Below, one piece after another: positions 1-64,000 of a stretch of DNA of 64,000 nucleotides; the stretch's first letter is position 1; the number at the start of each line of letters is the position of its first letter. Both the position numbers and the translations under genes were made by a program. The DNA is from Prochlorococcus sp. MIT 1223 (lineage in GTDB: Bacteria > Cyanobacteriota > Cyanobacteriia > PCC-6307 > Cyanobiaceae). Under the pieces are notes generated by a model. That model did not search any database and was not told the DNA's origin. It saw only the letters and a list, made by a program, of their open reading frames with translations. The DNA lies in contig NZ_CP139303.1 in assembly GCF_034092465.1 (NCBI RefSeq), forward strand, positions 1 through 64,000. Direction: 5' to 3'.

Positions 1-28
1 TAAAATAATGAACATTTTCTCATAAAAG

Positions 29-47
29 CTTAGATTTATGGTCTAAG
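29..47 (+). promoter_or_regulatory. Inverted repeat in the dnaA leader
   Basis: CTTAGA (29-34) and TCTAAG (42-47) form a 6-bp stem with a 7-base loop. The stem ends just before the purine-rich AGGA at 49-52, the only Shine-Dalgarno-like sequence ahead of dnaA. As RNA it could affect access to the ribosome site. Only the repeat is seen; a role is inferred. Confidence 0.35.
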
Positions 48-59
48 TAGGAATTGCCT

Positions 60-1448
60 GTGTTTAGGGGTGAAGAAGTTTGGAGCAAGGTTCAAAGGTC
101 CCTTCAAAATAATCTAAGTAAGCCGTCTTATGAAACGTGGATTAGACCAACAAAATTTTATAGCTATGAAAATTACATTTTGACGTTAATTGCTCCAAAC
201 CCCTTTTCCAGCAATTATCTAAAGAAAAATTATTCAGATACTATTCAAAGTCTTGCAAAAGAGCTTTTAGGACAAGAAATAAAGGTCCAATTCAAAGCAA
301 TAGAAGGGGAGACTCTTGATAAGGATCCTTCTGAAGATAGGGTAGAAATTAAATCTTCCAACTCTTCTAGGGGAAATCAGTCCTCTAATACAGCAGCGAA
401 GCCCCCCAGGGTTAAAAAAACTTCACTTAATCAAAGGTATGTTTTTAACAGATTTGTAGTTGGTCCGAATAGTCGAATGGCTCATGCCGCTGCTATGGCA
501 GTGGCCGAAGCCCCAGGACGTGAATTCAATCCGCTCTATATATGTGGTGGCGTTGGATTAGGTAAAACACATTTAATGCAGGCTATTGGTCATTATCGCT
601 TAGAAATTGATCCGACTGCAAAAGTTACTTATGTTTCTACTGAGACATTTACGAATGATTTAATTCTTGCAATTAGGAAAGGCGAAATGGAGGCTTTTCG
701 AAATAAATATCGTGCTGCCGACCTGATTCTTGTTGACGATATACAATTCATAGAAGGCAAAGAATTTACCCAAGAAGAGTTTTTTCATACTTTTAATGCT
801 CTACATGAAGTAGGTCGTCAAATTGTTTTAACAAGTGATAGACCTCCTAATCAAATTTCACGCCTCCAAGAACGGCTGGTTTCTAGATTCTCTATGGGGT
901 TAATCGCAGATATTCAAACGCCTGACTTAGAAACAAGAATGGCAATATTGCAAAAAAAGGCTGAACAAGAGCGAATGCGCCTCCCGCGAGATTTGATTCA
1001 ATTTATTGCAGGAAGATTTACCTCAAATATCAGAGAACTTGAAGGAGCTTTTACACGTGCAGTGGCCTTCTCGTCTATTACCGGATTGCCAATGAACGTA
1101 GAATCAGTTGCTCCAATGCTTGACCCCAGAAGTCAAGGTGTTGATGTAACTCCTAAGCAGGTAATTGATAAGGTTGCTGAGGTTTTCGATGTAACAGTAG
1201 ATGAAATATGTAGTTCAAGTAGACGAAGACCTGTAAGCCAAGCTCGTCAAGTAGGAATGTATCTTATGCGTCATGGAACTGATTTAAGTTTGCCTCGGAT
1301 AGGCGAAGCTTTTGGAGGTAAAGACCATACAACTGTTATTTATGCAATTGAACAGGTTGAAAAGAAATTGTCTACTGAACCAGAGATGGCAAGTCAAGTT
1401 CAAAGAGTTAAGGATTTATTGCAAATAGATTCTAGAAAGCGAAATTAA
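60..1448 (+). CDS. dnaA: Chromosomal replication initiator protein DnaA
   Basis: DnaA is the AAA+ ATPase that binds DnaA boxes and opens the replication origin. The N-terminal helicase-loading domain (about 1-85) is followed by a polar linker (about 85-120). The AAA+ core has Walker A GGVGLGKT at about 163-170 and Walker B ILVDDI at about 223-228. The C-terminal DNA-binding domain carries the DnaA signature [11 protein letters not shown] at about 419-429. The length, about 460 residues, is normal. A TTG at 54 is in frame, but AGGA at 49-52 lies 7 bases before the GTG at 60 and only one before the TTG, so I prefer GTG. dnaN is not adjacent here; the convergent neighbour is a ParB-like gene whose stop codon overlaps the dnaA stop by 4 bp. 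Confidence 0.97.
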
Positions 1449-2110
1449 TAGAATCTTCCATTCCAGCCAGATAAATGAGATGCTGCTCTTGAGCAGACTA
1501 AAGATCTAGCTGCTGAAAAAGCTGGATGCAAGTTTTTTGAATTAAATGGTGGTAAAGCTCTTCTCCTAAGCCAGCTACTCCATTGAAATTCATGGTAAGG
1601 AATGAGTGGTTCAGACAGAATAATGCCTTCCTTCTTTAGCTTCCAGACAAGACTTCTATAAGGATCATCTTCCATTCTTAATAGGCTCGAAGGTAGCTCT
1701 TTAGCTTCTTTGGGACCTCTGCCTCTACTGTCATATAAATATAACCAGCCTTGTTGGGATAAATAGTCATAAACCTCATGATTTTCTGAAGTGTCTAACT
1801 CTGAAACTATGTATCCAAACGCTTCAGCATTATTATCTAGTTCAACCAGTGCCTTCAAACGATGATGACGATCTAGCATCCATAATTCATGATTTTTATT
1901 TTGTACTAGTGGAACTGGTCTCTTCTTTAGATAGGCGGAAATTTTCTTATGGCTTTCTTCTTGAAATTCTTCTTGACGTGCCCATACCTCTGAAAATCCC
2001 ACACAGATCTGCGTAGGCTTTAAGTCCTTTACTTTTATTTTAAATAGCTCTTGATTTGACAGAGGCTTTGGAATTTGTCTGTAGTTTGGTAATTGAACTT
2101 TTAGTGACAT
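1445..2110 (-). CDS. ParB-like nuclease-family (ParBc_2 type) protein
   Basis: A 221-residue protein. The core [19 protein letters not shown] (about 66-84) resembles the D-x-H-H-R nucleotide-binding/nuclease signature of ParB-like nuclease proteins such as the ParBc_2 family (assigned from memory, not searched). The C-terminal part is rich in Trp, Arg and Ser. There is no obvious helix-turn-helix of classical ParB, and no parA or soj gene lies nearby, so a plasmid-type partition role is not supported. It lies downstream of the GST-like gene on the same strand (69-bp gap) and overlaps the dnaA stop codon by 4 bp. The biochemical function is unknown; the family call is moderately sure. Confidence 0.7.
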
Positions 2111-2179
2111 AAATAATCAGAATTGGTCTACAGCTCGCTCATTTACTAAATCTAGGTAGGTTTGATAAAAGTATTTTCT

Positions 2180-3433
2180 TTATGATGATCTTATTGATTT
2201 TAAAAAAAGTTCTGGATTTTGATCGAAGCGATTTAAAAAAGGTATTGGAGAACTTTCTTCATTTCCATCTATCTGAGCTGTCTGCTCAAGGGATTGGCGT
2301 AGTTCTCTTGCTGCAAGCAAAGTCATATCTCTAGGTACAGAGATTCGATCTCTTAGATATCTCAATCCAGCAGCACTTCCTTTATTAGGCGTGGCAACTT
2401 TATTTGTCACGAGGTTTGTTAGAGCCGCTCTCAACGGTTGGTCAAAAAATTCTCTACCCATTGGATTTACTTTCTTAATTGATTCACGATGTTTTAAAAC
2501 CCTTGTTAATGCCTCGGCTTTTGACTCCTTAGAATATTTCACTGAGATGGAAATTTCTTGCTCTTCAAGTCCTTTCCCAATATCTATTAGATTGGATATG
2601 TTTTTCTGTTTTTTATTGTTATCGAACCAGCAGCCTCCCATCTGAGGAGGTAAATCATGAGCATGAGTATGAAAATCACCTTGAGTTCCTCTATATACAT
2701 GGTCCTTTTCAAGTGCACTGAACCAATTATTAATGCTTTTATATTCTTTTCTGAGGCAAAAGCCTTTGTAGTAAGCCAATGAAGCATTCATTCTTTCTAA
2801 GTAAGGAATAAATATAACGTCTCCACTTCCCGGAGAAAGGACGCCGTTATTATTAGTTGGATCGAGCCATGGAGTAGAGCTTTTACTTAAAGTATTCTCC
2901 ACTTCTTCTAATATAGTCTGAAAATTTTTCCTTCTTCTTTCATTTTCTTGATAATTATTTCTTGAAGGGCTACATAACCAAATACACCATTGTCTAAATA
3001 ATCTTCTTTCTAGTCTTCTTAACCATAATGTCTTAGGGTGAAGTAATGAATTAGCAAGTGGACCAAACTTCTCTTCAAGTGAAAGGAGAATATCGTCGCT
3101 TTCAGTAATTATTTTTCCTTCTAGCTCAATGGCAGGTAGTAAGCCGGAAGGTACTTTATTTAGATACCAACTTTCTTTTTTGCCATAACAACGCATCGTT
3201 ACTTTTCTTATTCGGTAGGGGATTTCTTTCCATTCGAGCCAAAGCCAAACTTTTTGGCAGTAAGGGCACCAGGCATGATGATCTCTATATAAAGTTACTT
3301 GGGCATTTTCTTCTGGTTGTCCAAATAAACGGAGTAAAGCATGCGAGTTATTTTTACCACTTGCTCGATCTTCGTCTATTTGAGGCAATTCAAGTAATTC
3401 TTCCCATGAAAGTACATTTGTGGCTTGGTTCAT
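2180..3433 (-). CDS. Glutathione S-transferase-like protein with long C-terminal tail
   Basis: A 417-residue protein. Residues about 45-130 are a thioredoxin-fold GST N-domain with the redox motif CPYC at 56-59, as in glutaredoxin-like and omega-class GSTs. The segment about 140-260 looks like an all-helical GST C-domain with the substrate cleft. The remaining ~145 residues, after GGCW at about 267-270, form an extra helical tail (AALTNLVTNK..., LRYLRDRISVP..., ARELRQSLEQ) absent from ordinary ~220-residue GSTs. Likely a soluble glutathione-dependent oxidoreductase or transferase; the substrate is unknown. It diverges from glutathione reductase, its natural electron supplier, with only 40 bp between the starts, so a shared promoter region is likely. 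Confidence 0.85.
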   Translation of the reverse strand: MNQATNVLSWEELLELPQIDEDRASGKNNSHALLRLFGQPEENAQVTLYRDHHAWCPYCQKVWLWLEWKEIPYRIRKVTMRCYGKKESWYLNKVPSGLLPAIELEGKIITESDDILLSLEEKFGPLANSLLHPKTLWLRRLERRLFRQWCIWLCSPSRNNYQENERRRKNFQTILEEVENTLSKSSTPWLDPTNNNGVLSPGSGDVIFIPYLERMNASLAYYKGFCLRKEYKSINNWFSALEKDHVYRGTQGDFHTHAHDLPPQMGGCWFDNNKKQKNISNLIDIGKGLEEQEISISVKYSKESKAEALTRVLKHRESIKKVNPMGREFFDQPLRAALTNLVTNKVATPNKGSAAGLRYLRDRISVPRDMTLLAARELRQSLEQTAQIDGNEESSPIPFLNRFDQNPELFLKSIRSS

Positions 3434-3473
3434 GTAAATAGTGGAGAATTGGTTAGTTGGGTTTAAATTTTAA

Positions 3474-4838
3474 TTGGAAAACACGTTTGACTTAATCGTT
3501 TTAGGCGCTGGCTCTGGAGGGTTAGCGGCTGCTAAGAGAGCTGCTTCTTATGGTGCCAAAGTGGCAATTGTGGAAGGAGATCGAGTTGGGGGAACTTGCG
3601 TTATTCGTGGATGTGTACCTAAGAAATTACTGGTATATGGCTCTAGCTATAGACAATATATAAAAAATGCAGATAGTTATGGCATCACTTTTAAAGATGT
3701 CAAAATTGATTCTCAGATCTTATTGCAGAACACAAGAAAAGAAGTTGATCGATTAAATGATCTTCATACTAAAAATCTTGAAAAGGCAGGTGTTGAGTTG
3801 ATTAAAGGTTGGGCAGAGTTTAAAGACCCTAATTCAATCCTGATAAAAAATATTTCTGATAATCAAGGAGAAATTGAAATTGAGGCTAAAAAGATTTTAA
3901 TTGCAGTTGGAGGTTCTCCTATTCGACCTGATATCAAAGGAGCTTCTCTTGGCTGGGTTAGTGATGATATGTTCGCTTTAAATAGTTTTCCCGACGAGAT
4001 AGTAATTGTAGGAGGTGGCTTTATTGCTTGTGAGTTTGCATGCATCTTGAATGGTTTTGGTGCAAAAGTTTCCCAATTTGTTAGAGGAGATAACTTATTA
4101 AGAGGTTTTGATCTTGAGCTTTCTGACTTATTAAAAGATGAGATGGTAGCTAATGGAATTGAATTGAACTTCGGACAATCTATTTCAGGCATTGATGGTA
4201 AAGAAAATGATTTAACTTTAACGACTAATACTAAGCAAACTTTAAAGACTAAAGGAGTCTTATTTGCTACGGGGAGAAATCCTTCAATTAGTCGATTGAA
4301 ATTAGAAAATGCTGGTATTGAATCTATTAATAATAAAATAAATGTAGATAAAAATAATCTAACTAGTATCTCTAATATCTATGCAATAGGTGATGTTACT
4401 AATCGAATTAATTTGACTCCTGTAGCAATTGATGAGGGTAGGAAGTTTGCAGATAAAATTTGGGGGAATGGGACTCTTAGTGTTAATTATAGTTTGATCC
4501 CAAAGGCGGTTTTTAGTTCTCCTGAAATTGCGGCAGTAGGTCTTACAGAAGAGGGCGCAATCGAGAAGTATGGATTGGAGAATATCAAAGTCTTTAGATC
4601 TAAGTTCAAACCAATGTCTCAGTCTTTACCAAAGAGTGGAAAACTATGCCTCCTTAAACTAATTGTTAAAAGAGATAATCATAAGATAGTAGGTTGTCAT
4701 ATGGCTGGCGAGAACTCAGCAGAAATAATACAGATGGCTGCTATTGCTTTAAGACTTGGAGCAACAAAAATAGATTTTGATAAAACAATGGCACTTCATC
4801 CAACTATTGCAGAGGAGTTTGTGACAATGAATGCCTAA
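3474..4838 (+). CDS. gor: Glutathione reductase (NADPH)
   Basis: Flavoprotein disulfide reductase that reduces glutathione disulfide with NADPH in the cytosol. It has the FAD-binding GAGSGG (11-16), the redox-active disulfide loop GTCVIRGCVPKK with Cys42 and Cys47, a second Rossmann motif VGGGFIACEFA at about 178-188, the FAD motif NIYAIGDV, and the C-terminal HPTIAEE catalytic His-Glu pair near 441-447. The length of 454 is normal. The only sensible start is the TTG at 3474, because the FAD motif begins within ten residues and no ATG lies ahead of it. It is divergent from the GST-like gene, so both genes of a glutathione module may share control. Confidence 0.95.
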   Translation: MENTFDLIVLGAGSGGLAAAKRAASYGAKVAIVEGDRVGGTCVIRGCVPKKLLVYGSSYRQYIKNADSYGITFKDVKIDSQILLQNTRKEVDRLNDLHTKNLEKAGVELIKGWAEFKDPNSILIKNISDNQGEIEIEAKKILIAVGGSPIRPDIKGASLGWVSDDMFALNSFPDEIVIVGGGFIACEFACILNGFGAKVSQFVRGDNLLRGFDLELSDLLKDEMVANGIELNFGQSISGIDGKENDLTLTTNTKQTLKTKGVLFATGRNPSISRLKLENAGIESINNKINVDKNNLTSISNIYAIGDVTNRINLTPVAIDEGRKFADKIWGNGTLSVNYSLIPKAVFSSPEIAAVGLTEEGAIEKYGLENIKVFRSKFKPMSQSLPKSGKLCLLKLIVKRDNHKIVGCHMAGENSAEIIQMAAIALRLGATKIDFDKTMALHPTIAEEFVTMNA

Positions 4839-4871
4839 GTAGATAAACTTAACTTTGATCTAAAAATACAG

Positions 4872-5978
4872 TTAATTTAATTTCGAAGTATACTTTTCTT
4901 GATTAATTATATAAAAATATTTAATAGATTTAATTGCTACTAATATTAATCCTGTAGGAAGAATAATGGAAACCAAAATTATCCTGAATTCTTCATGTAG
5001 AATAGGAAATGAGTAAGGTATTATTTGATCGATTAAATATAAAATATATAAACTTAAAAGACCTATCCCTTCTAACCTACTTATTTTTCCTTTGGTCCAA
5101 AAAATAGGCATGCATGCAAGAGTAGAAAGAAGCATAATAGGCATGTCTTTGTTGATTAATACCTCATCTATTTCTAGTCCTGTTGTTCCTGAAGAAATGG
5201 CACATAAACTTAGGACAAGAAGTAGGTTCAAAATACTACTTCCGACGACATTGCCGATAGCAAGATCGGTCCGCCCTTTAAATGTGGCTATTAATGAAGT
5301 AATTAGCTCAGGCATCGATGTGCCAGCGGCAACTATAGTTAGGCCAATTACCGCTTCACTCACTCCAAGAAGTAAAGCTATTGAACTTGCTCCATTAACA
5401 AGTAGCTTTGAACCAAAAGAAAGTAAAACTATTCCAATAAAAAGCTTTGTCAAAGAATTTATCCAATTATTTGATATCGGTTGAGGAATGACTCCCGCAT
5501 TACAATCTTTTTCTTTTGACTCTTCTCGGACAGTACGAATTTCCCAAGCTGTATTTATTAATAAAGCAATCAATAACGCTATTCCGGCTTGCCATGTAAG
5601 TCTTCCGTTAGAAGTCATGCCCCAGACCGCAGACGAAACAGCTATCAATAGTGGAACATCTCTACGAATTAGTCGACTTTCTACTTTTAATGGAAGAATA
5701 ATTGCACTACTTCCAAGGACTACAAGAATATTGAAAATATTGCTTCCAACTACATTGCTCGCTGCCAGTGCATCCGAGCCTTGATAAAATGAGTTTAAAC
5801 TCACAAAAAGCTCGGGTGCACTTGTCCCTAGGGATACAACAGTCAATCCGATTACTAATTGTGGAATTCCTAGGATCCCTGCAAGAATTATTGAGCCTTG
5901 AACAAAAAGCTCGCCACCCCAGAAGAGAAAGGCTATCCCAATGATTAACTCTAATAGAGACGATGTAAAATCATGCAT
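4872..5978 (-). CDS. Calcium/sodium (cation) antiporter, CaCA family
   Basis: Inner-membrane cation exchanger of the CaCA superfamily, similar to the YrbG/K+-dependent Na+/Ca2+ exchanger group. It has about ten hydrophobic segments and the two inverted alpha-repeats that build the ion site: GTSAPE (51-56) with NVVGSNIFN (75-83), and GTSMPE (219-224) with NVVGSSILN (243-251). The acidic residues in both repeats coordinate the cation. A soluble charged loop (about 148-170) separates the halves. The length of 368 is typical. It is convergent with gor and divergent from pyrC. The exported ion, Ca2+ versus another cation, cannot be told from sequence. Confidence 0.9.
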   Translation of the reverse strand: MHDFTSSLLELIIGIAFLFWGGELFVQGSIILAGILGIPQLVIGLTVVSLGTSAPELFVSLNSFYQGSDALAASNVVGSNIFNILVVLGSSAIILPLKVESRLIRRDVPLLIAVSSAVWGMTSNGRLTWQAGIALLIALLINTAWEIRTVREESKEKDCNAGVIPQPISNNWINSLTKLFIGIVLLSFGSKLLVNGASSIALLLGVSEAVIGLTIVAAGTSMPELITSLIATFKGRTDLAIGNVVGSSILNLLLVLSLCAISSGTTGLEIDEVLINKDMPIMLLSTLACMPIFWTKGKISRLEGIGLLSLYILYLIDQIIPYSFPILHEEFRIILVSIILPTGLILVAIKSIKYFYIINQEKYTSKLN

Positions 5979-6054
5979 AGTCTTTTTTATGTTAGTTCCT
6001 TAACAGAAAATCATTTGTTCTTTTAATTTTATTTTGCTGAATCTTTTTCATTTT

Positions 6055-6096
6055 TTGTTTACCTGTTAGATTAACTATAGATACCTTATTAAGGTA
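6055..6096 (+). promoter_or_regulatory. Putative pyrC promoter with adjacent palindrome
   Basis: TTGTTT at 6055-6060 and TATAGA at 6076-6081 look like -35 and -10 boxes, though the 15-base spacer is short. Directly downstream, 6082-6096 is a perfect inverted repeat (TACCTTA-T-TAAGGTA), placed where transcription would begin and about 40 bases before the pyrC start codon. It could be an operator or a leader hairpin. Inference only. Confidence 0.35.
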
Positions 6097-6136
6097 ATAG
6101 TATTTTATCTATTGATCCCATATTGGGTTTGAGCTT

Positions 6137-7195
6137 TTGATAGATCAGATTACTTTGCGTCAACCAGATGACTGGCACTTACATCTAAGAGATGGAGCGC
6201 TGCTTGAATCCGTTATTGGCTATACGGCTAGAGTTTTTCGTCGTGCCATTGTGATGCCCAACTTAACCCCACCTGTAACAACTATTGAAGCTGCAAGAAA
6301 TTATAAGAAGAGAATATTGAATGCTGTGCCTGACAATTTATCATTTACTCCTTTGATGACGGCCTATTTGACAGATGACTTTTCTGCAGAAGTTTTAGAA
6401 AAAGGCTTTGATGAAGGTGTTTTTATAGCCGCTAAACTATATCCTGCAAACTCAACAACTAATTCTTCTAGTGGAGTTAGTGATATAAGAAAAATTGACT
6501 CTCTTCTTGAGACGATGGAAAGAATAGATATGCCATTGCTTATCCATGGGGAAGATACAGATCCCTTAATTGATATCTTTGATAGAGAGGCAGTCTTTAT
6601 AGACCGTCATTTGCAGCCTATCTTTAAACGTTTTCCTAAGTTACGTGTTGTCTTAGAGCACATTACTACTGTAGATGCAGTTCAGTTTGTTGAAACAAGT
6701 GGATTCAGGCTCGCAGCGACAATTACACCCCATCACTTGCATATAAATAGAAATGCAATGTTTTTAGAAGGATTTCGAAGTGATTTCTTTTGTTTACCGA
6801 TAGTCAAAAGAGAAAAGCATCGATTGGCTTTAAGGCAAGCTGCTACAAGTGGAAAATCTTGTTTTTTTCTTGGTACTGACTCTGCCCCTCACCTTCGCGG
6901 TGCAAAAGAGAATGCCTGTGCTTGTGCAGGCATATTTAATTCTCCTTATGCAATTGAAAGTTACGCAGAAGTATTCGAAGAAGAGAATTCCCTTAATCGA
7001 TTGGAGGCTTTTTGTAGTGAGTTTGGTCCTTCTTTCTATGGCTTACCAGTAAATACAAGTTCTATCAAGTTAGTAAGGCGTTCATGCCTTGTTCCGGAAA
7101 ACCTTCATCTTGGAAGAAGAAGTCAGGATTTATCAATAGTTCCATTTCATGCAGGGGAAAATTTAAATTGGTCTTTTGTCAATATTGAAAAATAA
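6137..7195 (+). CDS. pyrC: Dihydroorotase
   Basis: Zinc amidohydrolase that cyclises carbamoyl-aspartate to dihydroorotate in de novo pyrimidine synthesis. It is of the E. coli PyrC (class II) type: DDWHLHLRDG with metal ligands His14 and His16, the AAKLYPAN segment with the lysine that is carbamylated in this family, the later metal-binding histidines in LLIHGED and LEHITT, TPHHLH, and GTDSAPH with the catalytic Asp. The length of 352 matches the family. The start must be TTG at 6137: the HLH motif begins 13 residues later, no ATG precedes it, and a stop lies in frame just upstream. It is followed by tRNA-Leu on the other strand. Confidence 0.95.
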   Translation: MIDQITLRQPDDWHLHLRDGALLESVIGYTARVFRRAIVMPNLTPPVTTIEAARNYKKRILNAVPDNLSFTPLMTAYLTDDFSAEVLEKGFDEGVFIAAKLYPANSTTNSSSGVSDIRKIDSLLETMERIDMPLLIHGEDTDPLIDIFDREAVFIDRHLQPIFKRFPKLRVVLEHITTVDAVQFVETSGFRLAATITPHHLHINRNAMFLEGFRSDFFCLPIVKREKHRLALRQAATSGKSCFFLGTDSAPHLRGAKENACACAGIFNSPYAIESYAEVFEEENSLNRLEAFCSEFGPSFYGLPVNTSSIKLVRRSCLVPENLHLGRRSQDLSIVPFHAGENLNWSFVNIEK

Positions 7196-7222
7196 TTGTT
7201 TATTAACAGTAAGCTAATTGAG

Positions 7223-7308
7223 TGGGAGTAGGGGGACTTGAACCCCCACGGCCTAAAGCGGCCAACAGATTTTAAGTCTGGTGCGTCTACCAATTCCGCC
7301 ATACTCCC
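7223..7308 (-). tRNA. trnL: tRNA-Leu (UAA), no intron
   Basis: Read on the minus strand, 86 bases form a full class II tRNA. The acceptor stem is GGGAGTA / TACTCCC plus discriminator A, with D-arm GGCGGAATTGGTAGAC, anticodon stem-loop CAGA-CTTAAAA-TCTG (anticodon TAA), a long variable arm (GGCCGCTTTAGGCC) and T-arm GGGGGTTCAAGTCCCCC. CCA is not encoded. It reads UUA leucine codons, which are common in AT-rich genes. The anticodon loop is uninterrupted, so the group I intron found in this gene in many cyanobacteria and plastids is absent. Confidence 0.97.
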
Positions 7309-7319
7309 TTGAAAAGGTC

Positions 7320-7337
7320 GGGTAAGTAACCTTACCC
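7320..7337. promoter_or_regulatory. Perfect hairpin between tRNA-Leu and ndhL
   Basis: GGGTAAG (7320-7326) pairs with CTTACCC (7331-7337) around a TAAC loop. It lies 12 bases upstream of the tRNA 5' end (minus strand) and 35 bases upstream of ndhL (plus strand). There is no T-run on either side, so it is not a classical terminator. It may be an operator for either gene or a structure in the tRNA precursor. Confidence 0.3.
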
Positions 7338-7371
7338 TGATCATAGTTATTGAAGCGCACTTTTCTCCATA

Positions 7372-7623
7372 GTGACTTTACTCGCATTGGGAAATCAAAT
7401 TCCCAACAACTTATTACTTGTCTTTGGCACTTATGCTGTGCTGGGCTTTATTTACTTGGTGGTTGTTCCATTAGCTCTTTATTACTGGATGAATAATAGA
7501 TGGAATTTCATGGGAAAGTTTGAGAGATTAGGAGTTTACGGATTAGTTTTTCTTTTTTTTCCAGGTTTAATTATATTTTCTCCTTTTTTAAATTTGCGTC
7601 TTAATGGACAAGCTGAGAAATAG
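7372..7623 (+). CDS. ndhL: NAD(P)H-quinone oxidoreductase subunit L
   Basis: NdhL is a small membrane subunit specific to the cyanobacterial/chloroplast NDH-1 complex, which works in cyclic electron flow, respiration and CO2 uptake in the thylakoid. This 83-residue protein has hydrophobic segments at about 12-38 and 50-70 and the NdhL-like stretch [25 protein letters not shown]. The start is GTG at 7372. It is followed after 3 bases by the DUF3007 gene and then trpA on the same strand, so the three probably share a transcript. Confidence 0.88.
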
Positions 7624-7626
7624 AAC

Positions 7627-7941
7627 ATGACTCGAGCAAAAGTTATTCAATTAGGTTTTTTGGTTCTGCTATTAGGTGGTGCTGGATATTTTGCTTTTCT
7701 TACATTTGGTTTTGATGAAGCATCTGCTGGTATAGCCGCTGAGGCTGTTCTTATACTTATAGTCCTAGCTTGGACCTTCTCTTACTTTCTCAGGGTTATT
7801 AATGGCAAGATGACGTTTGTTGAACAACGCAAAAGGTATAGAGCTGCTTACGACCAGATAACAAATACAAAATTAAAATCAAAATTTGAGTCTTTGTCTG
7901 AAGAAGAGCAGAAACGCTTGATTGATCAACTTGAAAAGTAA
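7627..7941 (+). CDS. DUF3007 family membrane protein
   Basis: A 104-residue protein with two hydrophobic helices (about 8-27 and 38-58), then a soluble, charged, probably helical tail (KRYRAAYDQITNTKLKSKFESLSEEEQKRLIDQLEK). It resembles the DUF3007 family conserved in cyanobacteria and chloroplasts. The function is not known to me. Its 3-bp distance from ndhL suggests co-expression, and a link to NDH-1 assembly or stability is possible but is inferred only from position. Confidence 0.75.
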   Translation: MTRAKVIQLGFLVLLLGGAGYFAFLTFGFDEASAGIAAEAVLILIVLAWTFSYFLRVINGKMTFVEQRKRYRAAYDQITNTKLKSKFESLSEEEQKRLIDQLEK

Positions 7942-8006
7942 CAAAGATTTTTTACTAACACTTTGATTTAGGAGTCCCGACAAATTAGCCTAAATTAGTT
8001 TTTTAA

Positions 8007-8840
8007 ATGAGTGATAATAGTGAACACATTGAATTTAAAACCTTGAATAGTTCAAATATCTCTAATCGCTTCTTAAAAATTAAGCAAGAAGGACGAATTG
8101 CTTTAATGCCTTTTCTAATGGCCGGCGACCCTGACTTGAGAACAACCTCAGAGATTTTGTTGAAATTGCAAGATAATGGAGCGGATATTGTTGAGTTAGG
8201 TATTCCTTATAGCGATCCTCTTGCAGATGGTCCTGTTATTCAGTTAGCGGCTTCACGTGCACTTTCTTCTGGAACTTCTCCGTCAAGTGTTCTTGAAATG
8301 TTGAGTCAATTACGAAATAAATTGTCAATACCTGTAATTCTTTTTACTTATTGCAATCCTCTTTTGAATATAGGATTCGAACGATTTTGTGATGAAGCAT
8401 CAGAAGCAGGTGCTTCTGGACTTGTTGTTCCAGATCTTCCTCTAGAAGAAGCTGAGAAGTTCTCTTCAATTGCTTCAGATAAAGGTTTGGATTTGATCTT
8501 GTTAGTTGCACCTACAACACCTAAAGATCGAATGAAAAGGATTGCTCAGAATACTAAGGGGTTTACATATCTAGTTAGTGTTACAGGTGTTACTGGAGAG
8601 AGGTCAGTTATGGATAATCGTGTGAAGACTCTTGTACAACAACTTAAAGAATCTTCGGTTAGTCCTGTTGCTGTTGGATTTGGTATTTCAGCTCCTAAAC
8701 ATATTCGTCAAGTTCGTAGTTGGGGTGCTGATGGAGCAATAGTCGGTAGCGCTCTAGTCAAAAGAATTGCAAGTGCTGTACCTGGTAATGAGGTAGAAGA
8801 AGCTGTTAATTTCTTGAATGAATTGAGATCAGAGGTTTGA
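8007..8840 (+). CDS. trpA: Tryptophan synthase alpha chain
   Basis: The alpha subunit cleaves indole-3-glycerol phosphate to indole and glyceraldehyde 3-phosphate, passing indole to the beta subunit. It is a TIM barrel with the catalytic Glu63 ([15 protein letters not shown], 62-75) and Asp74, the same 11-residue spacing as E49/D60 of E. coli TrpA. The phosphate-binding GFGIS and GSALVK motifs lie near the C-terminus. At 277 residues it is slightly longer than usual because of a polar N-terminal extension. trpB is not in the window. A strong hairpin terminator follows at 8888-8914. Confidence 0.96.
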
Positions 8841-8887
8841 AAAAATATTATATAGCTATTTTAATTTTTAAATTTTGAGAAAAATAA

Positions 8888-8914
8888 AAAGTCCTGGAAT
8901 CATTCCAGGACTTT
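8888..8914. terminator. Bidirectional terminator between trpA and cyAbrB
   Basis: AAAGTCCTGGAA (8888-8899) and TTCCAGGACTTT (8903-8914) form a perfect 12-bp stem with a TCA loop. It is flanked by A-rich sequence upstream and T-rich sequence downstream, so it can stop both the plus-strand trpA transcript and the minus-strand abrB transcript. Confidence 0.88.
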
Positions 8915-8961
8915 GCTTTTTATTTATTATTTATATTTTTTATTGACTTATTAGTGATTTT

Positions 8962-9330
8962 TTAATCATCACCATCTTCAGCACCTGCAGGAACAAGTCT
9001 TATTTGCTTGCGACCTAGCTTGATCTCAAATTCATCTCCAGCTTTTAGATCTAATAAGGCAGTATATGCCTTACCAATTAAAAGATTTCCATTGCCTTGA
9101 ACTGTCGCTACGTAACTAAGCTTTCTTCCTCCTTTACCAATTCCAGCTACTCCTGTAGCTCCAAGGCTTACACCTTTAGCTTCAAGAAGAGCTTCATAAA
9201 AGGCTGTGAAGTTAAGACGTTCACCACCATCCTTCTTAGTGGATATATATCCACAAGCCTTAACAAGATCTGATTTGCTTACATCACCAAGTTCTTTGAC
9301 TTTGGTGAGTAGGTCGCTACCTGTGAGCAT
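8962..9330 (-). CDS. cyAbrB family transcriptional regulator
   Basis: A 122-residue member of the cyanobacterial AbrB-like family, DNA-binding proteins that in model cyanobacteria tune carbon/nitrogen balance and often act as global repressors. The N-terminal region (LTGSDLLTKVKELGDVSKSD) is helical. The C-terminal half holds the SpoVT/AbrB-type swapped-hairpin DNA-binding fold (LSYVATVQGNGNLLIGKAYTALLDLKAGDEFEIKL). This domain order, AbrB domain at the C-terminus, is typical of the family. A TTGACA-containing promoter is visible upstream. The gene stands alone between a terminator and the divergent YCII gene. Confidence 0.9.
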   Translation of the reverse strand: MLTGSDLLTKVKELGDVSKSDLVKACGYISTKKDGGERLNFTAFYEALLEAKGVSLGATGVAGIGKGGRKLSYVATVQGNGNLLIGKAYTALLDLKAGDEFEIKLGRKQIRLVPAGAEDGDD

Positions 9331-9359
9331 AATTCTGAAATAAAAGAATCTACATAATT

Positions 9360-9390
9360 AACATAGCAAAATGTATGCCAATTGTGTCAA
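9360..9390 (-). promoter_or_regulatory. Putative cyAbrB promoter
   Basis: On the minus strand a perfect -35 hexamer TTGACA (9390-9385) is followed after 19 bases by TATGTT (9365-9360) as a possible -10. The spacing is a little long. It lies 30 bases upstream of the cyAbrB start codon. Confidence 0.5.
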
Positions 9391-9433
9391 CATTAGGGTG
9401 TTAATTTTCATGGATTAATTAATCATCGAAATT

Positions 9434-9703
9434 ATGGAGCGATTTGTTCTTTGGGGTAAATACTGTGAGAATGCTATTGAAAAGCGAACACCATTTCGTG
9501 AAGAGCATCTAGATAGGCTTTCTAATCTTAAGAAACAAGGCTTACTTATTACGTTGGGTCCTACAAAATGTACTAGATATGTTTTTGGAATATTCCAAGT
9601 TTCTAATCTTGATGAATTAAGGAAGATAATTCAAGATGACGTTTATTGGAGAGAGGGTATATGGATTTCTTATGATATTTATCCTTGGACCCAAGCTTTT
9701 TGA
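9434..9703 (+). CDS. YCII-related domain protein
   Basis: An 89-residue protein with a ferredoxin-like fold of the YciI type: FVLWGKYCENAIEKRTPFREEHLDRLSNLKKQGLLITLGP, with the conserved His in EEHLDRL and the later strand-forming VYWREGIWISYDIYPW. YciI proteins are small, often dimeric, putative enzymes of unclear reaction. It is divergent from cyAbrB, and its 3' end overlaps the convergent cytochrome c6-like gene by 25 bp. Confidence 0.82.
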   Translation: MERFVLWGKYCENAIEKRTPFREEHLDRLSNLKKQGLLITLGPTKCTRYVFGIFQVSNLDELRKIIQDDVYWREGIWISYDIYPWTQAF

Positions 9704-10038
9704 GACTGTTCCCATATCCAATTTGCAACAATTTTATCGCCTTCTTCTCCAAGAACTTTTTTATATCCACTCATGTTTCCTATTCCATTACGAGCAACTT
9801 TTGCAATTGCTTCGGGGTTATCTAGACCATTGCGTTTTAAGGCAGATATCTTAAGGGTTTTGTTTCTTCTGATAATGTTTCCTCCATTTACATGACATCC
9901 TGAACAATGTTCTAAGAAAAGTTTTTCACCTTTTGAGTTGTTAAGTGCTAATAATTGATTTGAGTAGATTAAGAATGTTGAGAAGAGAAAAAAAGATATT
10001 AAAATTGAACCAAAAAGTTTTTTAATGAGTAGGTTCAT
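9679..10038 (-). CDS. Cytochrome c6-like (c553) protein
   Basis: Soluble c-type cytochrome of the thylakoid lumen or periplasm. An N-terminal signal peptide (about 1-31, hydrophobic core ILISFFLFSTFLIY) precedes a mature domain with the haem-attachment motif CSGCH (45-49), the c6-like GGNIIRRNKTL segment and a Met89 axial ligand (GNMSGYK). The C-terminal helix is DKIVANWIWEQ. The length of 119 fits c6. In photosynthesis c6 can replace plastocyanin between cytochrome b6f and photosystem I; plastocyanin is also in this window. It could instead be one of the low-potential c6-like paralogues, so no petJ symbol is given. Confidence 0.88.
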   Translation of the reverse strand: MNLLIKKLFGSILISFFLFSTFLIYSNQLLALNNSKGEKLFLEHCSGCHVNGGNIIRRNKTLKISALKRNGLDNPEAIAKVARNGIGNMSGYKKVLGEEGDKIVANWIWEQSQKAWVQG

Positions 10039-10073
10039 TCAGAAGTCAATAAAATGGGAGTACGGAGATTTTC

Positions 10074-10388
10074 TTAATTATTGATGTTTTCTCTAAGTTC
10101 TTCTAATAGAAGATCTAGTTGATTAAAAGGATCAGATTCTTCTTGATTATTATTTATCTCTTGTTGAGGATTAATCCAGTTGCTTTCTATTGAGCAAAGA
10201 CGCTCAGCAATTGTAGCAATACCACCTTTTTTGAAATCTGCTTTTAAGACTTCAATCAGATTTGGCATCCTTGATGAGCTGGCTTTAAGACTTTCTTTTA
10301 GATCCGCCTGGGTTTTTCCCCTGTGCTTAAGCCAATCTTTTATCAGAAAAGTAAGCTTTTCTTCTAGATCCTTAGACCATTTGATCAT
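10074..10388 (-). CDS. Conserved cyanobacterial protein of unknown function
   Basis: About 104 residues, starting MIKWSKDLEEKL. The first half is helical and basic (LIKDWLKHRGKTQADLKESLKASSSRMPNLIEVLKADF), with a helix-turn-helix flavour in KTQADLKESLKASSSRMPNL, like a small cro/xre-type or winged segment. The second half is acidic and Gln/Asn-rich. An earlier in-frame ATG at 10412 would overlap the upstream DUF1232 gene; the ATG at 10388 leaves one base between the two genes and is preferred. It is probably co-transcribed with DUF1232. DNA binding is speculative; the function is unknown. Confidence 0.65.
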   Translation of the reverse strand: MIKWSKDLEEKLTFLIKDWLKHRGKTQADLKESLKASSSRMPNLIEVLKADFKKGGIATIAERLCSIESNWINPQQEINNNQEESDPFNQLDLLLEELRENINN

Positions 10389-10389
10389 T

Positions 10390-10755
10390 TTATAAAGGTA
10401 ACCATGTATCAAGTTTTTTCAGAGCCCTGGCCCTTATCTGAGGCGTCATATGATTTTGCCAAAGACTTATTACAGCTGTCAAAGCAACCAGATCATCGCT
10501 GAAACCTGCTACAGGAATAAAATCAGGCATTAGATCCATAGGCATTATTAGATAGCTGAGTGCTGCAAACATAGAGATTTTGACTTGATAAGGAGTTGAA
10601 ATATCTGTCATCATTTCAAAAGCTTCTAGAGCAGGTTGAGCAATAGTTCTACCTGCCTTTATTAATATTTTCCTTAATAGCCCTTCATCAATAACAGAAC
10701 TATCGATAACTTCTGCTTCGTAAAAATCTTTTTCTGATTTTTTATTAATTGTCAT
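10390..10755 (-). CDS. DUF1232 (YkvA-like) membrane-associated protein
   Basis: A 121-residue protein. The segment YLIMPMDLMPDFIPVAGFSDDLVALTAV (about 68-95) is the DUF1232/YkvA signature, in which a short hydrophobic stretch is broken by P-x-D-x-x-P-D-x-I-P and an acidic DD. The N-terminal ~45 residues are acidic and soluble. The family is widespread, with no established biochemical role. It lies just upstream of the small conserved gene on the same strand and downstream of the sigma factor gene (97-bp gap). Confidence 0.82.
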   Translation of the reverse strand: MTINKKSEKDFYEAEVIDSSVIDEGLLRKILIKAGRTIAQPALEAFEMMTDISTPYQVKISMFAALSYLIMPMDLMPDFIPVAGFSDDLVALTAVISLWQNHMTPQIRARALKKLDTWLPL

Positions 10756-10852
10756 TTGTTTTTTAAGACTAAAAAGCCTTCTTCCTTATTTTTACTAAAA
10801 AAATGAAAATACCAACAATTCAGATTGATTTAGTTATATGAGGAAGGTTTAT

Positions 10853-11788
10853 TCATTCACTTTCAATAGGAATCCCTTCACCTATTCCACTATTCACTCC
10901 GGCTCGGCGTAGTTTTCTTAGTGCTCTTTGAACTACTTGTCTGCAGTACTCTCTGCTGCAATTCATATGACGAGCAACTTCTGCCAATGTTCTCCATTGA
11001 TTCGTTCCATCAAGACCAAATCGCAGGCTGACTATTTTTCTTTCTTTTGGAGTTAAATTTGCAGTGTCAAGTAAAGACCAGGCTGAGTCACTCCTTTCTG
11101 CTAATTCAGCTAGTTCCATTGGTGGGGTTTCTTCACTAGGTAATACATCAACTAGTTCTGATGGATCAGACTTTGACTTGATTACTCCTTGAAGACTTAC
11201 GGTGATACTTCTTAATTCACATGCTAATAATTCTTCAACTTCTTCTTTTGATATATTCAATTTCTTAGAGAGTTGTGCGCTTGTTGGATGAATTCCATTT
11301 TCTTGCATTAAACGAGATTTGGCTGCTCTTAGTTTTGTTAGTTTTTCATTGATATTTACGGGTATCCTAATCGTTCTACTTTGTGTGGAAAGTGCTCTAT
11401 TTAAGCCCTGCCGAATCCACCAATAAGCATATGTAGAGAATCGATGGCCTCTTTTGGGATCGTATTTTTCGACCGCTCTTGTTAGACCTAAGGTTCCTTC
11501 TTGGATTAAATCAAGTAGCTCAAGCCCTTTCCCTTGATAACGTTTAGCAAGATTTACAACCAGTCTTAGATTGGCTTCTATCATCTTGTTCTTCGCTTTT
11601 TCTCCAATTCGAATTGCTCTCTTTTCTATATCTGTGTAATCGCAAGCAGGCCCTTTACCTCCAGCAATATGACATCTCTGAGTCAAGGCAATCATTTCTT
11701 GCACTTTTCTGCCCATAGTGAGTTCTTGTTCAGGAGTAAGGAGCGGGTGTCGCCCTATCTCTCCAAGAAAGTCGCTTAAAGAACTCAC
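10853..11788 (-). CDS. Group 2 sigma-70 family RNA polymerase sigma factor
   Basis: A non-essential-type (group 2) sigma factor of 311 residues that lacks the long region 1.1 of primary sigma. Region 1.2 is SLSDFLGEIGRHPLLTPEQE. Region 2 (about 68-142) includes NLRLVVNLAKRYQGKGLELLDLIQEGTLGL and the -10-reading FSTYAYWWIRQGLNRAL. Region 3 is about 145-205 and region 4 about 240-297. A short insert with two Cys (CHIAGGKGPAC, 39-49) sits between regions 1.2 and 2.1. The -35-reading helix of region 4.2 (SREYCRQVVQRALRKLR) differs from the canonical TRERIRQIEAKALRKLR. A 226-bp non-coding stretch separates it from the divergent DUF2214 gene and probably holds both promoters. Confidence 0.93.
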   Translation of the reverse strand: MSSLSDFLGEIGRHPLLTPEQELTMGRKVQEMIALTQRCHIAGGKGPACDYTDIEKRAIRIGEKAKNKMIEANLRLVVNLAKRYQGKGLELLDLIQEGTLGLTRAVEKYDPKRGHRFSTYAYWWIRQGLNRALSTQSRTIRIPVNINEKLTKLRAAKSRLMQENGIHPTSAQLSKKLNISKEEVEELLACELRSITVSLQGVIKSKSDPSELVDVLPSEETPPMELAELAERSDSAWSLLDTANLTPKERKIVSLRFGLDGTNQWRTLAEVARHMNCSREYCRQVVQRALRKLRRAGVNSGIGEGIPIESE

Positions 11789-12014
11789 GAGGTTTTCCTT
11801 ATTTATATTCTTAATCTAGAGAAAAAATGTTTACTTTCTATTAGCGTAATGAATAGTTCGGAATTGATGATTTTCTTTCCACTTTTTTGAATCAACTTTT
11901 CTTGATTGGATAAAAATTTTTATTGATTTATGAAGTATTTTTTTAGGTGTACATACTTATATAGTTATTGTGTCTTTTCTCGTTAGTCTCTTTAAGTAGA
12001 TTTATTTTCATCCC

Positions 12015-12500
12015 ATGCCCCTGGGAACAATCTTTGGCAATGTTGTTTTGCAAAAGGCTGGAATTGCTTACATACATTATCTGAGTTTTATGATTTGTTT
12101 TGGAGCATTAGTTCTGGAACGAAAGATCTTAAAGGTCTCCCCTGATCGAAAAGAGGCTATAACTCTTCTTCTGGCTGATGTTGTATATGGAGTGGCTGCA
12201 TTATTGCTTCTTTTGAGCGGCCTTTTAAGAGTTCTTTACCTTGGACAAGGCAGTGAGTTCTATACTCAAAATCCAATTTTTTGGATTAAGATAACTATTT
12301 TTATAGGAGTAGGATTACTCTCTCTTTATCCAACTTTTACATATATTCTTTGGGCTATTCCCTTAAGTAAAGGAGAGTTGCCAAAAGTGGATTCGATTTT
12401 AGTTGAACGAATTACAAAAATAATCAATATTGAATTGATTGGATTTATCATGATCCCTCTTTTTGCAACACTTATGGCAAGAGGGGTTGGATTGGGTTAA
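12015..12500 (+). CDS. DUF2214 family membrane protein
   Basis: A 161-residue integral membrane protein with about four hydrophobic helices (about 17-34, 49-73, 88-115 and 138-158). It has a conserved-looking His-Tyr pair in the first helix (AYIHYLSFMICFGALVLERKI) and a Tyr/Trp-rich loop (LYLGQGSEFYTQNPIFWIKI). This matches the DUF2214 family, which is common in cyanobacteria and proteobacteria. The function is unknown; the histidine and the overall layout recall small haem or quinone-associated membrane proteins, but this is only an impression. The start at 12015 is ATG. Confidence 0.78.
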   Translation: MPLGTIFGNVVLQKAGIAYIHYLSFMICFGALVLERKILKVSPDRKEAITLLLADVVYGVAALLLLLSGLLRVLYLGQGSEFYTQNPIFWIKITIFIGVGLLSLYPTFTYILWAIPLSKGELPKVDSILVERITKIINIELIGFIMIPLFATLMARGVGLG

Positions 12501-12556
12501 GGGAAGTAAGAATTGATTATTTTTCAGGATTAATTGGTTGGTTTTAGATCCTTATT

Positions 12557-13222
12557 TTATGCTTTATTTCTTCTCTTACCTCTTCTAGAGGCTAATACTT
12601 CAAGGACATCATTCCAGTTTACATTGTGATGTTTTAGTGCGACTTGTAAGTGAAAAAGCAAGTCTGCTGCTTCATTTGCAATTGAAGATGGTTCATCATC
12701 CTTACATGCCATTACAAACTCGGCTGTCTCTTCTCCTATCTTTTTCAGTATTTTATTGTCCCCTTCTCTTAAAAGGCTATTGGTATAACTTTTTCCGTCA
12801 GGTTGGGTATATCTAGATTCAATTGTTTGGAATAACTCACTGCATGCATCAGCAGGAACTATTGAGATCTCGTTTCCTTCCTTTTTTAATATTTCATTAA
12901 AGAAACAACTCCTTTTCCCTTCATGACAAGCAATTGAACCTACTTGTTGAACTGTGAGGAGGATTGCATCGGCATCACAGTCATATCTCATTGAATTTAA
13001 TTTTTGAGTATGTCCGCTAGTTGCACCTTTCTCCCATAACTCTTTTCTGGATCGACTCCAATAATGTACTTTCCCTGTTGTAATTGTTTTTTCTAATGAT
13101 TGTCGATTCATCCAAGCCATCATTAAGACAGCACCATCTAGCCAATCCTGCGCAATGGCTGGGATTAGGCCATTTTCATCAAAAGAAAGTTTGTTTATGA
13201 AGGATTCACTCATAGAAGTCAT
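12557..13222 (-). CDS. hisIE: Bifunctional phosphoribosyl-AMP cyclohydrolase / phosphoribosyl-ATP pyrophosphatase
   Basis: This fused enzyme does steps 2 and 3 of histidine synthesis. HisI (about 10-118) has [10 protein letters not shown], the metal-binding DCDADA (81-86) and the zinc cysteines in [13 protein letters not shown] (Cys99, Cys106, with Cys82). HisE (about 126-214) is an all-alpha NTP-pyrophosphohydrolase domain with EETAEF (164-169) and [10 protein letters not shown] (183-192), whose acidic residues bind Mg2+. The length of 221 is normal for the fusion. An internal Met at residue 4 is an alternative start. It is divergent from the PTPS-like gene with 62 bp between. Confidence 0.96.
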
Positions 13223-13284
13223 ACACTTATTTTAAGAAGAAGTTTTAGTTTGATCTTTAACTAGTCTCCTCAATCGTTTATTGG

Positions 13285-13758
13285 ATGTCTATCCCTAATT
13301 TCACTTTTACTTGTAGTAAGAGTTTTAAAGACTACCCCTGTTGCCATAGACAGTGGAAACATTCAGGACACTGCAAATTTGTTCATGGATATAGTCGCAG
13401 CTTCACCTTTTGGTTTGCTGCAACTAATCTTGATGAGAATGGATTTGTTGTTGATTTCTCAAGTCTTCGGGAAGTAGAGGGGAAATTAAAAAATCATTTT
13501 GATCATACATTCCTTATTAATGAAGATGATCCTTTGATTCTTGACTGGCAGAGACTACATAAAGAAGGTGCACTAGATCTTCGCATAATGAAAAATGTGG
13601 GAATGGAATCATCTGCTGAGCTTATTTGGAATTGGGCTAACTCTCTTTTGTTCAAAAAAGACTCTGGTAGAACATGTTGCTGGCGCACTGAATCAAGAGA
13701 AAATGATTCAAATGCAGCTTGTTTTGAGCTCGTCCCTGATTGGTTTAAAGATAGATAA
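13285..13758 (+). CDS. 6-pyruvoyltetrahydropterin synthase / QueD family protein
   Basis: A T-fold protein of 157 residues related to PTPS and 6-carboxytetrahydropterin synthase, which convert dihydroneopterin triphosphate in pterin or queuosine synthesis. The segment PCCHRQWKHSGHCKFVHGYSR (18-38) holds candidate zinc histidines (His21, His26, His29, His34) and the catalytic-type Cys30. DFSSL (58-62) and FDHTFL (72-77) contain Asp73/His74 of the usual catalytic relay. Classical members read C-x-x-x-HGH, but here the last His is Tyr (HGY). Which product it makes, a pterin cofactor or preQ0, cannot be decided. No other queuosine genes are in the window; folB lies further away. Confidence 0.82.
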   Translation: MSIPNFTFTCSKSFKDYPCCHRQWKHSGHCKFVHGYSRSFTFWFAATNLDENGFVVDFSSLREVEGKLKNHFDHTFLINEDDPLILDWQRLHKEGALDLRIMKNVGMESSAELIWNWANSLLFKKDSGRTCCWRTESRENDSNAACFELVPDWFKDR

Positions 13759-13844
13759 TGTATAAGAAGTGGAAATTATGATATTTAGTTTCTAGCCTTT
13801 TAATGAATGAGCATGAGTTTAATTTATAGAATGCGTTTCAGAAA

Positions 13845-16421
13845 CTAAGAATCAAAATAGATCTCATTATTGAATAAACCTACCTTAATTATTGATCCAG
13901 GTTTTATACCACCTTTTAAAATTAATTTTGCAATAGGATTTTCTAGTTGCTTTTGAAGTTCTCGTTTAAGAGGCCTAGCACCGTAAATAGGATTAAAAGC
14001 TTTGTTTGAAATCCAATTAATTGCAGTTCTGCTAATCTCTATATCAATATCCCTTTCTTTTAGTCTTGTTCTTAAGTTATTGATTTGTATATTAATTATT
14101 TGATTTAAATCATTTTGCTGAAGACTATTAAAAATTATTGACTCATCTAACCTGTTAAGGAACTCAGGCTTGAAAGTCTTATTAAGAGAACTTTTAATAA
14201 TATCTAGCATTCTTTCTCTTTGATTCTCAATTCCTGAAAGCTCAATAATTGCTTGACTACCAATATTACTTGTTAAAATTATTATTGTGTTGCTGAAGTT
14301 GACTGTTCTCCCCTGGCCATCTGTCACTCTTCCTTCATCAAGGATTTGTAGCATTAAGTTAAAAATATCATCATGAGCTTTTTCTATTTCGTCGAATAAA
14401 AGCACAGAGTATGGATTTCTTCTAATTGCTTCAGTTAATTGTCCGCCAGATTCATGTCCGATATATCCTGGAGGCGCTCCAATTAATCTGCTTACGGAAT
14501 GTTTCTCCATATATTCGGACATATCTATCCTTATCATTGATTGCTCGTTATCAAACAGTTGCGAAGCAAGTGATTTCGAAAGTGCTGTTTTTCCTACTCC
14601 TGTAGGACCTAAAAATAAAAAACTTGCGATAGGTTTATTTGGATCACTTAGGCCTGTTCTTGATCTTTGTATTGCATCAGATATAGACCGAATAGCTTCA
14701 TTTTGTCCGATAATTGTTTCTTTAAGAGAGTTTTCTAGGTCAAGCAGCTTCTCTATTTCTGATTTGGCTAATTTTTTGATAGGTATAGATGTCCACTTAG
14801 AAATTACTTCAGCGATATCATTATCTGTAACCTCTTCGCGTAGAAGGGAACTTTCTTCTGAATTATTCTCTCTTTCATCTAATTCCTTTAAGAGATTGCC
14901 CAAAGTGCCGTATTCCAGTTCGGCTGCCTTATTTAAATCATAATTTCTTTTGGCTTGTTCTATCTGTAGTTGCACCTTTTCAATCTCCTCTTTAATTGAT
15001 GAAATTCCATCAATTGATTCTTTTTCTTTTTGCCATTGAGTATTTAGAGAGTTTTGCTTTATTAGTAGTTCTTTCAGCTCTACTTCGATAAGTTTTAGCC
15101 TCTCTTTACTCGCATTATCAGACTCTCTATCTAAAGAGAGTTTTTCCATTTGTAGTTGAACTATTTTTCTATCTATTTCATCAATTTCCAGAGGCCTTGA
15201 GGTGATTTCCATTTTCAACCTAGAGGCGGATTCATCTATTAGATCGATTGCTTTATCAGGCAAGAATCTATCGGTTATATATCTATTGCTAAGGGTTGCT
15301 GCAGCAACCAAGGCATTGTCTGCTATGCGTACTCCATGGTGAACTTCATATCTTTCTTTGAGGCCACGTAGGATAGAAATTGTATCTTCTATTGTCGGCT
15401 CATTAATCATTACTTGTTGAAATCTTCTTTCAAGAGCAGGATCTTTCTCTATATGTTTTCTATGTTCAGTAATTGTTGTTGCACCAATACATCTAAGCTC
15501 TCCTCTGGCAAGCATCGGTTTAAGTAAATTGCTTGCATCCATAGATCCACCCGTGGCGCCCGCTCCAACAACTGTGTGTATTTCATCGATGAAAAGAATT
15601 ATTTGACCATCTGATTTAGTTACTTCTTTTAAAACAGCTTTAAGCCTCTCTTCGAACTCTCCTCGATATTTGGCACCTGCTATTAGAGCACCCATATCAA
15701 GAGAAATTAGCTGTCTCTCTTGAAGTGCAGAAGGAACATCTCCATTAATTATTCGTTGCGCAAGCCCTTCCACTATGGCAGTTTTGCCTACTCCAGGTTC
15801 CCCAATTAAAACAGGATTATTTTTTGTTCTCCTGCTTAGTATCTGTATAGTTCTCCTGACTTCCTCATCTCTTCCTACTACTGGATCTAGTTTCCCCTCT
15901 CGAGCTTGTGAAGTTAAGTTGATTCCATATCTTTCAAGAGATTCATATTTGTCTTCTGGGTTTTTGTCGATCACTTTTTGATTTCCTCTTATTGATTTAA
16001 TACTTATAAGTAAAAGATCGGTATTAATATTATATTTATTAAAGAAGTTTTTACCGCATCTCTTGTCACTAGAAAGAGATAATATTAAATGCTCTTCTGA
16101 AATATAGCGGTCTTTGAATAATTCTCTATACTCTTCAGCTTTTGATAAGACTTTATCTAACTCTTGACCTAAAAACATACTTTCAGGTTCGTTATTTAAT
16201 TTAGGCTGACTTTTAATGAATTCTTGAAGATCTTCTTTTATCTGCTGTCGCTCAATATTAACTTTTCTTAAAATACTTGAGGCTAATCTATTTTGTTCAA
16301 TCAGTGCTAGAAAAAGATGTTCTGATTCTATTTTTTGATTCCTACTTTTTCTGGCAATCTCTTGGGAGGAGATTATCGCAGACCAAGAGTTCTCAGTAAA
16401 TTGCTCTGCGTTAGGTTGCAT
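13845..16421 (-). CDS. clpB: ATP-dependent chaperone ClpB
   Basis: ClpB is a hexameric AAA+ disaggregase that works with DnaK to rescue aggregated proteins after stress. Its 858 residues comprise a Clp N-domain (about 1-145), NBD1 with Walker A GEPGVGKT (207-214) and Walker B ILFIDE (275-280), the ClpB-specific coiled-coil middle domain (about 405-525), NBD2 with Walker A GPTGVGKT (605-612) and [10 protein letters not shown], and the C-terminal small domain. The middle domain separates it from ClpA/ClpC. Cyanobacteria often have two ClpB proteins; this could be either. The gene is monocistronic, with a 435-bp non-coding stretch upstream before a large inverted repeat. Confidence 0.96.
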
Positions 16422-16856
16422 ATAAAAAAGCTTATTTATTTGAGATTATTATTTTTCGCATACTTTGATAAGGAGGTAAACCGATCTGAATCATTTTCGA
16501 TTAGTTGATGTTCGGTTATTTACACTCTTAATTAACACTAATAAAAGAAGTATTCAAAATCATTCAGTTTGAGTAGATTTAAGTCCTCTCTCAGGTATCT
16601 TTTTTGTTGGAGAACCTCCTCTATATATTCTCCTATCAACAGTCTTCTTTTATATTTTTTAGGTGAAAATAAAACCGTAAGCTTTCGCCAGTGAAATCAA
16701 TTTGTTCAAACTACTAACATAAGAACATATTTTCTTCGTAAGAAAGAACTTCTTTCTACTGCTCTAACAAAAGCCAATAAGCTTTTTCTAGACTTAGAAA
16801 AAACTATACTGATTGTTTAAGAATTACTGTAATTAAGAGTAGCTCGACTTTTAATC
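16422..16856. other. Gene-free region upstream of clpB
   Basis: No open frame longer than about ten codons begins with ATG on either strand. The region must hold the clpB promoter (minus strand). Visible structures are an imperfect hairpin, GTTGGAGAA (16606-16614) against TTCTCC...CAAC (16628-16640), and a short hairpin TTTCTT-CGT-AAGAAA near 16730-16745. A TATACT box at 16805-16810 could start a short plus-strand RNA ending at the 16857-16905 inverted repeat. No known RNA family was recognised. Confidence 0.5.
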
Positions 16857-16905
16857 AAAGACAAAAAAAAGAGGTGGTAAACTACCACCTCTTTTTTTTG
16901 TCTTT
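16857..16905. terminator. Long perfect inverted repeat / bidirectional terminator after petE
   Basis: The arms 16857-16879 and 16883-16905 are perfectly complementary over 23 bp, with a 3-base loop (AAC). The inner GC-rich part GAGGTGGTA / TACCACCTC is flanked by eight A and eight T, so it gives a hairpin plus U-tract in both directions. It starts 5 bases after the petE stop codon on the minus strand and so ends the petE transcript. It would also stop any plus-strand RNA from the clpB-petE gap. Confidence 0.92.
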
Positions 16906-16909
16906 AAGG

Positions 16910-17269
16910 CTAGTTAACAACAACTTTTCCTACCATTCCAGCGCCTCTGTGAGGCTCGCAATAGAAATCATAGGTACCAGAGTCGCTAAATGTTCTTTCC
17001 CATGACTCACCAGGAGCAAATGCTAGGTCTGGATGACTTAGGTCGTCATTTCCATCGAAAACTGCATTGTGAGGTGCAAGCTTGTTGTTTACAAATTTAA
17101 CTGTGTCACCAGCGCTTATATTGACTGTGCTTGGCTCAAATGCAAGCATTCCAGCATCTGTGCCAAGTTTAACTTCTACGGTTTTTGCTTGAGCTGAGGA
17201 TACTCCTAGTGAAACAACCAGGAACAAGGAAAAGGCAGCAGCAGCAAGTGATCGAAAAAAGGAAATCAT
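16910..17269 (-). CDS. petE: Plastocyanin
   Basis: Blue copper protein of the thylakoid lumen that carries electrons from cytochrome b6f to photosystem I. A signal peptide (1-28, cut after AQA) is followed by a mature domain of about 91 residues with the four type-1 copper ligands: His67 (APHN), Cys104 and His107 (YCEPH) and Met112 (GAGMVG). The mature part is a little shorter than plant plastocyanins, mainly in the loop after His67. It lies 25 bases downstream of the epimerase gene. A TATATAAAG stretch just upstream may be its own -10 region. A strong terminator follows at once. Confidence 0.97.
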
Positions 17270-17294
17270 TCGGTTCTTTATCTCTTTATATAGT

Positions 17295-18299
17295 TTAGCT
17301 TCTTTTGTGCTTTTTTTTCCTATTTATTCCTGAAACATGTAATACCTCGTTTAGTGTCTTTGCGTAACTCCTCCCTCCAAAACTCTCGGGCGTAGTTATT
17401 GGGTCGTGAATAAAATTTTTTTGTTTGATGCAGAATCTATCCCAAGTTGTCAGTTTTATTGGAAGAATTTTTATTAGCAATTCAATTAACCAATTCGTTA
17501 AGGGAATAGCGGGTGTGTTAATCATGCCTTTCCAATTTAAAAGAGTTTTGATTGCTTCATTCACCGAAATAGCCTCTTGACCTAAAACTAATTTCTTTAT
17601 CCCAAGTTGATTCTCATCAGAATAAGGCCCATTAGGAGTAGTTGCTAAATGTCCGCATATAAATGCTATATCAGCAGCATGAATGAAATGAAATCTAGAA
17701 AATAATTTTATCCAGCGAGCGAGCCATAGCCATTCACATGCTTTGTTAAGGCCTTCCGTTAAGTAACTTGTTGGATAGATGCATTTTCTATCTACTCTTC
17801 CGCCAAAGACAAGAGTTGGAAATATTGCAATTATTTTGTCAGAAAAAGAATGCTCTTGTAATTCTTTAAAGCATCTAGCTTTCGTTTGGATGTATTCTGT
17901 TCCGTATCTAAAGGCTTCGGGAAGTGGAGAAAGATTATGTTTAAGAATACTGGCTGTTGAAAAGTAGATAATTTGTTCAATTTTCTCTGGGTTAAGAAGA
18001 TCTAAAAGTTTTTCAACTGCAATTACATTTACTTCATAGGCTCTGCTTGGATCTCCCCATGCAGTTGCAGTATGAATAACTCTTGTGACAGTTGACAATT
18101 CATTTGCAAAAATGCCTGGTTGTCTTAAATCTCCAACTATTAACTGAACTCTTGGATGATTTGAATCTATCGCGGTGAGCTTGGATGGATCTCTTAACCA
18201 AAGGAGAAGATCTGCTTCGGTATTTTTAAGTAACCAAGTGGCTGTGTATTGCCCTACACAGCCACTTGCTCCTGTTATTAGTATTCGAGCCTTTTTCAA
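17295..18299 (-). CDS. NAD(P)-dependent epimerase/dehydratase family protein
   Basis: Extended short-chain dehydrogenase of 334 residues. It has an N-terminal Rossmann fold with TGASGCVGQ (9-17), an acidic GDLRQP segment (56-61), and an active-site-type YxxxK (Tyr136-Lys140, in EYIQTK). FPTLVFGG and HFIHAADIA match the substrate-domain signature of the atypical and 3-beta-HSD-like groups. The substrate is unknown; it could act on a nucleotide sugar, a lipid or a pigment precursor. It lies between hemE (10-bp gap) and petE on the same strand. Confidence 0.85.
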
Positions 18300-18309
18300 G
18301 AATCAGTAA

Positions 18310-19356
18310 TTAAATATATTCATTGATACTTTTTCCAGTCTCAAAGAAAATTTTTGCATTATCTTCTGGAGTCCCTGGGAGAATTCCATGCCCAAGATTG
18401 AGGATATGAGATCTTCCTTTGGCCTTTTTTACGGTATCTATAATTCTTTCTTTAATGGCATTTGGTGAGCCAAATAGTAGGCCAGGATCAACATTCCCTT
18501 GAATCCCTATTCCCTTTGGAAGTCTTGCACATCCTTCTGCCATATCAACGGTCCAATCAAGAGAAACAATATCTACCCCTGTACTACCCATTCTTTCTAT
18601 TACTCCTGCACTCCCAGAAATATATAGAATTACGGGAGTATTAGGATGAGTTTCTTTAACTAGATCTACGACTTTCTTCTGATAAGGAGCTGCAAACGTG
18701 TCGTAATCGATGGGACTCAATTGTCCAGCCCAGGAGTCAAACATTTGAACTACTTGCGCACCTGAATCAATTTGATAACGCAGATAAATTGCAATTGATT
18801 CAGCAAAATGGTTAAGAAGTTTATGGAGTAAGTCGGGTTCTTGGAAGGCCATCGACTTAATTATTGAATAATTTTTACTGCTTTTTCCTTCTACGACATA
18901 CGCTGCAAGAGTCCATGGAGCTCCAACGAATCCCAATACAGCTGCTTCATTTTTAACACTTTCTCTTAACCTCCCAAGAACTTCTCCAACAAAGCCCATG
19001 CTTTCTGCTGGAACTAGTTTTCTCAGAGAGCTGACCTGATCAATATTTCTTATTGGATCTTGAATTATTGGTCCTTTGCTTTCAATAATGTCAAATTGAA
19101 TACCCATGCCAGGCAAGGGAGTAAGAATATCTGAAAAAAGTATTACACCATCTGGCTTGAAGGCTCTAAATGGTTGCATAGATATTTCATAAGACAAATC
19201 TGGGTTTTCAGATCTATCCCTGAAACTGGGATAGCGATCACGCAGATCTCGGTATACCTGCATATACCTTCCAGCTTGGCGCATCATCCAAACTGGTGGA
19301 CGATCTACTGATTCACCACAGGCTGCACGAAGTAATAAGGGCTTAGAATTACTCAT
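18310..19356 (-). CDS. hemE: Uroporphyrinogen decarboxylase
   Basis: HemE removes four carboxyl groups from uroporphyrinogen III to give coproporphyrinogen III, on the shared route to haem, chlorophyll and bilins. It is a cofactor-free TIM barrel. The substrate-binding [13 protein letters not shown] is at 20-32, FSDILTP with the key Asp at about 94-100, [10 protein letters not shown] in the middle, and the C-terminal [15 protein letters not shown] is the second family signature. The length of 348 is normal. It sits 146 bp downstream of glgB and 10 bp ahead of the epimerase gene. Confidence 0.97.
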
Positions 19357-19502
19357 TCGTAGGACGATATCAAGCGAGAAACTTACTAGACGCTGGCCCT
19401 ATTAGTGCCCATTGGGCAATTGATAAGGAATCTTCTTCACACCTTTTTGGATTTTGGAATTTTTAAAAAGTGCGTTTTCATGTGTCTGGCGACTCTTTAT
19501 TT

Positions 19503-21785
19503 TCAAGAACCTTTTCCAATTGACTTAGATGGATTGTGCTTTAGCACTAGAACACTAAGAGGTGGTAATGATAAATCGATGGAATAATCGTAACCATGAA
19601 TATGCCATTCATCCGTAAATTTACCTCCCATATTGCCCATATTTGAGCCCCCATAGTTTTCCCCATCAGTATTTAGAAGCTCTTCATAGAACCCATTGAC
19701 GGGTACTCCAACTTTGTAGTTTGAGTGGCCTTGAGGTGTGAAATTAGCTATAACAACAAGCCATTCTCCATCCGTTTTCTCCCTTCTCATGAAACTGATT
19801 ACAGAGTTTTTATTGTCATTACAATCAATCCATTGGAAACCATATTCGTCAAAATCGTCTTTCCATAATGCAGGCTGAGATTTATAAAGCTTGTTAAGAT
19901 CTGAAATTAATCTTTGAATACCTTTATGGGGTTCATATTTCGTAAGTTCCCACTCAAGATCATCCCATACATTCCATTCTTTTCTTTGCCCAAACTCCAT
20001 ACCCATAAAGATTGTTTTCTTGCCAGGATGAGTCCACATATAGGCCAGAAGTGCTCTTGTGTTTGCATGCTTTTGCCAGTCGTCACCTGGCATCTTATTT
20101 AATAAATTACTTTTGCCATGAACTACTTCATCATGACTTAGTGCAAGCATAAAGTTTTCAGTAAAGTTATAACAAATTGAGAAAGTTACATTGTTTTGGT
20201 GAAATTGTCTAAACCATGGATCTAGTTCAAAATAATCAAGCATGTCATGCATCCAACCCATATTCCATTTGAGGTTGAATCCTAGTCCTCCTATATCAGT
20301 AGGTTGAGTGACTCCTGGCCAAGTTGTTGACTCTTCTGCAATTGATAGAGCACCAGCAAAATTTTGAAAAAGAACATGATTTGCTTGTTGAAGGAATTTA
20401 ACAGCTTCAAAATTTTCATTTCCGCCATTCTCATTTGGGATCCATTCTCCTTCAGGCCTTAAATAATCCCTATAAAGCATTGAGGCAACAGCATCAACAC
20501 GTATTCCATCAATATGAAATTGATCAAACCAATAAATTAAATTTGCGACAAGGAAATTACGAACCTCATTTCGACTGTAATTAAAAATTAGGGTCCCCCA
20601 TTCTTTATGCTCTCCAATTCGAGGATCTGAATGTTCATAAAGATGACTCCCATCAAAGAAGGCCAAACCATGACTATCTTTTGGGAAATGTCCAGGTACC
20701 CAATCTAAAATTATTCCAATGCCTTCCTGATGACATCTATCAACAAATGCTCTGAATTCATTAGGAGATCCATATCTACTTGTTGGTGCATACCATCCAG
20801 TAACTTGATATCCCCATGAGCCATCAAACGGATGCTCTGATATTGGCATTAACTCAATATGAGTAAAACCTTTCTCTTTGATATAGGGAATTAATTTGTC
20901 TGCAAGTTCTTTGTAAGTTAAAAGTCTTGTACCAGGCTTTAATTCAGCGGCTGGAACGCATTCTCTTGCTTCTCCGGTCTTTTCTATAAATGGTTCGTTA
21001 GCAGAAGCGTGCAACCAACTACCTAGATGCATTTCATAAACTGCAATAGGTTGATCAAGGGGATTACTTGTGTCTCGATTGTTAATCCAATGAGAATCCT
21101 CCCAATCGTAATTATTTAATTTAGATACGATCGAGCCGGTTGCCGGTCTTATTTCATGGTGGAAGCCATAAGGATCAGCTTTTTGGTAGCAGTGTCCCTC
21201 TTGAGAGCGTATCTCATACTTGTAAAGGCAACCTTCATTGATTCCTGGAATGAATAATTCCCAAATACCTCCAAGCCTTTTTTGCATTGGATGATGCCGA
21301 CCGTCCCAAGAATTAATTTCTCCAATAACAGAAACGCTTCTAGCATTTGGAGCCCAAAGGCAAAACATCGAACCCTTAACTCCTTCTCTTTCGACAAGGT
21401 GAGCGCCCATCTTTTCCCAAATATGATGATGATTCCCTTCAGCAAAAAGATGCCTATCTACTTCTCCCATCCATTCATCTCTAAAAGCCCAAGGATCATT
21501 TTGAATATGTTGTATTGCTGCTCTATTGACTTTTAATTGATATTTGGAACCAGGGTTTTTACTGAGGATTGTCTCGAAAATCCATGGATGATTTGGATTG
21601 GTTAGTTCAATTTCTTGTTGGTTAATTAATAGACATACCTTCTCTGCCTCAGGTACCCAAGCTCTAATTATCCATTTATCTTCATGTGCTTGAGGCCCTA
21701 GGATAGAAAAGGGACTGTCATGTTTGCACTCTGAAAGCTTTTGCCCTTCTTTGGCCAGCCAGTCGAAAATAACACTTGTAGCCAT
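19503..21785 (-). CDS. glgB: 1,4-alpha-glucan branching enzyme
   Basis: GlgB makes the alpha-1,6 branches of glycogen. It is a 760-residue GH13 enzyme with N1 and CBM48-type beta-sandwich domains (about 1-240, with [19 protein letters not shown]), the (beta/alpha)8 barrel, and a C-terminal beta domain. The nucleophile is Asp431 ([15 protein letters not shown]) and the acid/base Glu484 (SIAEES). Both lie exactly 26 residues later than D405 and E458 of E. coli Glg[11 protein letters not shown] (about 549-558) carries the third acidic residue. It is followed by hemE on the same strand and begins 20 bases after the stop of the CocE-type hydrolase gene. Confidence 0.97.
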
Positions 21786-21805
21786 GATGGACTGGAGATG
21801 TGAAG

Positions 21806-23425
21806 TTAGAGCTTAATCTGCTTACCGCCCTTTCTTGAGATTTCTTGATCAAGAAGGGGAGAGATATAAAGCTTTGATTTTGAAATATTAATTGAAATAG
21901 TAGTAACCAAGCAATCAGAGTCTGGGGCTCCACAAGAAAGATTATCGTCCCCTGGGTTGATCCCAATAGCTGGCCATGCAGCTCCAGCAATTGATAGACG
22001 AAGTCTGGTGCCTTCTTTGAAGTCAGCAAGTAAGGGTTGAAGTTTTATTTTTCTTACTTTGGGTTCCATTGCATTAGTTCCAATAACTCTTAGAAAACCA
22101 GTTGAAAGTTGTGAAACTTTTGTTTGCTCTTCATTAACTATTGATAAGGCTATGTAAATATCAAACCCCTTCTTATCTGATGAAGCTTCTAATTCAACTA
22201 TTGGTATACCTTCTAGTCTGATTAACTTATTTAATTTAGAAGTAGTAAAAGTAGCTACGTCAAATCTTTTGTCTAATTCCTTCCTGTCTGTCTCGCCAGG
22301 CTGAGGGCTTAAATGTCCACCTATAGCTGGGAATGGTCTCCAGGGGTCATGGACTATAACAATATGTCCAGAGCTATTTGAGTTGCTTTTTAAAATCCCA
22401 TCATCAGTATTTACACAAGCTTTGCCCTCTGTGGCTAACCCCCACCATTCGGGCATTATTTTGCTATTAAATTCTGATTTTTCCCATTTCTTAGTGGTTA
22501 AATTCCAGAGATGTTTATAGTTCGATGAGAAACCTAATTTAGTTTGTTCTTGAAGATGGTATTTAAAAAAATTCAGTAACAGATGCTCAGTCCCCTCCCA
22601 CCATTGTAGATGAGTTGCAGGCCCAATATGTAGGTAAGGTCTACCTCCAGCTTGTAAAGCATGTTGATAGATATCAAGTATTCCAATTAAATGAGGATCC
22701 CACCAACCTCCAATTAAAAGCATAGGTTTAATTAGCCAATCTTTTGAGGGTTTATGGATAGTCCAACTTTTCGAATTGTTTTTTGATTTATTGAGCCATT
22801 GCATTGCCATCCCTTGAGGATCATATTTTTCTAATATTTGAGGCCCATCTCTAAGGTAGCTTCCATTTTCAAGACTTTTTCTTATCTCTAACCATCCATT
22901 CTTATTTTTAAGACGTTTAACTTTTTGTGCAGCCAGTTGTAATCCCCAAGAGAGCCCTATGTGCCACCAAAAAGCACCACCCTCGCAACTCCAGTGATCG
23001 CTCTCATTAAGTCCTGTCATGGCTGGGGCTAAGCAGTCAGGAGGTGTTGAATTAGGTATTGAAACTAGTTGAGTAAGGCCTTGGTATGAGAATCCATATG
23101 TACCTAATAAGCCATTGCATTCAGGTAAATCCCTAACCCATTTATGAGTTCTAGTTGTATCAGAAGCTTCTTGCGAAAACCCTGAAAAATCACCTTCAGA
23201 GCTACCTTGTCCGCGAACATCTTGAATAATTACTAGAAAACCATGGCTCGCAAAGTAACTAGGATGTAGGTAAGTCACTGTTGAAGCAATTTCTTTTCCA
23301 TAAGGTTGTCGCATCAATAAGGCTGGCCAAGGGCCCCTTCCATTATTGGGAAGCCATACTCTTGAGCTTAGTTTTACTCCATCATCAAGAATTAAATATT
23401 CATCTCTATAGCTTATTTTTTCCAA
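21806..23425 (-). CDS. CocE/NonD family (Xaa-Pro dipeptidyl-peptidase-like) hydrolase
   Basis: An alpha/beta hydrolase of 539 residues of the X-Pro dipeptidyl-peptidase S15 / cocaine esterase type. [12 protein letters not shown] is the N-terminal strand, and [16 protein letters not shown] (66-80) is a family hallmark. The nucleophile elbow GFSYQG gives Ser113. The catalytic Asp/His are likely in [10 protein letters not shown] and [15 protein letters not shown]-terminal jelly-roll domain ([12 protein letters not shown], about 470-485) matches the family. There is no signal peptide, so it is cytosolic. The natural substrate, a proline peptide or an ester, is unknown. Confidence 0.87.
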
Positions 23426-23439
23426 GACTTCTAAATTTT

Positions 23440-23706
23440 TCAGACAACATCAGGACAATGTAGTCCCCTAACGTACATTGAAATTATTTCAGCATCTATT
23501 GAGCTAAGGTTTCGCTTTCTGGAAATAGATAAAATAGATTCCTTTGAACTTGCTGATATTCCTTTAGCATTAAGAGCTTTGAATTTTGAACATAAGGCAA
23601 TAGCTTCTTTAGGATTTCTCTTGACACTTTCTAACAGAGTAGATTGAGCCTGCGACAATGAATTAGAGCTAAGAAGTGCGATAGTTAGTGCAATTATGTA
23701 GCCCAT
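23440..23706 (-). CDS. Small exported protein of unknown function
   Basis: An 88-residue protein with a signal peptide (MGYIIALTIALLSSNSLSQA, about 1-20) and a short mature domain with two cysteines (ALCSKF and GLHCPDVV), which may form a disulfide in the periplasm or lumen. No domain was recognised. It lies 14 bp upstream of the CocE-type hydrolase gene and 68 bp downstream of the DUF4332 gene, all on the minus strand. Confidence 0.65.
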   Translation of the reverse strand: MGYIIALTIALLSSNSLSQAQSTLLESVKRNPKEAIALCSKFKALNAKGISASSKESILSISRKRNLSSIDAEIISMYVRGLHCPDVV

Positions 23707-23774
23707 AATTGGTTTGTATTTATTCTGAATAGTTCTTTGATTATATAGCTATTTTAAGGCCCTAAGAAATCTTG

Positions 23775-24200
23775 TTAATGTTGCTTTTGGTCTAAGCCGA
23801 TTTGATGATTGTGTTTAATTGCTTTTGTAATTAATGAATGAGCTTTTTGGAGATTAATAATGGGTTGTCGACCAGTCTTTAGGAAACGTTCAAAACGACC
23901 AGTCTTTTGGACCAATTCTGCAGGGGATAATACAGACAAAGCTTGAATAGTTGATACTCCTGAATGCATCAGTAAAGCGGCTTCTCCTAAAGAAACTTTA
24001 AGATCACAGATAAGATTAGCTATACACCGTAGTCGTTTGAGATTCCTTGAGGTGGCCATTGTTGTTTGGGTTATTTTTGTTAGTTCCTCATCTTTTAATC
24101 TCTTGATTTGAGCCCATGAATTTATTCCTAGTGACAAAAGAATTTTCTTTTCTTCTTGAAAATTTTTTGGAATGTTTTTAAAGGGGTCTTGTGTTTTCAA
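23775..24200 (-). CDS. DUF4332-like (helix-hairpin-helix) protein
   Basis: A 141-residue all-helical soluble protein with two helix-hairpin-helix-like units: LLSLGINSWAQIKRLKDEELTKI and LLMHSGVSTIQALSVLSPAELVQKTGRF. This fits DUF4332, a domain of tandem HhH motifs found mainly in cyanobacteria. HhH motifs can bind DNA without sequence specificity, but binding is not shown here. Its start codon overlaps the ycf51 stop by 4 bp (ATGA), so the two are translationally coupled. Confidence 0.72.
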   Translation of the reverse strand: MKTQDPFKNIPKNFQEEKKILLSLGINSWAQIKRLKDEELTKITQTTMATSRNLKRLRCIANLICDLKVSLGEAALLMHSGVSTIQALSVLSPAELVQKTGRFERFLKTGRQPIINLQKAHSLITKAIKHNHQIGLDQKQH

Positions 24201-24766
24201 CCTAGATCCGTTTGAATTTCGATTTGCTGGGAATCATCTTCGATTAGATCTGCTTCTGTTTTTATTTGACTTGGGATTTCCCCATCAGTATTCAGATCAA
24301 TTGAGTTGGGAATAGGCAAGGTGATGTTCTTTACAACATCTCTTAGGACTTCTCCTATAATTACTGGTTTACTAACTCCATTTCCTAAGTCTTCTACTTT
24401 CCTCAGACGAACATTAACTAAAGATCTATTTCTTCCTACACCCTTTAGGTTACTAGCTATTTGTTCAAGGGTCGGTTGTATTGCTTCTTTTGGAAAGTCA
24501 TTAGGTGCTTGGGCTACGACAAGGTCGTAACCATTGTCATAAACGATTGGGGTATATATAGCACCTTCAATGTTAATGGGAGGCCTATAACTTTCTGTAA
24601 ATGCCCAACAACTTGCAGAAAGTAAGAGGGTGAATATAGTTGACCCAACAAGCCTAAACTTGCCATTCCAATTGAATATGAAAAATAAAATAGTGAGTAT
24701 TAGTAGGACTAATCCTAACCACGCAAACCAAGTGGTTGCATCTTGAAGTATTTGAGAAATGGACAT
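24197..24766 (-). CDS. ycf51: Ycf51 family protein (DUF2518)
   Basis: A 189-residue protein with two N-terminal hydrophobic helices (about 15-31 and 38-56), then a soluble domain (IYTPIVYDNGYDLVVAQAPNDFPKEAIQPTLEQIASNLKGVGR) and an acidic C-terminal tail. This matches Ycf51, a gene kept in some red-lineage plastids and cyanobacteria. The function is unknown to me. It is divergent from the TamB-like gene (65 bp) and overlaps the DUF4332 gene by 4 bp. Confidence 0.8.
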   Translation of the reverse strand: MSISQILQDATTWFAWLGLVLLILTILFFIFNWNGKFRLVGSTIFTLLLSASCWAFTESYRPPINIEGAIYTPIVYDNGYDLVVAQAPNDFPKEAIQPTLEQIASNLKGVGRNRSLVNVRLRKVEDLGNGVSKPVIIGEVLRDVVKNITLPIPNSIDLNTDGEIPSQIKTEADLIEDDSQQIEIQTDLG

Positions 24767-24831
24767 CAGCTGGTGAAGATGACAATCAGTCCTTATATTT
24801 TGATTGCTGCCCTAAAGGTAGATAGAACTTC

Positions 24832-27800
24832 ATGGGAGTAAAGCGAAAATACTTAAAGGTTTTGAGAGCAACTCTCATGGGGGGCTCTTTGATTGCAATA
24901 GGCGTAATTGGTTTTTCTTCTGCAGATTGGTTGGCAAAGAAAATAATTGAGTGGTACCAGCCAAAGTTAGAAGAGGATCTTTCGAAAAAGCTTGGACACC
25001 CTTTGCTAATTGGACAATATAACGGATTAAGGCCCTGGGGCATATCCTTAGGTCCTACAAAATTATTAGCTGGTTATAAAGATAAATCAACAGCGAATGT
25101 ATCTAACTTAAAAGTTCAGGTCGCCCCAATCTCAAGTTTGTTAAATAGGCGTCCAGTACTTATTTTTACTTTAAGTAAGGCAAGAGTTAATTTAACGCGG
25201 AATAATAAAGGTTCTTATTGGGTACTTGGAACATCTAAAGGAAGTAAGTCGCCAAATTTGGAACTTCAATTTCGTCTAAATGATTCTTCTGAGATATTCT
25301 TTGAGCCATCAAAGATATTAGTTAAACCAAATTCCAGGATAAAATTAAATCTCGCTGAAAGTAAGGTTAAGGGAGATTTGAGGCTTGATTTACCTAAATA
25401 TGGCTCTTTGCAAGTAAAGGGAAATGGCAATTGGAATAAATTAGAGTTTGAAGCGAAAGCTGGATTAAGAAAATTTCAGTTAGAAGCTCTTGATGGCGTG
25501 TTGCCAACAAATTTAAGTTTAAAAACGAAAGGTACTGTTAATGGTGCTTTGTACTTAGGTGTGAAAGATGGAACCTTTAGTTGTGAAGGAGCACTAGGTA
25601 TTTATGGATTCCATCTTGAAGGTGGGGCCTTGAAGGATTCCTTGACATCAAATAATGCAGCATTAACTTGTCAAGATAATTTAGTTCGCTTGCCATTAAC
25701 TACTTTTAAATATGGAATATGGACTGCTGATATTACCGGAAATATTCCTTTTGATGATTCGAAAAACTTAAGATTGGGACTCTCTTCCTTAGTAAAGATT
25801 GAAGATAACTCTCAGGCGAGATTAGAGCTGAAGGCATCGTTACCTTTTTTCTTTAAAGAAGCAGGTTTGACTGCTGGTGTTTTAGTAGCTGACTTTACTT
25901 TGGATGACTATCCTTTAAATTCTTTAGGAGCATTCACTGGGCAATCATTATCTGGAAACCTTTCATCAAATGGCAAAGTTGAAGGTCCGTTATCTGAATT
26001 GACTACAAATTTGTCTTTTTCACTAGAAAACCCTCAATTCAGTAGTATTCGCTTACAAGAAAAATGGAGTGGAAATTTTATAGGTTTTTCTGGTAAAGGA
26101 GGAGAGTTGGAGATGAAATCTGTTGGAGCAGCCCTCCCTGCAAGCATTTCTGCAAATCTTGATGCAAATTGGGGTTTAGATTTTTTAACGATTAGACGCT
26201 TAGGTGGAGACATCTCTGTGACCAGAGATCAGCAGAGTTATGTATGGTCGGCTCGAGATTTTAGGTTGGATCGAATTGAACTAGCTCTTCCTCCTGAAAA
26301 GAGATTTAAAAGAATCTTTGGTAAATTATCTGGCTCTGGGAACTTCGCTCCAAACCCTCTTTCTTTAAACGGCAACTTATTGTTAGGCTATCCAAGATTA
26401 ACAGGTCTTAAGTTAAAAGAAGCTCAGATAGTAGGGAATTACTTTGACAAGACTTACGCCATTAATGGCGAACTTTATCCATTAGATCAAGGGAAAATAT
26501 CTATTTCTACAAAAGGTCGTGTTAATGGATCCTTATGGTCTAGAACAGAGCTAAAAAAAATAAGTCCTGCATGGTTGATTTCAACTGCAATTCAATTACC
26601 AAAAGTTAATATTCAAACACCTTCATCTGATGGACGTGCAAAAGATTTAGGGGGATTTGCTATTAACCCGAAAAGAGAATCTCTTGACAATCAGCTGAGA
26701 GAGTGGATACGTTCGATTATTGCTTTATCAAAAGATCAACAACTAAAGGAGATAAAGGAAATAATTAATCCTAACGATATAAAAGGATTTGTTAATGGTG
26801 TGATTGACGTACAAGGAGAGAATCTACAAAAGCTAAATATTGATTTAAAGGCTTCTGGAAAACTTTGGCCTAAATCTCAAAAGATCAAAAAGGAGACTGA
26901 CATTAAACCATTTGGAGTCACTATTAAGGGACCCTTACAGATTGGTTGGGGTGAATTCACTTTTGAAAATATTCCTTTCTCTCTTCTTTCATTATTCGTA
27001 CCTTCTCCTACTGGTTTGACAGGTATGTTTGGGCTAAATGGTAGATACCGATTGGGAAATAGAAAACCAGAGCTGACTGCGGATCTTGTTTTCAATGAAG
27101 TTGGTTTGGGAAAAAATAAATTGCTTTTAAAGAAAGGAAAGATTGATATTTCAGAATCAATTTTGAAGCTTGATATAAAGCTTCAAAATTCTTTGTCAAC
27201 AAAACCCTTAACTTTAATTGGCGATGTTCCACTGGTTGAGTCTTTGCCAATCAATTTAAGGATAGAAAGTCATGGAGATGGTATTAATTTCGTTGATGAT
27301 TTATTTGAAAATGAAATTGAGTGGAAGGCTGGCAGTGCTGATATTAGGTTGTTGATAACAGGAACGATAGATAAACCAAAGGCAAATGGTTTTTTGGTTC
27401 TAAAGAATGGAGAAATATTGCTCAACGAAAAACTTCTCAATGACATTAACGGTACAATGCTGTTTGACTTTAATAGAGTTGAAATACAACAACTAAGCGC
27501 GAAGGCAGGAGATATAGGTGTAATAAATGGTAGCGGTAATATCTCTTTGTTTAAGGAGGAGGAGGAAAGCAATCCCCTCTCTATAAAAATTAACGGTGTT
27601 AATCTTAAATCTTCTTTCTCAGATGTTCTAGTATCTTCGAAATTAGTAGTACGTGGAGCATTGATTAAACCTGTAATAGGCGGCGAAATTACAGTTGAAA
27701 AAGGTTCGATCTCCACTCAAAGATCTGGAAGTACAAAAAAAAATAAATCTAAATCTAAAAAGATATCTAATGGATATGGAATGAGTAAAACCATTCAATT

Positions 27801-28806
27801 ACCTGAGCAAAGTTGGGATCGTCAATCACCACTAGTTTTATTTATTGGCAATGATAATGCTCCTGCAAGCAAGATGGTTAAATCAGCTATTCCTAAGGGA
27901 TTCTCTTCTGTAAGTTTTGATAACCTAAGGTTAAATCTTGGTCCTCGACTCCGAATTGTTTCTCAACCTGTAGCTAGCTTTGAAGTGGAAGGTTTTCTTT
28001 TGTTGAATGGAGGATTAGATCAAACTATTAATGCCAGTGGATTAGTACGCCTACTGACTGGGCGGGTTAATTTATTTACGACTACTTTTGTCTTAGATAG
28101 GCGTGAGCCAAATGTAGCGATTTTTGTTCCTGATATGGGACTGATCCCTTATGTAGATGTTAAATTAACAACACGTATCCCTGAGACTGTAATCGATCCT
28201 GGAGAAGTGAGCTCTTCTAGTGATTTTGCTACTAATGGATCTAGCTCCATAGGGATAGGGGGATCACGTTTTGTGAAAGTAGAAGTAATTGCAACTGGAC
28301 CGGCTGATCGTTTAAAAGACAACTATCAGATTAGAAGTAAGCCACCACTTCCTCAGAGTGAATTATTGGGTCTAATAGGTGGCAATTCACTGGCGAATTT
28401 ATTTAAAGGTAACGATAGTTCTGTTTTTGCGGATGTCCTAAGTCGATCACTTGTTTCTCCTGTTTTGGGGAATATCAGTGGTGCTTTTAATGAGAGACTA
28501 CAAATCAATCTTTATCCAGCATATGTAAACACAGTCGCCCCAGAGTCGGAAGTAGTCGATAATCAGTCAGCTAATAGCTCCGATGAGAACACTGACGGTT
28601 TGTTATCTCAACAAGCTTGGGTAACGGAAGTAGGGATTGATTTGACAGATAGAATAAGTTTTTTGATTCAAGCAACTCCAAATAGAGATGATATACCTCC
28701 TCAAGGAACTGTTGTTTTTCAGTTAAACCAGAACCTAGGATTACAAGGATCTTATGATCAAAATGGTAATTGGCAGAGCCTGGTTGAAATATTCGTTAGA
28801 TATTGA
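24832..28806 (+). CDS. TamB/Tic236-like translocation and assembly protein (DUF490)
   Basis: A 1324-residue inner-membrane-anchored envelope protein. One hydrophobic helix near the N-terminus (about 14-33) is followed by a very long beta-rich region with repeated short strands (AsmA/TamB-like). The C-terminal DUF490 domain ends in the family's aromatic -FVRY. TamB spans the periplasm and works with an Omp85 protein in outer-membrane assembly or lipid transport; Tic236 is its chloroplast relative. A Lys/Ser-rich insert (STKKNKSKSKK, coded near 27730-27765) interrupts the C-terminal part. No Omp85 gene is in the window. The ATG at 24832 is the natural start, giving a short basic N-terminus before the helix. 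Confidence 0.88.
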   Translation: MGVKRKYLKVLRATLMGGSLIAIGVIGFSSADWLAKKIIEWYQPKLEEDLSKKLGHPLLIGQYNGLRPWGISLGPTKLLAGYKDKSTANVSNLKVQVAPISSLLNRRPVLIFTLSKARVNLTRNNKGSYWVLGTSKGSKSPNLELQFRLNDSSEIFFEPSKILVKPNSRIKLNLAESKVKGDLRLDLPKYGSLQVKGNGNWNKLEFEAKAGLRKFQLEALDGVLPTNLSLKTKGTVNGALYLGVKDGTFSCEGALGIYGFHLEGGALKDSLTSNNAALTCQDNLVRLPLTTFKYGIWTADITGNIPFDDSKNLRLGLSSLVKIEDNSQARLELKASLPFFFKEAGLTAGVLVADFTLDDYPLNSLGAFTGQSLSGNLSSNGKVEGPLSELTTNLSFSLENPQFSSIRLQEKWSGNFIGFSGKGGELEMKSVGAALPASISANLDANWGLDFLTIRRLGGDISVTRDQQSYVWSARDFRLDRIELALPPEKRFKRIFGKLSGSGNFAPNPLSLNGNLLLGYPRLTGLKLKEAQIVGNYFDKTYAINGELYPLDQGKISISTKGRVNGSLWSRTELKKISPAWLISTAIQLPKVNIQTPSSDGRAKDLGGFAINPKRESLDNQLREWIRSIIALSKDQQLKEIKEIINPNDIKGFVNGVIDVQGENLQKLNIDLKASGKLWPKSQKIKKETDIKPFGVTIKGPLQIGWGEFTFENIPFSLLSLFVPSPTGLTGMFGLNGRYRLGNRKPELTADLVFNEVGLGKNKLLLKKGKIDISESILKLDIKLQNSLSTKPLTLIGDVPLVESLPINLRIESHGDGINFVDDLFENEIEWKAGSADIRLLITGTIDKPKANGFLVLKNGEILLNEKLLNDINGTMLFDFNRVEIQQLSAKAGDIGVINGSGNISLFKEEEESNPLSIKINGVNLKSSFSDVLVSSKLVVRGALIKPVIGGEITVEKGSISTQRSGSTKKNKSKSKKISNGYGMSKTIQLPEQSWDRQSPLVLFIGNDNAPASKMVKSAIPKGFSSVSFDNLRLNLGPRLRIVSQPVASFEVEGFLLLNGGLDQTINASGLVRLLTGRVNLFTTTFVLDRREPNVAIFVPDMGLIPYVDVKLTTRIPETVIDPGEVSSSSDFATNGSSSIGIGGSRFVKVEVIATGPADRLKDNYQIRSKPPLPQSELLGLIGGNSLANLFKGNDSSVFADVLSRSLVSPVLGNISGAFNERLQINLYPAYVNTVAPESEVVDNQSANSSDENTDGLLSQQAWVTEVGIDLTDRISFLIQATPNRDDIPPQGTVVFQLNQNLGLQGSYDQNGNWQSLVEIFVRY

Positions 28807-28982
28807 TCTATCCTTTCCTTGTATAGATATAAAACTCAAGAAGGAATAATATATTTAGGAAATCTTTTTTTGTTCTAAATTTAAAGCAGGGTTTAATTGG
28901 TAAAATTAGATCATTTTTAGTGACGTTCTCTCTTAAGACTATTCTCTTAAATAGTTAATGGATGATTAAATATAGTAAGCGC

Positions 28983-29027
28983 ATGAAAAATTTATCAGTA
29001 ATATTGTCCCTTTTTGGGGCAATATAA
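28983..29027 (+). other. 14-codon open frame in the proA leader
   Basis: ATG at 28983 opens a frame for [14 protein letters not shown] that stops at 29027, 20 bases before proA. Its first five residues equal those of ProA (MKNLS), and the DNA is similar over about 20 bases. It may be a partial duplication, a leader peptide or chance. The second half overlaps the hairpin 29001-29025. Confidence 0.25.
29001..29025 (+). promoter_or_regulatory. Stable hairpin in the proA leader
   Basis: ATATTGTCCC (29001-29010) pairs with GGGGCAATAT (29016-29025), ten pairs with one G-U, around a TTTTT loop. It ends 22 bases before the proA ATG. No U-tract follows, so it is not a simple terminator. It may be a leader RNA structure or, as DNA, an operator. 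Confidence 0.45.
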
Positions 29028-29047
29028 AGCTAAGACAATTTTGCAGA

Positions 29048-30364
29048 ATGAAAAATCTTTCAACTATCCCAGAACCATCCAATGATTTATATCAAAGAGT
29101 TTTAGAGGTTAGAAAGTCATCTAAAGAGTTATGTCTTGCCTCAGATGACAAACGCAAGCAAGCCCTTTTCTCTATGGCAGAGGCATTGAATAGTAGAGCT
29201 GATGAGATTGTTGATGCAAATATTATTGATTTGCGAAAAGCTGAGGATGAAGGGATTAATAAGTCATTATTAGCGAGATTGAAATTAGATCATTCAAAAT
29301 TATTAGTTGCTGTTGAGGGAGTAAGGAAAGTAGCAGGCTTGCAAGACCCTATAGGATTAAGCCAATTAAACCGTGAATTAGATAGTGATTTGATTCTTGA
29401 AAGATGTACTGTCCCTCTCGGAGTCCTTGGCGTTATTTTTGAAGCAAGACCCGATGCTGTTATCCAGATAGCTTCTCTTGCTATTCGTTCTGGTAATGGA
29501 GCGATTCTTAAAGGAGGAAGTGAAGCAACCTTAACTAATACAGCAATCATTAAAACTCTTCAAGAAGGATTGTCTAAAACTAGTGTCAAGTCTAATGCGC
29601 TTTGTTTATTGACATCTAGAGAAGAAAGTATGGCAATGCTTCGATTGGATGGACTAATAGACCTGATAATCCCTAGAGGAAGCAATGAACTAGTCAGATT
29701 TATTCAAGACAATACAAGTATTCCTGTTCTTGGTCATGCTGACGGTATATGTCATCTCTACATTGATTCTCATTGTGATATCCCTCAAGGTGTTCGTATT
29801 GCTTTGGATAGCAAAACACAATACTCAGCAGCTTGTAATTCAATTGAAACTCTTCTCCTTCATGAGTCTATTGCTGAACAATTTTTGAAACAGGCAATAC
29901 CAGAATTTTCTGAAAGAGGTGTACTTCTTAAAGGTGATAAGGTAAGTAATTCCTTTGGGGTAGCTACTCTCGCCGAAAAAAGTGATTGGTCAACTGAATA
30001 TTTGGATTTGATTCTTTCTATTAAAGTTGTCTCAGGTTTAGAAGAAGCGTTAGAACATATAGATCAATACGGTTCTCGTCATACAGATGCAATAGTTACT
30101 AATAATCTACAGATTGCCGAGAAATTTATGATGTCTGTTAACAGTGCAGGTGTATATCACAATTGTTCAACTCGATTTGCAGATGGTTTTAGATATGGAT
30201 TTGGTGCTGAAGTTGGAATTAGTACGCAAACCTTACCTCCTAGAGGGCCAGTAGGATTAGAAGGATTGGTGACTTACAAATACTTCCTAAGAGGAAACGG
30301 GCATATTGCTGCTGACTTTGTTTCAGGGAAGAAATCCTTTATTCATAAGGATTTAAGTTTATGA
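29048..30364 (+). CDS. proA: Gamma-glutamyl phosphate reductase
   Basis: ProA reduces gamma-glutamyl phosphate to glutamate 5-semialdehyde with NADPH in proline synthesis. It has an aldehyde-dehydrogenase-like fold, with [14 protein letters not shown] (about 124-137) as the conserved cofactor/acyl-phosphate region and the catalytic Cys263 in [14 protein letters not shown]. The C-terminal signature is [25 protein letters not shown]. The length of 438 is normal. Its TGA overlaps the folB ATG by 4 bp, so the two are coupled. proB is not in the window. The 240-bp leader region contains the hairpin and mini-ORF described separately. Confidence 0.97.
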
Positions 30365-30741
30365 GAAATAAGCTACCTTCAGGAGTTATAAAAATAAGAG
30401 GTGTCAATCTTTGGGCTCATGTTGGTGTTCTTGAAAGTGAAAGGCTGTTAGGACAAGATTTCCTTCTTGACATTAGTTTGTGGATTGATGTCTCTAATGC
30501 CGCAACTTATGACGATGTGAAATTATCGGCTGACTACAGTGTCGCCATAAAAGGCTTGCAGAAGCTCAGTTTTACAATTAAATGTTTGACCATTGAGATG
30601 TTTGGCGACAAAATCCTTGACTATCTTGAGGGCTTGTATGGACCAATCCCCATTAAAATTCTTTTAAAAAAATGTAGACCACCTATTAAGGGATTTCAAG
30701 GAAGTGTTGAGATAGAAATGAGTCGTAATTATGAGATTTAA
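30361..30741 (+). CDS. folB: Dihydroneopterin aldolase
   Basis: FolB converts 7,8-dihydroneopterin to 6-hydroxymethyl-dihydropterin and glycolaldehyde in folate synthesis. It is a T-fold protein of 126 residues. [29 protein letters not shown] (about 15-43) contains the conserved Gly-x-x-x-x-E of the pterin site. ADYSVAIK and [11 protein letters not shown] match the family, and the Lys-rich [11 protein letters not shown] supplies the usual catalytic lysine. The start ATG overlaps the proA stop (ATGA). The lipase gene follows after 6 bases. Confidence 0.9.
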
Positions 30742-30747
30742 TCTACG

Positions 30748-31350
30748 ATGTTAAGACGAACTAAAATTATTATTATGGTTCATGGGCTATGGGATAAACC
30801 TAATGTTTTTAATAGGCTTGTACTTCGACTTGAAAGTATTGGATTACGAGTCCTTGCTCCACACTTACCTCATGGACTAGGAAATGTTTCTATAAAAACT
30901 TTGGCAGAAAAGCTAGATAATTATATTTGTGAGACTTTAAATGAAGATGAATCTTTTGATATAGTTGGATTCTCAATGGGGGGATTAGTCGTTCGATATT
31001 GGCTTCAAAGAATGGAGGGAACAAAAAGGACTAGAAGGTTTTTTAGTATTGGGACTCCTCATCAAGGTACGTTCACGGCTCAGGTGGTACCTTCTTGGCT
31101 GCTTATAGGGATCGCTGAGATGAAGAGAGGAAGCATTTTCTTGAAAGATCTAAATAGAGATGTGCGAATGCTATATGTTGTTAATCCAGTAAGCTTTTTT
31201 TGTTTCTGGGACTTAATGGTTTTCCCTGGCTGGGAGGCAAGACTATTGATTGGAAAAGCTTATAAAATACCAGTCTTAACTCATAAAGATTTAATATCTA
31301 ATTCTTCTGCAATAGATATTATTACTCAAAAGATCTTACGAAATCTCTAA
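30748..31350 (+). CDS. Alpha/beta hydrolase, lipase-like
   Basis: A 200-residue cytosolic alpha/beta hydrolase of the triacylglycerol lipase-like type. It has the oxyanion HGLWD (12-16) near the N-terminus, the nucleophile elbow GFSMGG with Ser76 (74-79), and IGTPHQGT (101-108), the TPHxGT motif common in lipases. The probable acid lies in the FFCFWDLMVFPGW region, and the terminal His in VLTHKDLIS (about 176-184). It is small for a lipase and has no signal peptide. The substrate is unknown; an acyl ester is plausible. It is the last gene of proA-folB-lipase. Confidence 0.85.
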   Translation: MLRRTKIIIMVHGLWDKPNVFNRLVLRLESIGLRVLAPHLPHGLGNVSIKTLAEKLDNYICETLNEDESFDIVGFSMGGLVVRYWLQRMEGTKRTRRFFSIGTPHQGTFTAQVVPSWLLIGIAEMKRGSIFLKDLNRDVRMLYVVNPVSFFCFWDLMVFPGWEARLLIGKAYKIPVLTHKDLISNSSAIDIITQKILRNL

Positions 31351-31434
31351 ATTAGGATGCCAAGAATTTTGCTGATCTAATTCTATTCTATAAGCTATTA
31401 GATACATCCTTAGTTAATAATAGATAGAATAATT

Positions 31435-31463
31435 CTAAACCTTAATTTCTAATCAAGGTTTAG
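31435..31463. terminator. Possible bidirectional terminator hairpin
   Basis: CTAAACCTT (31435-31443) pairs perfectly with AAGGTTTAG (31455-31463) across an 11-base loop, between the convergent lipase and methyltransferase genes. The T-rich tail is weak on both sides, so termination is plausible but not certain. Confidence 0.45.
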
Positions 31464-31481
31464 TTTATCAGTTTGTATGAC

Positions 31482-32303
31482 TTATCTTTTCGTTAGTATT
31501 ATTATTGGATATGTACCAAGAAGTGTAAAGAATCTACTGAATCTGCTCTCAGCCTTAAAGAGTAATTGGAATAGATATTTGCCAATAAAATTATTTGGGA
31601 AAAAAACTTTTTGTATTTTTGCACTAAATGTTCGCCAAGGTCTTATTTTTACATCTGCAATATCATCAAAGCGAATCCACCATTTTAAGGGATAACGCTT
31701 GAAGTAATTTTTTTGATGTGTAAATTTATTGGATTTCTTCAAGAATCTAATTTCTCTTAGTGCATTTAAGCAATTAAGCAATATTTTCAAAGGATAGATC
31801 AAAATACTTTCTAGAGATTGAGGGTTTGAATATACAATAATTACTGGATTCCCTGGCTTTGTAACACTTAATAGTTTCCTTACAGCCTCTTCTTGTTTTT
31901 CTTTATCTATATGATAGATGGTATGCAAGCTTATTGCGCAATCAAAATAATTGGCTTCGAGAGGTATATCGAAAAAACTACCATGTAAATATATGCCATG
32001 TTCACCTAATTTATTTTTTGCATCTTCTAAAGCCTTTGAAGACAAATCTATGCAATACCTTTTTTCGTAATTGACTGAATATTCTAAATACTCAGGGTAT
32101 TGAATTGGGCCTGATGCCATGTCAAGTATATTGGTACCTTTAATTGGAATGTACTTAAGTAGTCTTAATCTACATTTGCTTACATACTCTTTAGCGCAAT
32201 CCCTTAAATCCTCTGATTGCTTAGCATCTTCTGTTATACCTTTATAAGTATTCCATAAATTTGAATTATAGTTTTTAGAAAGTATTTCTTCTGCTGATTT
32301 CAT
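31482..32303 (-). CDS. Class I SAM-dependent methyltransferase
   Basis: A 273-residue Rossmann-fold methyltransferase. Motif I is NILDMASGPIQYP (58-70; usual form D-x-G-x-G-x-G, here DMASGP). The acidic residue binding the SAM ribose is Asp86 in YCIDLSSKAL. The motif IV region is FDCAISLHTIYHI, and a Methyltransf_11-like core continues to about 160. The C-terminal ~110 residues are basic and aromatic (RFLKKSNKFTHQKNYFKRYPLKWWIRFDD), perhaps for membrane or substrate contact. The substrate is unknown. The gene is AT-rich, has longer non-coding flanks than its neighbours (131 and 277 bp) and belongs to no obvious operon, so it may be an accessory gene. Confidence 0.8.
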   Translation of the reverse strand: MKSAEEILSKNYNSNLWNTYKGITEDAKQSEDLRDCAKEYVSKCRLRLLKYIPIKGTNILDMASGPIQYPEYLEYSVNYEKRYCIDLSSKALEDAKNKLGEHGIYLHGSFFDIPLEANYFDCAISLHTIYHIDKEKQEEAVRKLLSVTKPGNPVIIVYSNPQSLESILIYPLKILLNCLNALREIRFLKKSNKFTHQKNYFKRYPLKWWIRFDDIADVKIRPWRTFSAKIQKVFFPNNFIGKYLFQLLFKAESRFSRFFTLLGTYPIIILTKR

Positions 32304-32580
32304 AGAGATAATTTTAAACTCATTTTACTACACTTAATTCTTGTTTAACCTTATAAATAGAATTCCTTACAAAAGTATAAGTATTAAAAATTAGGGTACG
32401 AAGTTAAAATTCTAAGTAGAAATAATTTTCTCTTAAATGTGCTTTCTTCAAGAAAGTAAGTTGTAAAACCAAGGTTATTGGCTTATCTAACTTAATACAA
32501 TTCAACAGATATTTTAAAAATATATAAGAAAGAGAATCTATTTTGTATTTGACGAATAAATATTAAATTTAGCTATCGCT

Positions 32581-34698
32581 TTATAGCCCTGAATGTCTTA
32601 TGAGTGCTTTTGTTGATGGCTGTCTACCTCTAAAGGCTTCAAAAACTTTTGATGGAGACCTGCTCCCACCCAGACTCAAGACTGTGTCACGAAAACGTCT
32701 ACCAGTCTCGCTGACTTTTTGTACATCATCAAGTCCAACTTCTTCAAATGCAGAGAATGCATCTGAACTGAGAACCTCAGCCCACTTGTATGAATAGTAA
32801 CCAGCGGCATAACCACCAGCAAATATATGACTAAAAGAACATAGGAATTGATCTTCCTTTATTGGATCTATTACAGTTGTTGATTTTGCGATTTCTCTCC
32901 TGATTTGGTCAGGACTAATGCCTAAGTCTTTATTCCATTGACTATGCAGTCTGATATCTGTTATCGCAAAATGTACTTGTCTTAATGTAGCCATTCCAGA
33001 ATTGAATGTACGACTTTGCTTTAGCTTTTTAAACTCTTCTTCTGGTATTGGCTCGTCAGTTTTCCAATGCTTTGCCATTCCCATAAGTGTTGAACGGTCA
33101 AGGCACCAGTTCTCCATGAATTGACTTGGCAATTCAACCGCATCCCATTCGACATTATTTATTCCAGCTGCTTGTGGGTAGTCAACTGTTGTTAACATGT
33201 GCTGGAGACCATGTCCAAATTCGTGGAAAAGTGTTTCCACTTCTTCAAAGCTCATTAAACTAGGAGCCTCTTCTGTAGGAGGAGTTTGATTGCAAATTAA
33301 ATAAGCGACTGGTAAAACCTTGTCTCCTTCAAGAGAGATATCTTTCCCTAGGCATTCATCCATCCATGCCCCCCCTCTCTTTGTAGCAGCTCTACTGTAT
33401 GGATCCAGATAGAACGAAGCTAAAGTAGAGCCGTCTTTGTCTAATACGTCAAATAGTTTGACGTCTTTATGCCATGTTGGTGCTTCATCTGATTTAGAAG
33501 GGATTATTTGTATTTCGAAAAGTTTTCCACATAATTTGAATAATCCATTTAATACTTTTGGCAATGGAAACCAAGGTCGAAGTTTTTCTTGATTAAGACT
33601 AAATTTTTCAACTCTTAATTTCTCTGACCAATAACTGATGTCCCAGGGTTCAAGTTTATCTGCTTCAGAAGATTTATGCCTAAGAGCACAATCTTTTAAT
33701 TCTTGAAGTTCTTTTTTTGCAACCTTTAAGGAAGCTGAACGTAGCTCTTCTAGTAGGTTCTCCACCTCAGTAGTATTTTGAGCCATTTTCCTTGTAAGAC
33801 TTAGCTCTGCCCAGTTGTTATAACCAAGAATTTTTGACTGATCAGCTCTTAACGTAAGTATTTCTTCAATTATTTTTCTATTGTCAAGAAGACCTTCGCT
33901 AGCACGGCTTACATGTGCTTTGTATATCAATTCACGTAAATGTCTATTATCTGAATATGTAATAAAAGGAATGTAGCTTGGCATGTCTAAGCCAACTCGC
34001 CAAGGTCCTTTCTCTTTAGTAGGCTCTAAATCATCTTGACTTTTGTCTCCTGCCTCTTTCGCCGTGTTAGCAAGTATTTCAAGAACTCTTGAAGGTAAAC
34101 CAAGTATTTCTTCTTCTTTGGTTAAAACCAAACTCCATGCTTTTGTTGCATCAAGTACGTGATTGCTAAATATATTTGATAGTTCTGCAAGTCTTTCGCT
34201 ATTCAAATTAAAACTATTTTTTTGGGAGCCATTAAGGCCTACTCCTCTATGGTTCATTGAGGTTATCTCAGCTTCTAAAATTCTTAATTGAGTTTCGTTT
34301 AGGTTGTCTCGTTCCTTCTCTTTTAGGCTTAATAATGACTTGTATATTGTTCTGCTTTGTCCGACTTTGTTGCCAAAACGTATTATCTCAGGTTGTTGTT
34401 CGGCATATGCCTCGCGAAGTTCAGGCGAATTGCAAACACCATTTAAATGAGAGACAACTCCCCAACTCCATCTTATTTTTTCCTCAATAAGGTGTAGAGG
34501 GACCATTACATCCGCCCATCTTAATGATATGTTCTTATTGATTTTTTCTTCTAATATTTTTTCCAGTTCATCAACTTTTTGATTTAGTTGACCAAGCAGA
34601 AAAGGAATGCTTTCTTTTATTTCCTCCGGAGTAATTTCTTTGTAGTTTGGTAACCCTTCTCCCTTTAATAAAGGATATCTTTCTTGTTTATTTATCAT
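32581..34698 (-). CDS. prlC: Oligopeptidase A-like M3 family metallopeptidase
   Basis: Cytosolic zinc endopeptidase that degrades short peptides, including cleaved signal peptides. It has 705 residues. The M3 catalytic motif HEFGHGLQHML starts at His492 (HEFGH, 492-496), and the third ligand Glu lies about 25 residues further on in VEWDAVELPSQFMENW. FYLDPYSRAATKRGGAWM (429-446) and YAAGYYSYKWAE are family-conserved substrate-site segments. The N-terminal helical half closes over the cleft. It begins one base after the ndhD stop codon on the same strand, the last gene of a long minus-strand series. Confidence 0.94.
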   Translation of the reverse strand: MINKQERYPLLKGEGLPNYKEITPEEIKESIPFLLGQLNQKVDELEKILEEKINKNISLRWADVMVPLHLIEEKIRWSWGVVSHLNGVCNSPELREAYAEQQPEIIRFGNKVGQSRTIYKSLLSLKEKERDNLNETQLRILEAEITSMNHRGVGLNGSQKNSFNLNSERLAELSNIFSNHVLDATKAWSLVLTKEEEILGLPSRVLEILANTAKEAGDKSQDDLEPTKEKGPWRVGLDMPSYIPFITYSDNRHLRELIYKAHVSRASEGLLDNRKIIEEILTLRADQSKILGYNNWAELSLTRKMAQNTTEVENLLEELRSASLKVAKKELQELKDCALRHKSSEADKLEPWDISYWSEKLRVEKFSLNQEKLRPWFPLPKVLNGLFKLCGKLFEIQIIPSKSDEAPTWHKDVKLFDVLDKDGSTLASFYLDPYSRAATKRGGAWMDECLGKDISLEGDKVLPVAYLICNQTPPTEEAPSLMSFEEVETLFHEFGHGLQHMLTTVDYPQAAGINNVEWDAVELPSQFMENWCLDRSTLMGMAKHWKTDEPIPEEEFKKLKQSRTFNSGMATLRQVHFAITDIRLHSQWNKDLGISPDQIRREIAKSTTVIDPIKEDQFLCSFSHIFAGGYAAGYYSYKWAEVLSSDAFSAFEEVGLDDVQKVSETGRRFRDTVLSLGGSRSPSKVFEAFRGRQPSTKALIRHSGL

Positions 34699-34699
34699 G

Positions 34700-36319
34700 T
34701 CAACTTAATTGTATAGATTGAGTTATTGAGATCACATTATGGCTCAAAAGAACATCAGCCAGAGCATTTGTTGAACTTTCATATAGGTCAATTGCTACTC
34801 TAGGCCAGAATCCAATAACTAAAGTTGGAACTAATAGGCTCAAGCCTACTGATAGCTCTCTATTAGACATCTCTTTAGTAAAAGCTAAAGCAGGAATCCT
34901 TGGTCCAAAAAACACTCTTCGACACATTGATAAAAGATAAATTGGTGTAAGAACTAGACCAATGGCGGCAAGTAAAATTGTTATTGATCTGAATATAGAA
35001 GTAAATCCATCTTGACTTGTTATACCCAGAAATACAGTTATTTCACTTACAAATCCACTCATGCCTGGAAGAGCTAATGAGGCTAGAGAGCTTATTAAGA
35101 AAAGAGCGAATGTTATAGGTAAGACTTTTGCCAGACCTCCCATGTTTGGAATTGATAAAGTATTTGTTCTTTCGTAAAAGCTACCTGTAACAAAAAACAT
35201 AGCTGCTGCTATTAATCCATGGCTAATCATTTGCAGCATTGCTCCACTAATTCCTAAAGCATCTATGGCGCCAATCCCAAGGAGAACAAAGCCCATATGA
35301 CTTACAGAGCTACAAGCAATACGACGTTTGACATTGTCTTGGGCAAATGCATTTAATGCTCCATAAATGATATTTACAATCCCGATAATTATTAATGCTG
35401 GGGCAAGTTTTAAATGTGCGTCAGGAAGTATTTGCACATTGAATCTCAATAGTGCATATCCACCCATTTTTAATAAAACACCCGCAAGAAGCATTGAGAC
35501 TGGAGCATTTGCTTCCCCATGAGCATCTGGAAGCCATGTGTGCAATGGAAATATTGGCAGCTTTACTCCAAACCCAATTAAAAAGCCCAAATAACAAAGA
35601 ATCGCGAATGTACCCGTAGGGGATTTATGGGCAAGCTCTGTTAAATTTAAAGTAAAAATATCTCCTGAGAGAGCTAATGCTAAACCACTTATTAGTATTA
35701 ATAATGAGGCTAATGCTGTATATAAAATAAATTTAGTTGCTGCATAAAGACGTCTATTCCCTCCCCAGATGGCAATTAATAGATAAACGGGTACAAGTTC
35801 TAATTCCCAAGCAAGGAAAAACAATAGAAAGTCTTGCGATAAGAAAACCAGTGCCTGAGCAGATGCTTGAACCAGCAATAAGGCAAAATATAGTCTTGTT
35901 TTATTATTGATTTTCCAACTAGCTATTGCAGATAGAAGAGTTATTAAACCACTTAAAACAACTAATGGAGCAGAAATGCCATCTACTCCTAGAGACCATT
36001 CAAGTCCTATAGATGGCAGCCAATTAAGTCTTTCAACAAGTTGAAGTTCGTTTGATTGTTTATTGAATAAATTTGCAAATACTCCAACAATTATCAAGAA
36101 GTCAAAAAGAAGAAAGCCTATAGCAAGGTTTCTTGCAATTGTTGAATCTCCTTCTTTTCCTTTTGGCAGTAAAGGCATTATCAATGCCCCAGTCGCTGGC
36201 AATAAGACTATTAGAGAAAGCCATGGGAATGTAACTTGGCTTTCAATAGGAAGGGGCAAATTTGCCTCCATAATTTGAGCAAGATGAGTTAAGAACCTAT
36301 CAGCCATAGGTCTCTCCAT
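34700..36319 (-). CDS. ndhD: NAD(P)H-quinone oxidoreductase chain 4 (NdhD)
   Basis: Proton-pumping membrane subunit of NDH-1 in the thylakoid, homologous to antiporters and to NuoM. It has about 14 hydrophobic helices. The sequence [13 protein letters not shown] with the preceding AWELE carries the conserved Glu of this family. The [31 protein letters not shown] segment has the Lys and His of the proton channel, and [12 protein letters not shown] is typical of chain 4. The length of 539 is normal. Starts at Met5 or Met17 are also possible. It is probably the NdhD1 type used in respiration and cyclic flow, but the paralogue cannot be fixed without alignment. Confidence 0.93.
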
Positions 36320-36327
36320 AAGTATAA

Positions 36328-37275
36328 CTACTCATTAACTTTTTTGACGCATTCGCTTCCCCTTCTTTGAAGCTCTAGGACGGGAGCTCTGCTTGCGACT
36401 CCGGCAAGCTCCCAGGCTCTTACCATGGATTGACTAACCATCCTGCTTTGAGACTCTTCGCATAAAGCCAAAATACTAGGACCTGCTCCGCTTATTGCGC
36501 ACCCTAGCGCCCCAGCTTTTATTGCAGCAGTCCTAACTTCAAGTCCTCCTTTTATAAGCCCCCATCTATATGGCTCATGCAAGCGGTCGTGCATGCCGTC
36601 TGATATTAGTTCGTTATTTCCTGTTCTAAGACCTTGAAGAAGAAGTGAGATGGCTCCAAGATTCATGACGGCATCATTTATTGGAATATTCTTGGGCATC
36701 ACTCGTCGAGCCTCGCTTGTACTAAGCCTTAATGATGGAATTGCTACAACTGCTTTAATTGAGCTATCCCAGTCGCATCTGATTACTCTCCATCTTTCCG
36801 ATGCTGCTTTTGCTGTAAGACAAAGTCCTCCAAGCAATGAAGGCACAACATTATCTGGATGCCCTTCGATGTCAATAGCAAGTTCTAGAAGCTTTTCTTT
36901 TGGGAGAGGTTCTCCCATTAGTGCATTTGCTCCTACTAGTCCCGCAACAATTGCAGTAGCACTACTTCCAAGCCCTCTCGCTGGAGGGACTGCAAGCTTG
37001 ACCCTGGCTTCAAGGGCAACGGGTTCTATTTCAGCAGCTTTCCAAACTCTTTGCGCTGCTCTATAGAAAAGATTTTCTGGCCCTCCACGCAAATGATTGC
37101 CTTCTGTACTTTCCATTATTAATTCAAATCTTTCAGCTGTTCCCTCAATCCTTTTGATAGTAAATTCATTCTTTAAGCTCAATGCAGCACCTAGGCAATC
37201 AAAGCCTGGGCCTATGTTTGCCGTTGTGGAAGGAACTTCCACGATTACTTTTTCTCCTATCAGCGGTGGCCGCAT
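36328..37275 (-). CDS. thrB: Homoserine kinase
   Basis: ThrB phosphorylates homoserine with ATP on the way to threonine. It is a GHMP-family kinase of 315 residues. The N-terminal [16 protein letters not shown] (15-30) binds substrate, the ATP-loop [12 protein letters not shown] lies at about 97-108, and the C-terminal [13 protein letters not shown] motif completes the site. The length is normal. It is preceded by glk (10-bp gap) and followed by ndhD (8-bp gap), all on the minus strand. Confidence 0.96.
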
Positions 37276-37285
37276 TAGTTCCTAA

Positions 37286-38335
37286 CTATTGAGCTAAGTC
37301 TCCCATCTTGCTGGAAAGGATATGAGCTCTGCATGCTGCACTAAACAAGCCAACTTCAGGATCTATCAAGGCTATGACAGGGATTCTTCTCATTAAATCT
37401 TTAAAACGGCCTTTGTTTCTAAATGCTTCTTTAAAAGTAATAGATGTTATTCCTTTCAAATGCTTGCTAGCTGTCCCTCCTCCAATCCATAGGCCTGAAT
37501 AGCAAAGTTCCTTTAAAGCAAAATCTCCAGCTGCTGAGCCGTATGCGCTAAGCCACATCTCCAAAGCCTCCACCATTAACTTGTCTCCGTGCATTGCATA
37601 TTGACTTGCAATTGAGGGTAGATCAGCCTGAATTGTTTTTTTCTTGGCTCTTGAATTTTCCGCCAAACTTCTAAGGGGATGCGATTTTGCTTCTGATTGC
37701 ATTAATTTCCAACATGCTATATGACCTAAACCTGTTCCACTAACAATTCTTTCTACAGAGACTCTCTCAATACTTAACTCTCGTTTTATCCATTTTCTAA
37801 GGGCCCATTCTTCGTCTGATCTGGGAGCGAATTCACTATGACCTCCTTCGCTAGCTAATGGTGTGATTCCATTATCCGAGACTATTCCTCTAGCCATTCC
37901 TAGGCCAGTACCAGCCCCCAAAACAGCAACCATTCCTTTTCTTAAAAGGGGTTTAATGTCATATCCTTCTTGAATTACTACATATTGATGATCATTTAAA
38001 TGATTAAGTCCATAAAGGATAACTGAGAAATCATTTATTAATTCAACTTGATCAAGACTTGTTCGCTCGCATACTTTTTTAGAACTTATTTCCCAGCTTA
38101 AATTAGTCAAATGGCAAGAGTTATTTGAAACTCTTCCAGCTATGCCTATGCATCCGACTCTAGGCTTTTCTATTTGATTAGGCATTTTTTCTAGGAAATC
38201 AGAAAGTATTAAATAGAATGAGTCCCAATCTCTAGATGAATATTGCTTTTTGTACCTTTCTTTTATGCCATCTTTCCAGTAATAAATGGCTAAAAGAGTC
38301 TTTGTGCCTCCGATATCACAAGCAAGAAAATTCAT
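37286..38335 (-). CDS. glk: Glucokinase
   Basis: ATP-dependent glucokinase that feeds glucose into central metabolism. It has 349 residues with an actin-like ATPase fold. The phosphate-1 motif ACDIGGTKT (5-13), the catalytic region LINDFSV (Asp of the sugar site), VLGAGTGLG, and SEGGHSEFAPR, the conserved EGGH motif, mark the COG0837 glucokinase type. ELCYSGLWIGGGTASK is the adenosine motif. It has no repressor-type ROK cysteines. Upstream is thrS and downstream thrB. Confidence 0.94.
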   Translation of the reverse strand: MNFLACDIGGTKTLLAIYYWKDGIKERYKKQYSSRDWDSFYLILSDFLEKMPNQIEKPRVGCIGIAGRVSNNSCHLTNLSWEISSKKVCERTSLDQVELINDFSVILYGLNHLNDHQYVVIQEGYDIKPLLRKGMVAVLGAGTGLGMARGIVSDNGITPLASEGGHSEFAPRSDEEWALRKWIKRELSIERVSVERIVSGTGLGHIACWKLMQSEAKSHPLRSLAENSRAKKKTIQADLPSIASQYAMHGDKLMVEALEMWLSAYGSAAGDFALKELCYSGLWIGGGTASKHLKGITSITFKEAFRNKGRFKDLMRRIPVIALIDPEVGLFSAACRAHILSSKMGDLAQ

Positions 38336-38390
38336 AACATTAATTATTCAATTGATTGATTTATTAATATAAAATTAAGTAGAATAATTA

Positions 38391-40313
38391 TCAATTCTTT
38401 ATTTTTAAGCCTTTGAGTGAGATTGCTTGATCAATTATTGAAATTACTTCTTCTAAATCAAAAGACCCGCAATCTTTTCCCTCTCTTGTTCTTAAAGATA
38501 CCTGATTGCTCTTTTCTTCCTTATCTCCAATAATTAATAAGTATGGAATTTTTCTTATTGTGCTTTCTCTTATCTTTAGCCCAATCTTTTCATTCCTAAG
38601 ATCAGATTCGACCCTGAAACCATGTTGACTTAATGATTTTGTAGTTGCTACACAAGCATTATTATTCCTGTCTGTAATTCCCATAACAATAACTTGAACA
38701 GGTGCTAACCAAACAGGAAATAAACCAGCATAATGTTCAATTAAAATGCCAATAAACCTCTCAAATGATCCTAAGATTGCTCGATGAAGCATTACAGGAA
38801 CTTCTTTATCTCCTAGCTCATTTATGTATGAAGCTCCAAGTCTTTCAGGCATTGAAAAGTCGACTTGTATTGTGCCGCATTGCCAAACTCTATTAAGACA
38901 ATCCTTTAAGGAGAACTCTATCTTTGGCCCATAAAATGCACCTTCTCCTGGCAGTAAAGACCATTCAAGCCCCTTTGAATCTAAAGCGTCTGAAAGAGCC
39001 TTTTCAGACTTGTCCCAGACTTCATCAGTGCCAACACGCTTTTCTGGCCTTGTAGATAATTTTATTAAAATAGAATCAAACCCAAATGATTTATAAACTT
39101 CGAAAACAAGATCTATGAATTCTGTAACTTCTGTTTGAACTTGTTCTTCTGAGCAAAAGATATGAGCATCATCTTGAGTAAAGTTTCTTACTCTCATTAG
39201 TCCATGCAATGATCCAGAAGGTTCATTCCTGTGACAAGAGCCAAATTCTGCAAGTCTTATTGGAAGGTCTCTATAACTTTTTAACCCTTGATTAAAGACT
39301 TGAACATGGCATGGGCAATTCATAGGCTTTATGGCATATTCTCTGTTTTCTGAAGTTGTAGTAAACATGTCCTCTTTAAATTTTTCCCAATGTCCAGATT
39401 TTTCCCAGAGCGATCTATCAACAGCTTGCGGAGTCCTTATCTCTTTATAGTCATTTTTAACTAATACTTCCCTAACATATTTTTCAAGTACTTGATATAT
39501 TGCCCAGCCATTTGGATGCCAAAAAATCATACCAGGAGCTTCTTCCTGAGTATGAAATAATGATAGCTTTTTAGCTAGTTTTCTATGATCTCTTTTCTCT
39601 GCTTCCTCTATATTTTTTATATAAAGATTTAGCTCTTTTGAACTTCTCCAGGCAGTTCCATAAATTCTTTGTAGCATTTCATTATCCGAATTTCCACGCC
39701 AATATGCTCCTGCAACTTTTAATAATTTAAATGCTCTTAAATGAGAGGTGTTAGGTACATGAGGACCTCTACACATATCAGTATATTCTTGATGCTTATA
39801 TAGCTTTATTGTTTCATTTAATGGGATTTCATTAACTATCTCAAGTTTGTAATCTTCATCTCTACTAATAAATGTATTTTTAGCTTCCTCTTTGGAAACT
39901 ATTTCAACAAAAATATTATAATTTTGATCAACAAGTTCCTTCATTCTGGCTTCTATCTTCTCAAGGTCTTCAGGAGTAAATGTATCTTTGTAAGAAATAT
40001 CATAATAAAAACCATCTTCTATTACAGGACCTATCGCCATCTTTGCGTCTGGATAAAGTTGTTTCACCGCGTGCCCAATAAGATGTGCAAATGAGTGGCG
40101 AATTATCTCGAGACCTTCTTTATCTTTTGATGTAATTATTCTTAAAATTGAATCTGATTTGATAGGAATACATGTATCTAAAAGTTCTCCATTTACTTCC
40201 CCCGCTAAAGCGGCTTTAGCTAGTCCAGGACCAATCTCTTCAGCAACTTCCATTGTTGTGACTGGTTTCTCAAATGATTTTATAGTACCGTCAGGAAGAG
40301 TTATCTTAGGCAT
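38391..40313 (-). CDS. thrS: Threonyl-tRNA synthetase
   Basis: Class II aminoacyl-tRNA synthetase that charges tRNA-Thr. Its 640 residues comprise a TGS domain (about 1-60), the editing domain with HSFAH (73-77), a HxxxH zinc site, and [11 protein letters not shown], which supplies its Cys/His. The catalytic core has [12 protein letters not shown] (zinc Cys), motif 2 ([28 protein letters not shown]) and motif 3 near [21 protein letters not shown]-terminal anticodon-binding domain follows. All parts are intact. It starts 2 bases after the trpS stop codon on the same strand. Confidence 0.97.
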
Positions 40314-40315
40314 GA

Positions 40316-41332
40316 TTAATAATCTCTATTGAGAAATCCTATTGATTCTTTTACTCTATTTAGAGTCTTTCTAGAGATTTCGTCTGCACGTAATCTACCT
40401 TTTTCCAGTATTTTATCTAATTCTGTTTGATCTTGAATAAGCTCTTTATATTTTATTTGAATTGGTTCAAGTGCTGATACTAGAACTTCACTTAAGAGAG
40501 GCTTGAATTTTCCCCAACCCATGTCAGCGCATTCTTCAGAAACTATTTGTGGAGCTTTCCCACTAAGTATTGAATAAATAGATAAAAGGTTACTTGCTTC
40601 AGGTCTTTTAGGATTATTAAATTCTAATCCAATTTCAGAATCAGTTTTTGCTCGTTTGATTTTTTTTGTTATAAGATCAGGAGGATCAAGTAATGCAATT
40701 CTGCTGAATTCATTAGAATCACTTTTACTCATTTTATTCGTTCCATCAGTAAGACTCATAACTTTTGCACCTTCTTTTATTATTAAAGGTTTTGGAACTT
40801 TTAAAATATTATTCTCTTTTGTAGAGAATCTAGCATTAATTCTTTGTTGAGCAATATCTCTTGCAAGTTCTAGATGTTGCTTTTGGTCTTCTCCTACAGG
40901 AACTAAGTCTGCATCATATAAAAGAATATCTGCTGCCATTAATACTGGGTAGTCCAAAAGTCCTATAGAAACATTATCTCCTTGCTTAATTGATTTTTCT
41001 TTGAATTGAATCATTCTTTCCATCCAGTTCAAAGGAGTTAAGCAATTGAGAATCCAGCAGAGTTCACTATGAGCGGGAATCTGACTTTGAATGAAAATAG
41101 ATGACTTTTCCGGATTCATTCCACATGCAAGGTATAGGGCGGCGGTGGAATTTGTTTCTTTGGCTAATGTTTTGGGGTCATGGGGAGTTGTAATAGCATG
41201 TAAATCAACAACACAAACAAAAGTTTCGTGTTCCTCTTGCAGCTCCACCCAATTGCGAATAGCTCCTAGCCAATTACCTATATGAAGGCATCCGGTAGGT
41301 TGAACGCCAGATAAAACACGTTTTTGATGCAT
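40316..41332 (-). CDS. trpS: Tryptophanyl-tRNA synthetase
   Basis: Class I synthetase that charges tRNA-Trp. It has 338 residues. The HIGH-type motif is TGCLHIGNW (13-21) after SGVQPT, and the KMSKS loop is intact (KMSKS, 200-204). The tryptophan-site segments [16 protein letters not shown] and [19 protein letters not shown] are clear. It is followed by thrS and preceded by the disordered-tail protein gene (7-bp gap), forming a probable minus-strand transcript with the downstream genes. Confidence 0.97.
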
Positions 41333-41339
41333 GAATTAT

Positions 41340-41873
41340 TTAGTCTGAGGGAATATCAATTTTATTTTCTTCAGTAGAAATTGCATCTTGATTAAGTGCT
41401 TCACTTTCATTTTTAGATGACTTTTTAGAGATATCTTCTGGTGATTCTTGATTAGTATTATTTATTTGTTCTTGAGGTTTGGAGGGCCTTTCAAATGGAT
41501 TTGGTTTAGGACTATTTGAAAAAGAGTTTCTATTTTGATCGTTATTTCTATTATTTCTAAAATTATGACTTCTTCTGCTGTCTGAGCTTGTTCCTTCAGA
41601 TCGATATTCATTAAGAAGATCTTCCAATTTTCCCTGTTCAAGCATCTCTCCCAGAGTCCTTAAAGCAAATCCAAGAACTGCCACAGTTGAGCGAAGATTG
41701 AAAGCCTCTTGAAGAGAGCGTGCAGAACGCATTTCATTTTCACTTAATCTAATCCTGAAACCCCCTCCATCTCTATTCCCTTGGCCTCTCCCTCCCTTAA
41801 AGCCACTTCTTGAATCATTACGACTGTTCTCGAAGTTCCTTCCACTTCTAGGATCGCTGTAAGAGTCACCCAT
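41340..41873 (-). CDS. Cyanobacterial protein with RGG-like, disordered termini
   Basis: A 177-residue protein of unknown function. The N-terminal 40 residues are Arg/Gly/Asn/Ser-rich (FKGGRGQGNRDGGGFR), resembling RGG boxes of RNA-binding proteins. A folded helical core (about 42-92: RLSENEMRSARSLQEAFNLRSTVAVLGFALRTLGEMLEQGKL...) is the only hydrophobic part. The rest is Asn/Arg/Ser-rich, then acidic and low-complexity. It lies 7 bp upstream of trpS on the same strand, which may hint at a link with translation, but this is positional inference. Confidence 0.7.
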   Translation of the reverse strand: MGDSYSDPRSGRNFENSRNDSRSGFKGGRGQGNRDGGGFRIRLSENEMRSARSLQEAFNLRSTVAVLGFALRTLGEMLEQGKLEDLLNEYRSEGTSSDSRRSHNFRNNRNNDQNRNSFSNSPKPNPFERPSKPQEQINNTNQESPEDISKKSSKNESEALNQDAISTEENKIDIPSD

Positions 41874-42103
41874 GGCTTTAAGCCTAATTAATAAAAGAAA
41901 GTGTGACTCATTTTGCGGTTTTATGGGATAAATTCACCTCATCCTTCAGCAGATTCACATTTCCTCGAATCAATTTAATCAATTCCTAATGCGAAAATAT
42001 TTCAATAAATAATTAGTAATTAAAGTAAAAACATGGATTTGTAAGGGCTTAGAGCCCATGTGTTTGCTTTAATCTGTATATGAGCTAAGAAGATGTTGAA
42101 CCA

Positions 42104-43477
42104 ATGAATTTTGTGAAAAATTTTTCATCTCTTTCATTCCCTTTAAATACAAAGGTCCTTCCCTTGGCGAAAGTTGGAACCCTATTAGGTTCCGTCCTGA
42201 TTGGCCAATGGTTAATAAGTGATGTGGCTCATATCCCTGGAGGAGGAATTGGAATTCTTGTTGTGGGTTTTGGGGCTTGGTACTTCCTTCAACCTGCGAA
42301 ACCCTCTTTTAAGGCTCCTTCTTCTGTTCAAGGTTGGATAAGCCGATGTAACGAAGTGCTTGAACAATTTGAATTTTTGGAAGGACAAGAAGATTTTTTA
42401 AGAAATAGAAAAAAAAGAGTTAAGTCTCTTGAGGAAATACTTGATAGATCATTTCCTCAAAAGGTTTCTTTTACAGGTACTTCAGAGATTGCATATCCTG
42501 AGAAATCAGAGGTAAGCACTGCTTTATCAGTTACTCAATCTTTAAATCTTTCATATAACACTTCTTTACCTATAAGAGATGATCTTTGGCAATTACCTCA
42601 ATCACTTGTTGAGCAAGACGCGATTATTTATGTTTTACCTGTTCCTCTAAGAGCTGTTGATCTGCTTTGGTTAAAGAAAATTCCAGAAGATCAACCATCA
42701 TGGTTGATGATTTCTTGGGAGGATTGCGCTTCTTGGACTGACCAACTTAAGGATCTCCAGGCTCAGCTGCCGGAAAGATGGTCTTCAAGAATTATTAGAT
42801 GGAATATGCCAAATGAAGAAATGAAAAATGTTTTAAGTCCTATTCGCAGGGTTTTAGATAAGCCTAAAATTAATATTGATTCAACCAAGCAAAGATTGTT
42901 ATCAAGGTTACATTCTTCCTGGCAATCTGATTTAGAGCAATTAAGAAGAGAGAAATTTAAGCTTCTGCAAAACCGGTCTCAATGGATAGTAGCTAGTGCT
43001 GTATTTGCCTCTCCTCTCCCTAGCGGAGATCTTTTGTCTGTCGCAGTTGTTAATGGATTAATGATTAATGAAATGGCCAAAATTTGGTCATGCAAAATGA
43101 ATCCAGAACTTCTTCAGGCAGTTGCACGCCAACTTGCTTGTGCGGCAGTTGCTCAAGGAGTAGTTGAATGGAGCGGTCAAGCACTTTTAGGAGTTGCAAA
43201 ACTGGATGGAACAAGTTGGATAGCTGCAGGCTCTATGCAAGCATTGAGTGCAGCTTATTTAACAAGAGTTGTAGGTCGTTCAATGGCCGATTGGATGGCT
43301 ATAAATAATGGACTATCTGAACCCGATTTGGAATTATTAAACCAACAAGTGTCTCAATTAGTTTCAAATGCTGCAGAACAAGAACGTGTCGATTGGAGAC
43401 GTTTTCTAAAGCAAGGAAAGGATTGGATAGAATTACAAGTTGGAGATAATAGTAATAGTGAAATCGTAGAAGCTTAA
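42104..43477 (+). CDS. DUF697-type membrane protein with degenerate GTPase domain
   Basis: A 457-residue protein. Hydrophobic stretches at about 22-45 and 48-62 anchor the N-terminus. The middle (about 110-265) resembles an Era/MnmE-like GTPase with the order strand-P-loop-switch-G4, but where a P-loop should be it reads FTGTSEIAYPEKSEV, without GxxxxGK(S/T), and the NKxD position reads WED. The C-terminal ~150 residues are helical with small residues (FASPLPSGDLLSVAVVNGLMINEMAKIWS, ...GSMQALSAAYLTRVVGRSMADWM), as in DUF697, a domain fused to GTPases in cyanobacteria. Probably a membrane-associated scaffold that no longer binds GTP. Function unknown. Confidence 0.7.
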   Translation: MNFVKNFSSLSFPLNTKVLPLAKVGTLLGSVLIGQWLISDVAHIPGGGIGILVVGFGAWYFLQPAKPSFKAPSSVQGWISRCNEVLEQFEFLEGQEDFLRNRKKRVKSLEEILDRSFPQKVSFTGTSEIAYPEKSEVSTALSVTQSLNLSYNTSLPIRDDLWQLPQSLVEQDAIIYVLPVPLRAVDLLWLKKIPEDQPSWLMISWEDCASWTDQLKDLQAQLPERWSSRIIRWNMPNEEMKNVLSPIRRVLDKPKINIDSTKQRLLSRLHSSWQSDLEQLRREKFKLLQNRSQWIVASAVFASPLPSGDLLSVAVVNGLMINEMAKIWSCKMNPELLQAVARQLACAAVAQGVVEWSGQALLGVAKLDGTSWIAAGSMQALSAAYLTRVVGRSMADWMAINNGLSEPDLELLNQQVSQLVSNAAEQERVDWRRFLKQGKDWIELQVGDNSNSEIVEA

Positions 43478-43549
43478 TTTGAATTAATCTTCTACCGTGA
43501 TCTTAAATAATCAATATTTACTATTTAATTTTCTATGGGAATTACAACT

Positions 43550-44515
43550 ATGAATAAGAATAGAAAGATTTTTGCTAAATTGAATATATTTTATTTTTTT
43601 CTTTTAGCTATCTTTGTATCATCTTGTTCGCTGCAAAAGATAAAGATAATTGAAAACAAAAAGGCTAAAAAACCTATTGCTCTTACTACGTTTACAGTCC
43701 TTGCAGATATAGCAAAAAATGTTTCCGGCGATAGATTTATTGTCAGGTCTATCACTAAGCCAGGCGCTGAAATACATACTTATCAATTTACACCTAGCGA
43801 TCTTGTTAAAGCCAAGAATGCTGACTTGATTATAGAGAATGGATTAGGACTTGAATCATGGATAAGAAAGTTTACTTCTAGTCTTGGAAATGTTAAGACT
43901 GTGGTCTTAACAGATGGTATGGATCCAGTCTTGATTGATGGTGATAAATATTCTGGTAAACCTAATCCTCATGCCTGGATGTCTCCAAAAAGAACAATTC
44001 TATATGTTGATAAACTTGTTGATGCTTTTACAGAAATGGATCCTGAGGGAGAAGAAATTTTCATTAAAAATGCATTAAATTATAAAAAACAACTTTTAAT
44101 ACTCAATCAAGAATTAAATTATTATATTTCTTCAATTCCAGAAAAGAGAAGATATCTAGTTACATGTGAAGGGGCTTTCTCTTATCTAACTAAAGATTAT
44201 GGAATGAAAGAGGCTTTTTTATGGCCAGTCAATTCTGAGAGTCAGGTTACTCCTAAAAGGATGGCTTCCTTAATAAAAATAGTTAAAGAAAATCAAATAC
44301 CGACAATATTTTGTGAGACTACTGTTAGCTCTAAAGCACAGAAAGAAGTAGCAAGAGCAAGTGGAGCAGCCTTTGGGGGGAGTTTTTTTGTAGATTCACT
44401 TTCAGAATCAGATGGACCTGCTCCTACCTTGCTAGATCTACAACGTTATAACGTACGTCTTATAAGAGATGGCCTAACGACTGACCTACAAAAAATCAAT
44501 GAGTTATCAAAATAA
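43550..44515 (+). CDS. Metal ABC transporter substrate-binding lipoprotein, manganese-type
   Basis: Cluster A-I (TroA/ZnuA/MntC) binding protein. Starting from Met at 43550, MNKNRKIF... gives a basic n-region, a hydrophobic core and a lipobox VSSC, so Cys26 would be lipidated and the protein anchored to the membrane; an ATG at 43535 would add five residues. The metal ligands, numbered from the 43535 ATG, fit His81 (EIHTYQ), His146 (NPHAWMS), Glu212 (TCEGAFSY) and Asp287 (FVDSLS). A Glu at the third position, where zinc proteins have His, points to Mn2+. No His-rich loop is present. It overlaps the ATPase gene by 17 bp; a symbol such as mntC is not certain. Confidence 0.88.
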   Translation: MNKNRKIFAKLNIFYFFLLAIFVSSCSLQKIKIIENKKAKKPIALTTFTVLADIAKNVSGDRFIVRSITKPGAEIHTYQFTPSDLVKAKNADLIIENGLGLESWIRKFTSSLGNVKTVVLTDGMDPVLIDGDKYSGKPNPHAWMSPKRTILYVDKLVDAFTEMDPEGEEIFIKNALNYKKQLLILNQELNYYISSIPEKRRYLVTCEGAFSYLTKDYGMKEAFLWPVNSESQVTPKRMASLIKIVKENQIPTIFCETTVSSKAQKEVARASGAAFGGSFFVDSLSESDGPAPTLLDLQRYNVRLIRDGLTTDLQKINELSK

Positions 44516-45299
44516 ACAAATTCAAGAAAAGCTTTTCAGAATAGAGGCTGATCAACTATGTGTTGATTACAACGGAACAGTTGCTTTGTATGACGCAAGT
44601 TTAAAAGTAAAGCAAGGTTCAATTTGTGGTCTGGTTGGAATGAATGGGGCTGGTAAATCTACTTTTTTCAAGGCTTTAATGGGCTTTGTTCGTCCATCTA
44701 GAGGGAAAATCAAAATAAATGGAGTTGATGTTGGACAAGCTCAAAAAGATCAAGCCGTTGCTTATGTGCCCCAAAGCGAAGGGGTTGATTGCTCTTTCCC
44801 TGTGAGTGTATGGGATGTAGTAATGATGGGATTATATGGGTCTATGAATTTTCTAAGAATTCCTCGAGAGTCTGATAGAAGAGCCGTATGGAATGCTCTT
44901 GAAAGGGTTGATTTAATTGATCTAAGAACAAGACCTATAGGCAATCTCTCTGGGGGGCAAAGAAAGAGGGCTTTTTTGGCAAGAGCAATAGCCCAAAGAG
45001 CTTCTGTTCTTTTGCTTGATGAGCCATTTACAGGAGTTGATGTTCCAACTGAGAAGTTAATGGCACAATTGTTCCTTCAATTTAGACAGGAAGGGAGAAC
45101 TATTTTAATTTCAACTCATGATTTAAGTCATGTAAGGGATTTTTGTGACTTAGTAGTTCTCATTAATAAAACAGTTTTGGCATATGGAGAAACATCAGAA
45201 GTATTTACTAGAGAAAATTTAAGTATGACTTTTGGTGGATTACCTCCTGATCCTCTTTTTGGTTCAAGTTCGTCCAGTCAAATGTTAAGTAATGATTGA
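44499..45299 (+). CDS. Metal ABC transporter ATP-binding protein
   Basis: ATPase of the manganese/zinc-type importer. It has 266 residues with Walker A GMNGAGKST (47-55), Q-loop YVPQSEGVD (89-97), ABC signature LSGGQ (150-154), Walker B LLLDEP (171-176) and switch His in STHDLSH. This is the whole ABC core with a short N-terminal extension. It starts inside the substrate-binding gene's last 17 bases, and its last 8 bases overlap the permease start, so the three are tightly coupled. Confidence 0.94.
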   Translation: MSYQNKQIQEKLFRIEADQLCVDYNGTVALYDASLKVKQGSICGLVGMNGAGKSTFFKALMGFVRPSRGKIKINGVDVGQAQKDQAVAYVPQSEGVDCSFPVSVWDVVMMGLYGSMNFLRIPRESDRRAVWNALERVDLIDLRTRPIGNLSGGQRKRAFLARAIAQRASVLLLDEPFTGVDVPTEKLMAQLFLQFRQEGRTILISTHDLSHVRDFCDLVVLINKTVLAYGETSEVFTRENLSMTFGGLPPDPLFGSSSSSQMLSND

Positions 45300-46161
45300 T
45301 TTATTAATAGCCCTAGATCCTTATTCTTTGTTGTTTGACCCTCTTTCGCATGAGTTTATGAGAAGAGCTCTTATGGTTAGTGCTCTCGTAGGTGCTGTTT
45401 GCGGACTTTTGTCTTGCTATATGACATTAAAAGGTTGGGCTTTGATGGGCGATGCAGTTTCTCATGCAGTTATGCCTGGCGTAGTAATTGCATATGCTTT
45501 AGGAATTCCATTTTCCGTTGGAGCATTTGTTTTCGGGGTTGGTTCTGTTGCGTTAATAGGCTTTGTAAAGCAGAAATCAAGAATTAAGGAAGATACTGTA
45601 ATAGGGCTAGTTTTTACCGGTTTCTTTGCTCTTGGCTTGGTACTTGTTTCAAAGATAAAAAGTAATATAGATTTGATGCATATTCTTTTCGGAAGTCCAC
45701 TAGGTATTTCTCAGTCAGATGTTAATCAAACAATAATTATTTGTTTTATAGTTGTATCTATTTTATTGATCTTTAGAAAAGATTTAATGCTTTATTGCTT
45801 TGATCCTACACATGCAAGATCTATTGGCATAAATACTGGATTAATTCATTATTTACTCTTATCGGTTTTAAGCCTTTCGGCTGTTATAGGACTTCAAACT
45901 GTTGGCATTATTTTGGTTGTTGCAATGCTTATAACCCCTGGAGCAACTGCATATTTACTTACTGATAAGTTTGATAGAATGACTATTCTGGCCGTTATAA
46001 GTAGTGTTGTGTCCAGTGTTCTTGGAGTATATATTAGCTACTGGTCAGATATTGAAACAGGAGGTTCAATAGTTCTGGTTCAGACATTAATTTTTTTACT
46101 AGCATTTTTATTTGCCCCTAGATATGGAATATTTAAAAATCGTTCATCTTTGACTTTATAG
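45292..46161 (+). CDS. Metal ABC transporter permease
   Basis: Membrane subunit of the same importer, ABC-3 (ZnuB/MntB) family. It has 289 residues with about eight hydrophobic helices. The family-typical segments are FMRRALMVSALVGAVCGLLSCYMTLKGWALMGDAVSHAVMPGVV (about 23-66), ILFGSPLGIS and VGIILVVAMLITPGATAYLL. The start ATG at 45292 overlaps the ATPase gene by 8 bp. It is followed after 2 bases by the DUF4336 gene. Confidence 0.93.
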   Translation: MIDLLIALDPYSLLFDPLSHEFMRRALMVSALVGAVCGLLSCYMTLKGWALMGDAVSHAVMPGVVIAYALGIPFSVGAFVFGVGSVALIGFVKQKSRIKEDTVIGLVFTGFFALGLVLVSKIKSNIDLMHILFGSPLGISQSDVNQTIIICFIVVSILLIFRKDLMLYCFDPTHARSIGINTGLIHYLLLSVLSLSAVIGLQTVGIILVVAMLITPGATAYLLTDKFDRMTILAVISSVVSSVLGVYISYWSDIETGGSIVLVQTLIFLLAFLFAPRYGIFKNRSSLTL

Positions 46162-46163
46162 GT

Positions 46164-47369
46164 TTGATTAATAATATTAATAAAAGTGAAATAGACACTC
46201 GATATCAGGATCAGGAATGGCCATGGTGGCCTTTGTTTCCTCTTTACCCTTATGGGCGAAAAAGAACAATTTTCAGTGAATTAATCCCAAATCAAATTTG
46301 GAGTTTTGAGCAACTACAAGGTATTTATTATGTTGCTGTTCCCATAAGACTATCTGTTATAAAAGTTTCAGGTGGTTTGATGTTATTTAACCCTCTTCCA
46401 CCAACTATTGAATTATTGAATCAGTTATCAGAGCTTGAAAGAAAACATGGACCTGTAATTGATATTGTTTTGCCAACTGCATCTGGATTGGAACATAAGA
46501 TCTCTCTCCCCTCTTTATCTAGAGCATTCCCTAAAGCAAATCTATGGATATGTCCTGGACAATGGAGCTTCCCAATTGATTTACCATTGACTTGGATTGG
46601 AATTCCTCAAAATAAAACTAGAGTATTGTTTGAAGATGGACTACCTCATAGTGATAAATGTGAATGGTTTTCTCTAGGTCCCTTGGACATTGGCCTGGGA
46701 AGATTTCAAGAGGTTTCTTGTTATCACAGATCTTCTAATTCTTTGCTTGTTACTGATGCGTTGGTTGGGATTAGTGCGAGTCCTCCAAAGTTGTTTGAGT
46801 TAGATCCGACCCCTCTTTTGTTCCATTCACGGGAAAGCGGAGAAGAACCTCTTGTAGATAGCTATGAAGCAAGAATTAAGGGTTGGAGAAGACTTGTGTT
46901 GTTTTCTTCTTTCTTGAAACCTGCAAAACTTTCTATTCCCTCATTGCTTGACGTTTTTAGTAAATCTTTTAAGCCTGGCCTTCGAAACCCGAGTGCTCAT
47001 TTTGGAATTTATCCTTTTAACTGGGAGAAAGGGTGGGAAGAATCTGCTAGCAATCTTGTTGGAGAAAGAGATTCTCTTGTGCAAATTGCACCAGTTATTG
47101 AGAGACTTGTTTTTCCAAGAGCCAAAGATACTTTTGTGTCATGGCTTGATAAGGTCGGATCTTGTAGAGGGCTCAAATGGTTAATCTCTTCTCATTACAA
47201 TGCACCTGTTAAATTTTCTAGAAATCAAGCTATTCAGTTGAAGAAAAAAATTAACAGGAGAATATGGGCTCAAGGAGAAGGCAATTGGACCTTTCTTGAT
47301 TGGCTAGATAAAAAATTATTGAACTTTGGAGTTGTCCCTGAAAACCCTCTTAAATCATTTAATGATTAA
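46164..47369 (+). CDS. DUF4336 domain-containing protein
   Basis: A 401-residue soluble protein. Its core, VAVPIRLSVIKVSGGLMLFNPLPPTIELLNQLSEL and VIDIVLPTASGLEHKISLPSLSRAFPKANLWICPGQWS, looks like a metallo-beta-lactamase-related fold in which the classical HxHxDH motif is not present; this is DUF4336. The reaction is unknown. The start is TTG at 46164, since no ATG exists near the beginning. It lies 2 bp after the metal permease gene, so co-transcription and a link to metal handling are possible. The 3' end overlaps the convergent DUF760 gene by 11 bp. Confidence 0.78.
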   Translation: MINNINKSEIDTRYQDQEWPWWPLFPLYPYGRKRTIFSELIPNQIWSFEQLQGIYYVAVPIRLSVIKVSGGLMLFNPLPPTIELLNQLSELERKHGPVIDIVLPTASGLEHKISLPSLSRAFPKANLWICPGQWSFPIDLPLTWIGIPQNKTRVLFEDGLPHSDKCEWFSLGPLDIGLGRFQEVSCYHRSSNSLLVTDALVGISASPPKLFELDPTPLLFHSRESGEEPLVDSYEARIKGWRRLVLFSSFLKPAKLSIPSLLDVFSKSFKPGLRNPSAHFGIYPFNWEKGWEESASNLVGERDSLVQIAPVIERLVFPRAKDTFVSWLDKVGSCRGLKWLISSHYNAPVKFSRNQAIQLKKKINRRIWAQGEGNWTFLDWLDKKLLNFGVVPENPLKSFND

Positions 47370-47709
47370 GTTCATCTGGATCAATTGACATTTCTTCATC
47401 CGTGATTAAGGATTCTTCTAATTCTTTTCTTTGTTCCATTTGACGTAAAAAATAACCAGTCATCATTGCTGAAGCCAGAAGGCTTGCAAATTGATCTCTT
47501 GATGAAGTTACCTTTACATCAAAGTGCTCTCCAGGAAGCATTCCTAAAAGGCCTTGAACATTGTGGCGAATGATGTCTTGTATATCATTACTCGCCGACT
47601 TGGCCACTCTTTGTAGAACATCAGGTGATTGTTCCTGAAGATATTGAATTAATGCATTAGATTCCTGTGCATCATTGTTGTCTGTAGTCAAAAACTCCGG
47701 GTTGAACAT
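47359..47709 (-). CDS. DUF760 family protein
   Basis: A 116-residue helical soluble protein. ALIQYLQEQSPDVLQRVAKSASNDIQDIIRHNVQGLLGMLPGEHFDVKVTSSRDQFASLLASAMMTGYFLRQMEQR matches DUF760, conserved in cyanobacteria and chloroplasts; a chloroplast homologue has been linked to proteolysis, but I do not assign a role here. Its last 11 bases overlap the convergent DUF4336 gene. lepB lies 45 bp upstream on the same strand. Confidence 0.82.
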   Translation of the reverse strand: MFNPEFLTTDNNDAQESNALIQYLQEQSPDVLQRVAKSASNDIQDIIRHNVQGLLGMLPGEHFDVKVTSSRDQFASLLASAMMTGYFLRQMEQRKELEESLITDEEMSIDPDELNH

Positions 47710-47754
47710 CCCAGTGTGCTCTTCATCACTTCCTAACCATATCGCAATATGGGC

Positions 47755-48345
47755 CTATCGCTCATATTGGCCAGGGGTGGTCTCCCGTATAAACCCAAAT
47801 TTTCCTAACGGCCAATACCTTAAAAAAGCAGTTCCAATAACGTTTCTCTCAGGTAAAGGGCCCCAAATATGAGAATCAAGACTGTTATTTCTATTGTCTC
47901 CTAATACCCAGAGTGAGTCTTCTGGAACAATTATTGGACCCATCTTGTATTTAATAGGTTCCGCAACCCATGGTTCTTCAATTAATTTTTCGTTTAGAAA
48001 AAGTTTTCCTTCATGAACTTCTATTTGATCACCAGGGAGGCCTATAACTCTTTTTATTAATGCAGAATTCTTTTCGTACCCAGCTTCTACCAGTGCTTCT
48101 GGGGGAGCAAAGACAATTAGAGTGTTTTTATCTAGATGATTATGAGTCGAAAGAGTTAATCGAGGACGAATTTTCTCAATGAGTATTTTGTCGTGTATTT
48201 GCAAAGTGGGAAGCATGGATCCAGACGGAATCCATCTGGGTTCCATTACTTGCCATCTAAGCAAAAGTGCAAGGATCAACCAAATTAAAAAGTTACGCCA
48301 GCTTTGAAATCTCTTAGAAGATTCATTTGTTTGTGAATTTGACAT
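47755..48345 (-). CDS. lepB: Signal peptidase I
   Basis: Membrane-bound serine-lysine protease that removes signal peptides from Sec- and Tat-exported proteins. It has 196 residues with one N-terminal transmembrane helix (about 17-32). Box B with the catalytic Ser43 is PSGSMLPTL, and box D with Lys98 is LIKRVIGLPGD. Box E is GDNRNNSLDSHIWGP. A single anchor and about 200 residues are usual for cyanobacterial type I enzymes. It is divergent from menD with only 23 bp between the start codons. Confidence 0.95.
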   Translation of the reverse strand: MSNSQTNESSKRFQSWRNFLIWLILALLLRWQVMEPRWIPSGSMLPTLQIHDKILIEKIRPRLTLSTHNHLDKNTLIVFAPPEALVEAGYEKNSALIKRVIGLPGDQIEVHEGKLFLNEKLIEEPWVAEPIKYKMGPIIVPEDSLWVLGDNRNNSLDSHIWGPLPERNVIGTAFLRYWPLGKFGFIRETTPGQYER

Positions 48346-48368
48346 TTAAAACTTTCCTTTAAATATTT

Positions 48369-50213
48369 ATGAATGAGCAATTTTGTCCGAGTATTGGGAT
48401 AGTTACATCTTTTCCTCTGTCTATAGCACGCTCAAATTTATTCGCCTCCATAAAGCTTTTACAAGCTTTTATAGCAAATGGTTTGAAATATATAGTTATT
48501 TGCCCTGGTAGTCGTTCTGGTCCGCTTGCTATAGCAGCAGGCGGACTTGCAGAGAAAAGAGCAGTAAATCTCATCACTTCAGTTGATGAAAGATCCGCTG
48601 CTTTTTTAGGTTTAGGAATAAGTAAAGGTATTGGTAAAGCCTCAATGGTCATAACGACCTCAGGGACTGCAGTAGCAAATCTTCTCCCGGCTGCCGTTGA
48701 AGCAGATAGATCGAGTCAACCTTTGATTTTCTTAACGGCGGATAGACCTTTGAGATTAAAAAATTGTGGAGCAAATCAAACGGTTAACCAAGAAGATTTC
48801 TTAAGCTCAGTTTGTAGATCATTAGAGGAAGGACCTGCAGAAGGTATTCACTGTTGGGGAAGTCATTCACAATTAGCTTTTGTTAATCGAGCGTGGGAAA
48901 AAGCACATAATCATCCGGGACCAGTGCACTGCAATATACCCATTGAAGAACCTTTATATGCCTCATTTAATGAGCAGCAAGAAGCCTGGTCAGAGTTCGA
49001 CTCTCAAGCAAAAAATAAGATAATACCTTCCTTAGAAATACAAAATTTACCTAATAGTGAATTTTCATTTAATTTCAATGATTTTGATCCATTTAGCTCA
49101 GGGATAATTATTGCTGGTCCCTGGAGAGGACTTGCAAAAGACTTACCATCGTTTCAGGAAGCGCTTAAGAGATATCAATTGATTTCTGGATGGCCAATTT
49201 TTGCTGATCCTCTTTCAGGAATTGATATTACTCAAGCAGGTTTGGTTTATAATTGGGAGCTTTTAATAGATTCTGGATTTTTGAGGCAAAAAGATGGGTT
49301 AAATATTTTGAGGTTAGGGCCTTTGCCTTCAAGTCGTGTTTTAGAAAATTGGCTTAAACGATTAAATAGAAAACAAATTATTATTACTGAGGGCGATAAG
49401 CGTTATTTGGATCCGCTTGGAATTGCTCAACAATATAGTTTCGGATTGATTAATTGGGTTAAAGAATTCTTATCTGCTAAAGAGACTGGAGAAAAAAAAA
49501 CAAACATTTCATCAAAAGTTTTTTTCGATGAAATTACACAGTTGGATTCAATAATTGATTTATGGATTAATAAAAAACTGCACTTCGAATCACAAATTTC
49601 TGAACCTTTGTTAGCAAAATGGATCGCAAAATTATTGCCCAAAAAAATAAATATAATGCTTTCTTCGAGTACTCCCATAAGAGATTGGATCTCTTTCTCT
49701 GGTAAAGAATCTTTTTCTAGGAGATGTTTTGGGCTTAGAGGTGCTTCTGGAATCGATGGGACTTTATCTATGGCTATGGGATTAGCTATAGCCAATGGTC
49801 CAATTGTTTTAGTGACAGGGGACTTGGCTTTAGTTCATGACAGTAATGGTTGGCTATTTTCAAGTCCTTTAAAACCTCCGCTGATAGTTCTTTTAATTGA
49901 TAATGGTGGTGGAGGCATATTCAGCCAGTTAGATATAAATAAATTGCCCCGTGGCGATTTTGAAAACCTTTTTTCTATGCCTCAGAATATTGACCATCTA
50001 AGAATCGCTTCTGCTCACGATATTCCATATAGACAAGTTTCAACTCTTGAGGATTTGAAATCTGCATTAGAATGGGGTTTATATATGAATGAACCTATAT
50101 TGTTGCGTGTTTGTACAAATGTTCTTCAAGACAAGAAATTACGGATTGACTTGAGATCCGGACTAAATGATCATCTTAATAGCATTATTCAAAATAAAGC
50201 ACATGAGCATTAG
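48369..50213 (+). CDS. menD: SEPHCHC synthase (menaquinone/phylloquinone pathway)
   Basis: MenD uses thiamine diphosphate to join 2-oxoglutarate and isochorismate, the first committed step to phylloquinone, the secondary acceptor of photosystem I. It has 614 residues. The N-terminal PYR domain has [15 protein letters not shown] and [17 protein letters not shown] with the activating Glu. The C-terminal PP domain has [21 protein letters not shown] and [14 protein letters not shown] followed by [14 protein letters not shown], the ThDP/Mg2+ site. It is followed after 5 bases by menB. The start at 48369 gives a slightly long N-terminus; a later start is possible. Confidence 0.96.
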
Positions 50214-50218
50214 AAAAT

Positions 50219-51109
50219 ATGGCAAATAATTTTGACGACAAACTTTTTTCAAGACAGGTTCTTCCAGGAGAGTCAATAATTTCTTGGGAAAAATGGGGAA
50301 GTTATGAGGATATTTTTTTAGATAAATCTGATGAGGGGATTGCAAGAGTGGCTATTAATCGCCCAGAGAAAAGAAACGCTTTTCGCCCAAAAACAATTAT
50401 TGAACTATGTGATGCTTTTATAAAAATTCGAGATGATAATCGAATTGGAGTGGTCCTTTTTACCGGTGTAGGGCCTTCAAAAGACGGAGGTTTTGCTTTT
50501 TGTTCTGGGGGAGATCAAAGCGTTAGAGGAGATGGCGGTTACCTAGATGAGGATGGTTTACCGCGTTTAAACGTTCTTGATTTGCAGCGTATAATTCGCA
50601 GTCTCCCAAAGGTTGTTATTGCATTAGTCCCTGGTTATGCGATTGGTGGAGGCCAAGTCCTTCATTTATTATGTGACCTTAGTTTGGCTTCTGAGAATGC
50701 AGTCTTTGGTCAAACTGGTCCAAAAGTTGGAAGCTTTGATGGAGGATTTGGAGCTGGATATCTTGCAAGAGTTGTAGGCCAGAGAAAAGCTAGGGAGATT
50801 TGGTTTTTATGCAGGCAGTACAATGCTAAGGAAGCTTTGAAGATGGGACTTGTTAATGGGATCACAAAGATTGATAAGCTTGAAAATGAAGGAGTCCTAT
50901 GGGGTAGGGAGATAATGCAGCACAGTCCAACTGCTATTCGATGCTTAAAAGCATCATTTAATGCGGAGGTTGATGGTTTAGTTGGCTTGCAAGAATTGGC
51001 AGGCCAAGCGACACATCTCTTTTATCGCACTGAAGAGTCGAAAGAAGGTCGCAATGCCTTCCTTCAAAAGAGAAAACCTAACTTCCCTGAATCTGGATGG
51101 TTGCCATGA
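50219..51109 (+). CDS. menB: 1,4-dihydroxy-2-naphthoyl-CoA synthase
   Basis: MenB is a crotonase-family Dieckmann cyclase that closes the naphthoquinone ring in phylloquinone synthesis. It has 296 residues. The CoA/oxyanion motif [15 protein letters not shown] and the following [27 protein letters not shown] are clear. The [38 protein letters not shown] segment matches MenB, including the Asp that separates MenB from other crotonases. It starts 5 bases after menD and is followed by glgA. Confidence 0.96.
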
Positions 51110-51165
51110 AACAAATTCAATTTAATTATTTTGTTTCTTTAGTTCGTTTCGAAAAAAAAACTTAA

Positions 51166-52626
51166 ATGGAGATACTTTTCGCTGCTGCTGAATGCGCTCC
51201 CATGATCAAGGTCGGTGGCATGGGCGATGTTGTGGGTTCTCTTCCCCCTGCGTTGTCAAAACTTGGGCATGATGTCAGGATAATTATTCCTGGATATAGC
51301 AAGCTTTGGAGTTCATTAGATATCCCTAATGAACCTGTCTTTTATGGTCACACTATGGGGTCTGATTTTTCTGTTTATGAAACTCAGCATCCATCAAATG
51401 GTTTGTGCATGTATTTAGTTGGTCATCCTGTTTTTGATCCTGAAAGAATTTATGGAGGCGATGACGAAGATTGGAGATTTACTTTCTTTGCAAGTGCGGT
51501 TGCAGAGTTCTCTTGGAATTTTTGGAAGCCCCAAGTGTTGCATTGCCATGATTGGCATACAGGCATGATTCCAGTCTGGATGCACCAAGATCCAGAAATA
51601 AGCACAGTTTTCACAATTCATAATCTCAAATACCAGGGACCTTGGCGTTGGAAATTAGATAGGATGACATGGTGTCCTTGGTATATGCATGGGGACCACA
51701 CAATGGCAGCAGCAATGCTTTATGCCGATAGAGTCAATGCTGTTTCTCCTACCTATGCAAGAGAGATTAGAACCTCCGAATACGGCGAAAAACTGGAGGG
51801 GTTGCTTAACTATGTTTCTGGCAAACTCCGTGGAATATTGAATGGAATTGATTTGGAAGATTGGGATCCTTCTACGGATAAAGCATTGCCGGTAAATTTT
51901 AGCTATAAAGACCTTGAGAAAAGAAAATCCAATAAAAAAGTACTTCAGGAACAAATGGGATTAGAAGTTGACTCTGAGAAATATTTAATGGGCATGGTGG
52001 GACGATTGGTTGATCAAAAAGGGGTCGATCTTTTGTTACAGGTCGCTAATAGACTTTTAGCTTATACCGATTCACAGATTGTCGTACTTGGGACCGGTGA
52101 TCGTGACTTAGAGTCGGGACTTTGGCAATTGGCTACAGATTATCCAGGCCGATTTGCTGTATTTCTTACTTATGATGATGCTTTGTCTAGGTTGATCTAT
52201 GGTGGAACAGATTCTTTCTTGATGCCGAGTCGATTTGAGCCATGTGGTATTAGTCAACTATTAGCCATGCGTTATGGCTCTATACCTATTGTTAGAAAAG
52301 TAGGAGGTCTTGTTGACACAGTTGAACCCCATGATCCGATAAATGGAGCTGGAACAGGTTTTTGTTTTGATAGATTTGAACCCATAGATTTTTATACAGC
52401 TCTTGTTAGATCTTGGGAAGCTTTTAGACATCGTAAGACATGGAGGGAATTACAAATACGAGCCATGAGGCAAAAATATAGTTGGGATAGATCTGCAAAA
52501 GAGTATGAGACTATGTATAAGGATGTTTGTGGAATTAAAGAGCCTTCACCTGATGCTGCTGAAGTGGAAAAATTTTCTGTAGGGCAAGAAGCGGATCCTT
52601 CTCGAAAAGTTGATAAGAATAGTTAG
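51166..52626 (+). CDS. glgA: Glycogen synthase
   Basis: GlgA (GT5) extends alpha-1,4-glucan from ADP-glucose. It has 486 residues. The N-terminal Rossmann domain has [17 protein letters not shown] with Lys15 of the K-x-G-G motif that binds ADP-glucose, and [11 protein letters not shown] in the middle. The C-terminal domain has the E-x7-E motif region [22 protein letters not shown]. The C-terminal tail is charged and likely disordered. glgB lies elsewhere in the window, so the two core glycogen genes are unlinked. It follows menB by 56 bp. Confidence 0.97.
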
Positions 52627-52664
52627 ATTTCTCTTTCCTGTTTGTCACATAAGAGAGCTTACTT

Positions 52665-54068
52665 TTGAGTATAAATCTTGAAAAACTGAATGAACTTTGG
52701 GGACAAGCTACATATGAGGAGTGTCCAGATTTTTCGACTCCTCTTGGTCCAGTATGTATTGATACTAGAAGTCTGATAGAAGGTAGTTTCTTTGTTCCCT
52801 TAATCGGGGAAAGATTTGACGGCCATGAATTCCTTCCTGAAGCCTTTAGTAAGGGAGCTCAGGCCGCAGTGGTTTCAAAAAAATCTAAGTTGAAGATACC
52901 AAGCAAATTTTTACATTGGGTTGTTGAGGATACTCTTGATGCATATCAACAGCTTGCTTTATTACATAGACGCAACTTGCGAGTCCCTGTCATAGCAATA
53001 ACGGGATCAGTGGGTAAAACAACAACAAGAGAAATGATTAAAGAGATCCTGAAACCTTTAGGCCTTATTACCTCTACTCAAAATAATAATAATAATGATA
53101 TAGGAGTCCCTCTGACGCTGTTTCAGGCTGACTTGGATAATGCTGCAGTTGTAGTAGAAATGGCCATGCGTGGCTTTGGTGAAATAGAGAGGCTTTCTCG
53201 TTGCACAGAGCCAGACATCGCTGTAATTACAAATATTGGTAATGCTCATATAGGTAGACTTGGTAGTCGTCGGAATATTGCCATAGCCAAATGTGAGATA
53301 ACTACGAATTTAAAGTCTACAGGCGTAGTTATTATTCCGGCTTATGATCAATTGCTTGAGGAAGTCCTTAATGATTGCTGGAATGGAAGAATTTTAAAAA
53401 TTGGCATCAAAAATTATTTCCCTGAACATATTGAGAACTGTTTGGATCATTTACCCTTAAAAGATCAAGATGTTGATTTTCAGGGAGACTTTTCTGTAAT
53501 AGATAGTCTTTTAAAAGTTGAAGACACGATATTTAAAGTGCCTTTTGGAGGAATGCATAATGCTATGAATTTCATGCTTGCTTTAGGAGTTGCAAAGGAG
53601 CTTGGAATGAATTTGAGTCAAATTCCAAAACTAAATATTCAAACACCTTCTGGTCGAAATTGTTCCTTAAATATTGGTGGAATTACAGTTTTGGATGAGA
53701 CCTATAACTCGTCTCCTGAATCAGTAATTGCATCTATGAAATTGTTGGTTGCCAGACCCGGCCGACATTTTGCCGTTCTTGGAGCGATGCGTGAATTAGG
53801 AGAGCATAGCTTTTCATTCCATTGCCAAATTGCTGAATTAGCTATTGATTTGTCTTTAGATGGATTGATTTTTATTGGAGATGGTGTTGAATCTGAAGCC
53901 ATGTCAATTGCTGCGAAATCTTTGCAAACTTTTAAAGTAGTTTCTTCTATTGAAGAGTCTTTTAAATACTTGATCAGTTGGCTCATCCCTGGTGATACTG
54001 TTTTGCTTAAAGCTAGTAGAAGTGTTGAGCTTGAAGGATTGATTCCTTTACTAAAAAACTTTCTCTAG
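52665..54068 (+). CDS. murF: UDP-MurNAc-tripeptide--D-Ala-D-Ala ligase
   Basis: MurF adds D-Ala-D-Ala to UDP-MurNAc-tripeptide, the last cytosolic amino-acid step of peptidoglycan synthesis. It has 467 residues. The N-terminal domain has the VCIDTRSLIEGSFFVPLIGERFDGHEF signature, the P-loop is GSVGKTT (114-120), and the central ATPase has VVVEMAMRGFGEIERL and AVITNIGNAHIGRLGS. The C-terminal domain has DETYNSSPESV. The start must be TTG at 52665. Five AAT codons run in tandem (53082-53096) in the usual N-x-N-N-(D/E)-I-G-V-P loop. It is convergent with glmU, with 3 bases between stop codons. Confidence 0.95.
   Translation: MSINLEKLNELWGQATYEECPDFSTPLGPVCIDTRSLIEGSFFVPLIGERFDGHEFLPEAFSKGAQAAVVSKKSKLKIPSKFLHWVVEDTLDAYQQLALLHRRNLRVPVIAITGSVGKTTTREMIKEILKPLGLITSTQNNNNNDIGVPLTLFQADLDNAAVVVEMAMRGFGEIERLSRCTEPDIAVITNIGNAHIGRLGSRRNIAIAKCEITTNLKSTGVVIIPAYDQLLEEVLNDCWNGRILKIGIKNYFPEHIENCLDHLPLKDQDVDFQGDFSVIDSLLKVEDTIFKVPFGGMHNAMNFMLALGVAKELGMNLSQIPKLNIQTPSGRNCSLNIGGITVLDETYNSSPESVIASMKLLVARPGRHFAVLGAMRELGEHSFSFHCQIAELAIDLSLDGLIFIGDGVESEAMSIAAKSLQTFKVVSSIEESFKYLISWLIPGDTVLLKASRSVELEGLIPLLKNFL
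53082..53096 (+). repeat. (AAT)5 codon repeat within murF
   Basis: Five tandem AAT triplets code for five Asn in the conserved loop before NDIGVP of MurF. Slippage would change the number of Asn residues without a frameshift. It is the clearest trinucleotide run I noticed in the window. Confidence 0.6.
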
Positions 54069-54071
54069 TCG

Positions 54072-55418
54072 TTAAATAATTTTCCATCCCTCTCTGGTGA
54101 TTTGCCTGCTTCTTTCGACTACTAAGGATTGGCTTGGGACATCTTTAGTGATTGTTGACCCTGCTCCTATCGTCACATTGGCCCCTATTTGGATAGGAGC
54201 AACTAAAACTGAATTAGCACCAGTTTTGGTGTTATCCCCAATAATACTTTTGTTTTTGTTTTGACCATCATAATTAGCCGTGATTGTTCCTGCTCCAATA
54301 TTTACATTGCTACCTACATCAGCATCACCTATATAACTTAGGTGACTTATGCTTGTACCCTCTCTGATAGAGCTTTTTTTAAGCTCTACAAAATTTCCTA
54401 TTTTGCAATTGTTTTCAATCGACACTTCAGGTCTGATATGCGCAAAAGGACCTATATGTACATTGTTTTTTATGATGCATGTTCTGATGACTGACTGAAT
54501 GGCTCTTACCTTATTTCCAATAATGGAGTCTTCAATTAAGGTTGCTGGACCTAGTAGGCAATCATCACCAATTTTGCAATTACCTCTTAGATGGGTCTGA
54601 GGCTCGATAATTACATCATTGCCAAATGTGCAATTTTCTGAAATTGTACAACTTTTAGGATCTGTAAAAGTTACGCCTTCATTCATCCAATAATTACGCA
54701 ATCTTTCTTGTAGATATGATTCACATTTTGCCATTTGGATACGATCATTAACTCCGCTGACTTCTCTCTGATCGACAACTTCAAAATGGATTGCTTTTCC
54801 TAAATGACCTATTGCGTCAGTTATATATAGTTCACTCTGTGCATTTTTATTGGAGAGCAATGAGAGGACTTCCTTGAGCTTTTTCCAGTTAAAACAATAG
54901 ATCCCTGAATTTGTAAGCTTGTTTTCTCGTTGTTCTTCATTACAGTCTTTATCTTCAATTATTTTATGCACTTCTTTACTCCCATTGGTGAAAACTCTTC
55001 CATAGCCTTTTGGATTGCTTGTCCTAGAAGTTAAAAGTGTTACGTCTGCGTTAGAAGAACGATGTTGATTCAAAAGTTCTTTAATGGTTGATGCTTGAAG
55101 AAGAGGTACATCTCCATTGAGGACGATAAGCTCACCCTCAAAATTTTTAAGAAATGGTATTAACTGTTGAACTGCATGTCCAGTCCCATTTTGAGGCTGT
55201 TGATTTACAAATTCGATCGAATTGAATTTAGTAAGGGATTCTTTTACTCTTTCTCCTTGATGACCAATTACTAGAAAGCTTTTGTCTGGCTTAATTTTTT
55301 CGCAAGATGAGATTACTCTTTCTACTAGGCTCACTCCTGCAAGCTTTAGAAGGACTTTTGGAAGCTTGCTTTTCATTCTCGTCCCTTTCCCGGCCGCTAA
55401 TATTGCAATTGCTAGCAT
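54072..55418 (-). CDS. glmU: Bifunctional UDP-GlcNAc pyrophosphorylase / GlcN-1-P acetyltransferase
   Basis: GlmU makes UDP-GlcNAc for peptidoglycan and lipopolysaccharide. It has 448 residues. The N-terminal uridylyltransferase has [17 protein letters not shown] (7-23) and VLNGDVPLL. The C-terminal left-handed beta-helix has the hexapeptide repeats, with [24 protein letters not shown] holding the acetyl-CoA site. The length is normal. It is preceded on the same strand by the MnmC-like gene (32-bp gap) and converges with murF. Confidence 0.96.
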
Positions 55419-55450
55419 GTGAATTGAATTTCTCAGTTATAAAATTTAGG

Positions 55451-56368
55451 TTAGCGGGATTGCATCAGGTTCCAACGTTTTTTCCATGAACTAGTGCTAG
55501 GTAAGTCTGCCTCTATTTGCTCTTTTTCTCTACGTTTAAGGATTTCTTCAACACTTCCACATCCACTTGGATCGCGAAAAGGTACGCCTGCGGATGTCTT
55601 TAAATGCTCCTTTTCCATTCTGGTCAAAGGCCTTAATGTCTTTGTCTGTGCTTCTTCTTCCTGATTGAGGCTTGGCAATATTGCAGTTGTTCCGAGGCTC
55701 CACTTCTCTTTCGAACTTGTTTCTGGCTTAATTGACCTTAAAGTCAAACCAGCCCTAAGGAGGCTTCCTCTTATTGAGGCTGAACTCGAATATGTAATTA
55801 ATCGACCGTTCGGAGCTAGCCTCTTAGCAAGTCTCTTTAGAAATTCTTCAGTCCATAAATTTGGACATTTTCTAGGAGAGAAAGCATCTTGAAAGATTAG
55901 ATCGAATTTGTCTGAACTAGGTATGAGGTCAATTGTTTTTCTCGCATCACCCCAGATAACTTTTCCATGACTTCTACCTTTTTCCCAATTGCCTATATCA
56001 CTTGTTGATTCCAGTACTTCTAGAACAGAAGAATGCCAGCTTTTTCTAAATGCCTTATTTTTAAGAGCAGTAGACATAGGACGTTGATCTATCTCTAGCC
56101 CCCACCAATTTATACTTATAGGTGTTTCTAGAATCTCTTCTACTAAACAACCAAGATTATATCCGAGACCAACACAAACATCTAGTACTCTTATAGTTGG
56201 AATATTAAGAAATCGATTAATCTCGGCAGGAGCAATAAATTTTTCCATTGACTCTTTTCTTGCCCCATTTATGTCATGATAGGCCTCTTGATAATAACTA
56301 TTCTTGAAACTTAAGCTACCATCATTTGTAGTGATGGCTGTTAACTCACCTAGAACATTCGTTGCCAA
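55451..56368 (-). CDS. MnmC-like (tRNA wobble-uridine) SAM methyltransferase, standalone domain
   Basis: A 305-residue class I methyltransferase like the N-terminal domain of MnmC. The conserved first part is YYQEAYHDINGARKESMEKFI (about 25-45), motif I is LDVCVGLGYNLG (62-73), and IFQDAFSPRKCPNLWTEEFL matches the MnmC D-x-F-x-P-x-x-N-x-x-x-W-T signature. Enzymes of this kind methylate the nm5U34 wobble base of some tRNAs. The FAD oxidase half of E. coli MnmC is absent and no separate one is here. The C-terminus (EILKRREKEQIEADLPS...) is helical and charged. It lies between aroA (6-bp gap) and glmU. Confidence 0.8.
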   Translation of the reverse strand: MATNVLGELTAITTNDGSLSFKNSYYQEAYHDINGARKESMEKFIAPAEINRFLNIPTIRVLDVCVGLGYNLGCLVEEILETPISINWWGLEIDQRPMSTALKNKAFRKSWHSSVLEVLESTSDIGNWEKGRSHGKVIWGDARKTIDLIPSSDKFDLIFQDAFSPRKCPNLWTEEFLKRLAKRLAPNGRLITYSSSASIRGSLLRAGLTLRSIKPETSSKEKWSLGTTAILPSLNQEEEAQTKTLRPLTRMEKEHLKTSAGVPFRDPSGCGSVEEILKRREKEQIEADLPSTSSWKKRWNLMQSR

Positions 56369-56373
56369 GGTTA

Positions 56374-57702
56374 CTAGATAAGTAGGCGACTTAACTCATC
56401 CCAGAAGTCAGGGTATGAGATAGAAGCCGCATTGCTTCGTACCATCGTTGAATCACTCTCTGCCATTATGGAAGCTATTGCGAGACTCATAGCAATTCTG
56501 TGATCAGTCTCGCTATCAACTTCACATCCATATAGCTTTTGTCCACCATATATGGTTAATCCATCGTCATGCTCTTCAATCTTGGCTCCCATTGCTGCTA
56601 GTTGTCGAGTAATAACTTTTAGTCTGTCGGTTTCTTTTATTCTAAGTTCACTGGCGCCACTGATTTTGCTAACTCCATCACAGAAGCATGCTGCAACAGT
56701 TAGAATTGGGATTTCATCTACAAGGCGAGGTATTATTTCACCATCAATATTAAAAGGCTTTAATTGCTTATTGTGCTCTACAACAATGTCACCTACTGGC
56801 TCGCCTGCAATATCTTTTTGATTAATTAATTCGAAGGTTGCACCCATTCTCTTCATTATTTCTATGATTCCAGTCCTGGTGGGATTTAGTCCAACATTTT
56901 CAATTGTGATTTTAGAACCAGGTATTATTGCTCCGCCTACAAGCCAAAATGCAGCGGAGCTTATGTCTCCCGGTACGACTATTGATTGCCCTTTTAACTT
57001 GGAACCCGGCCAAATCTTTATATGTCTACTCATCTCTCCACCTACTTCAATATTGGCTCCAAATGCTTTTAACATCCTCTCACTATGATCTCTTGAACGA
57101 GCTGGTTCAATAACAGATGTTCCTCCGTCTGCAGTAAGCGCCGCAAGTATTATAGCGGACTTTACTTGTGCACTAGCTACTGGAGTACCTATTACGGCTC
57201 CATGAAGACTCTTGCCAGTTACTGATAGGGGTGCGAGGTTTCCGTTAGAACGTCCGTTTATTAGTCCTCCCATTAGTTTGAGAGGTTGACTTACTCTTTT
57301 CATCGGACGATTTCGTAGAGATTCGTCTCCTGTTAAGACAAAGTGTCTGCCTTTGCGCCCTACCAATAAGCCAAGCATTAATCTCATAGTTGTTCCCGAA
57401 TTACCACAATTAAGAATTTCTTCTGGTTCTTGGAAACCATCTAGACCGACTCCATTAACTTCAACTATTTGGCCTTTTTCTATGGAGCTAATAGATACTC
57501 CCATTGATCTAAGGCAATTTGCTGTACTTAAAGGGTCTTCAGCCGGTAATAGGCCATCAATTTTTGTAACGCCTTCTGAGATTGCCCCAAATAAAAGGGC
57601 TCTATGAGAGATTGATTTGTCTCCTGGTACTTTTACATTCCCAGATAAATGGCCACCATGCAGAAGTGGTCGTGTCTTAAACGTATTACTTGGATCTCTC
57701 AA
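56374..57702 (-). CDS. aroA: 3-phosphoshikimate 1-carboxyvinyltransferase (EPSP synthase)
   Basis: AroA joins shikimate 3-phosphate and PEP in the shikimate pathway, which supplies chorismate for aromatic amino acids, folate and quinones, including phylloquinone made by menD. It has 442 residues. [16 protein letters not shown] (25-40) carries the PEP-site Lys29, and [14 protein letters not shown] is the GNxGT-type loop. RDHSERML and [18 protein letters not shown] are the C-terminal signatures. All key residues are visible. It lies 56 bp downstream of the ubiD-like gene on the same strand. Confidence 0.97.
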
Positions 57703-57758
57703 TGATCTTTAAGTTCAGATATTAAATATTTTATTAGTCTTTGAGCTAGCTTAGCAAT

Positions 57759-59342
57759 TTATGACTTATTAATTAGGTTTTGCTTGTTTAAAAGGTCTTC
57801 AATTATGTAACCAAATAGTGATGGATCAGGTTCTTTATTATTTAGGTCTGATAGGCCAATTTCTTTCATTTTTGCAGTTATCTTTCTTTCAAGTTCTTCT
57901 GACCTATTAAGAGGCTCTCCCCACTCATGATTTATCTCCGGTCCAATTTTTCTTGTCGCGTCAATTGCTAATCTTCCACCTAATCCTATATCCACACTAG
58001 CGAAATCCAGGCTATCAAAAGGAGTATTTTCTAAAACAAATAAATCACGTTGTGGGTCAACTTGACTGGAAATTACCCAGATAACTTGTCTTGGATCTCT
58101 AATGTTAATAGTTGAATCGACAACTATAACGAATTTTGTGTAGGTAAATTGAGGAAGAGCACTCCAGAAAGCCATCGCAGCTCTCTTGGCTTGCCCTGGA
58201 TATACTTTGTCTATTGAGATGATTGCAAGCTTATAGCTCAGTGCCTCCATTGGCAGGAAGAAATCAATTATTTCAGGTATTTGTTGGCGGAGTATTGGTG
58301 TGTAAATCCTATTAAGTGCAATGGCTAGCATTGCCTCTTCTTTAGGAGGCCTACCACTAAAAGTTGTAAGAAAAATAGGATCATTTTTTTGCGTCATGCA
58401 ATGAAAGCGAATAAGTGGTGATTTTTCTACACCTCCATAAAAACCCATATGATCTCCAAATGGTCCATCGTCGAGCTCCTCTCCAGGTGTAATAGTTCCT
58501 TCAAGGACTATTTCACTGTGACTTGGTACTTTTAAGTCAACTGTTTTACACCGTGTCAATCGAATACCTTCTCCGGCATATAGACCTGCAAAAAGCCATT
58601 CGCTTAATTGAACTGGAATAGGTGTCGCCGCAGCCATTACTACGAGTGGATGAACACCAATTGCAATTGCTATTTCCAACTTTTCTCCTAACTCTGCTGC
58701 TTTTCGAAGGTGTCTTGCTCCTCCTCTAACACTTAACCAATGGACCGTCATGGTTTTTGCTGATTGGCATTGAAGTCTGTAAATTCCAATATTTGGAACT
58801 TTTGTTTCTGGATCTTTGGTAATGACTAATCCAAGCGTAATTATCCCTCCCGCGTCACCTGGCCAGGGCCGAATTAAAGGCAGTTCATAGAGATTTAAAT
58901 CCTTTTCATGAATTATTTTTTGATGGCAAGGAGGGATGAGATCTATATCAGGCCTAGCCATAATTAAATCCCAGAGAATATTTCCAAATGTTCGAGTCTC
59001 TCTTAAATTCTTTGGAGGCTTAGGTTGCTGCAAAATGGAGAGTTTCTCTCCTAAGGTTTCTAATTCATCAGCTTTTTCTAATCCCATACTCCAAACAACT
59101 CTTTCTAATGTCCCCATAAGATTTATGGCAACAGGCATTTTTGAACCAATAACGTTTTCAAATAAAAGAGCTGGGCCACCTGCTCCAAGAACTCGATCGC
59201 TTATCGCGGCCATTTCAAGATTTGGATCAATTGGTGCCTTAATTCTTATTAATTGATCTTTATCCTCAAGAAGGGACAAAAAGTCCCTCAGATCTCTAGA
59301 GGAGTATCCTTTATTAAAAAAATTCATGAGAATAAAAGACAA
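57759..59342 (-). CDS. UbiD family decarboxylase
   Basis: UbiD-family decarboxylases use prenylated FMN made by a UbiX-type transferase to remove a carboxyl from aromatic or unsaturated acids. In cyanobacteria a member is linked to plastoquinone synthesis. It has 527 residues. The first half has RDFLSLLEDKDQLIRIKAPIDPNLEMAAI, the middle FGDHMGFYGG, and the second half KFVIVVDSTINIRDPRQVIWV and RDLFVLENTPFDSLDFASV, all typical of the family. A second start at Met6 (59327) is possible. No ubiX gene is in the window; it is divergent from comB (48 bp). Confidence 0.9.
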   Translation of the reverse strand: MSFILMNFFNKGYSSRDLRDFLSLLEDKDQLIRIKAPIDPNLEMAAISDRVLGAGGPALLFENVIGSKMPVAINLMGTLERVVWSMGLEKADELETLGEKLSILQQPKPPKNLRETRTFGNILWDLIMARPDIDLIPPCHQKIIHEKDLNLYELPLIRPWPGDAGGIITLGLVITKDPETKVPNIGIYRLQCQSAKTMTVHWLSVRGGARHLRKAAELGEKLEIAIAIGVHPLVVMAAATPIPVQLSEWLFAGLYAGEGIRLTRCKTVDLKVPSHSEIVLEGTITPGEELDDGPFGDHMGFYGGVEKSPLIRFHCMTQKNDPIFLTTFSGRPPKEEAMLAIALNRIYTPILRQQIPEIIDFFLPMEALSYKLAIISIDKVYPGQAKRAAMAFWSALPQFTYTKFVIVVDSTINIRDPRQVIWVISSQVDPQRDLFVLENTPFDSLDFASVDIGLGGRLAIDATRKIGPEINHEWGEPLNRSEELERKITAKMKEIGLSDLNNKEPDPSLFGYIIEDLLNKQNLINKS

Positions 59343-59390
59343 CCAGCCTAATCATCTAATTACTGTGACTCAATTAAGAGCCTTTGGGCA

Positions 59391-60119
59391 ATGAAACTTT
59401 CGTATTTTCATGGAGCTGAAGACGTTCCAAAGGATTTTAGATCTGATACAGCTGTAGTAATTGATGTTCTTCGAGCTACTACAACCATTGCCTGGGCTTT
59501 TACTAATGGAGCAGATTCAGTACAGACATTTATTGATTTAAAGGAACTTCAGCAAGAGTCCTTAAAATGGCCTGTTGAACAAAGACTTTTAATAGGAGAA
59601 AGAGGAGGGAAAACTCTTAAAGGTTTTGATTTAGGAAACTCGCCTCTTGGAGTTACCCCTGAGATTGTTAAAGGGAAAAGAATTTTTATGAGTACAACTA
59701 ATGGGACTAAGGCCTTAAATCGTGTGAGAGATTTTAATAATGTATACACTCTATCTTTGCCAAATAGAAGTGCAGTAGCAGAGAGGATTCTATTAGATAA
59801 AACAGATGATATCTGTATCTTGGGAAGTGGATGGGAAGGTTCTTATTCTCTAGAAGATTCACTGGCAGCTGGAGCTTTAGCATCATTTCTTTTAGAGAGT
59901 GGATCCGAATCAATAGTTGCGAATGACGAACTTAATGCAGCATTGGCTTTATGGCATTTTTGGAAGGATGATCTTCAAGGGTGTTTGAGAGTTGCAAGTC
60001 ATGGCCAAAGACTTGCTGGAATTGGTAACCATGATGATGACTTTGCATGTTGTTCTGAATTGGATAATCTCGTAGTTGTTCCATATCAAAGTGAACCAGG
60101 GGTACTTTGTGCCTATTAA
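59391..60119 (+). CDS. comB: 2-phosphosulfolactate phosphatase (ComB family)
   Basis: ComB removes phosphate from 2-phosphosulfolactate. Many cyanobacteria have a ComB homologue although they do not make coenzyme M, so the true role is unsettled; sulfolactate formation is possible. It has 242 residues with [18 protein letters not shown] (19-36), [21 protein letters not shown] and [11 protein letters not shown], which hold the acidic and Gly-rich active-site regions, and a Cys-rich [13 protein letters not shown] tail. It is divergent from the ubiD-like gene and followed by a nitrilase-type gene 32 bp on. Confidence 0.88.
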
Positions 60120-60151
60120 TTTATTAAAATTCTTTTATTGGGTTTAATAAA

Positions 60152-60976
60152 GTGTCGGATTTCCTAGCAGCAGCTCTTCAGCTAACAAGCACTTCAAATG
60201 TGGAGGCAAATTTTTCTGCTGCTGAGGACCAAATAGAGTTAGCCGCTAGAAGAGGAGCAGAATTAGTTGGTCTACCAGAGAACTTTGCTTTTATTGGTGA
60301 TGATCAAAAAAGGATTGAAATTTCTGAGAGTCTTGCAGAAAAATGCAGTAGATTTTTAGTAACTATGGCTAGGCGATATCAGGTCGTCTTGCTTGGAGGA
60401 GGCTTCCCAGTTCCAGCAGGAGATGGCACTCATACTCTAAATAGAGCCGAACTTATAGGAAGAGATGGCCAACTCTTAGCCAGATATGACAAAATTCATC
60501 TTTTTGATGTTGATCTTCCTGAAGGTAATACGTATCGAGAATCCTCTACATTTTATTCAGGTCAGAAAGCTCCTCCCGTAGTTGATGTCCCAGGGTTATG
60601 CCGTGTGGGCTTGTCGATTTGTTATGACGTTCGTTTCCCTGAGCTTTATAGGGATCTAATAGATAAAGGAGCTGAATTAATGATGATCCCTGCCGCTTTT
60701 ACTGCTTTTACAGGTAAAGATCATTGGCAAGTTTTGCTTCAGGCCAGAGCTATTGAAAATACTGGATATATTCTTGCACCTGCTCAAACAGGGGTTCATT
60801 ATGGAAGGCGTCAAAGTCATGGTCATGCGATGGTTATTGATCCATGGGGAACAGTTCTCGCTGACGCGGGATTAGTCCCAGGAGCTGCTATTGCCCCTGT
60901 TGACAAATCAAGAGTTGATCGAATTAGAGAACAGATGCCAAGTATTAAACATAGGAAAAAAGAGCTTTTTTCATAA
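60152..60976 (+). CDS. Carbon-nitrogen hydrolase (nitrilase family, Nit-like)
   Basis: A nitrilase-superfamily amidase of 274 residues with the complete Glu-Lys-Cys triad: Glu43 (LPENF), Lys114 (RYDKIHLFDV) and Cys157 (LSICYDVRFPEL). The KIHLFDVD and SICYDVRFPELYR segments are those of the Nit1/Nit2 group, some of which repair or hydrolyse deaminated glutathione or omega-amides. The length fits. The start is GTG at 60152. It lies between comB and amiC (4 bp before amiC) on the plus strand; any functional link to comB is unknown. Confidence 0.92.
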   Translation: MSDFLAAALQLTSTSNVEANFSAAEDQIELAARRGAELVGLPENFAFIGDDQKRIEISESLAEKCSRFLVTMARRYQVVLLGGGFPVPAGDGTHTLNRAELIGRDGQLLARYDKIHLFDVDLPEGNTYRESSTFYSGQKAPPVVDVPGLCRVGLSICYDVRFPELYRDLIDKGAELMMIPAAFTAFTGKDHWQVLLQARAIENTGYILAPAQTGVHYGRRQSHGHAMVIDPWGTVLADAGLVPGAAIAPVDKSRVDRIREQMPSIKHRKKELFS

Positions 60977-60980
60977 ATAA

Positions 60981-62075
60981 ATGGATGTATTCAAGCTAAG
61001 CCGATTTGGTTCTGTTTTAGCTGGATTATTTCTTGGCTCGTCCTTTTATTTTGTAAGTCCTTCTTATTCAGCGAGTGCGTTGGCTGCGTGGTTGATAAGA
61101 AGTGACGGCGTTTTGGAGTTAAGAACAAAGACCGGGACTAGATTAAAAGCTTTCTTTCAGTCAGCAGGAGCAGGAAAAGGAGATAGGGTTTGGGTTGATT
61201 TCCCAGGTGAACTTAGTAAACCTCGTCGAATTTCAGGGAATGGTCCAATTAAAGAGGTTCGTCTTGGTAAACCTTTTAGTGGGTTTACACGGTTAGTCAT
61301 AGAATTCTCTCCTTCTATTGAGATTGATCCTAGGAAGTTGAAATTGATTGGGATATCTCCCAATCGTTGGGAACTTAGTTTTGATGACCTTTCTTTATAT
61401 TCATATGAATTAAAAAAGATTGGTGAAGGCGATGTTAAAAGAAGTTTTCGGAAACCTTCATTTTTGGGTTATGGAAGACCAACTTATTTGTTAGATGCTT
61501 CAACTCTTCCATCTGTAACTCGTGGTCGTTATAAAGTGGTTATTGATCCTGGTCATGGTGGACCTGATCCAGGAGCAGTTGGAATTAACGGTTTGAGGGA
61601 GACAGATGTTGTATTGGATGTGTCACTTCAAGTGACTGAATTCCTTAAAGAAAAGGGTGTGACTGTTTTATTAACTAGAAAAAAGGAGATAGATTTAGAC
61701 CTTCCACCAAGAGTTGCTAGGGCTAATAAATCAAAAGCCAGTGCTTTTGTAAGTATTCACGCTAATGCTTCGAGGGATCACAGACGCGATGTAAATGGTG
61801 TTGAGACTTATTACTACACAGGCTATAGAGGCCTTTCGCTTGCCAAGAAGATTCATAAAGAGATTGTCCGTGTTTCTCCAGGGAGTCCTGATAGAGGTGT
61901 TCGACGTTCAAGGTTTTTTGTTATAAGACGCACAGACATGCCTGCTGCTCTTGTAGAAGTTGGATTTGTTACAGGTCGAATAGACGCTCGGAAATTAAGA
62001 CAATCAGAGCATCGACAAAGGCTTGCATTCGCAATAGCTAAGGGCATACTCAATTATCTGAAGGGGGCCCGTTGA
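60981..62075 (+). CDS. amiC: N-acetylmuramoyl-L-alanine amidase (AmiC type)
   Basis: Periplasmic zinc amidase that splits the septal peptidoglycan during cell separation. It has 364 residues: a signal sequence (about 1-33), an AMIN-type beta domain (about 37-140; VLELRTKTGTRLKAFFQ) that would target the septum, and an Amidase_3 catalytic domain (about 184-362). His192 (DPGHGGPDPG), Glu207 (LRETD) and His260 (SIHANAS) are the zinc ligands, and PAALVEVGFVTG carries the catalytic Glu. Its stop overlaps the murI start by 4 bp (TTGA), so the two are coupled. Confidence 0.94.
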   Translation: MDVFKLSRFGSVLAGLFLGSSFYFVSPSYSASALAAWLIRSDGVLELRTKTGTRLKAFFQSAGAGKGDRVWVDFPGELSKPRRISGNGPIKEVRLGKPFSGFTRLVIEFSPSIEIDPRKLKLIGISPNRWELSFDDLSLYSYELKKIGEGDVKRSFRKPSFLGYGRPTYLLDASTLPSVTRGRYKVVIDPGHGGPDPGAVGINGLRETDVVLDVSLQVTEFLKEKGVTVLLTRKKEIDLDLPPRVARANKSKASAFVSIHANASRDHRRDVNGVETYYYTGYRGLSLAKKIHKEIVRVSPGSPDRGVRRSRFFVIRRTDMPAALVEVGFVTGRIDARKLRQSEHRQRLAFAIAKGILNYLKGAR

Positions 62076-62875
62076 CCATTCGTTTGGGACTTTTTGACAG
62101 CGGAATTGGAGGTTTTACCGTCCTAAAGAGTCTTGTCGAAAGGCATGGGGATGTTTCTTGTGTTTACTTAGGTGATCTCGCCAGAGTCCCATACGGGTCT
62201 AAAACCCCTAAGGAAATCAGATTAATTGCTAGTGAGGTAGTTCATTGGTTAAACAAGCAAGATTTGACAGCCGTTTTGGTTGCATGTAATACCACTAATT
62301 CATTAGCTTTAGATGTCGTTGAGAAGTTTGCCGAAGTCCCAGTATTTGGCCTTATTGACTCTGCAGTTGAAATGATTTATGAGAAAAGAGTTGGAATATT
62401 GGCAACTCCAGGAACAGTTTTTTCTAAAGCTTATTCCAAAAAAATATTAGAGAAAAGACCAGGTACTTTTGTAGTAGAGCAGGCTTGTCCAGCCTTTGTC
62501 CCTATGATTGAAACTGGTCTAGTCAATAATGAAGAAATTTGTATGCTAGCTAAAAAATACTTAAAGCCTTTAATTGAATCCCAAGTAGAATCAATAATAC
62601 TTGGCTGCAGTCATTACCCACTTCTGCTTCCAATCCTCAGACCTTTAGTACCTTCTCATGTGCGTTTGATAGATCCGGCTATAGGAATGGCAAAAAATTT
62701 AGATAAATTACTTGTAAATGACAAATTTGTTGGTGTAACCATGCAAAATTCTTTAAATACAAAATTTTATGTAACCTCTGATCCCAATGGTTTTGCTGCG
62801 AGAGCTAAGCATTGGTTGAAAATTTATCCAGAAGTTGAACTGATTTCTCTGCGTTCTAAGGCTTGTGTCTTTTAG
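62072..62875 (+). CDS. murI: Glutamate racemase
   Basis: MurI makes D-glutamate for peptidoglycan with two catalytic cysteines and no cofactor. It has 267 residues. LGLFDSGIGGFTVLK (5-19) is the N-terminal signature with the catalytic-site Asp9 and Ser10. Cys72 (VACNTTNS) and Cys179 (ILGCSHYPLL) are the proton-transfer pair. The start must be TTG at 62072, since the FDSGIGG motif begins within eight residues. The start overlaps the amiC stop. It is followed by the prenyl transferase gene. Confidence 0.96.
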   Translation: MTIRLGLFDSGIGGFTVLKSLVERHGDVSCVYLGDLARVPYGSKTPKEIRLIASEVVHWLNKQDLTAVLVACNTTNSLALDVVEKFAEVPVFGLIDSAVEMIYEKRVGILATPGTVFSKAYSKKILEKRPGTFVVEQACPAFVPMIETGLVNNEEICMLAKKYLKPLIESQVESIILGCSHYPLLLPILRPLVPSHVRLIDPAIGMAKNLDKLLVNDKFVGVTMQNSLNTKFYVTSDPNGFAARAKHWLKIYPEVELISLRSKACVF

Positions 62876-62886
62876 TATCAGATAAC

Positions 62887-62891
62887 AGGAG
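62887..62891 (+). promoter_or_regulatory. Strong Shine-Dalgarno site of the prenyl transferase gene
   Basis: AGGAG lies 6 bases before the ATG at 62898. It is one of few clear, well-spaced ribosome sites in the window, where many genes start without one. Confidence 0.7.
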
Positions 62892-62897
62892 AATTAC

Positions 62898-63869
62898 ATG
62901 ATCACAGTTACGGAGATTCTTCAACCAGTTGAGAAGGATATAGAAATCCTGCTCAAGGATCTTCGTAGCCTAATAGGAGCTGGTCATCCAATACTTCAAG
63001 CGGCTGCGGAGCACTTATTTAGCGCAGGAGGAAAGAGGTTACGTCCTGGAATCGTTTTATTGATATCTAGAGCAATATCAAAAGATGGAAATTTAACAGA
63101 AAAGCATAGAAGGCTTGCAGAGATTACTGAAATGATCCATACCGCTTCGCTTGTTCACGATGATGTTGTTGATGATGCTTCGACGCGAAGAGGAGTGCCA
63201 ACGGTACATAGTCGTTTTAATCATAGGGTTGCTGTTCTTGCCGGTGATTTCCTTTTTGCTCAAGCAAGTTGGCATTTAGCAAATCTTGATAACTTGGAAG
63301 TTGTGAAGCTACTTAGTCGGGTCATTATGGATCTCGCCGATGGAGAAATAAAACAAGGACTTAATAGATACGAATCAGATCAATCTTTTGAGGCTTATCT
63401 AGAAAAAAGTTACTGTAAAACAGCCTCTTTAATGGCGAACAGTTGTAGAGCTGCGGGATCTTTATCGGGTCTTAATGACGATTATTTAAAGCTTCTGCAT
63501 CTTTTTGGCAAGAAATTAGGACTGGCTTTTCAGGTTGTTGATGACATTCTTGATTTCACTGGAAACGAAAAACAACTAGGAAAACCTGCAGCAAGTGATC
63601 TGGCAAGCGGATATTTAACTGCTCCAGTTTTATATGCACTTGAAGAAAAGCCTTCTTTGTCAGGATTGATTGAAAGAGAATTTTCACGCGAGGGTGATCT
63701 TGAAAATGCCTTGAATTTAGTTAGAGAATCAAATGCTATTAATAAATCTAGAGAATTAGCTGAAAAGTTTGCTGAAGAATCTCGTGAAGCGCTTAATTGG
63801 TTGCCTGAATCTCCTTCCAGGCGAGCTTTATTGGAATTGCCAGAATTTGTTCTAAGTAGATTATTTTAG
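62898..63869 (+). CDS. sds: All-trans long-chain polyprenyl diphosphate synthase (solanesyl-type)
   Basis: Trans-prenyltransferase that makes the side chain of plastoquinone and related quinones. It has 323 residues. The first Asp-rich motif is LVHDDVVDDAS with DDVVD at 88-92, the second QVVDDILDF with DDILD at 215-219, both of the DDxxD type. GGKRLRP (45-50) and the KTASL motif are also conserved. Two residues before the first Asp motif (SL) do not suggest a short-chain product, so a C40-C50 chain is likely, but the exact length is not visible. It is fed by isoprenoid units made elsewhere. A minus-strand gene overlaps its stop codon by 4 bp. Confidence 0.92.
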   Translation: MITVTEILQPVEKDIEILLKDLRSLIGAGHPILQAAAEHLFSAGGKRLRPGIVLLISRAISKDGNLTEKHRRLAEITEMIHTASLVHDDVVDDASTRRGVPTVHSRFNHRVAVLAGDFLFAQASWHLANLDNLEVVKLLSRVIMDLADGEIKQGLNRYESDQSFEAYLEKSYCKTASLMANSCRAAGSLSGLNDDYLKLLHLFGKKLGLAFQVVDDILDFTGNEKQLGKPAASDLASGYLTAPVLYALEEKPSLSGLIEREFSREGDLENALNLVRESNAINKSRELAEKFAEESREALNWLPESPSRRALLELPEFVLSRLF

Positions 63870-64000
63870 ATGAATTCATTCAATTTTTTTAACTCTTTTA
63901 GGACTTCACTTAGATGGTTTATGTATTTAGGATTTGAGTCGCTTTGAGATTTAATTTGGACATCCAAGCTATTTTTAAGAATCCATACTTGGCATCCAGC
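63866..64000 (-). CDS. 3' end of an unidentified gene (partial; possibly HAD-like)
   Basis: An open minus-strand frame of 44 codons ends at 63866 and runs off the window edge. The first visible residues AGCQVWILKNS resemble the segment after motif IV of HAD-family hydrolases (typically ...GAKAAG-x-x-x-I-W). The last ~20 are a helical charged tail (HLSEVLKELKKLNEFI). The beginning is missing, so the identity is a guess. Its stop codon overlaps the prenyl transferase stop by 4 bp, a convergent pair. Confidence 0.45.
   Translation of the reverse strand, partial: AGCQVWILKNSLDVQIKSQSDSNPKYINHLSEVLKELKKLNEFI

Follow-up and report, generated by a model that had tools for sequence, protein, structure and literature searches.

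Within the window, the whole 64,000-nucleotide stretch of Prochlorococcus sp. MIT 1223 DNA that was analysed, a 457-residue DUF697 protein is very likely a conserved pseudo-GTPase, in that a GTPase fold is modelled, the GTP-binding motifs are lost and the gene is conserved. The best explanation of the data, with a rough probability of 0.6, is that it serves as a membrane-anchored, nucleotide-free DUF697 scaffold of the slr1306 family which docks a partner via helix alpha3, an intact DUF697 GTPase (type B) being the first candidate for that partner. Pseudo-GTPases, including scaffolds, are known in eukaryotes; for the cyanobacterial DUF697 case we found no report in the open-access literature searched. 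Should the reading hold, a dead GTPase would serve a conserved process, probably at a membrane, throughout nearly an entire family of photosynthetic bacteria that are very abundant. The P-loop kept by relatives in most other cyanobacteria sampled would then provide a natural intermediate series for asking what the nucleotide is for, and helix alpha3 would be a concrete handle on an uncharacterised family that is reportedly tied to CO2 uptake by one mutant study. Given its retention across nearly the whole family and its kinship with a protein linked to CO2 uptake, the window protein is probably a former GTP switch that was turned into a docking part. The features concerned are given in Table 1.

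Table 1. Pseudo-GTPase gene, its parts and its downstream neighbour, in window coordinates
Feature	Coordinates	Strand	Basis
slr1306-type DUF697 pseudo-GTPase gene, 457 aa	42104..43477	+	ORF, Pfam, genome survey
N-terminal hydrophobic hairpin, residues 21-61 (helices 21-40, 48-61), probable membrane anchor	42164..42286	+	hydropathy; model with low to moderate pLDDT
Pseudo-G domain, residues 116-262: beta1, alpha1, beta3, beta4, alpha3, beta5, alpha4, beta6, no beta2/switch I	42449..42889	+	model, structure comparison, alignment
Former P-loop, residues 126-134 (TSEIAYPEK), mean entropy 3.09 bits	42479..42505	+	alignment, entropy
Helix alpha3, residues 184-192 (AVDLLWLKK), 1.06 bits, lowest of the pseudo-G segments measured, proposed interface	42653..42679	+	entropy
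Former NKxD, residues 204-208 (SWEDC), mean entropy 3.38 bits	42713..42727	+	alignment, entropy
DUF697 domain, residues 267-424	42902..43375	+	Pfam
Metal ABC importer (ZnuA-type binding protein, ATPase, permease), downstream neighbour in part of the family only	43535..46161	+	ORFs, Pfam/NCBIfam

Lost motifs and retained fold

The gene is an ATG-started open reading frame of the extent originally given. Its DUF697 domain, which had been said to remain at the C-terminus, matches Pfam PF05128 with an E-value of 9.2e-36 and a score of 123.5 bits (cut-off 27.7); the protein has no match to any Pfam GTPase family, even at E 1. With the slr1306 family (NCBIfam NF049994) it shares, in the same order, an N-terminal hydrophobic hairpin, helices, an alpha/beta domain, a long helix and DUF697; its score of 119.5 bits against the family model, on residues 241-438 only, is far below the cut-off of 490, and yet profile-profile alignment (below) extends over the full length. 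The source genome (1,795,922 bases in one contig) encodes two further DUF697 proteins, of type A (L001) and type B (L003), from genes far from this one. Both match DUF697 and MMR_HSR1 and, like the window protein, combine DUF697 with an Era-type G domain, but with the motifs kept. A tblastn search of 50,697 phage records found no phage copies of the gene.

The loss of the P-loop and NKxD, proposed from this one sequence, is borne out across the window's family. The segment FTGTSEIAYPEKSEV, residues 123-137, lies on the strand-loop-helix aligned to the P-loop of relatives (GGKSVGKST), and WED (205-207) sits at the position of their NKQD. Among the 53 same-family rows, which represent 34 of 35 sampled genera and include the window (the genus without a row is g21, and few genomes of the large genera were read, e.g. 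two rows for g2), P-loop-like, DxxG-like and NKxD-like motifs number 0, 0 and 0, with G1 taken as GxxxxGK[ST], G3 as DxxG, and NKxD searched even by the relaxed pattern [NST][KQ]xD. Since the motifs are absent from 53 of 53 sampled orthologs while long open frames are kept, the loss is beyond chance. The corresponding counts are 54, 3 and 53 in 61 other slr1306-type rows, 13, 13 and 12 in 13 type A and B paralogs (the exception is L003, where NKxD reads NRCD), and 4, 4 and 4 in four type-C rows; because rows were chosen by score and family, the fractions for groups other than the window's family should not be taken as population estimates. Altogether, 178 distinct DUF697 proteins were aligned, and 131 were kept for the tree.

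The slr1306 relatives thus mostly keep the P-loop and NKxD, both of which the window protein lacks. The proposed likeness to an Era-type GTPase with its motifs lost stands for the window's family but needs qualifying, as the relatives are already odd: in a 23-row mixed alignment (A4), slr1306-type rows are without the switch I and strand beta2 present in rows of types A, B and C, and 58 of the 61 other slr1306-type rows are without DxxG. The slr1306 family is therefore like the window protein in these two respects. Seven other rows have no P-loop, namely L107, L113, L126 and L127 (f25), L129 and L130 (f16) and L160 (f35); the sequences GLPGVGKQ in L107 and GQAGSGGA in L129 look like decayed P-loops. 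Type-C proteins L094-L097, L099, L102 and L140 (families f4, f22 and f28) carry a P-loop, a DxxG-like site, NKxD and DQYLP-like signatures, and are probably the slr1306 orthologs in those families. Type C followed by the slr1306 family is suggestive of graded motif loss.

The AlphaFold model, made solely from the 52 sequences of the same-family alignment (A1), none with a P-loop, has a pLDDT of 81.8 and a pTM of 0.78, with block means of 86-97 for residues 71-330, except 77 at 231-240. Strands lie at 119-126, 147-151, 173-178, 199-204 and 230-233, with helices in between, and a long helix (254-302) runs into the DUF697 helices. Foldseek alone gave no match to the model at E below 0.001 (best, 7.6e-3, a bacterial dynamin), and its list mixes G domains with other alpha/beta folds. 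VIA-align, run on Foldseek's 1000 best, gave Z-scores of 9.7-12.2 for the 50 entries listed, and all but two TIR domains (ranks 45 and 49) look like GTPases, to judge from entry descriptions that in some cases give the complex alone. The top row is the mitofusin Fzo1 (Z 12.2, rmsd 5.6, 208 residues spread over 73-404); other rows include mitoribosomal EngA (Z 11.4, rmsd 3.2, 138 residues), Era 7c1o (Z 11.0, rmsd 3.9, 140 residues), EngA 5x4b (Z 10.7, rmsd 2.8, 126 residues) and EngB (Z 10.7, rmsd 3.9, 136 residues), all compared with the predicted model. In the P-loop relative L034 the elements come in the same order, and its 50 listed entries have Z 14.3-16.4. Hence residues ~115-260, with Z about 10-12, are confidently modelled as a retained GTPase-type alpha/beta fold, on whose presence in residues 110-265 the original prediction had been staked.

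When A1 was compared by hhalign with an alignment of P-loop relatives (A2), the match had a probability of 100 and an E-value of 1e-46 over 429 columns, including the P-loop and NKxD regions. By hmmsearch of the PDB, the same-family profile had 10 matches up to E 10, the best (0.12) being an apolipoprotein and none a GTPase, and the profile of the P-loop relatives reached Der/EngA at 7.7e-16. Because the PDB sequence search with the same-family profile gave no GTPase, kinship with GTPases rests on profile-profile and fold comparison. The hhalign match to P-loop-bearing slr1306-family proteins is end to end, from which descent from a GTPase follows; judged by its sequence, the 457-residue protein is a descendant of P-loop proteins, and the order that had been proposed, a GTPase fold and then DUF697, emerges from both model and alignment. 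An origin outside the GTPases, by the joining of an unrelated TIR- or flavodoxin-like alpha/beta domain to DUF697, would suit the weak Foldseek list, with its ArsH, CpaE and TIR entries, and the two TIR rows of VIA-align. It is nevertheless extremely improbable given the full-length homology to P-loop proteins, the P-loop at the same place in the sister family f11 (two rows) and the half-decayed P-loops of L107 and L129.

The hydrophobic helices noted earlier were also recovered. Kyte-Doolittle windows of 19 residues exceed 1.4 between residues 24 and 62, where the model places the two N-terminal helices (block pLDDT only 58-75); a further stretch above this value, 172-191, corresponds to beta4-alpha3 in the model. 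Based on the model and hydropathy, the protein is probably membrane-bound.

Selection, distribution and gene tree

Within A1, the former P-loop and NKxD have the highest mean entropies of the segments measured (Table 1), and the same segments have 1.04 and 0.82 bits, respectively, in A2, whose 39 relatives were picked for having a P-loop. Helix alpha3 is next to DUF697 residues 303-401 (1.05 bits) in A1, and beta4 has 1.54 bits vs 1.55 for the long helix; the beta4-alpha3 stretch is conserved in the P-loop relatives as well (1.59). It follows from this pattern that the pocket was released and that alpha3, conserved already before, is still constrained. Rather than marking a new interface, the low entropy of alpha3 may stem from core packing or from a feature of older date. 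A selection analysis of the motif region had been advised; based on 210 pairs of 21 sequences from genus g4, which is not the window's genus, dN/dS is 0.17 for the pseudo-G domain, 0.04 for DUF697 and 0.10-0.11 for the N-terminal parts. Mean pairwise identity is 0.32 for the pseudo-G domain vs 0.58 for DUF697. By these measures, the pseudo-G domain is under selection, though not for the pocket.

The lower identity and higher dN/dS of the pseudo-G domain, along with an entropy that peaks at the former pocket, are what would be expected if the DUF697 membrane domain did the work and the old G domain were a vestigial spacer, decaying as a tolerated linker. This is the most serious competitor of the scaffold reading but is still judged unlikely, since a dN/dS of 0.17 is clearly purifying, alpha3 and beta4 match DUF697 303-401 and the long helix in entropy, and the pseudo-G domain is present in all 53 same-family rows. 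Binding of GTP or another nucleotide in a non-canonical pocket is distinctly improbable. While the fold is retained and G125, the first P-loop glycine, occurs in 90 % or more of the 23 A4 rows, this residue is outside the nearly invariant positions of A1, GK[ST], DxxG and NKxD are all missing, a few residues are inserted at the former P-loop in many rows, and the pocket positions are the most variable segments measured.

As to the conservation that the original prediction asserted, 281 of the order's 299 genomes carry the gene (match at E 1e-60 or better), and the g4 data point to purifying selection. The remaining 18 genomes, including all eight sampled from g21, have paralog-level matches only, or none. 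A repeat profile search of these 18, among which single draft genomes may be incomplete, yielded C-terminal matches only (E 1e-10 to 1e-19 or slightly better) in 17 and nothing in one; the loss in g21 therefore looks real. The g21 genomes are G114, G192, G195, G196, G199, G215, G229 and G253; type A was read in three of them (L087-L089). Of 242 genomes drawn across the class (31 from the window's family), 236 match the slr1306 model when paralogs are counted, and 118 score above its cut-off.

In the gene tree, the members of the window's family form a single clade (SH-aLRT 100) with a long stem (1.4), and this clade groups with f11 (SH-aLRT 99), whose two rows keep the P-loop and have lost NKxD. 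Parsimony counts four changes of P-loop state, but repeated independent loss was not borne out by AU comparison, in which long branches are in play: a tree uniting all 19 P-loop-less rows gains 6.69 log units over the quick tree (p 0.594), and one uniting the window's family with the six f25/f16 rows gains 17.41 (p 0.799). Since the united trees fit as well or better, the gene tree lends no support to separate losses, and more than one P-loop loss is still suggested only because f25 holds both kinds.

Candidate partner and proposed role

Under the scaffold reading, the 457-residue protein would be an slr1306-family ortholog whose G domain has no nucleotide pocket left. This pseudo-G domain would work, without GTP binding, as a fixed-state scaffold; the N-terminal hairpin and the DUF697 helices would hold the protein at a membrane, and the alpha3 face would dock a partner. 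The likeliest partner would be the intact type-B DUF697 GTPase (here, L003), as in heteromeric GTPase/pseudo-GTPase assemblies. Scaffolding through alpha3 is put forward tentatively, at somewhat below even odds, and type B as the actual partner is doubtful; both estimates were lowered because alpha3 is conserved in P-loop relatives too and because 15 gene-bearing genomes are without a strong type-B match.

Of 62 loci in other families, 14 have a type-B gene directly 3' of, and on the same strand as, the slr1306-type gene, a count made up of 10 flagged by script plus L052-L054 and L156, which an overlap rule had dropped but which were read at the loci. The 14 belong to families f2, f12, f17, f24, f25, f26 and f28, a type-C gene taking the slr1306 place in f28, and two of them (L126 and L131) involve P-loop-less f25 proteins. 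Based on these loci, slr1306-type and intact type-B genes are a probable conserved gene pair in seven cyanobacterial families. The pair loci are L046, L052-L054, L126, L131, L144, L148, L155-L158, L163 and L135 (type C in L135). At L051 (f33), the type-B gene is 438 bases away from the slr1306-type gene. The pair was found in none of the 80 named loci kept (Nostocales and close allies, up to 3 kb fetched), a set to which Synechocystis Slr1306 itself does not belong. Strict co-dependence with type B was also considered and is ruled out, as the two genes are not strictly co-inherited: in all eight sampled g21 genomes the gene is missing and a type-B-level match is present (E 2e-91 to 6e-86), and 15 of 281 gene-bearing genomes, most of them drafts, have no L003 match better than 1e-30, type B being told from paralogs in the window's family by E-value alone.

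The process suggested by orthology would be inorganic-carbon homeostasis. Mutants of slr1306 reportedly need high CO2. Slr1306 of Synechocystis is called a putative CO2-concentrating component in the title of Zhang et al. (cited in PMC5472144). Inorganic-carbon homeostasis may be the process for that reason, although a role of the window protein in the CO2-concentrating mechanism is rather unlikely. A longer shot is a stepwise dismantling, from the full motif set (type C) through loss of the switch regions (slr1306 family) and of NKxD (f11) to loss of the P-loop (window's family), the last step yielding a constitutive nucleotide-free subunit of the picocyanobacterial carbon-concentrating machinery for which intact type B would supply the GTP cycle. 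The stem of the P-loop loss is one that we take to be the stem where the window's lineage changed its carboxysome and Rubisco type.

Among known systems, E. coli YcjF is a DUF697 protein that lacks a G domain altogether and whose gene lies next to that of the P-loop protein YcjX; it resembles the window protein in having DUF697 without a working GTPase domain; E. coli was matched by the DUF697 profile among the controls. Septins, according to an excerpt of PMC10731463, are a GTPase family with members degenerated to pseudo-GTPases, in which the hetero-oligomeric interface matters; unlike the window protein, they are eukaryotic filament proteins without DUF697. An excerpt of PMC10211241 lists CENP-M as a scaffold and states that two of three p190RhoGAP pseudo-GTPase domains bind no nucleotide and one binds GTP, their role being given there as unknown; these domains are likewise GTPase-like without activity, but eukaryotic and with unrelated partners. 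Bacterial dynamin-like membrane GTPases are often operon pairs (PMC6104087, excerpt); they differ from the window protein in being larger, in not being DUF697 proteins and in being described as GTPases. The open-access literature searched yielded no report of a bacterial DUF697 pseudo-GTPase, none of a pseudo-GTPase in cyanobacteria, and no paper with DUF697 in its title or abstract; DUF697 does appear as a primer target in an excerpt of PMC8091003.

Neighbouring genes

The original prediction placed the protein next to a metal importer. This is correct for the window, where a ZnuA-type gene on the same strand begins 57 bases after the 457-residue gene and is followed by ATPase and permease genes. 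It does not extend to a general link, as the ZnuA-type gene comes next in 39 of the 72 same-family loci fetched but in only 14 of 34 genera; flanks were at most ~1.5 kb, some contigs end early, and genus g4 alone supplies 21 of the loci. Function as an accessory of the adjacent importer would be in keeping with the short gap, the shared strand and the 39 loci. However, 14 of 34 genera rules it out as a general role, and in 70 loci outside the family (slr1306-type or paralog) there was no such binding protein and one ATPase match, at the paralog locus L137; this alternative is thus very improbable.

Upstream, a TrpS gene is present in 54 of 72 same-family loci. The divergent neighbour in the window (41340-41873, - strand) encodes a Gly/Ser/Asn-rich protein of 177 residues with no significant match in Pfam or NCBIfam, and it is beside the gene in 57 of the 72 loci. 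A perfect five-pair hairpin, GGGCTTAGAGCCC, at 42045-42057, 46 bases 5' of the start codon, was flagged as terminator-like and may act as a terminator or as a regulatory stem in the 5' region. Terminator-like sites number three, vs 1.0 expected, and promoter-like sites four, vs 5.6 expected, which is no excess over chance. Beyond the importer, on the + strand at 46164-47369, lies a gene for a DUF4336 protein (E 5.9e-115), whose listed open reading frame starts with TTG, two bases after the end of the metal permease gene.
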